Shown: one piece after another, positions 1 through 10,626 of the stretch
Position numbering within the stretch: position 1 is the stretch's first letter
Layout: each line of letters opens with the position of its first letter
Source of the DNA: Pseudomonadota bacterium
Lineage (GTDB): Bacteria > Desulfobacterota > WTBG01 > JAGOGO01
Length of the DNA: 10,626 bases
Assembly (NCBI GenBank): GCA_021160085.1
Contig: JAGHDE010000253.1
Coordinates: 1-10,626 of the forward strand
Direction: 5' to 3'
Notes under the pieces: generated by a model
Database searches by the model: none
Seen by the model: the letters and a program-made list of their open reading frames with translations, nothing else
Told to the model about the DNA's origin: nothing
Program-made: the position numbers and the translations under genes

Positions 1-2
1 AT

Positions 3-575
3 CTATTTATTATCGGAGGTGTTGCTGAAAAAAGTGGAAAGAATATCTTTAATTCTGCTGTTTCTGTTTCTCCCGATGGTTATATTGGTACCTACCGAAA
101 AGCCCATCTGTTTTTTGAGGAGAAGCTCTGGTTTGAGCCGGGTGATAAAGGGTTTGGTATTTATGATATAGGGATATGCAAGATAGGGGTCATGATTTGT
201 TTTGACTGGTTTTTTCCGGAATCTATGCGGGTTTTGTCCCTAATGGGGGCTGATATTATCTGTCACCCGGCAAATCTGGTGCTGCCATTCTGTCAGGAGG
301 GGATGAAAATCAGGTGTCTGGAAAACCATCTGTTTGCCATAACCGCGAACAGAACCGGAACTGAAGAGAGAGGAAAAAAATCTCTTTACTTTACCGGCAA
401 AAGCCAGATAACCGGACCGGATAGCAGAATCATTTACCAGTCTGGCGAAGATTCAGAAGAAGTGGGAATGGCAGATATAGACCTAAAAATAGCGAAAAAT
501 AAAAAAATCAACGTTTACAATGACATTTTTGCGGATAGAAGGCCGGAGCTGTACGGGGATCTTGGCATAAAATAG
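3..575 (+). CDS. Carbon-nitrogen hydrolase (nitrilase superfamily), 5'-truncated by window edge
   Basis: The frame is open from the left edge (frame starting at base 3) to TAG at 573-575, giving 190 residues of a family normally 260-290 long, so roughly the first third lies outside the window. Two of the three catalytic residues of the Glu-Lys-Cys triad are visible: Lys in YRKAHLF (about 93-113) and the nucleophilic Cys in GVMICFDWFFPES (Cys codon 198-200). The catalytic Glu would lie upstream. The ANRTG segment and the end RRPELYGDLGIK are typical of the family C-terminus, so the 3' end is intact. Members hydrolyse amides, carbamoyl compounds or nitriles in the cytoplasm; the substrate cannot be told from this fragment. 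An internal ATG at 192 is not the true start, because conserved sequence runs through it. The gene converges on the Rnf operon and has no evident link to it. Confidence 0.9.
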   Translation, partial: LFIIGGVAEKSGKNIFNSAVSVSPDGYIGTYRKAHLFFEEKLWFEPGDKGFGIYDIGICKIGVMICFDWFFPESMRVLSLMGADIICHPANLVLPFCQEGMKIRCLENHLFAITANRTGTEERGKKSLYFTGKSQITGPDSRIIYQSGEDSEEVGMADIDLKIAKNKKINVYNDIFADRRPELYGDLGIK

Positions 576-804
576 GTTTGCGAAAAACAAAGAGACGGTA
601 AGAACAGGCAAAAGGGCTGTTTTGATCGTACACGGCCGCGGTTTTTGCTCACCCAAAAAACCGGTTTTAAAAACCAAGGTGGTAGAGTGGCTCACCCGTA
701 GCCACTGGCGCAAGCGGGTCGTAGCCTTTTCAAGTACACGGGCCTGTGACGGGGGCGCCGGGGCAACCTATGTCCTCCTCAGGCAACGCCCCATTACCAA
801 ATAG
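571..804 (+). pseudogene. C-terminal half of an Smr (MutS2-like) domain protein, probable 5'-truncated remnant
   Basis: The frame is open from 571 (preceded by in-frame TAA at 568-570) to TAG at 802-804. It encodes RAVLIVHGRGFCSPKKPVLK, then VVEWLTR, then ACDGGAGATYVLLRQ. These are the signature second-half blocks of Smr-domain proteins (HGRG, PVLK, DGGAGATYVLLR), which bind or nick nucleic acids. The first half of the domain, including the LDLHG motif and the first helix, is absent. The DNA that should encode it is occupied by the intact C-terminus of the nitrilase, so no simple frameshift restores it. The only plausible start is TTG at 622, which falls inside the core strand before HGRG. 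I read this as a deletion remnant abutting the nitrilase. A translated 60-residue half-domain is possible but unlikely to fold as a normal Smr. Confidence 0.65.
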
Positions 805-973
805 TTCAAACAGTTCAGAAAAAAGAAGTAACCCTCGACATAGAACCTTATTTATTACCGTCATATTTCTGCTATAATTTCACCCGACACTAACCGGCAA
901 CACTTGGATATTACAATGCTTGTAGCAAAACACAACACAGTTAACGCTATGTTAAAATCGGTGTTTGATTTTT
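805..973. other. Intergenic region between convergent units, no clear terminator
   Basis: This is an AT-rich gap between the 3' end of the Smr remnant (+) and the 3' end of the MFS-ApbE gene (-). No GC-rich hairpin followed by a T-run is visible in either direction. A perfect extended -10 (TGCTATAAT, 870-878, + strand) stands here with no recognisable -35. It is followed by a 31-codon + strand ORF at 916-1011 (MLVAKHNTVNAM...) that lacks a good Shine-Dalgarno and runs antisense into the apbE 3' end. I see no convincing gene. Confidence 0.5.
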
Positions 974-3163
974 TTATTTTGTTAAAAACGGAGGAAAATT
1001 TTTGGTCTTAACTGTCTTCGAGTCGGGAAGAACCCAGAGAGCAGACGAATCAGGAAACTTTTTTCTCAAAAACGCTTTTCCTTTTTCCGGTCCCATGATA
1101 AAGAGGGTGGTTGCCAGCGCATCTGCCAGTTCCGCATTCGGGGCAACAACAGTAACGCCTATGCTTTTACCGGCTGAACTTATTTTTTCCAGATCGATGA
1201 TATGGTGTTTCCTTTTGTGCTGTTCAACTGAGTATGAGTATTGACGATAATCACCCGAAGTACAAACAGCCATATTCATAATTGAAATAACCCCTAACAG
1301 GCCTTCCAGCCGGGGATGTTTAATCCCTATATTCCAATTCTCGTTGCCAAAACAGAAGAGATCTCCGCCTGCTTCCACTATACCGGCAGAGACACCTTCC
1401 TTTTTTATCTCCTCAACGGCATTATCAATAATCGTGCCTTTGCCTATTCCCCCAAGATCGAGGGCCATACCTTTTCTGGGCAGAAAAACTGTACTGTTCT
1501 CGTCGTTCAACTGGACAAGCCGGTAATTGACAAGGGCTTTTTTCTCTTTATAAGAGTATTTGTAATATTCAGGTTTTATGCTTATGGCACCTATAGAAAT
1601 ATCAAACACCCCATCACTTTTTTCACAAAATAACAAAGCCCTCTTGATAAGCTCAAATGCCTTTGGAGTGACTCTGACCGAATTCTTTCCTGCTTCGCTA
1701 TTTATTTTTCCTACTGAACCGGTTGGACAATGGTGGTCAATGTCTTTCTCTAATTCATGTATGACTGCAAAAGCATCGTCCGCCGCCGCCTCGGCGGCAT
1801 CCTCATCAGACGCCTTCAGGGTAAGCTGTATATAAGTTCCCATTGCCAGATCTGCAAAGCGGAATCGCTCTTTTGCAACAGCCTTAACAGGCCCTAAAAT
1901 TGTTACCACCCAGAATACAAGTATAAGTGCAACTGCTATCGAGGAACCAAGATAATCAAAGTATTTGAGTCGGGAGCATGCAATGTTTTTGACAAGGCTT
2001 GTACCCAGGGGAAGACATGAGATAATTCCTATTATACCGATAATCCAGAAAACTCCGGGTAATCCTTTGGCTTTAAAGGCTAATCCTCCCATAAGAGGGC
2101 CGAGGATAAAACCAAGGTTAGCAGCCCCATAAAAAGCCCCCATAGTTTTACCCTGCTCACTGCTAATAATTGAGGCCTCGGACATGGATGCCGGTATAGA
2201 AATCGCGGAGCCAAGACCCAGTAGCAAAAGAAAAGCTATAATACCTGTTGTTGTCTGGACTTTTCCCATAAAAAGCAGAGGAAAAGCACATATAAGCATA
2301 CCAGCCAAAGTAAGAAAAATCTTGTTGAAATGGTCCGCTAATCTTCCAGTCAAAGGTAAAACAAGACAGGTAACCATAGTTGGTAACGAGAAGAATATTC
2401 CCAGAATCACACTATTGACGGTAAGTTTTTCCATCATCAATATGGGCAAAAATGAAATTGTTACAGCCATTCCTGCTGTCCTGCCAGCCACTGCCAGCAA
2501 CAAATTAAGAAACTCCCCATCCGTTTCAGCTCTTATACCTGAAACTTGTTTTTGACTAATTTTTTTGGAAAGGAAAATGTTTTTTGCAAAAAAAATAATG
2601 AGTATTAGCAATGATGCCAACATACAGAAAAAAAGAGATAAAATGACAGGGACCGGATTTTTCTGATGATATAAAAACCCTCCGAGCAAGGGCCCGCTGA
2701 TGAGGGCAGCATAAAAAAAAGTATTATACAAGCCGAACCACTTTCCACCGTATTCTTCAGACGACTCCGCTCCGATTACTGCCATGCTTACCGGTTTGAT
2801 GATACCGACAACTATCCCCAGTCCGAATTGAACTAAATATATCGGGAGTGATGGATTGTAAAACAGGTATCCCAGAGGAATTAATGTGCCAAGGAGTAAA
2901 GAAAAAATGAGAAGGGGGCGTGGACCTGTTTTGTCTGCCAGAATTCCAGCAAAATAGCCGACCAATAATTTGGCAAGAAAATACCCGGTGAACGCAGATC
3001 CAAGCCACACCCCGGTCATGCCCACATCTCTTGCCAGGAGGGGAAAAGAGAAAGAGAATGTACAAACACCAAGGGTGGAGAAAAATGTCATGAAGCAGAG
3101 AGCCCAGAATGACCGTTCTCCACCCTTAAAAGATTTTCTTATTGAGGTCACAAACTTTGACAC
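974..3163 (-). CDS. MFS transporter fused to FAD:protein FMN transferase (ApbE)
   Basis: The product is 729 residues. Residues 15-395 form a 12-helix major facilitator domain with a loop 2-3 motif A (GYFAGILADKTGPRP, about 69-83) and a degenerate second copy (GRLADHFNK). A thirteenth hydrophobic segment (about 403-424) links to an ApbE domain (about 433-729). ApbE blocks visible are MGT (441-443), GVFDISIGAI, ALDLGGIGKG, AGGDLFCFG, CTSGDYRQY and ADALATTLFIMG, whose Asp and Thr match the Mg2+-binding positions of the family. With N- and C-termini of the MFS part in the cytoplasm, the extra helix would place ApbE in the periplasm, where it transfers FMN from FAD to Thr of RnfG. The usual ApbE signal peptide or lipobox is absent. 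The usual HIIDPxTG loop reads HIIDLEKISSAGKS. The start is GTG (3161-3163) without a good Shine-Dalgarno, 2 nt after the stop of the small upstream ORF, suggesting translational coupling. It is the last gene of the operon. The MFS substrate is unknown; flavin export is an inference. Confidence 0.9.
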   Translation of the reverse strand: MSKFVTSIRKSFKGGERSFWALCFMTFFSTLGVCTFSFSFPLLARDVGMTGVWLGSAFTGYFLAKLLVGYFAGILADKTGPRPLLIFSLLLGTLIPLGYLFYNPSLPIYLVQFGLGIVVGIIKPVSMAVIGAESSEEYGGKWFGLYNTFFYAALISGPLLGGFLYHQKNPVPVILSLFFCMLASLLILIIFFAKNIFLSKKISQKQVSGIRAETDGEFLNLLLAVAGRTAGMAVTISFLPILMMEKLTVNSVILGIFFSLPTMVTCLVLPLTGRLADHFNKIFLTLAGMLICAFPLLFMGKVQTTTGIIAFLLLLGLGSAISIPASMSEASIISSEQGKTMGAFYGAANLGFILGPLMGGLAFKAKGLPGVFWIIGIIGIISCLPLGTSLVKNIACSRLKYFDYLGSSIAVALILVFWVVTILGPVKAVAKERFRFADLAMGTYIQLTLKASDEDAAEAAADDAFAVIHELEKDIDHHCPTGSVGKINSEAGKNSVRVTPKAFELIKRALLFCEKSDGVFDISIGAISIKPEYYKYSYKEKKALVNYRLVQLNDENSTVFLPRKGMALDLGGIGKGTIIDNAVEEIKKEGVSAGIVEAGGDLFCFGNENWNIGIKHPRLEGLLGVISIMNMAVCTSGDYRQYSYSVEQHKRKHHIIDLEKISSAGKSIGVTVVAPNAELADALATTLFIMGPEKGKAFLRKKFPDSSALWVLPDSKTVKTKNFPPFLTK

Positions 3164-3165
3164 CG

Positions 3166-3299
3166 TTAATGTTTTTTGACGCGAGTCTTATCTAAAGCCT
3201 TAGCAACCGCGACCACGTCAACAGAATTAGCTTTTACTATGTTCGCAGGAAGATTGGTAAGAAAAAAGCCGGAATCCTCATTGAAGATACCTTTTTCAT
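3166..3299 (-). pseudogene. Short ORF (about 44 aa) with an apparent -1 frameshift at its start
   Basis: A strong Shine-Dalgarno (AGGAGGT; + strand 3307-3313) lies 7 nt before ATG at 3297-3299. Read straight, that ATG gives only 20 residues (MKKVSSMRIP...). The frame one base back is open from upstream of the ATG down to TAA at 3166-3168. It reads KGIFNEDSGFF, then TNLPANIVKANSVDVVAVAK, ending DKTRVKKH. It joins the ATG if one A is added to the AAAAA run after it, or if ribosomes slip -1 on AAA AAG; the 44-residue product would then begin MKKGIFNEDS. The stop lies 2 nt before the GTG start of MFS-ApbE, an arrangement expected of a genuine coupled gene. I do not recognise the product; it is polar with no signal peptide. 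A homopolymer sequencing error, a real mutation or programmed slippage would all fit, and a non-coding spacer remains possible. Confidence 0.4.
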
Positions 3300-3313
3300 A
3301 CCAAATACCTCCT

Positions 3314-3354
3314 TTTTTTCTGTTTAATTTTCTATGTAAATTGAACAGAAAAAA
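3314..3354 (-). promoter_or_regulatory. Intercistronic RNA hairpin between rnfB and the downstream genes
   Basis: Arms 3314-3324 (TTTTTTCTGTT) and 3344-3354 (AACAGAAAAAA) are perfect 11-bp complements. After one mismatch (a G-U wobble if read on the + strand) a further 5 bp pair, leaving a 7-nt loop at 3331-3337. On the minus-strand mRNA the hairpin starts 28 nt after the rnfB stop and its 3' arm runs directly into the AGGAGGT ribosome binding site of the small ORF. No U-tract follows the 3' arm, so it does not look like an intrinsic terminator for the operon. It could stabilise the upstream rnf message, mark a processing site, or modulate translation of the downstream genes. The structure is AT-rich, so its stability is moderate. 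Confidence 0.5.
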
Positions 3355-3382
3355 TATCTATTCCATAAAACGGGACATAATA

Positions 3383-5458
3383 TTAGCTTGCCTCTTTGAT
3401 ATCCTTATCGTAGCAGGTAAGGCAGCAGTTCATGCATCTGTTTGCTTCTTTCAGAGCTTCTTCTTCCGTTATCGTCAGATCCACTTCTTCCATGGTGTGG
3501 ATCCTGGTCTTGGGGTCAAGTTGAGATAGTTTGATCCTTCCTTTTTTTTCTATGCCGGAGATGCTGTCAAAAATAGTTCCTGGAATGTGTTCTTTTGGTT
3601 TTAGTCTTCCTTCCGGAAAATTCATATCCTCACCGGTAATAAAAAGATGGATACTTCTTGCTGCTTTCCTCGCATCTCCAATAGCTTCTACCAGAATACC
3701 TGGACCACCATAACCCGCGTCTCCTCCCGCAAATACATAAGGAATGGCAGTCTGGTTGGTATCTGCATCGATGGCGATGGAATTCCATTTGGTCTTTTCT
3801 ATATCCTTAACCCTACGGTTCGTTTCCATAAAGGAAAGGTCAGAGTACTGGCCAATTGCCAGAATCAGATTATCAAGGGGAAGCAATGTCTCCGAGCCCT
3901 TGATAGGAATCGGCCTTCTCCTGCCACTCTCATCGGGTTCGCCCAGCTCCATCTTAATATATTCCAGCTGGGTAAGTTTACCATTTTCTTCTACTATTCT
4001 TCCTGGTGCAGATAGGAGAATAGCTTCTACTCCTTCATCTTGACACGCTTCTATCTCTTCCGGGTTCGCCGGCATTTCCGTTTTACTTCTACGGTAAATT
4101 AAAAAGACCTTTTCCGCACCCAGCCTGAGACTGGTCCGGAGGCAATCCATTGCGGTATTTCCACCACCGATGACGCCCACCTTCTTTCCGACAGGATTGG
4201 GAATACCCAAACCTTGTCTTTCTAAGAAGATAGTAGCCCCTTCAACTCCTCCTACTTCTTCTTTCTCCATACCGGCTGACTTGTATTTCCATGCCCCGAT
4301 TGCCATAAAAACTGCTTTATAACCTGCTGCCACAAGGGATTCCAGGTCAAAATCGAGGCCAAATTTAATATTAACTCTCGCCTCAATGCCCAGGTCGAGT
4401 ATTCCTTGAATTTCCCATTCAAGAATCTTTTTGGGAAGGCGGTATTCAGGTATGCCATAGTAGAGCATCCCGCCTAATTTTGGTTGCATCTCAAATATGG
4501 TTACTGAATAGCCGAGTCTTCTCAGAAAATAGGCACAGGAAAGTCCACCGGGGCCACCTCCGATAACAGCTACTTTATGCCCGTTGTCTGGAGCTACTGA
4601 AACGGGTAAGTGTTTACCTGTGTTCATCTCGTAATCGGCTACAAAGCGCTTCAACTGGTTAATGGATACCGGGTCATCGGCCAGGGCTCTTCGGCATGCA
4701 TCCTCACAAGGATGAGGGCAAACCCGACCACAGGAAAGGAGAAAGGGGTTTCTCTCCTTGATGGTCAGCACAGCTTCTTCGTATCTCCCGTGCTTTATGT
4801 GATCAATATATCTGGGAATATCGATCTGGGCAGGACATGTCTGCTGACATGGCGCCAGCCGGTCATCCAACCTGTTGAAATGCATTATTTTTTCAGAATC
4901 ACGACGGACTTTGATTGCGCCTGTGGGGCACACATTTTCACACGTGCCGCAACCGGTACAAAGTTCCAGATCGACTAAGGGGAGATTGTTTTCACTCATG
5001 GTAAGTGCATTAAAAAGGCAGTTTCTTACACAGGTTCCCTGTCCAAGGCATGCCACTTCGCACTTTTTATCACCCCGATATAGAAGGGACAATGCCCGGC
5101 AGTCCCGAATTCCGGAATAATTATACTTTGTTTCTGCCCGGATGCCGCCGGTGCAGGTCAGAAAAGCCTGCTTTGTTTCTGCTGCCTCAACTTCCATTCC
5201 CATAACTGCTGCTACGGCCTGTACTACGCCTGGACCACCTGCAACACAGGAACCAGGAGAAGCTTCACCTGCAACTATCGCTGCCGCGCAGGCACTGCAT
5301 CCAGCGTACCCGCATCCCCCGCAATTTGCACCGGGAAGGCATTCCTCTACCTCCGCAATTTTCGGGTCTTCATACACATAGAAAACTATGGCAGAAAAAC
5401 CTAATATAACTGCGGCGATGGCTCCTAAAATCAACAAAAAAACAAAAGCATCTACCAT
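3383..5458 (-). CDS. rnfB: RnfB fused to a GltD/NfnB-like FAD-NAD(P)H oxidoreductase
   Basis: The product is 691 residues, against roughly 190-330 for ordinary RnfB. Residues 5-27 are the membrane anchor. Cys46, Cys49, Cys54 and Cys71 form the Fe-S cluster domain typical of RnfB, and two ferredoxin-type motifs follow (Cys133/137/143/147 and Cys167/170/173/177). From about residue 195 the protein becomes a glutamate synthase small-subunit-like module. It has Cys204/208 and Cys243/247/251/255 (SCGRVCPHPCEDAC) for Fe-S binding, an FAD-binding VAVIGGGPGGLSCAYFL (about 296-312), an NAD(P)H-binding VGVIGGGNTAMDC (about 427-439) followed by YRRSKTEMPA, and a second FAD segment, YVFAGGDAGYGGPG (about 574-587). 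The end carries another Cys cluster (CMNCCLTC, 675-682). The whole soluble part should face the cytoplasm, joining ferredoxin oxidation to an NAD(P)H site. ATG at 5456-5458 has a good Shine-Dalgarno (GGAAGGA, 7 nt away). There is no frameshift or internal stop, so the fusion is one continuous frame. Confidence 0.95.
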   Translation of the reverse strand: MVDAFVFLLILGAIAAVILGFSAIVFYVYEDPKIAEVEECLPGANCGGCGYAGCSACAAAIVAGEASPGSCVAGGPGVVQAVAAVMGMEVEAAETKQAFLTCTGGIRAETKYNYSGIRDCRALSLLYRGDKKCEVACLGQGTCVRNCLFNALTMSENNLPLVDLELCTGCGTCENVCPTGAIKVRRDSEKIMHFNRLDDRLAPCQQTCPAQIDIPRYIDHIKHGRYEEAVLTIKERNPFLLSCGRVCPHPCEDACRRALADDPVSINQLKRFVADYEMNTGKHLPVSVAPDNGHKVAVIGGGPGGLSCAYFLRRLGYSVTIFEMQPKLGGMLYYGIPEYRLPKKILEWEIQGILDLGIEARVNIKFGLDFDLESLVAAGYKAVFMAIGAWKYKSAGMEKEEVGGVEGATIFLERQGLGIPNPVGKKVGVIGGGNTAMDCLRTSLRLGAEKVFLIYRRSKTEMPANPEEIEACQDEGVEAILLSAPGRIVEENGKLTQLEYIKMELGEPDESGRRRPIPIKGSETLLPLDNLILAIGQYSDLSFMETNRRVKDIEKTKWNSIAIDADTNQTAIPYVFAGGDAGYGGPGILVEAIGDARKAARSIHLFITGEDMNFPEGRLKPKEHIPGTIFDSISGIEKKGRIKLSQLDPKTRIHTMEEVDLTITEEEALKEANRCMNCCLTCYDKDIKEAS

Positions 5459-5460
5459 GA

Positions 5461-5514
5461 TTAATTCCTTCCACCAAAATTACCCAAGATTAAACCCTGA
5501 CGACTAACCAACAT
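5461..5514 (-). other. Possible 17-codon upstream ORF in the rnfA-rnfB gap
   Basis: The rnfA-rnfB gap (5459-5577) is unusually long for this operon. It contains ATG at 5512-5514 leading to a 17-residue ORF (MLVSRQGLILGNFGGRN). Its stop TAA (5461-5463) lies 2 nt before the rnfB ATG, so the rnfB Shine-Dalgarno is inside it. The ORF has no strong ribosome binding site of its own (AGAAAGATATT precedes it). It could couple translation into rnfB, but an ORF this short can arise by chance. Confidence 0.15.
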
Positions 5515-5577
5515 AATATCTTTCTACTTTTCTACTCGTGATGGCAGAATAAAGGTTTTTTACAAAGCACTTTAAAC

Positions 5578-6153
5578 TTAAGCCATTCCCAGGAAACCGA
5601 AAAAAGACAGCGCCATGAACCCTGCGGTTATCATTGTAACAGCAGTGCCTTCCATTATTTTGGGAATCCTTGCCGTGGCCATCCTTTCCCTGAGGCCTGC
5701 CATAATTACTAAGGCGAGTCCAAAACCTATCGCTGATGTAACTGAAAATACCAGAGTCTCCATAAAATTGAAGTCTTTCCGAACATTGATGATGCACACT
5801 CCGAATATCGCACAGTTGGTGGTAATCAGGGGGAGGAATATTCCCAATCCTTTATAGAGGGGAGGAACCATTTTTTTCAGGAAGGTTTCGACAAACTGGA
5901 CTAAGGCTGCGATAACCAGGATGAAAACTATCGTTCTCAGATAAACAAGGTCGAAATGACGTAATAAAAAGAAGTCTATTGTCCAGGTAATAACCCCGGC
6001 CAGGGTCAATACAAAAACAACCCCTCCTGCCATTCCTGCAGCAGTGTCCATCTTTTTCGATACCCCAACAAAAGGGCAGTTTCCCAGATATTGGGCCAGC
6101 AGAATGTTGTTAACAAAAATTGCACTTACGGCCATAAGTAGATAATCAGACAT
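5578..6153 (-). CDS. rnfA: Rnf complex membrane subunit RnfA
   Basis: The product is 191 residues, the standard RnfA length, with about six transmembrane helices. The two cysteines that RnfA shares with RnfE, thought to ligate an intramembrane [2Fe-2S] cluster at the subunit interface, are present: Cys26 in QYLGNCPFVGVS and Cys114 in LPLITTNCAIFGV. The subunit is homologous to NqrE and, with RnfE (NqrD homologue), carries electrons across the membrane. The start ATG (6151-6153) is preceded by a strong GGGAGG ribosome binding site and lies 12 bp after the rnfE stop. Nothing is unusual in the protein. The roughly 120 bp after it, before rnfB, is one of the few long gaps in the operon. Confidence 0.96.
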   Translation of the reverse strand: MSDYLLMAVSAIFVNNILLAQYLGNCPFVGVSKKMDTAAGMAGGVVFVLTLAGVITWTIDFFLLRHFDLVYLRTIVFILVIAALVQFVETFLKKMVPPLYKGLGIFLPLITTNCAIFGVCIINVRKDFNFMETLVFSVTSAIGFGLALVIMAGLRERMATARIPKIMEGTAVTMITAGFMALSFFGFLGMA

Positions 6154-6165
6154 TTAAATTCCTCC

Positions 6166-6762
6166 CTACATATCTTTTGCTTTTCCAAACAAATTCATGG
6201 TACAGAGTATGAGCCCCAGACAGACAAATGCACCAGGAGCACTAACCATGAAGGTAAACGGTTCAAAGGATGGGCCCATTATTTTGATTCCGTAAAGAGT
6301 TCCCGCTCCAAACAATTCTCGAATCGCTGCCAGAACGGTCAAAGAAATAGTATAACCTATTCCCATTCCCAGTCCATCGGCGATAGATGCAACCACCCCA
6401 TTTTTGGAGGCAAACGCCTCTGCTCTGCCCAACACGATGCAGTTAACTACAATAAGTGGAATGAATATTCCCAGCTTTTGGTAAAGGGGATAGGCATACG
6501 CCTGTGATACCAGCTCCACTATAACAACAAATGTAGCAATAACTACAATAAAACAGGCGATCCTTACACTCGGAGGAATAATTTTTCTTAACAAAGAAAT
6601 GAGAATATTTGAAAAGACCAGAACAAATGTCAACATGAGACCCATCCCGATACCGGTTTCTACTGATTTTGTAACCGCCAGCGTAGGACAAAGCCCCAGC
6701 ACAAAACGAAACGGTGGAATCTCAGCCCATAACCCTTTGGTAAATTCCTTAACAATACTCAT
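6166..6762 (-). CDS. rnfE: Rnf complex membrane subunit RnfE
   Basis: The product is 198 residues and hydrophobic with about six helices. It starts MSIVKEFTKGLWAEIPPFRF, which matches the amphipathic N-terminus of RnfE/NqrD proteins. The conserved cysteines are Cys25 (VLGLCPTLAV) and Cys108 (IPLIVVNCIVLGRAEAFA), the partners of RnfA Cys26 and Cys114 around the membrane iron-sulfur cluster. The AEAFA run after the second Cys distinguishes RnfE from RnfA. The start ATG (6760-6762) has an AAGGAG site in the 10-bp gap after rnfG. Length and motifs are normal for the family. Confidence 0.96.
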   Translation of the reverse strand: MSIVKEFTKGLWAEIPPFRFVLGLCPTLAVTKSVETGIGMGLMLTFVLVFSNILISLLRKIIPPSVRIACFIVVIATFVVIVELVSQAYAYPLYQKLGIFIPLIVVNCIVLGRAEAFASKNGVVASIADGLGMGIGYTISLTVLAAIRELFGAGTLYGIKIMGPSFEPFTFMVSAPGAFVCLGLILCTMNLFGKAKDM

Positions 6763-6772
6763 GTGTCTCTCC

Positions 6773-7363
6773 TTATTTGATCTCCTTTAGTTTTGCTAAT
6801 ATATCACTCTTCAAATTTTTGTAAATTTCAGAACCAAGGTTGGCGCCTTCGCAAACACCCCTGGATGTTATGGTCGCACCGGATACGGCATCTACCTTAC
6901 CGCCATCTTTCTTAACCCTGATAATTTCGTTTACTGAAAGACCATTAAAGCTATTCTTGAAGGGTTCTGAATCCTTGGCTCGCGCACCAACCCCCGGTGT
7001 TTCCTTGTGAGTAGTAATTCCGATACCGGAAACAGTATCGTTTTCCAAGTTAACGGCCATAATCATTCCAATATCTCCTCCAAATCCTGATCCTTGTGTT
7101 TCGAAAGCAACTACATTAGTTTCTCCATCGAAAACCCCGGGGAAAAAATTAATCTCTTTTTCATTATACTTCAACTTGAAACGATCTTTAATTGGATTAT
7201 TGGTGCATCCCTTGAAGACTTCCATTATCACCGGACCTTTTACAAATTTAAGCTCTTGATATTCGATCTTCTCCATGGTGACCATACGCACCCCCGCGAG
7301 CAATGCTGCGGCAATACCACAAATAAGACCAAGGACAACGACCATTTTTATAACATCACGCAT
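6773..7363 (-). CDS. rnfG: Rnf complex flavoprotein subunit RnfG, covalent FMN carrier
   Basis: The product is 196 residues with one N-terminal membrane helix (about 5-27) and an extracytoplasmic FMN-binding domain. The flavinylation motif is intact: VDAVSGATITS at about 157-167, with Thr164 the expected FMN attachment residue. Other family blocks are FETQGSGFGGDIGMIM (about 87-102), GIGITTHKETPGVGARA and the motif itself near the C-terminus. FMN is attached through a phosphoester bond by ApbE, whose gene ends this same operon. Its ATG (7361-7363) overlaps the last codons of rnfD by 8 bp, so the two are probably translationally coupled; an AAAGGTGG site lies inside rnfD. RnfG passes electrons between the membrane Fe-S cluster and RnfD on the outer face in current Rnf/Nqr models. 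Confidence 0.95.
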   Translation of the reverse strand: MRDVIKMVVVLGLICGIAAALLAGVRMVTMEKIEYQELKFVKGPVIMEVFKGCTNNPIKDRFKLKYNEKEINFFPGVFDGETNVVAFETQGSGFGGDIGMIMAVNLENDTVSGIGITTHKETPGVGARAKDSEPFKNSFNGLSVNEIIRVKKDGGKVDAVSGATITSRGVCEGANLGSEIYKNLKSDILAKLKEIK

Positions 7364-8324
7364 TTTCTACCACCTTTCCGATAGCCTTCGGCCTGATTTT
7401 ATCGACAAGCGGATTAATAAGATTCATGAGGAGAATAGCAAAAACTACCCCGTCATAGTACAATCCAAGGCACCTTATCAGGACTGTTATTATTCCACAA
7501 CCCAATCCAAATATCAGCATGGGGATAAAATTAACCGGAGAGGTCGTATCATCAGTAGCCAGAAAAAAGGCCCCGAGCATAACATTTCCGGTTAAGAGGT
7601 GAAACAAAGGGAAAGCGTATTTTTCCGGATTGGCAATATTGAACAGAAAAGCGGTGATAAAGATTCCAACCAGAAAAGAGATGGATATTTCCCACCTGAT
7701 AAATCCTCTAACGATAAGGTAGATTCCGCCGATTAAAAGACCCAGCCCGCAAACAGCGCCAATACCTCCTGACTGCTTTCCTATAAAAAGATCCATCAAA
7801 TTGTATTTAGCAGTTGCTGCTGTTCCGAAATGCTTCAGCGCCGCCAAAGGATAAGCCATATAAAAACCAAGATCGTAATTTAGAAATGCCTCATCAAAAT
7901 CCATGTGACCTTTCCAGGAAATCATAATAATAGCAAAACCAATAAGGGTGGGATTTAATGGATTTGCCCCGATTCCTCCGAAGACCTGTTTGCCGATAAT
8001 GATGGCAACAAAGGCGCCTATCACTACCAGCCACCAGGGCACGCTGGCCGGAAGGAGCATACCTATAAGAAGTCCACTAAGGGCAGCGCTTCCGTCATCA
8101 ATTGAAATCTTCTTCCTGGCGATAATATTTATAACCAGTTCGGCAATCATTGCGCATCCAATAGAGAGGGTAATAACCCTCAGGGCAGGCATCCCGAAAA
8201 TTGAGATTCCCACAAATAATGCCGGAAGCGCCGCCACTGCAATATTGATATTTCTGACGGAGATTCTACTTCCATCGTGCCAGTGAGGTGCAGAGGAAAC
8301 AGCAAGTTTTTTGTCGTTATTCAT
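7356..8324 (-). CDS. rnfD: Rnf complex membrane subunit RnfD, lacking the usual FMN-acceptor threonine
   Basis: The product is 322 residues with about nine to ten helices, homologous to NqrB. Family blocks are present: DDGSAALSGLLIGMLLP (about 76-92), GGIGANPLNPTLIGFA (about 116-131), DLFIGKQSGGIGA (about 178-190) and LTGNVMLGAFFLATDDTTSPV (about 244-264). The segment where RnfD/NqrB normally reads S/M-A-T-P-L-A, with Thr carrying covalent FMN, reads YMAYPLAAL here. Tyr158 (codon 7851-7853) therefore replaces the acceptor Thr, and no SGAT-like substitute is seen nearby. Covalent flavinylation of this subunit is probably lost. The start ATG overlaps the rnfC 3' end by 8 bp. The subunit otherwise looks complete and unbroken, so it is probably functional in a modified way rather than decaying. 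Confidence 0.93.
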   Translation of the reverse strand: MNNDKKLAVSSAPHWHDGSRISVRNINIAVAALPALFVGISIFGMPALRVITLSIGCAMIAELVINIIARKKISIDDGSAALSGLLIGMLLPASVPWWLVVIGAFVAIIIGKQVFGGIGANPLNPTLIGFAIIMISWKGHMDFDEAFLNYDLGFYMAYPLAALKHFGTAATAKYNLMDLFIGKQSGGIGAVCGLGLLIGGIYLIVRGFIRWEISISFLVGIFITAFLFNIANPEKYAFPLFHLLTGNVMLGAFFLATDDTTSPVNFIPMLIFGLGCGIITVLIRCLGLYYDGVVFAILLMNLINPLVDKIRPKAIGKVVENA

Positions 8325-9579
8325 TAACCGCCTCCGAAAGTTTAATTAACTCAAGTTCATGTTTAGCCAATTTAATGTACTGTAAAAGAGGTCTTCTCGC
8401 AGTACAGACATATGCACATAATCCACATTCTATGCAAGAATTAAGATCGTATCTTTCAGCATCTTCATAAAATCCAAATTCCGCAAACCTGCAAAGAAAA
8501 TTCACCGGGATCCTTACCGGACAGATCCTTACGCACTCGCCACAGCTGATACAGGGATAATCTGAGACCTGAGCGCTGTCGGATTCGCTTTGAACTGTAA
8601 TTGCTTCGGTGTTTGGCTCAATGGGAAGATCTTTGGAATAAGTAGCGGTTCCCATCATGGGTCCGCCTAAGATTATCCGGTCATTTTCCTCCGGAGCAAC
8701 ATTGTATTTAGAAAGAATATCACCGATGGGTGTCCCTATCCTTGCCTTGACATTAATAACCTTTCCATTTTTTCCCACCACGGAAAGCGCTTTAATTACG
8801 GGAACTTTTCCCGTAGCAAACGCCTCGCCAACGGCGGCTGTACTTTCCGCGCTAATCACAGCAACTCCAATATCTTCCGGCTTCTGTCCGGCGGGGACTA
8901 CCTTGCCAAGAGTGTTTTTTATAATCATTTCTGGAAGGGCATCAGGGAAGGTTGCAGACACGGTTTTTACCGTAGCCCCCGTACGATTTGCTTCTTTAGA
9001 CAAATTCTCGGGAACAGCAATAATAAAATTACTTACCCCGGTAATCTTTTTAAGAAAATCAATCCCCTCTTTTATCCGGGAGGAATTTGTCCTTACAATC
9101 TCTTGATTGACAGTAATTCCCAAGTCTACATCCATTCCATTGATGATTATTGTATCAACCTTCTTTGTGACGTCACTGAATTTACGGAAGGAAAATTTAC
9201 CAGGGGCGAATTCTAAAAAGTCTATAGCTGTTTCCAATGTTGCCTCCCCGGTAAACTGATCATCCCAATCATCGTTTCTATCTGATTCAATTTTGATGCC
9301 CTCGTACGCCTGGCCTAATGCATCTGTATAAGGAAAAATACTGGATATCTTTCCCGTTACCGGAGAGATGACATACTCTGGTGAGTCAGGAAAAGCCTTA
9401 ATCTTCTGACCGGTCTTAACATTATCGCCGACCTTAAGAAGCTTTTCTTCCGATTTTCCATTTAATTTTTTCAGAAATAGGATAGCTTCCCGGGAAGCAG
9501 GAATGTCCTCAAAAGGGAACGATTCCAAACAATATTTCAATTCCGGTTTTTTTAATCCAAAAAACGGTTTTTTGATCAT
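8317..9579 (-). CDS. rnfC: RnfC-like Fe-S subunit with degenerate NADH/FMN site
   Basis: The product is 420 residues. The SLBB-like region (ARIGTPIGDIL, RIILGGPMMG at about 301-310) and two [4Fe-4S] motifs (Cys343/346/349/353 and Cys382/385/388/392) identify RnfC. However, the parts that bind FMN and NADH in RnfC and NuoF have diverged. The glycine-rich GLGGAGFPTxxK block corresponds to EFAPGKFSFRKFS (about 123-135). NGAECEPYLTxD corresponds to NGMDVDLGITVN (about 147-158). YPxGxEKQL corresponds to FPDALPEMI (about 211-219). The N-terminal GGxHPxxxK and QHIG blocks are also not recognisable. The protein may act purely as an Fe-S conduit or docking subunit, recalling NqrA, which also lacks an NADH site. 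The frame is intact. ATG 9577-9579 has a modest GAAGG site. The gene follows the cytochrome by 34 bp. Confidence 0.92.
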   Translation of the reverse strand: MIKKPFFGLKKPELKYCLESFPFEDIPASREAILFLKKLNGKSEEKLLKVGDNVKTGQKIKAFPDSPEYVISPVTGKISSIFPYTDALGQAYEGIKIESDRNDDWDDQFTGEATLETAIDFLEFAPGKFSFRKFSDVTKKVDTIIINGMDVDLGITVNQEIVRTNSSRIKEGIDFLKKITGVSNFIIAVPENLSKEANRTGATVKTVSATFPDALPEMIIKNTLGKVVPAGQKPEDIGVAVISAESTAAVGEAFATGKVPVIKALSVVGKNGKVINVKARIGTPIGDILSKYNVAPEENDRIILGGPMMGTATYSKDLPIEPNTEAITVQSESDSAQVSDYPCISCGECVRICPVRIPVNFLCRFAEFGFYEDAERYDLNSCIECGLCAYVCTARRPLLQYIKLAKHELELIKLSEAVNE

Positions 9580-9613
9580 GATTCAAGCCTTCGCAAAGAT
9601 GTTTATTATCAAT

Positions 9614-9973
9614 CTACATAACATGGCATTCTCCACACTTGACCGGCCCTGTTTCCTGTTCCTTGTGACAATCAAGACATTGACTGTGAAATGCTTCTGC
9701 CCTGGAATAATTGTCCCCATCCTTATAATGGCATTCGATACAGGATAATGGCATTCCTTCGCCTTCTTCATAGTAATGGTGACAATCGATACAGCCGATG
9801 TCGTATTCGGTTGAGTGCATATTGTGGTCAAATAAAACCTTTCCTGCATTTGTTTTGTATAGAAGCCTTATCGGTATATCCGGTTTCTTTTCTACCATGC
9901 TGTATCCGGCAGCACCTATTATAAGCATGACCACCATAATGATACATGCCACCATTTTCTCTTTTTTTTTCAT
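9614..9973 (-). CDS. Membrane-anchored tetraheme c-type cytochrome, class III (c3/c7)-like
   Basis: The product is 119 residues with a lysine-rich start and one hydrophobic segment (about 8-25) acting as a signal anchor or signal peptide, then an extracytoplasmic domain. There are four CxxCH heme sites: CIDCH (61-65), CIECH (78-82), CLDCH (99-103) and CGECH (113-117). His50 and His53 in LFDHNMH are typical distal-ligand positions of class III cytochromes. It is the first gene of the Rnf operon. Multiheme cytochromes next to rnfC are known from Methanosarcina (MmcA) and Desulfovibrio, where they are thought to exchange electrons with Rnf on the outer face. That role is inferred here from position. 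The start ATG (9971-9973) overlaps the stop of a short upstream ORF and has only a weak AAGGGA site. Confidence 0.92.
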   Translation of the reverse strand: MKKKEKMVACIIMVVMLIIGAAGYSMVEKKPDIPIRLLYKTNAGKVLFDHNMHSTEYDIGCIDCHHYYEEGEGMPLSCIECHYKDGDNYSRAEAFHSQCLDCHKEQETGPVKCGECHVM

Positions 9974-10005
9974 AATCTACAGTCCCTTCTTACTGTTTTT
10001 ATCAT
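9970..10005 (-). other. Possible 11-codon leader ORF coupled to the cytochrome gene
   Basis: ATG at 10003-10005 is preceded by GGAGAAGGC, a better ribosome binding site than that of the cytochrome gene. It opens an 11-residue frame (MIKTVRRDCRL) whose TGA overlaps the cytochrome ATG (ATGA). This is a classic coupling geometry and could help load ribosomes on the first structural gene. It could equally be chance in a roughly 100-nt leader. The peptide shows no amino-acid run suggesting attenuation. Confidence 0.25.
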
Positions 10006-10072
10006 GCCTTCTCCATGTGTTTTCCCGCTATTTATTGAGATTTAAAGTAGTAATTAGAAAACCTTGACAGGG

Positions 10073-10143
10073 ATTTTGAGTTATTATATTAATTTTCAAT
10101 GAAATAGCAAATAATTTTTTTTGAACACGAATTAACTCAAAAT
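10073..10143. repeat. Perfect 11-bp inverted repeat flanking the operon promoter
   Basis: ATTTTGAGTTA at 10073-10083 and its exact complement TAACTCAAAAT at 10133-10143 are separated by 49 bp. The promoter-proximal arm covers the edge of the -10 element and the likely start site; the other lies upstream of the -35. The spacing suits a pair of regulator binding sites acting over a DNA loop. I do not recognise the half-site as that of a known regulator. Confidence 0.45.
10083..10110 (-). promoter_or_regulatory. Predicted sigma70-type promoter of the cytochrome-rnf operon
   Basis: On the minus strand, TTGCTA (+ coordinates 10105-10110) and a perfect TATAAT (10083-10088) are separated by 16 bp. 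Transcription would start near 10076, leaving a leader of about 100 nt before the cytochrome ATG. It is the best promoter-like match between the receiver gene and the operon. It is judged by eye, in an AT-rich stretch. Confidence 0.55.
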
Positions 10144-10180
10144 AAATGCTACCGTAAGCGAGATTAAAAAGGATACCACA

Positions 10181-10626
10181 TTAATCATCATCAAAAAAAT
10201 TATTGATCTTTCTCACCAATCGTTCCATGGTCTTTTTCTCTTCTGTTTTTTTGCGCTTTATCGCCTTGTTAACAACGTTGATTATTTCATCAGGGGTGAA
10301 TGGTTTGGAAATGTAATCCATTGCTCCTCGTTTCATAGCCTCGGTCGCGCGGCCGACACTCGGGTAGCCGCTGATCATAACTATAGTTGAATCTGGCGAA
10401 CGTCGGTTGATTTCCTCAACTACGTTCATTCCATCGAAGCCGGGCATCTTCCAGTCGCAAAGAATCACGTCAAAGGATGAAGCTGAGGCAAGTTCGAGGC
10501 CTTCTTGGGGACTTGCTGTAGTAACAACATCAAAACCCTCTGCAGTAAATAGATATGTGGAATTAAACCCAGTCAGGGCAGGATTGGTAAAAAAACCTGA
10601 AGACTGGCAATGGAGTAGCGCCGGAC
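10181..10626 (-). CDS. Response-regulator receiver domain protein, N-terminus beyond window edge
   Basis: The frame runs from the right edge to TAA at 10181-10183 and encodes about 147 visible residues. The receiver fold is clear. The phospho-acceptor Asp is in VILCDWKMPGFDGM, the conserved Ser/Thr in VMISGYPS, and the Lys in YISKPFTPDEI. A charged tail (KRKKTEEKKTMERL) ends NNFFDDD with no output domain. The first strand, which normally carries the acidic pair (VDDE), reads ALLHCQSS at about 10598-10621. The Mg2+-binding acidic residues therefore seem to be missing, and the following helix is also unusual (FFTNPALTGFN). It is either a stand-alone regulator or the last domain of a larger hybrid protein. 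It is read toward the Rnf operon, but the promoter in the gap suggests separate transcription. No terminator is obvious after it. Confidence 0.85.
   Translation of the reverse strand, partial: PALLHCQSSGFFTNPALTGFNSTYLFTAEGFDVVTTASPQEGLELASASSFDVILCDWKMPGFDGMNVVEEINRRSPDSTIVMISGYPSVGRATEAMKRGAMDYISKPFTPDEIINVVNKAIKRKKTEEKKTMERLVRKINNFFDDD

What the first reader, a model, noticed from the sequence alone, without database searches (positions are those of the whole stretch)
8923..9216. RnfC has lost the recognisable NADH/FMN-binding signatures
Aligned by eye with E. coli RsxC, the GLGGAGFPT, NxAECEPYxTxD and YPxGxxKQL blocks are all replaced (EFAPGKFSFRKFS, NGMDVDLGITVN, FPDALPEMI). The flanking strands, GGPMMG and both [4Fe-4S] motifs are kept. 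Selective loss of one site in an otherwise intact subunit suggests altered function rather than decay. It complements the NAD(P)H module gained by RnfB.
Basis: partly seen in the sequence, partly recalled or inferred. Interest (0 to 1): 0.75.

Follow-up and report, generated by a model that had tools for sequence, protein, structure and literature searches.

The report
Rnf ion pump without NADH site
In this bacterium one copy of the Rnf membrane ion pump has a rebuilt RnfC subunit that no longer shows the parts needed to hold FMN and NADH, a change shared by many related bacteria, and the pump probably passes its electrons outwards to a haem protein instead.

Summary

It is not new: PMC5109826 describes this "D. 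toluolica Tol2-type" Rnf with large RnfB and RnfC without NADH and SLBB domains, acceptor unknown.

The link to the RnfB fusion holds one way only. In 108 operons besides the window, fused RnfB sits with variant RnfC in 30 of 30 and with canonical RnfC in 0 of 33; but variant RnfC also occurs with short RnfB, in a sister clade, archaea and class-mates. The site was probably lost before the fusion. A multihaem cytochrome gene lies upstream in 61 of 70 variant and 0 of 26 canonical operons.

New here: RnfD of cytochrome-linked operons lacks the Thr that carries FMN (0 of 62; canonical 28 of 30), while RnfG keeps its own. I infer that the return leg RnfD-RnfC is dismantled and electrons leave from RnfG to the c3-type cytochrome.

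The parts
9614..9973 (-). tetrahaem c3-type cytochrome (TmcA-like), 119 aa, N-terminal signal/anchor, four CxxCH
   Evidence: PF02085 E 1e-12; NF045722 TmcA 77 bits, under its cut-off of 114; CxxCH at residues 61, 78, 99, 113. The signal/anchor is my reading of the sequence
8317..9579 (-). RnfC, variant without recognisable FMN/NADH site, 420 aa
9175..9213 (-). block 1 (residues 123-135), in place of the FMN glycine loop GxGGAxFP; shortened
9106..9141 (-). block 2 (residues 147-158), in place of NxxECEPYxTxD; Asp150 and Asp152 conserved in the subfamily
8923..8949 (-). block 3 (residues 211-219), in place of YPxGxxKQL; Pro212 and Pro216 conserved
8650..8667 (-). GGPMMG, kept
8518..8553 (-). 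first [4Fe-4S] motif of RnfC, kept
8404..8436 (-). second [4Fe-4S] motif of RnfC, kept
7356..8324 (-). RnfD, 322 aa, without the FMN-bearing Thr
   Evidence: PF03116 E 2.8e-96
7851..7853 (-). RnfD Tyr158, where canonical RnfD has the flavinylated Thr of (S/T)xATPL
6773..7363 (-). RnfG, periplasmic FMN subunit, DVU2794 type
   Evidence: NF045876 241 bits, cut-off 205
6872..6874 (-). RnfG Thr164 of SGATITS, FMN attachment site, kept
6166..6762 (-). RnfE; both cluster-site Cys kept (C25, C108)
5578..6153 (-). RnfA; both cluster-site Cys kept (C26, C114)
3383..5458 (-). RnfB fused to an NfnL/GltD-type NAD(P)H:FAD domain, 691 aa
   Evidence: PF04060 residues 41-72, PF14691 202-280, PF07992 295-594; PDB relatives NfnA 9n5u (residues 181-632) and RnfB 7zc6 (10-192)
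974..3163 (-). MFS transporter fused to ApbE flavin transferase, 729 aa; the likely enzyme that flavinylates RnfG
   Evidence: PF07690 and PF02424 E 7.7e-62; role inferred from the family

Best explanation
The window encodes a cytochrome-linked Rnf complex of the D. toluolica Tol2 type. Its RnfC keeps the fold and two [4Fe-4S] motifs but has lost the signatures of the site that holds FMN and reduces NAD+ (shown by sequence; cofactor content inferred). Its RnfD has lost the Thr to which FMN is attached (shown by sequence), while RnfG keeps its FMN-Thr and RnfA/E keep their cluster Cys (shown). In a canonical Rnf, electrons go out from RnfB by RnfA/E to RnfG and back in by FMN-RnfD and riboflavin to RnfC and NAD+ (passages of PMC9588780 and PMC11889175). 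Here the return leg lacks two of its flavin sites, so I infer a one-way path: cytoplasmic donor to RnfB to RnfA/E, coupled to ion transport, to RnfG-FMN to the periplasmic c3-type cytochrome encoded just upstream, or the reverse. In this clade RnfB later gained an NfnL-type FAD/NAD(P)H domain, so NAD(P)H, perhaps together with ferredoxin, is the likely cytoplasmic partner. RnfC would then be mainly structural or a docking and one-electron relay subunit.
For: RnfC: all 120 proteins listed lack the signatures and share replacement blocks. RnfD Thr (window included): absent in 62 of 62 variant operons with an upstream multihaem cytochrome (32 Tyr, 10 Ala, 5 Ser, 4 Asp, 4 Pro, 2 Phe, 2 Glu, 1 Asn, 2 gaps), present in 28 of 30 canonical (1 Val, 1 Ser), and still present in 6 of 6 class-mate-type variant operons without cytochrome. 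RnfG Thr kept in 25 of 25 canonical and 68 of 71 variant rows (1 Ser, 2 cut off by contig ends). Cytochrome gene upstream in 61 of 70 variant and 0 of 26 canonical operons with at least 600 bases of upstream sequence. In L136 tmcC and tmcB, both over their equivalog cut-offs, stand just before the cytochrome. Precedent: the M. [quoted passage not shown] ANME/Methanosarcinales loci L078 and L079 also lack the RnfC signatures. In D. alaskensis, vesicle experiments to show an ion gradient driven by Fd-to-NAD+ transfer were unsuccessful (passage of PMC4841214), though I did not see that strain's RnfC.
Against: No biochemistry on any Tol2-type complex was found. RnfC keeps both [4Fe-4S] motifs, and RnfD keeps in most rows the Asn that I take for the riboflavin contact (69 of 75 variant rows), which suggests that RnfC may still carry electrons. 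The cytochrome next to rnf (dhcA) was not important for fitness in D. [quoted passage not shown] FMN could bind RnfD non-covalently. Ser at the RnfD site (5 of 62) might still be flavinylated. The bacterial cytochrome-linked operons of the tree fall in one clade, so their shared traits are not independent. S. aciditrophicus membranes do reduce NAD+ (PMC8805022); its rnf genes were not examined here.
Confidence: 0.55

Rival explanations
1. The return leg still works: RnfD holds FMN non-covalently, and RnfC passes single electrons from its two [4Fe-4S] clusters to (or takes them from) a soluble protein such as ferredoxin that docks where NADH used to bind. The complex would be an NAD(P)H-ferredoxin exchanger with donor and acceptor sides swapped.
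For: Both cluster motifs of RnfC are invariant or nearly so; the Asn that I take for the riboflavin contact is kept in 69 of 75 variant RnfD; new conserved blocks in RnfC.
Against: The RnfD Thr is replaced by many different residues in cytochrome-linked operons, as expected if the flavin is gone; the Asp that I take for the riboflavin contact is Glu in 47 of 75; no shared extra gene stood out as an RnfC partner in the 13 loci laid out (looked at by eye, not tested).
Confidence: 0.25
2. Site swap: the NAD(P)H site moved from RnfC to RnfB, and RnfC degenerated because the fusion made it redundant.
For: 30 of 30 fused RnfB in rnf operons sit with variant RnfC and 0 of 33 canonical operons have a fusion.
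Against: The sister clade with short RnfB has lost the RnfC signatures too; class-mates and ANME as well; G098 shows no full-length fused RnfB.
Confidence: 0.1
3. FMN and NADH still bind RnfC in a rearranged pocket built from the new blocks (PGxxSF, NGxDxDL).
For: Asp150, Asp152, Gly127 and Gly148 are conserved; phmmer lays GKFSFR on the glycine loop; PF01512 still matches from position 19, over its cut-off.
Against: Glycine loop shortened and its second Gly and Ala gone; the M. acetivorans Rnf, of a lineage whose RnfC also lacks the signatures in L078 and L079, does not interact with NAD(P).
Confidence: 0.08
4. Decay of a dying gene.
For: None beyond the loss of signatures.
Against: Intact reading frame, confident intact fold, conserved replacement blocks; five subunits of the D. 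multivorans Rnf2 were detected under all tested conditions.
Confidence: 0.02

Closest known systems
D. toluolica Tol2-type Rnf / D. multivorans Rnf2 (PMC5109826, section 23 read in full)
   Same: RnfB of about 700 aa with NAD+ sites, RnfC lacking its NADH-ubiquinone oxidoreductase and SLBB domains, small acidic cytochrome in the D. multivorans rnf2 cluster, canonical Rnf in the same genome (D. multivorans)
   Different: Host here is not shown to be a sulfate reducer (no dsrA match in the 77%-complete assembly). The RnfD FMN-Thr loss is not mentioned in that section. Tol2 sequences themselves were not compared
Methanosarcina acetivorans Rnf (PMC4023990, passages)
   Same: RnfC with two cluster motifs but no NAD(P) reaction; multihaem cytochrome gene; RnfG proposed to feed the cytochrome
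   Different: Archaeal; its ANME/Methanosarcinales relatives L078 and L079 have short RnfB and lie on another branch of the core tree. M. acetivorans itself was not put in the tree
Canonical ferredoxin:NAD+ Rnf (A. woodii, C. tetanomorphum, A. vinelandii; PDB 9eri, 7zc6, 8ahx)
   Same: Six subunits, RnfC fold and cluster motifs, RnfG FMN-Thr, RnfA/E Cys
   Different: RnfC FMN/NADH signatures and RnfD FMN-Thr absent; RnfB fused
Na+-NQR
   Same: NADH side placed on the RnfB/NqrF side; NqrA, the RnfC homologue, lost its cofactors (passages)
   Different: RnfC keeps both cluster motifs; fused domain is NfnL/GltD-type, not NqrF-type; no quinone site shown
Two-subunit Nqr/Rnf-like system (PMC8238504 and PMC10979944, passages)
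   Same: Proposed one-way electron flow from NAD(P)H outwards; RnfD-like flavinylation site not conserved
   Different: Only two subunits; here the full RnfABCDGE set is kept

Membership tests
Rnf complex (broad sense) | six subunits RnfA, B, C, D, G, E in one operon | tested here: met
Rnf complex (broad sense) | RnfC fold with two [4Fe-4S] motifs | tested here: met
Canonical ferredoxin:NAD+ Rnf | FMN/NADH signatures GxGGAxFP and NxxECEP in RnfC | tested here: not met
Canonical ferredoxin:NAD+ Rnf | FMN-bearing Thr in RnfD | tested here: not met
   (Tyr158)
Canonical ferredoxin:NAD+ Rnf | FMN-bearing Thr in RnfG | tested here: met
   (Thr164)
Canonical ferredoxin:NAD+ Rnf | ferredoxin:NAD+ oxidoreductase activity | not testable with these tools
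   needs enzyme
D. toluolica Tol2-type Rnf | RnfB of about 700 aa with NAD-binding domain | tested here: met
   691 aa
D. toluolica Tol2-type Rnf | RnfC lacking NADH-UQ oxidoreductase and SLBB domains as a domain search sees them | tested here: inconclusive
   no SLBB match at E <= 1; PF01512 still passes its cut-off (47.1 against 31.2 bits) but without its first 18 positions, so degraded rather than absent; which models the paper used is not known to me
D. toluolica Tol2-type Rnf | small cytochrome gene in the cluster (as in D. multivorans rnf2) | tested here: met
D. toluolica Tol2-type Rnf | sequence kinship to the Tol2 or D. multivorans proteins themselves | not tested
   those sequences were not fetched; Desulfobacula sp. 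loci L033 and L037 share the architecture
Na+-NQR | NqrA-type subunit without clusters | tested here: not met
   both cluster motifs kept
NfnL/GltD-type NAD(P)H:FAD domain (C-terminal part of RnfB) | Fer4_20 plus Pyr_redox_2 with FAD and NAD(P) loops | tested here: met
TmcA | NF045722 equivalog cut-off of 114 bits | tested here: not met
   77.4 bits: TmcA-like only

The most novel reading that the evidence does not exclude
Cytochrome-linked Rnf complexes of the Desulfobacterota form an ancient class of one-way, outward-wired ion pumps. Both flavin sites of the return leg (RnfD FMN and RnfC FMN) are gone, so the complex couples a cytoplasmic low-potential donor (ferredoxin, or NAD(P)H through the fused NfnL domain, possibly by flavin-based bifurcation) to periplasmic c3 cytochromes, and not to NAD+ at RnfC. 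Members still called ferredoxin:NAD+ oxidoreductases would be misnamed.
Probability: 0.42. Interest if true: 0.78.

Novelty: new member of a known kind. Interest (0 to 1): 0.6.

Why it matters
What the Rnf complexes of sulfate reducers and their relatives deliver electrons to is open: PMC5109826 says the RnfC electron acceptor/donor 'has to be identified' and the mode of action awaits experimental verification. The joint loss of the RnfC site and the RnfD FMN-Thr, with RnfG intact and a c3 cytochrome alongside, turns that into a direct test: count the flavins and offer the cytochrome. If right, energy budgets that assume Fd:NAD+ exchange by these complexes need revision.

Tried and rejected
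Simple co-loss of the RnfC site with the RnfB fusion: rejected because of the short-RnfB sister clade. Three operons first flagged as fused are not: in canonical L160 and L164 a separate NfnB-type gene lies 0.7-1.2 kb beyond the rnf genes and RnfB is short; in variant L169 the GltD-type frame (477 aa) has no RnfB part and no RnfB was seen. All other 30 have both parts in one frame (in L025 a stop lies within the RnfB part). With L169 left out, the fewest fusion changes stay 2; counted as short, 3. L014 and L015 RnfB are cut by contig ends and were counted as 'cut', not short.

Three variant operons without rnfB (L013, L016, L028) have a fused RnfB elsewhere in the genome, in L016 and L028 only of a second type about 40% identical; L172 has one of that type about 6 kb away on the other strand.

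Independent-pair test of cytochrome against RnfC state: only 2 pairs, no power. All variant operons as one clade: not rejected (p-AU 0.762; the held tree even scored better than the quick free tree), so one loss or two cannot be told apart. SECIS folds for the RnfE TGA: z -0.95, -0.73 and -0.95 (Cys control -0.66), no support beyond shuffles. Searches in print for an RnfB-glutamate-synthase-type fusion (0 papers; listing), for RnfD flavin loss in sulfate reducers (passages of two hits) and for selenocysteine in RnfE (listing only) gave nothing further on those points. The original Tol2 report cited by PMC5109826 and the Pereira 2011 survey were not seen. No residue-level superposition on FMN/NADH contacts was possible: the tools give ranges, not coordinates. 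The Desulfovibrio vulgaris and alaskensis RnfC sequences were not obtained.

Full report
WHAT IS THERE. The window (contig C94 of a 1.34-Mb, 77%-complete assembly) carries on the minus strand: part of a response regulator (PF00072), a tetrahaem c3-type cytochrome, rnfC, rnfD, rnfG, rnfE, rnfA, an rnfB fused to an NfnL/GltD-type domain, and an MFS-ApbE fusion. The nearest RnfC listed with an organism (80% identical) is from a Syntrophales MAG (P0005). No dsrA was found in the assembly, which is incomplete.

NOT DECAY, AND NOT ALONE. All 120 listed proteins lack both signatures, and the replacement blocks are conserved. A search from a second variant RnfC gave, among 120 listed, 63 without either signature, 56 with both and 1 with one; named sources among the 63 include Desulfonatronovibrio, Desulfohalobiaceae and Desulfobacterales.

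CO-OCCURRENCE. From (80 loci; 7 of them, L080-L086, gave no Rnf hit), E. coli, and re-fetched stretches I built a table of 108 operons besides the window (L149, L167 and L168 dropped as repeats of L069, L008 and L017; L160, L164 and L169 corrected; totals): 75 variant, 33 canonical, by two regular expressions for the signatures. RnfB within 8.5 kb of variant RnfC: 30 fused, 17 short, 2 cut by a contig end, 26 not seen (many contigs end there; L169 has a separate NfnB-type gene). Of canonical RnfC: 0 fused, 26 short, 7 not seen. In 4 of the 30 (L017, L054, L145, L173) the fused domain scores much lower against the window's (221-286 bits). Upstream multihaem cytochrome (at least four CxxCH, within 2.5 kb, at least 600 bases available): 61 of 70 variant, 0 of 26 canonical. 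The set was drawn by similarity to variant RnfC, so canonical operons are under-sampled; the contrast, not the proportions, is the result.

EXCEPTIONS TO THE FUSION RULE. A clade of eight operons (L135-L137, L139-L142, L144) has variant RnfC, short RnfB and, in six, a four-haem cytochrome upstream. Class-mates of the window (L069, L147, L148, L151, L152, and L150 with RnfB not seen) have a differently altered RnfC and no cytochrome. ANME/Methanosarcinales L078 and L079 have variant RnfC, short RnfB and multihaem cytochromes. Clostridia L073 has a variant RnfC, short RnfB and no cytochrome. L009 and L008/G098 (Candidatus Desulfaltia and kin) have variant RnfC with a short RnfB nearby; G098 (estimated 100% complete) shows one RnfC, variant, and no full-length fused RnfB.

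ORDER OF EVENTS. On a tree of RnfD, G, E and A (67 operons, IQ-TREE with ultrafast bootstrap; 89 operons, quick tree) the bacterial operons of the cytochrome-linked type that were in the tree form one clade (support 100 in both). It splits into the eight short-RnfB operons (99, then 98) and the fusion-type operons (98, then 99, 49 rows, among them rows with RnfB not seen and one short, L009). The fewest changes are 2 for the RnfC state and 2 or 3 for fusion, by how L169 is counted. The simplest reading: RnfC lost its site before RnfB gained the NAD(P)H domain. The tree does not decide between one loss and two (holding all variants together is not rejected, p-AU 0.762).

A SECOND LOSS. RnfD carries FMN on a Thr (C. 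tetanomorphum Thr153, PMC9588780; motif here (S/T)xATPL). In the window this residue is Tyr158. Across 105 aligned RnfD (window included) the Thr is present in 28 of 30 canonical rows (the others Val, with the site unaligned, and Ser), 0 of 62 variant rows with cytochrome and 6 of 13 variant rows without (all six from the class-mate group). Among the 31 rows with fused RnfB (window included, L169 taken out) it is 0. The flanking PL-ALK is conserved in most fusion-type rows, so the column is secure there; for L135-L137 and L139 and the archaea it is less so. RnfG keeps its Thr in 25 of 25 canonical and 68 of 71 variant rows (1 Ser, 2 truncated), and RnfA/E keep the cluster Cys in nearly all rows. 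The Asp of RnfD that I take for the riboflavin contact (column placed by me from the text of PMC9588780, not by residue number) is Glu in 47 of 75 variant rows (Asp 27, Asn 1) and Asp in 30 of 30 canonical.

HOW IT MOST LIKELY WORKS. Shown: which sites are kept and lost. From the published structures (passages of PMC9588780 and PMC11889175): electrons pass RnfB - RnfA/E - FMN of RnfG - FMN of RnfD - riboflavin - RnfC clusters - FMN - NAD+. Inferred: with the FMN of RnfD and RnfC missing, the second half is broken or rebuilt, and the natural outlet is from RnfG, in the periplasm, to the c3-type cytochrome. In L136 tmcC and tmcB stand just before this cytochrome (TmcC 314 bits, cut-off 240; TmcB 787, cut-off 735), which ties the complex to periplasmic electron traffic; L139 and, about 5 kb off and on the other strand, L008 carry genes that look alike, without a TmcB/C profile test. 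The fused domain is nearest in the PDB to Nfn and Stn subunits and NADPH glutamate synthase and has a YRR segment after the second glycine motif; that this favours NADPH is recalled, not tested.

AGAINST. RnfC keeps its clusters; dhcA of D. alaskensis was not important for fitness in nearly all conditions; non-covalent FMN in RnfD is possible. The rival in which RnfC is a one-electron port stays open.

WHAT IS KNOWN. PMC6129605 (passages) calls a cytochrome c3 in the rnf operon typical for Rnf-carrying sulfate reducers and infers electron transfer to or from the periplasm. PMC4023990 (passages) reports no NAD(P) reaction for the M. acetivorans complex. The window is therefore a new member of a known, uncharacterised kind. 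I found no mention of the RnfD loss in full-size Rnf complexes in the searches and passages listed, which cover open-licence PMC papers only.

Noticed in passing
L141 (minus, 6045-6650), L142 8817-9422, L144 8789-9427: rnfE is interrupted by an in-frame TGA exactly at the second conserved, cluster-site Cys (VVN-TGA-(I/V)PLGRAEAF) in 3 of 4 genomes of one genus; the fourth (L140) has Cys. All four genomes have tRNA-Sec and SelB matches over cut-off. Among the RnfE matches listed in the phylum search only these three hold a TGA. A selenocysteine ligand in RnfE is suggested; the hairpin after the TGA is not better than shuffles.
   Followed up: partly
G000:C47 (L154): The same genome also carries a canonical Rnf (RnfC 468 aa with GLGGAAFP and NGCECEP, TIGR01945 501.9 bits, RnfD Thr present), as in D. 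multivorans.
   Followed up: partly
974-3163: MFS transporter fused to the ApbE flavin transferase in one 729-aa frame; perhaps a flavin carrier joined to its transferase.
   Followed up: no
L087, L088, L089, L091, L092, L094-L097: A second family of RnfB-GltD fusions, about 40% identical to the window's, stands outside rnf operons, in L091 and L094 just after a roughly 600-aa gene that reads like NuoF/HydB (not profile-tested).
   Followed up: partly
L160 3370-5013, L164 12420-13913, L169 11503-12933: rnf operons (two canonical, one variant) with a separate NfnB-type gene close downstream, a possible forerunner of the RnfB fusion.
   Followed up: no
L069, L147, L148, L150, L151, L152: Relatives in the window's class have another altered RnfC (loop shortened, NxTEFE kept), the RnfD Thr kept, no cytochrome and, where readable, gene order G-E-A-B-C-D: a different solution from the window's.
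   Followed up: partly
RnfD of variant operons: The Asp that I take for the riboflavin contact is Glu in 47 of 75 variant rows, Asp in 30 of 30 canonical.
   Followed up: no
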